Source: Erysipelotrichia bacterium (GTDB lineage: Bacteria; Bacillota_I; Bacilli_A; Erysipelotrichales; Erysipelotrichaceae). From it: 10,219 nt of DNA. The translations under genes were made by a program, and so were the position numbers. The notes under the pieces were generated by a model. It was given only the letters and a program-made list of their open reading frames with translations, made no database searches and was not told the DNA's origin. Of this stretch, positions 1 through 10,219 are shown in pieces (positions within the stretch are counted from its first letter, which is position 1; each line of letters starts with the position of its first letter). Location: NCBI GenBank assembly GCA_009929095.1, contig SABF01000041.1, forward strand, positions 1-10,219, written 5' to 3'.

Positions 1-408
1 GATCAATGGAAGCTTGTTCCTGCGGCAGTATTCTGTCAGTTCGTTCTGAAGTTCACCTCTGCCGATTTCCTTAAATGCACTGGTTGCAATGACAGCAATC
101 TTTACTTTGCGCTCAACGCAATCCTCCAGCACAGACTTCACGATATGTGCCGGTACCGCAATGAATGCAAGATCTACTTCTTCATCAATATCCTTCACTG
201 TCGCATATGCCTTGAGTCCCTGCACACTGTGACAGCGCGGATTCACAGGGAATATCTTTCCCTGGTATCCCCACTTACGCAGTCCTTCGATTACCTTATA
301 GCCAACTTTGGCATCAAGACGGCTGGATCCAACCACAGCAATTGATGAAGGGTTGAGCGCATACTTCAGACGATCAACCACATAAGGTCTGCTCTTCTCG
401 ATCTTCAT
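1..408 (-). CDS. Acyl-CoA synthetase (NDP-forming) / CoA-binding domain protein, N-terminal part (runs off window)
   Basis: The 136 visible residues match the N-terminal CoA-binding Rossmann domain of the ADP-forming acetyl/acyl-CoA synthetase family, which interconverts acyl-CoA + ADP + Pi and acid + CoA + ATP in the cytoplasm. Seen directly: the nucleotide/CoA-binding loop SIAVVGSSR (residues 22-30), then GYKVIEGLRKWGYQGKIFPVNP (first strand-helix-strand, ending near residue 57), DLAFIAVPA (79-87) and KIAVIATSAFKEIG (103-116). These follow the family order. The start ATG (408-406) lies 2 bases after the upstream gene's stop, and its Shine-Dalgarno (AGGAAGGAGG) sits inside the end of that gene, so the two are almost certainly cotranscribed and translationally coupled. 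The C-terminal part (ligase domains, active-site His) lies outside the window, so full-length synthetase versus stand-alone CoA-binding protein cannot be decided. Confidence 0.88.
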   Translation of the reverse strand, partial: MKIEKSRPYVVDRLKYALNPSSIAVVGSSRLDAKVGYKVIEGLRKWGYQGKIFPVNPRCHSVQGLKAYATVKDIDEEVDLAFIAVPAHIVKSVLEDCVERKVKIAVIATSAFKEIGRGELQNELTEYCRRNKLPLI

Positions 409-410
409 AA

Positions 411-1637
411 TCAACGGTCCTCCTTCCTATCTGTACAGAAAGGACAGATGACACCCTCACTCTGCTGTCTGTTCTGTAAGAAGTCATCCGTGAAGATGCA
501 TTCCTCCCAATAATCATCTTGGTCATCCAGTCTCGCAGTCCAGCGTCTGAACTGACGCGGAGTCTGTGCTTCTTTTACCTCTTCTACTTCAGGATAAGAT
601 TCGATCAGTTTTCGCAGCGCATCAATGTCACATACTTCTTCATATGCCATCATGATCATGTCATGATAACTGTCCGTAAATTCAAAGAAGTTGTTGAATT
701 CTTCATGTGCACACAGTTCATCAGCAATCTCTGCTTTGCGCCATGCCGGAACATTCTGGAACAGTCTCACCAGGAAACTGTGATTTGTCAGTCCCAGTTT
801 CATATAGTTCAGATAAATCATCGGAATTACGAAACGCCCATCATCTACGATATGTGCAAGATCATCATGCATAGTCTTTCCATCCAGACCGGAAAGTCTT
901 TGGAGAACATCATAATCAAACAGATCCGCTCCGCTCTCTGTGTTGTTCAGAGCTTCTATGATTGCCATATCCCTGGCATCTACTTCTTTTGTCATAGCCA
1001 GCAGTTTTTCCTGAGCATCCTTTGACCATGCATAGTGCCGGAACACTGATGGATCGCTGTCGAACATATTTACACTGCTCTCACGCAGGTCTCTGCGTAT
1101 CGGGCAAAGATGCACATACTCAATGTTGGGATTGCTCTTAAGAGGATCAATGATAGATACAAGCAGATTATCCAGTACACGCATATGATTTCCGCAATAG
1201 TAATCAAAGTCTCCATTGCATGCATAGCCAGTACAGATCTCGTCTTTGTACTGAATCCAGTGCGTAACTTCTTCACGCTGTTCCGGTGTGATATCCTTCT
1301 TCAGTTTCACAACCCAGTAGTACAGTCCAAACCCATAGACTGAAACTGCAGAATTCTTTACAAGCATGAGAATTCGTTTATCGTACATTCTCTTAATTCT
1401 TTCTGCGATTTCCTTCTGCTTGATGCCTGTTTTCTCTTCCACCTTTTTCAGATTGAATACTTCCGGGTGTGTCTGGTAGAAACTCTTGGCGACATTAAAT
1501 CCCGCAAACTTTGCGCTGTCATTGCCTACAATTCCCGGTTCCAGCATTCCCAATCCATGTGGTGCAAAGAAATACTTCTTCATCCATTCCTGACGTTCGT
1601 CTGTTCCCAGCAGATAATTCTTCTTGTTGCTACTCAT
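411..1637 (-). CDS. Double Lrp/AsnC-like regulator-type protein (tandem winged-helix + RAM-like halves, C-terminal CxxC-type tail)
   Basis: 408 residues, more than twice a normal Lrp/AsnC protein (about 150). Residues ~60-94 look like an Lrp-type helix-turn-helix (LKKVEEKTGIKQKEIAERIKRM), followed by a beta-alpha-beta-beta-alpha-beta RAM-like stretch at ~102-185 (YGFGLYYWVVKL...NIEYVHLCPIRRDL). A second, more divergent winged-helix-like segment lies at ~222-272 (DARDMAIIEAL...LQRLSGLDGKTMHDDLAHIVDDGRFV), then a second RAM-like region at ~285-355. The tail carries CPFC at 398-401, a possible metal or redox site. The start is supported by a Shine-Dalgarno (GGAAGGAGA) about 11 bases upstream. 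The gene is followed after 2 bases by an acyl-CoA synthetase gene, so it may sense an acid, amino acid or CoA ester relevant to that enzyme (inference). The domain call is from motif reading only; I do not recognise a named family. A non-DNA-binding ligand sensor remains possible. Confidence 0.6.
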   Translation of the reverse strand: MSSNKKNYLLGTDERQEWMKKYFFAPHGLGMLEPGIVGNDSAKFAGFNVAKSFYQTHPEVFNLKKVEEKTGIKQKEIAERIKRMYDKRILMLVKNSAVSVYGFGLYYWVVKLKKDITPEQREEVTHWIQYKDEICTGYACNGDFDYYCGNHMRVLDNLLVSIIDPLKSNPNIEYVHLCPIRRDLRESSVNMFDSDPSVFRHYAWSKDAQEKLLAMTKEVDARDMAIIEALNNTESGADLFDYDVLQRLSGLDGKTMHDDLAHIVDDGRFVIPMIYLNYMKLGLTNHSFLVRLFQNVPAWRKAEIADELCAHEEFNNFFEFTDSYHDMIMMAYEEVCDIDALRKLIESYPEVEEVKEAQTPRQFRRWTARLDDQDDYWEECIFTDDFLQNRQQSEGVICPFCTDRKEDR

Positions 1638-1714
1638 AAAAATTCAGTCTCCTTCCTGTGTCTGCTGCGCCATGATTGCGCGTTGATACATCTGTAAATC
1701 TATAACTTAATCAT

Positions 1715-1744
1715 AGTATATCTGCCGATGAAAAACATATCCAA
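1715..1744 (-). promoter_or_regulatory. Candidate sigma-A promoter of the double-Lrp / acyl-CoA synthetase unit
   Basis: On the minus strand, TTGGAT (1744-1739) and TATACT (1720-1715) are separated by 18 bases. The -10 has 5 of 6 consensus bases and the -35 is moderate. It lies about 78 bases upstream of the start codon, in an AT-rich stretch that also holds a second possible -10 (TATGAT just downstream). It is the best promoter-like pair seen between this gene and the divergent DUF5684-type gene. Confidence 0.45.
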
Positions 1745-2163
1745 ATATCATTATTTGCCGTATTCCATCAATATCTTCACCTGATCATCGTGGCAATTCC
1801 GGGAATACTGCAGTTAACGCATCTGCTGTACCAGAACAAGAAACAATCAAAGGAAACAAAATACTGTTTCCTAATAAAACTTTTAGTCTGTCTGCGCATT
1901 TTGGCATAGCAAATCAGAGAGTTCATTCTCACTCCTCAGGTAAGCAGAATTCACAATCCCCCATTAGCATGCACAAATTATTTTTCTCATTAGCTCAATC
2001 TTAAGAAGACTGCAGACAAATTATGAGCACTAATAGTGAAAAGGGATAAAATAGACACATTGATATTTTGCCAAGTTTTCACAAACGCAAGGTTTGATAC
2101 GGTAAAATGCAGTTTGGTCATTGTTTAGCGTGACCCGTGATATTTATCGAAAGGGGATAAAAT
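1745..2163. other. Intergenic region between divergent transcription units
   Basis: I see no convincing coding region on either strand. An 8-bp perfect inverted repeat (AGGAAACA / TGTTTCCT, 1851-1858 and 1865-1872, 6-base loop) is followed by AATAAAACTTTT. It is too AT-rich and lacks a proper T-tract, so it is at best a weak terminator. For the plus-strand gene, TTCACA (2078-2083) and TAAAAT (2103-2108) are each one base from consensus, but the 19-base spacing is long. This is a low-confidence promoter. Confidence 0.5.
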
Positions 2164-2164
2164 A
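2038..2164 (+). repeat. 16-bp direct repeat, one copy forming the ribosome binding site of the DUF5684-type gene
   Basis: The segments at 2038-2053 and 2149-2164 match at 15 of 16 positions (GAAAAGGGATAAAATA and GAAAGGGGATAAAATA), offset by 111 bases. The second copy contains the Shine-Dalgarno AAGGGG and ends on the first base of the proposed ATT start. Downstream of each copy is a loosely similar ACA-TTR stretch (GACACATTGAT and GATACATTAAC), suggesting a small, decayed duplication of the gene's 5' end rather than chance. Confidence 0.5.
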
Positions 2165-2166
2165 TT
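2151..2166 (+). promoter_or_regulatory. Ribosome binding site with non-canonical ATT start codon
   Basis: AAGGGG (2151-2156) lies 7 bases before ATT (2164-2166). An in-frame TAA at 2158-2160 blocks any start farther upstream. The next in-frame codon of ATG, GTG or TTG type is deep inside the protein (ATG at 2515). ATT is therefore the only start that keeps the whole domain and has a correctly spaced Shine-Dalgarno. Confidence 0.6.
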
Positions 2167-2694
2167 ACGGATACATTAACAGACATCAGCACCATCATCG
2201 CCGCAGCAGGCATTGCTATCCTGGCTTTTTTACTTATCTGGTATGTTCTGAGTGTTATCGCCATTTTCCAGGAATTCAAAAAGGCCGGAGAAAAAGGCTG
2301 GAAGGCAATCATTCCTCTATATCGTCAGTTCATTCTTTTCAAGATCGTCTGGAAGGATGAAAAGGTTAAGTTCATCTGGCTCATTTCATTCCTATGCCAG
2401 ATCATTCTTGGCCCTCTCAGTATTCAGCTTGCTCTTGCCAACGGCAACAATGCAGAGACAGTTGCTGATTACTTCGGGAAAATCTTCTCAGCAATAGCTC
2501 ACGGCAACATTCTTATGTATGTAAGTTCCCTGGGTGGAATCATTGCAGCAGCTCTCAACATGATCCGCAACTATCAGCAGTCCAAAGCTTTCGGACATGC
2601 AGTCGGCTATACAATCGGTCTGATCACATTGCCAACCATCTTCAACCTGATTCTTGGTTTGGGAAAATCTGCATACGCAGGCCCGCAGGACTAA
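2164..2694 (+). CDS. DUF5684-type small multispanning membrane protein, AUU start
   Basis: 176 residues when initiated at ATT (read as Met: MTDTLTDISTII...). There are four hydrophobic segments: ~8-35, ~70-91, ~116-134 and ~148-166. Between the first two is a conserved-looking cytoplasmic loop, KKAGEKGWKAIIPLYRQ (39-55), and near the C-terminus is FNLILGLGKSAYAGPQ (160-175). These two motifs are what I associate with DUF5684 proteins, sometimes annotated as signal-peptidase-like although they carry no catalytic Ser/Lys dyad. I see none here. Function is unknown; a membrane-associated accessory role is all that can be said. The gene stands alone: the neighbour upstream is divergent, and a strong terminator follows 39 bases after the stop. 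The reading frame is uninterrupted to the TAA, so it is not an obvious pseudogene. If the ATT is a sequencing error or a recent ATG mutation, the product is unchanged. Confidence 0.8.
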   Translation: MTDTLTDISTIIAAAGIAILAFLLIWYVLSVIAIFQEFKKAGEKGWKAIIPLYRQFILFKIVWKDEKVKFIWLISFLCQIILGPLSIQLALANGNNAETVADYFGKIFSAIAHGNILMYVSSLGGIIAAALNMIRNYQQSKAFGHAVGYTIGLITLPTIFNLILGLGKSAYAGPQD

Positions 2695-2732
2695 TTACTG
2701 TTCAGCAAGTCTTTTTCACCAATCATCGAAGC

Positions 2733-2770
2733 ATCCGCTGCCTTATGACAGCGGATTTTTTATTATTTTC
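2733..2770 (+). terminator. Intrinsic terminator after the DUF5684-type gene
   Basis: A perfect 8-bp stem (ATCCGCTG 2733-2740, CAGCGGAT 2749-2756) with an 8-base loop runs directly into TTTTTATTATTTT. The GC-rich stem and U-tract make it a textbook Rho-independent terminator. Confidence 0.9.
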
Positions 2771-3356
2771 ATTTCATCCCTGCATCATGACACGTGAATG
2801 ATTCTTTGACCATTTATAGATATTCTCTGCAGGCTAGTATCTCCTGGCATACATCTTCAGTATTCATCATTTTACAGTGATCCGGCTGATTTCCGGCATT
2901 GCTAATTATTGTGTTATACCCGAAAGCAGGCAGCCGATTCCCAGCTGCAGCATGCCTTTGCCGGATTGTTCCATCGTCATGTTTCTGTTTCTGTCATTTT
3001 CGGTCAGACAGTAAATGAAGTTATAAAGGAAGTTTCATTGGTATTATTAGCTGAAACGGCGATACATGTAAAAATCTCTTAGTATATTTTCACCTTAAGT
3101 TAATTGCCTGGGGTGTCATGACATCAGCATTTCAGAATTGCCATAATCAATTCTGGATAAATGCAAATGTATCCTTCTGTTTACGCGCATTAGCTGTGCT
3201 TGTCTTCATGCTGAATTTACAGCCTTATGCGGCTATGTTTACTTTTATGTTTTTGTCAGCAAAGGCGCTGATGCTGATTCAATTTTCAGGAAACTAATTA
3301 TATCAGTCATGTGACGCTTCAGTTCTATCATGATTTTCACCCATCCGATACATTGA
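2771..3356. other. Gene-poor, apparently decayed stretch
   Basis: No recognisable gene. The longest open stretch noticed is a 59-codon ATG-initiated frame at 3118-3297 (plus). Its second half is hydrophobic (CLRALAVLVFMLNLQPYAAMF...), but it lacks a good Shine-Dalgarno and has no recognised family; it could be a gene fragment. On the minus strand, short pieces around 2850-2990 read like fragments of a small membrane protein but are broken by stops. The stretch looks like degenerate DNA upstream of the damaged PAP2 gene. Confidence 0.4.
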
Positions 3357-3998
3357 GTGCAGGCAATCGGTCTAAATGCTTCATTCATTGGTCTGACCAA
3401 ATTCAACGGATTCTTCTATGAATTAACCTGAACACAAACGCCGATTTACACAACCTCCGATTTGCTTGAACTGATTCCGATATTGATGTCTCCTGGATTT
3501 GCTGTACTTGGACTTATTCAGTTTATAAAAACAAAGCGTCTTTTCAAGGTTGATCAAGATATCTTGGTTCTTGGTGGATTTTATATCCTCGTGTTTGCCT
3601 CGTACATTCTGTTTGAAGTATTCGCAGTTAATTACCGTCCATTGCTGAGCGGCGGAAAAGTAGAGACTTCCTATCCTTCATCGACAACACTGTTAGTCTT
3701 ATGTGTCATATCTGCAGCTGCAATGCAGTTTAACGAACGCACACAGAATCCACATTTGAAAAGTGCCGTAAAAATATCTATAGCTGCATTTTCTGCTTTT
3801 ATGGTTATTGGCAGATTGGCTTCAGAATTTCATTGGTTCACAGATATTATTGACAGTGTACTTTTTAGTGCAAGCTTTGTGATGGTTTGCATTTCAATAA
3901 AACTGGAAAAAGCATTTTCTGCGAGGGCCAGGCTGAACAGAACACCACTTTCATTGCTGTCAAAGAAAGCCATAGTCTGCAATCCACAAATATCATAA
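3357..3998 (+). pseudogene. PAP2-superfamily phosphatase, damaged (in-frame TGA, N-terminus lost)
   Basis: PAP2 proteins are membrane phosphatases acting on lipid phosphates such as undecaprenyl diphosphate. The intact 3' part (178 codons from a TTG at 3462) has the family's order: FIKTKRLFKVDQDILVLGGFYILV, NYRP (57-60; phosphate-binding Arg), SYPSSTT (70-76; position of the PSGH motif), and GRLASEFHWFTD (117-128; Arg, catalytic-type His124, Asp128), with membrane helices between. The same frame continues upstream through an in-frame TGA (3429-3431) into VQAIGLNASFIGLTKFNGFFYELT (3357-3428), the expected extracellular N-terminal region, then hits another TGA at 3354. The first membrane helix is not found. 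The PSGH histidine is Thr here, and the last ~30 residues look atypical. No Shine-Dalgarno precedes the TTG. Most likely a decaying gene; a shortened, still expressed version is less likely. Confidence 0.65.
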
Positions 3999-4221
3999 TG
4001 TGATGGCATTTCTATCATTCACAGAGTTATTTCGCAGAGTTTCATACAGTAAAAGTTTCTTCGTCTAATTTACTCCGAACTCATCTGCTGTAAAACTATT
4101 CTCGAATATTCAGCAGCTGTCATAACAGGAAAAGCAGCATTAACTGACTTCATTCACAAATCAGTGATAGATGGAATTCGATTGAAATATAAACAAAATT
4201 CCGTTTTTTAATACAACGCGG
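3999..4221. other. Intergenic stretch after the PAP2 remnant
   Basis: No gene is assigned. An open plus-strand frame at 4053-4211 (52 codons, ending in TAA) reads like protein in its second half (AAVITGKAALTDFIHKSVIDG) but has no ATG or ribosome binding site, so it may be a remnant. GGAATT (4173-4178) and AATTCC (4197-4202), followed by G and six T, form a weak terminator-like structure with an 18-base loop. Confidence 0.35.
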
Positions 4222-4392
4222 TATACACAGGCCGGTTTTTACCTAATACTCATATACACAAATAGCTTTTTTGATCAGCATTCAATAATATTTGTATGTG
4301 TATATACAGTTAGAGTAAACATTGCAGACAAAGTGTATAATTTCATCATATTAGCATGTTCAATGAGCGTTTGACATTAATAGTATATACAC
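4222..4392. promoter_or_regulatory. Cluster of five TATACAC heptamers upstream of the LevR-like regulator (candidate operators)
   Basis: TATACAC occurs at 4222-4228, 4253-4259 and 4386-4392 on the plus strand, and at 4298-4304 and 4333-4339 on the minus strand. The copy at 4333-4339 overlaps a TATAAT (4336-4341), and the copy at 4386-4392 fills the end of the spacer of the proposed promoter. I found a sixth copy only at 9244-9250, upstream of the GH1 gene. Such clustering in under 200 bases is more than AT-richness would easily give, but part of it could reflect -10-like sequence. Confidence 0.5.
4252..4305. repeat. Imperfect inverted repeat in the regulator's upstream region
   Basis: The left arm ATATACACAAATA (4252-4264) is the reverse complement of TATTTG (4289-4294) plus TGTATAT (4299-4305), with four extra bases (TATG) splitting the right arm. 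Each arm contains one TATACAC heptamer. It could be a dimer or looping operator, or a cruciform-prone site. Confidence 0.45.
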
Positions 4393-4398
4393 TACTAT
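4371..4398 (+). promoter_or_regulatory. Candidate sigma-A promoter of the regulator-PTS operon
   Basis: A perfect -35 TTGACA (4371-4376) is followed after 16 bases by TACTAT (4393-4398; 4 of 6 consensus bases). Transcription would begin around 4405, which places the upstream ATG at 4397 inside the -10 and supports the ATG at 4433 as the true start. A second TATAAT at 4336-4341 lacks a matching -35. Confidence 0.55.
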
Positions 4399-4432
4399 GG
4401 GTTTGTCGACAAACACATGCGGAAAGAGACAT

Positions 4433-7072
4433 ATGCCTACAGCAAAAGAAAGAATCTATCAATTAATACTGGAATCGGGAAAAGAGGGGAAACAGACACA
4501 GAGTATTGCCGATACGCTTCAGATTAAGCGCCCAAATGTCAGCTCTATTCTCAATCAGCTGACAAACGAAGGAAAGATTATCAAAACAAAGACAAGACCG
4601 GTTGTATACATGGTTGCTGAAAATGAGCCAATTACATCCGACACAAGCTGCTTCCATACCATGATCGGATATGATGGCAGCCTCCAGAAAGCTGTGCAGA
4701 TAGCAAAAGCTGCAATTCTGTATCCGCAGGGAAGCCTGCACACAATTATTGTTGCAGAACCCGGAGCAGGAACAACCTATCTTGTATCACAGATGGTTCA
4801 GTTTGCCAGAGATGTCAAAGTTCTTGGAGCAGACGCGTCATTTGTTAAGCTGAACTGCAGTCACTACAGTGACAATCCCAAAAAAATTCATCATGAATTG
4901 TTTGGCAGGACAACCGAGTCATTCCGCAATCGATTTGAAGAAGCAAAGAATGGAGTGCTGTTTATTGATAAAGCCGAATTGCTGGACTGTACAGATCAGA
5001 GTGCCATTCTGCAGTATGCAGAGACAGGGAATGTAACTTATGACCAGGATGATGAATCTGATCTGCATGTGCCAAAACTGCTTCTGATCATAGCATGCAG
5101 TGTTTCGGCAAATGCGCAGGTTCTGAACAACTTTACAAGCAAAATTCCCATGCAGATTACTTTGCCTTCGCTCAGCCAGCGGCCAAAGGATGAACGCATG
5201 CAGCTGATCGACCGATTCTTATCAATCGAATCTACAAGGGCAAAAATGAAGATCGAGGTCGATGATGAAACTGTGCGTGCCCTTCTTCTATATGCATGCA
5301 ATGTGAACGTCAAGCAGCTGAACAGTGATATAAAAGCCGGATGCGCTAACGCCTACGTAAGAACATTTACGAGTCACGAAAAAAATATCCGGATATATTT
5401 AAAAGATTTTCCAAATTATGTTCAGAAAGGTCTGCTGAGTTACAAACAGTACCAGCGCGAAGTTGATTCGATTGTGAAGACAAATGCCATATATGTGTTC
5501 GACAGCAAATCAACACTGCAGAAGTACACAAATTTCCGTCCGGTAAGCGATGTCTATCTTGGCATTCAGCAGAGATTCCATGAACTGGAAGTACAGGGAT
5601 TTCAACAGGAAGACATTACCAGAATCGTGAATGCATATGTTGATAATCAGTTTAGATCGTATGTAAACACACTGACAAAACAGATTATCAATACGGATCA
5701 ACTGTCAAAACTGGTTGACGGAAAGATCATCACATTTGTCAGAGAGTTTATCGAACAATGTGAAGACAGATTCTCAAAGCACTATCCGCCAAGCGTATTT
5801 TACGGCCTATGTCTGCATATCAATGCTCTGCTCAACACGAAGCAGGAAAAGCATGCAGCAACCAGGGAACAGACTGAAAATGCAATAAAGAATCACAACG
5901 ATGAATACTCTATGTGTTTATCTCTGAGCGATCGACTCAGAAAGGAGTATAAGCTGGAACTCAGCATTGATGACATTGTCATCATGACAATGTTTCTGAC
6001 AAATATTCAGCAAGACGTTGGTGATCCTCATCCACAGCTATTGATCTGCATGCATGGAAACAGTACGGCAAGCAGTCTGACTCAGGTTATCAACGATCTG
6101 TGTAAGGCAGATAACATCTATGCATATGATATGCCGCTCACGCAGGACACAAGAGAAGCATATGATCAGGTCAAGGCATTGGTTCAGAAGATTGATCAGG
6201 GAGCAGGCGTTCTTGTCATATATGATATGGGATCGTTCAGAACTATGTTTCAAAGCATATCAGACGATACGGGCATCTGCATTCGGATGCTGAATATTCC
6301 GGTGACACTGCTTGGGGTTGACATTGCCAGGAAATGCACAATGGAGACAGATATAGAGAACATATATCACTCTTCCATCAGCGAATTAGCCAGCTATAAG
6401 GAAAGTTATTCAGAGAAGCCGCATATTTTCATTACCTTATGCAACACAGGAGAAGGCGGCGCTCAGGAGCTAAGTGATTATATTCAAAAATATTCAAAAC
6501 TTGGTTATCGAACAATTCCACTGTCCATCAGCGATCGAAGGACACTGATCAGAGAAGTAGAAACGCTGAAAGAATCCAATCAGATTGACGCATTTGTAGG
6601 AACATATAACCCGCGTCTATTTGGAATTCGGTTTGTATCAATTCAATCAGTATTCGAATGTGAAACAGATCAGCTGGATCGAATTCTGCAGGGAAAACCG
6701 GTATCAGGCAAAGAAGATGTATTCAACAAAATGTATCAGTACCTTGACGAAAGCCTCAGCCATGTACCTTCCGGAAAAATGAAGCAGGAATTGCCGCCGG
6801 TTATCATAACGATGGATGAGTACTTTGGCCTGAATGATGAACAGAAGATCGGTTTATCAATGCACATTGCATGTGTGATTGACCGGCTCCTTGACCATCA
6901 GCCAGTGTCACATACAGCTGATACGGAAAGATTGCAAAACAAATATCCAGAACAATTCAAAACAGTTGCCCGATGCATGAAAAGAATCGAAAAAAAATTC
7001 AGCATTATCATTCCGGACAATGAAATTGCAATCATATTGGAAATCATCGGATTCGGAATCAAGGAGGGATAG
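4433..7072 (+). CDS. LevR-like PTS-regulated transcriptional regulator with degenerate AAA+ domain (wHTH-AAA*-PRD-EIIA-EIIB-PRD)
   Basis: 879 residues. Order: winged helix (4-60, AKERIYQLILES...SIADTLQIKRPNVSSILNQL); AAA+-like region (~75-300); PRD1 (~430-530, His462 in YGLCLHINALL); EIIA-Man-like domain (535-650, phospho-His541 in MHGNSTASS); EIIB-Gat-like domain (664-745, Cys670 in TLCNTGEG); PRD2 (~795-875, His811 in SMHIACVIDR). This is the LevR/ManR architecture, in which PTS phosphorylation of PRD and EII-like sites sets activity. The AAA+ part is broken: Walker A reads EPGAGTTYL (109-117) with Thr for the Lys, Walker B reads LFIDK (176-180) with Lys for the Glu, and the GAFTGA loop is missing between LFG and RFEEA (157-171). 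It should neither hydrolyse ATP nor engage sigma-54. I chose the ATG at 4433 over 4397 because GGAAAGAG precedes it and the -10 covers 4397. It is followed by PTS genes with a 3-base gap and probably controls them. Confidence 0.9.
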   Translation: MPTAKERIYQLILESGKEGKQTQSIADTLQIKRPNVSSILNQLTNEGKIIKTKTRPVVYMVAENEPITSDTSCFHTMIGYDGSLQKAVQIAKAAILYPQGSLHTIIVAEPGAGTTYLVSQMVQFARDVKVLGADASFVKLNCSHYSDNPKKIHHELFGRTTESFRNRFEEAKNGVLFIDKAELLDCTDQSAILQYAETGNVTYDQDDESDLHVPKLLLIIACSVSANAQVLNNFTSKIPMQITLPSLSQRPKDERMQLIDRFLSIESTRAKMKIEVDDETVRALLLYACNVNVKQLNSDIKAGCANAYVRTFTSHEKNIRIYLKDFPNYVQKGLLSYKQYQREVDSIVKTNAIYVFDSKSTLQKYTNFRPVSDVYLGIQQRFHELEVQGFQQEDITRIVNAYVDNQFRSYVNTLTKQIINTDQLSKLVDGKIITFVREFIEQCEDRFSKHYPPSVFYGLCLHINALLNTKQEKHAATREQTENAIKNHNDEYSMCLSLSDRLRKEYKLELSIDDIVIMTMFLTNIQQDVGDPHPQLLICMHGNSTASSLTQVINDLCKADNIYAYDMPLTQDTREAYDQVKALVQKIDQGAGVLVIYDMGSFRTMFQSISDDTGICIRMLNIPVTLLGVDIARKCTMETDIENIYHSSISELASYKESYSEKPHIFITLCNTGEGGAQELSDYIQKYSKLGYRTIPLSISDRRTLIREVETLKESNQIDAFVGTYNPRLFGIRFVSIQSVFECETDQLDRILQGKPVSGKEDVFNKMYQYLDESLSHVPSGKMKQELPPVIITMDEYFGLNDEQKIGLSMHIACVIDRLLDHQPVSHTADTERLQNKYPEQFKTVARCMKRIEKKFSIIIPDNEIAIILEIIGFGIKEG

Positions 7073-7075
7073 GAA

Positions 7076-7393
7076 ATGGACAACACCAAAGAGCAGGAAA
7101 TATCAATGACCATTATCGCCAATGCCGGTGAGGCAAGAGGACTTGCATTTGAAGCTTTACGGACAGTCCGTGACAGACACGATTATCCGCGGGCAGCTGA
7201 ACTGCTGAAGGAAGCGGACAGCTACAGTCTGATCGCACACCAGGCACAGACAGATCTGCTTACTGCTACAGCAAATAATGAAGATATCAATGTTGATGTA
7301 CTGCTGGTTCATTCACAGGATCATCTGATGACAGCTATGCTGGCAATTGATCTGATCCGTGAACTGGTTGAATGCTATAAAGACATAAAATAA
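7076..7393 (+). CDS. celC: PTS Lac-family EIIA component (cellobiose/beta-glucoside type)
   Basis: 105 residues, the full usual length of the trimeric LacF/ChbA-type EIIA, which passes phosphate from HPr to EIIB in the cytoplasm. Motifs seen: IIANAGEARGLAFEAL (13-28), LIAHQAQTDLL (52-62), and VHSQDHLMTAML (78-89) holding the expected phospho-acceptor His79 and the metal-binding Asp82 that holds the trimer. The start is set by AAGGAGGG inside the end of the regulator gene, 3 bases before which that gene stops, so the two are translationally coupled. The symbol follows cel nomenclature for this subunit type; the actual sugar (cellobiose, chitobiose, other beta-glucoside) is not shown by the sequence. 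Confidence 0.95.
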   Translation: MDNTKEQEISMTIIANAGEARGLAFEALRTVRDRHDYPRAAELLKEADSYSLIAHQAQTDLLTATANNEDINVDVLLVHSQDHLMTAMLAIDLIRELVECYKDIK

Positions 7394-7405
7394 GAAAGGC
7401 ATCAT

Positions 7406-7420
7406 AGCGGCATAACCGCT
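7406..7420 (+). other. Small intercistronic hairpin between EIIA and EIIB genes
   Basis: AGCGG (7406-7410) and CCGCT (7416-7420) form a perfect 5-bp stem around CATAA. There is no T-tract, so it is not a terminator. It may mark an mRNA processing or stability point, or be incidental. Confidence 0.3.
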
Positions 7421-7452
7421 GCATCACATACATAGATGGGAGAGATGTATAT

Positions 7453-7758
7453 ATGAAAATGCTACTGATTTGCGCAGGAGGTATGAGTACGAGCATGCTG
7501 GTTAAAAAACTTGAAAAGTATGCAGCGACTCACGGTATTGAAGATTTCAAGTGTGAAGCACATGGGGCAATGGATCTTCCGGAGATTTACAAAAACTGGG
7601 ACGTTGTTCTGTATGGCCCGCAGGTATCAAATCGAGCAGAATTCTTTCGTGAAACAGTTGGTGCTGATTTCCCACTTGGGAAGATCGAGCCCACTGATTA
7701 TGCAATCGGCAATGCAGACAAGATTTTCGCTCTAGCAAACAAGCTGCTAAGCAAATAA
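7453..7758 (+). CDS. celA: PTS Lac-family EIIB component (cellobiose/beta-glucoside type)
   Basis: 101 residues, normal for the small, phosphatase-fold EIIB of the Lac family, a cytoplasmic protein that takes phosphate from EIIA and donates it to the incoming sugar. The N-terminal motif LLICAGGMSTSMLVKKLE (4-21) has the catalytic Cys7 and the P-loop following it. Further family features are CEAHGAMDL (33-41), WDVVLYGPQVS (49-59) and a C-terminal helix. A Shine-Dalgarno GGGAGA lies about 9 bases before the ATG. It sits 59 bases after the EIIA gene and 25 bases before the EIIC gene in the same operon. Confidence 0.95.
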   Translation: MKMLLICAGGMSTSMLVKKLEKYAATHGIEDFKCEAHGAMDLPEIYKNWDVVLYGPQVSNRAEFFRETVGADFPLGKIEPTDYAIGNADKIFALANKLLSK

Positions 7759-7783
7759 GGCAATTCAAAGGAGATAGAATATA

Positions 7784-9097
7784 ATGGATAATTTTATGAA
7801 TTCGGGCTTTATGAAAGCCTTGAACAGCGCCGGGCAGAAGATCGGTGCGAACAAAGCCGTCAACTCCATTCAGTCAGCACTGATGGGATCAATGGGCATC
7901 ATCATGGTAGGAGCTATTTTCCAGATTTGCGCAGTTGTTCCTGTAAACCTAGGATGGATGACTGCCGAAAGCAACATCTATGCAGCGTTCTATGGAGTAT
8001 ACAACCTAACAATGAACCTGCTGTCAGTATGGTTCGTATATCAGCTTGGCTATAACTATTCCAAGGCTCTGGGATTGAAGCCGATGACAGGTGCAATCAA
8101 TGCAACAATCTGTTTCCTGCTCACCGCTACGGGTGCTTCGTTTGGCGCCGACTTCCTGACCGGCTCCATGGCATCATTAAACACATCATATCTTGGCGGA
8201 ACTGGACTGTTTGTTGCCATCTTGGTTGGTCTGGTTACTGTGGGTATCTATAATGTGTGTGTAAAACATAATATTGTCATCAAGATGCCGGACGTTGTTC
8301 CGCCATTCCTCGCAGATGGCTTCTCATCCATCATCCCTCTGTTCCTCTCAGTTGTTCTCTGGCTGGCTGTAACAACAGGATGCATCGCTGCTACAGGTGT
8401 TGGTTTCTCCAGTCTGTTTATAGGCCTGGTATCTACACCAATGAGTTATCTGACTGGTTTCTGGGGCATGTTAGTTCTTGGCCTTCTGTGCGGCATCATG
8501 TGGATCTTCGGCATCCATGGCACGCTGATGGTTTATGTAGCAATCATGCCAACTATGTTATCAGCAATACAGGCCAATGCAGCAGCATATCAGTCTGGCG
8601 GAGTTGCCGCACTGCAGTATTATCCAGTTCTATTGTTTGGATTGGTTGCATGTGCAGGCGGCACGGGAAATACAATCGGCCTGGCAATTCTTGGTGCATT
8701 TAAAGCTAAGTCTGAACAGCTGAAAGCTGTCGGAAAAGCAGCTCTTATTCCAGGCATCTTCAATATCAATGAACCTATTACATTCGGATATCCAGTCATG
8801 TATAATCCGATCATGGCAATTCCTTATCTTCTCTGCATTATCGTTCCGATCATCTTAGGACACATTGCTTACTCTACTGGCTGGATGATTCCTGCTTATA
8901 TCACTGTTGGTTCTGTTATGCCAATCGGTGTTGCGGAATATCTTGGTACTCTGACATTTGAAAAACCGTTATTTGCATTAGCGATGTGTGTAATTACAAC
9001 ATTAATCTACTATCCTTTCTTTAAAGCATATGATAAACAGCTGTACGCAAAAGAACAGGCAGACAAAGCGGCTGAAGCAGCAAAAGAAATAAAATAA
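7784..9097 (+). CDS. celB: PTS Lac-family EIIC permease (cellobiose/chitobiose/beta-glucoside type)
   Basis: 437 residues, full length for ChbC/CelB-type EIIC, the membrane channel that transports the disaccharide for phosphorylation by EIIB. About ten hydrophobic segments are visible. Family motifs: KMPDVVPPFLADGFSSIIP (167-185), WIFGIHG (240-246, His245) and FNINEPITFGYPVMYNP (326-342, Glu330). By homology with Bacillus ChbC, His245 and Glu330 should contact the sugar 6-OH and act in the transfer step. A strong Shine-Dalgarno AAAGGAGA (7767-7774) precedes the ATG. The C-terminal tail is charged and Ala/Lys-rich (KEQADKAAEAAKEIK). The gene ends 29 bases before a terminator stem, closing the first transcription unit. 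Confidence 0.96.
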   Translation: MDNFMNSGFMKALNSAGQKIGANKAVNSIQSALMGSMGIIMVGAIFQICAVVPVNLGWMTAESNIYAAFYGVYNLTMNLLSVWFVYQLGYNYSKALGLKPMTGAINATICFLLTATGASFGADFLTGSMASLNTSYLGGTGLFVAILVGLVTVGIYNVCVKHNIVIKMPDVVPPFLADGFSSIIPLFLSVVLWLAVTTGCIAATGVGFSSLFIGLVSTPMSYLTGFWGMLVLGLLCGIMWIFGIHGTLMVYVAIMPTMLSAIQANAAAYQSGGVAALQYYPVLLFGLVACAGGTGNTIGLAILGAFKAKSEQLKAVGKAALIPGIFNINEPITFGYPVMYNPIMAIPYLLCIIVPIILGHIAYSTGWMIPAYITVGSVMPIGVAEYLGTLTFEKPLFALAMCVITTLIYYPFFKAYDKQLYAKEQADKAAEAAKEIK

Positions 9098-9126
9098 AAT
9101 CTCTTCGTTACGCATCGATGCAATCT

Positions 9127-9161
9127 GGGGGAAGAGTCAGGGCTCTCCCCCATCTCTTTAT
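9127..9161 (+). terminator. Intrinsic terminator after the EIIC gene
   Basis: The stem GGGGGAAGAG (9127-9136) and CTCTCCCCC (9143-9151), with one bulged A and a 6-base loop, is followed by a modest T-rich tail (ATCTCTTTATT). The GC-rich stem makes termination likely, though the weak U-tract could allow read-through into the GH1 gene. A perfect 10-bp palindrome GCATCGATGC lies just upstream (9112-9121). Confidence 0.75.
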
Positions 9162-9243
9162 TAGCAGACAGAGTATTGCACGGGCTTACAGGCGTTCCGC
9201 ACTATTCCCTGATAATTTAGTTTGAGAATTCACCAGCAGACAC

Positions 9244-9332
9244 TATACACTGATAGAAACAAAAATGATCTGATTCAATTTATAATAATTCGCAATGATT
9301 CATTTTCCAACTGTATAGTCATTGCAAATAAT
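9244..9332 (+). promoter_or_regulatory. Upstream regulatory region of the GH1 gene: TATACAC site, TATAAT and a 14-bp inverted repeat
   Basis: TATACAC (9244-9250) is followed by a perfect TATAAT (9281-9286) that has no recognisable -35, as expected of an activator-dependent promoter. If that TATAAT is the -10, the heptamer would sit near -45. An inverted repeat with arms at 9285-9298 (ATAATTCGCAATGA) and 9319-9332 (TCATTGCAAATAAT) pairs at 12 of 14 positions with a 20-base spacer. Its left arm touches the TATAAT, so it could be a repressor site or an RNA hairpin in the leader. Confidence 0.5.
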
Positions 9333-9350
9333 GCCAGTGGTTAGAACTGA

Positions 9351-10219
<869 letters not shown>

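Follow-up and report, generated by a model that had tools for sequence, protein, structure and literature searches.

LevR-like proteins are described, on account of their central domain, as activators of sigma-54 promoters (PMC10864463). How might such a protein control transcription once that domain has lost both its ATPase signatures and the loop that contacts sigma-54? The question is raised by a regulator gene on contig SABF01000041.1 of an Erysipelotrichia bacterium (assembly GCA_009929095.1, our genome G000); the window referred to below is the whole stretch analyzed, 10,219 nucleotides. The original prediction, made from the letters alone, held that the protein is intact, keeps its phosphorylation modules and a winged helix, has lost its GAFTGA loop together with the Lys of Walker A and the Glu of Walker B, and acts independently of sigma-54, for example on sigma-A promoters, its AAA+ fold then serving only as a scaffold. 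The gene and the three altered motifs lie as follows.

4433..7072, plus strand: LevR/CelR-like PTS regulator gene, 879 amino acids, open reading frame intact
4757..4777, plus strand: degenerate Walker A motif EPGAGTT, residues 109-115, with Thr114 in place of Lys
4904..4909, plus strand: junction without the GAFTGA loop, residues 158-159
4961..4972, plus strand: degenerate Walker B motif FIDK, residues 177-180, with Lys180 in place of Glu

The protein has the LevR-like order of domains, wHTH - AAA+ - PRD1 - EIIA-Man - EIIB - PRD2: a winged helix (residues ~1-62), a degenerate AAA+ domain (~72-335), PRD1 (His462), EIIA-Man (His541), an EIIB-like domain (Cys670) and PRD2 (His811). Pfam recognized PRD in two stretches, EIIA-man and, weakly, Sigma54_activat (33.8 bits; cut-off, 20.2). 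A TrmB-like winged helix scored below its Pfam cut-off. The AAA+ fold is present without GAFTGA, the fold-search families being those among the matches listed. The best NCBIfam match was DagR (NF047795), at 253.5 bits over two stretches (the better covering 69-872), far under the 1400-bit family cut-off and thus outside that family. We preferred the start at 4433 to an in-frame ATG upstream, at 4397, because the latter overlaps the predicted −10 box (4393-4398).

Alignment with canonical relatives, including the canonical paralogue from the same genome, confirmed all three losses. The Walker A Lys and the Walker B Glu, each present in 100% of the canonical relatives, are Thr114 and Lys180 in the window regulator, and the core GAFTGA columns are gaps. 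An arginine pair before residue 239, found in 99% of canonical members, is replaced by Ser236-Lys237. The same motif losses were seen in a 90%-identical protein, P0002, and in the orthologous locus L039 of another assembly. From its sequence, the window regulator is predicted to be ATPase-dead. The putative phosphorylation residues were indeed kept, His462, His541, Cys670 and His811 being invariant across an 82-sequence alignment. The phosphorylation-site residues of LevR are His-506, His-585, Cys-718 and His-869, and their CelR counterparts are also named (PMC10864463); we matched the LevR residues to those of the window regulator by domain.

The losses extend well beyond this protein. Among the best 120 of 291 homologues of the window regulator, which include the window protein itself, GAFTGA and the Walker B Glu were each absent from all 119 others, and none of these retained the GKT/DE/GAFTGA set; the Walker A Lys was retained in 16 of the 119. 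The best 120 of 1762 homologues of the paralogue had GAFTGA itself or a loop close to it, of the GAYTSA or GAFTDA kind in 9 cases; one of the 120 was truncated before Walker A. These motif counts exclude P0001, P0121 and six ORFs from loci, which duplicated other entries or were truncated. In the tree set, the loop occurred together with Lys and Glu in 153 sequences, and no sequence that had the loop was missing either residue.

In a tree built from the C-terminal part, with the AAA+ domain left out, the window's GAFTGA-less relatives formed one clade, first of 133 members (support 1.0) and, after new loci were added, of 159 (support 1.0). Both Lys and Glu are missing from 128 of the 159, 28 have Lys without Glu, and 3 have a truncated AAA+ region. 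Most of the deeper branches that surround the Lys-less majority are formed by Lys-keeping members; another early branch (node support 0.34) is a group of 10 without the Lys, and a small number of other Lys-less members lie among the Lys-keepers. From these positions it is likely that loop and Glu were lost before Lys, and that Lys was lost more than once. Half of the Lys-less members keep the first Arg of the pair before residue 239, and 91% of them have Lys at the position that we take to be sensor II. With this Lys, and with the Walker A Lys in 28 of 159 members, nucleotide binding could persist. Two more GAFTGA-less lineages were found, one clearly outside the clade and the other (9 members) weakly placed. 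Clade members go under the name LevR in some sources, and in most of the homologues among the best 120 of 291 Pfam called the sigma-54 interaction domain.

The window regulator heads a set of PTS genes behind a putative sigma-A promoter; an Rfam search of the window gave zero matches.

4371..4398, plus strand: predicted sigma-A promoter TTGACA-16-TACTAT of the regulator-PTS operon
7076..7393, plus strand: PTS EIIA, lactose/cellobiose family, starting 3 bp past the regulator stop
7453..7758, plus strand: PTS EIIB, lactose/cellobiose family
7784..9097, plus strand: PTS EIIC, lactose/cellobiose family
9363..10217, plus strand: GH1 family gene, best NCBIfam matches 6-phospho-beta-glucosidase, continuing past the window end

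A Lac/Cel-family PTS gene lies downstream of the regulator in 33 of 39 clade loci, and 33 of the 39 gave a GH1 match (BLAST against the window's genes). Short repeats before the regulator and GH1 genes form a candidate operator.

4222..4228, minus strand: putative operator half-site GTGTATA
4253..4259, minus strand: putative operator half-site GTGTATA
4298..4307, plus strand: putative operator GTGTATATAC
4333..4339, plus strand: putative operator half-site GTGTATA, at offset −60 from the predicted −10 box
4383..4392, minus strand: putative operator GTGTATATAC in the predicted promoter spacer, its 7-mer at offset −7
9244..9250, minus strand: single GTGTATA half-site upstream of the GH1 gene

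The window holds six GTGTATA sites against a shuffle mean of 0.59. The motif (GTGTATA/TATACAC) was first chosen by eye from 13 discovery clade loci, in which 17 sites lie in the 4.3 kb before regulators and 25 in 138 kb elsewhere (22x); 16 of those 25 are no more than 300 bp before a PTS gene. The 26 test loci, which are independent of motif discovery, had 34 sites in 8.2 kb before regulators versus 50 in 301 kb (25x; p = 2.5e-31; related genomes among the clade loci are non-independent) and, in the rest of the loci, 31 sites in 31 kb of intergenic DNA versus 19 in 272 kb of coding DNA (14x). A site preceded the regulator in 16 test loci, only the PTS gene in 6 and neither in 4. When all 39 loci were pooled, the target intergenic DNA (13.6 kb) had 82 sites and the remaining intergenic DNA (34.2 kb) had 10; 200 dinucleotide shuffles gave a mean of 3.0 sites and a maximum of 8. 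We found one site before the regulators of 33 canonical GAFTGA loci (0.97x; of L052 and L061, which are one gene, only L052 enters this count). In a control set of 21 further Lac/Cel PTS loci from the family, which includes the carrier-genome loci L190 (G083), L191 (G061) and L200 (G096), there were 3 sites in 7.3 kb of noncoding DNA, and we rejected GTGTATA as a general trait of Lac/Cel PTS loci. L183, which is outside this control, adjoins a second regulator fragment. Neither the regulator nor a PTS gene is preceded by a site in test loci L143 (truncated), L147, L148 and L151 or in discovery loci L015 and L020. The single GTGTATA site of L040 precedes a 101-amino-acid ORF that was not recognized as a PTS gene.

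Where the sites lie depends on how the genes are arranged. Six of the 39 clade loci, without a recognized downstream PTS gene, were excluded from the two classes of arrangement. Sites precede the regulator in 12 of the 13 operon-type loci, with none between regulator and PTS genes. The 20 separate-type loci, among which L144 was counted because its PTS ORF overlaps the regulator end, although it belongs to the operon type, have sites before the PTS gene in 14 cases and before the regulator in 9. The GTGTATA sites thus follow the transcription unit.

Measured from the start of the best predicted −10 box, site offsets recur at about −7, −60, −80, −131, −141 and −173. For the 14 loci with a promoter score of at least 10, we counted 43 cross-locus coincidences within 1 bp versus 10.5 expected (SD 3.2), and none of 5000 shifts reached 43; 25 loci gave 79 coincidences versus 29.3 expected. 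The 10.5-bp phase measure was 0.49 versus 0.15 in the 14 loci and 0.34 versus 0.13 in the 25 (p 0.001). In 24 promoters aligned by the predicted −10 box, the mean match was highest at −59 (4.12/7), −3 (4.04, inside the −10 box) and −79 (4.00), and near-perfect sites (6 of 7 bases or better) lay at −7 in seven promoters and at −59 and −60 in six each; the offsets −7 and −3 are partly circular, because an operator site that contains TATA can attract the −10 search, and −60, −80 and −141 are free of this circularity. The window array has further sites at −95, −140 and −171, and arrays vary among loci. A cre-like sequence, TGAAAGCGCTTTGAC(A/T), judged by what we take to be the cre consensus, overlaps the −35 element in 5 of the 24 promoters (L010, L049, L137, L138 and L140).

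The explanation that we consider probable is that the protein is a PTS-phosphorylation-controlled regulator of sigma-A promoters, working through GTGTATA arrays with its AAA+ fold as a scaffold. An old clade of LevR/CelR-type PRD regulators would have left sigma-54, and its winged helix would bind GTGTATA arrays at the sigma-A promoters of beta-glucoside PTS genes (IIA-IIB-IIC, usually with GH1) and often of the regulator gene too. Sugar supply would be sensed through PTS phosphorylation of His462, His541, Cys670 and His811. The AAA+ fold would no longer hydrolyze ATP and would join several subunits across sites on one helical face. Binding to GTGTATA, ATPase loss and oligomerization are what we infer from sequence. 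The recurrent −60/−80 sites would suit contact with RNA polymerase, that is, activation, and the −7 site beside the −10 box, present at some loci including the window, would suit repression or autoregulation. Given sigma-A action, we lean toward an activator while giving real weight to a repressor.

One sub-case of this explanation, conceivable but on balance doubtful, is a pure repressor of a strong sigma-A promoter, which would sit on the −10/spacer operator, loop to upstream sites and be released on a PTS sugar signal. The window has GTGTATATAC in the promoter spacer (offset −7) together with a consensus TTGACA −35 element, and −7 is the single offset with the most near-perfect sites (7 of 24 promoters). 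Two copies of GTATATAC stand at a distance of 83 bp in the window and of 80 bp in L039, which would fit looping. On the other hand, 12 near-perfect sites in the 24 promoters fall on −59 and −60 taken together, the mean match peaks at −59, the −7 offset carries the circularity described above, and the studied LevR/CelR relatives are activators (PMC10864463). The window and L039 have only two copies of GTATATAC each, all ~135 bp or less before the regulator. As a clade-wide operator GTATATAC was rejected, since just three of 13 loci (the window, L039 and L013) have it before the regulator, whereas GTGTATA is widely shared. One further GTATATAC lies elsewhere in L049.

It is improbable that some other regulator of beta-glucoside operons binds GTGTATA and that the clade protein is vestigial or has its site of action elsewhere. 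Sites do occur at Lac/Cel PTS loci off the regulator's contig, L184 of G044 and L187 of G066, where fragmented assemblies leave linkage open, but both genomes carry a clade regulator. Moreover, sites precede the regulator gene itself and are rare at the other Lac/Cel PTS loci (3 in 7.3 kb) and at GAFTGA loci. Nor does the protein look vestigial: its dN/dS per domain is 0.03-0.10, and both the AAA+ domain and the winged helix are under purifying selection.

For the preferred explanation, sigma-A action through GTGTATA, the distribution of sigma-54 promoters also matters. The window has no −24/−12 element with 0 or 1 mismatch, as predicted, and 2 matches with 2 mismatches versus 7.3 by chance. 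Perfect −24/−12 elements were found in 0 of 39 clade loci (452 kb) versus 17 of 35 canonical GAFTGA loci (241 kb; L052 and L061 are both included here), and elements within one mismatch in 7 of 39 versus 28 of 35 (p = 1e-7). The canonical paralogue in the window's own genome (L041) has GETGTGKS, GAYTGA and FLDE and adjoins a mannose-type PTS, with a perfect TGGCACGTTTTTTGCT (−24/−12) in the gap between it and the next gene. We inspected 17 canonical loci: 15 of them include mannose-type PTS genes, and the available stretch of the other two has no recognized PTS gene. At L172, in Clostridium thermobutyricum, a canonical regulator lies by Lac/Cel IIB and IIA genes with a one-mismatch −24/−12 element; the same genome also encodes the clade member L040.

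The gene for sigma-54 itself, rpoN (PF04552 above cut-off), was detected in 11 of 36 clade-carrier genomes, G178 and G174 being the same assembly and counted once; it was not found in the other 25, of which 18 are at least 90% complete. Genomes with motif-checked GAFTGA (or close variant) relatives had rpoN in 22 of 23 cases, the exception being G000. All 11 rpoN-bearing carriers also encode a GAFTGA-type or closely similar LevR-like protein, with the motif checked in 6 (G083, G091, G096, G179, G210 and G250) and deduced in the other 5 from at least 38% identity to the paralogue, partly on fragments. Among the 25 rpoN-less carriers, only G000 gave a GAFTGA-type match (E of at most 1e-60), the LevR-like matches of G134, G201, G033 and G028 being themselves GAFTGA-less.

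No rpoN was found in G000, whose assembly is 74.6% complete, but the species probably has the gene, given the GAYTGA paralogue, its perfect −24/−12 element and the presence of rpoN in G174, the genome of the ~90%-identical orthologue (L039). These suggest an assembly gap, and we rejected rpoN loss in the window's species as the cause; uncoupling from sigma-54 would then be specific to the window regulator. That the regulator is uncoupled, and acts at sigma-A promoters with an AAA+ scaffold, is supported by the absence of perfect −24/−12 elements, the operator at predicted sigma-A promoters and the lack of detectable rpoN in most carriers.

We consider it very unlikely that the regulator aids sigma-54 transcription in trans, for example in mixed oligomers with the GAYTGA paralogue (L041). 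The perfect −24/−12 element beside that paralogue, and the GAFTGA-less Caulobacter NtrC alleles reported to affect sigma-54 genes (PMC12421884), speak for such a role, but rpoN went undetected in 25 of 36 carrier genomes and no perfect −24/−12 element occurs among the 39 clade loci. That a canonical sigma-54 activator has merely suffered a sequencing error or a one-off decay, of which the frameshift that splits the ~90%-identical orthologue (L039/G174) near residue 452 might be a sign, can be dismissed in view of the GAFTGA-less clade (0 of 119 other homologues among the best 120 of 291), the dN/dS of every domain (for the AAA+ domain versus L039, 0.043 with a dS of 1.31, near saturation) and the intact ORFs of the window regulator and P0002, so that the protein is, as predicted, unlikely to be a pseudogene.

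The window regulator resembles LevR, ManR and CelR, the sigma-54 enhancer-binding PRD regulators, in domain order, N-terminal DNA-binding domain and conserved phosphorylatable His and Cys residues. Its predicted target is a lactose/cellobiose-family PTS operon, and CelR likewise serves a cellobiose PTS operon (PMC10864463). Unlike these regulators, it has neither GAFTGA nor the Lys of Walker A nor the Glu of Walker B; at its locus the predicted promoter is of the sigma-A type, the predicted operator differs, and no −24/−12 element was found. PRD-based PTS control is shared with the MtlR/LicR-type PRD activators, which use sigma-A promoters. According to PMC10864463, the MtlR/LicR type favors the fructose/mannitol, lactose/cellobiose and galactitol PTS families, lacks a central enhancer-binding-protein-like domain and has another PTS domain order. 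As for sigma-A action of the TyrR kind, the putative operator arrays of the clade loci are phased with the predicted −35 and −10 elements. TyrR, DhaR, HupR, Caulobacter NtrC and VpsR have other sensor and DNA-binding domains; in contrast to these GAFTGA-less proteins, the window regulator has a PTS phosphorylation module as its sensor and an N-terminal winged helix. The GAFTGA-less kind is thus already known, since sigma-54-independent AAA+ relatives exist in other families (TyrR, DhaR and HupR; PMC3162934); what appears to be new is that a PTS/PRD clade should have a predicted operator and promoter grammar of its own. For sigma-54-bearing Clostridiales, 490 enhancer-binding proteins are reported, with GAFTGA exact in 355 and variant in 100 (PMC6615313). 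A search of titles and abstract openings found no literature on GAFTGA-less LevR-like proteins or a GTGTATA operator.

In a fuller version that we put forward tentatively, and would stop short of calling probable, an ancient and widespread clade turned a sigma-54 ATPase into a hydrolysis-free oligomer hub that grips phased GTGTATA arrays under the control of phosphorylation, giving class-I-like sigma-A activation with autorepression. Regulator, operator and promoter would have switched together stepwise, with a parallel in other LevR-like lineages near mannose PTS genes. There is in any case a large clade of LevR architecture without the sigma-54 contact loop, the catalytic Glu or the −24/−12 promoter type and mostly without the ATP-binding Lys. 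LevR naming and Pfam calls of the sigma-54 interaction domain would lead to misprediction of its promoters. Its intermediates, in which loop and Glu are lost and Lys is kept, open the order of the sigma-factor switch to study. The longer GTGTATATAC is too common across G000 to define a regulon (11 sites versus 5 for the reversed control), and 7 of the 9 copies outside the window lie within ORFs. With the predicted operator, the regulon is directly testable.

Residue 294 of the window regulator, which we take to be the sensor II position, was compared between clade members lacking the Walker A Lys and their canonical, GAFTGA-bearing relatives.

Window 5312-5314: sensor II position, residue 294

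The Lys-less members had a basic residue here (Lys in 91%); the canonical members had Gly. This basic residue could possibly contact the nucleotide or a phosphate.

Further GAFTGA-less LevR-like proteins were found outside the window clade, in L037, L053-L056, L060, L064, L077, L082, L084, L087, L090, L092, L096, and L174-L176. Those of L096 and L174-L176 adjoin mannose-type PTS genes, and rpoN was not detected in their genomes. These may represent parallel departures from sigma-54.

The genome of the window, G000, also carries a canonical paralogue on contig C5.

L041 3443-6178, minus strand: canonical LevR-like paralogue, GAYTGA present
L041 3395-3410, minus strand: perfect -24/-12 element

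Despite this paralogue with GAYTGA and the perfect -24/-12 element, a search of the G000 assembly, which is 74.6% complete, turned up no rpoN.

The roughly 90%-identical orthologue in L039, a locus from the same assembly as G174 contig C260, had its coding sequence divided between two frames around residue 452 (L039 about 5230-5360). This split could be either a real break or an assembly error.

Upstream of the regulator, about 1.8 kb (window 1640-3460) held only short ORFs, none of at least 100 aa, which are possibly decayed genes.

Window 411-1637, minus strand: 408-aa protein

A Pfam search with this protein gave no match at E 0.1. A G+C-rich hairpin lies 3' of the EIIC gene (window 9126-9152; -19.4 kcal/mol, z -1.76, 61 nt folded) and failed the terminator scan. 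Elsewhere in G000, two more intergenic GTGTATATAC sites occur, in L166 and L167, near position 1500.
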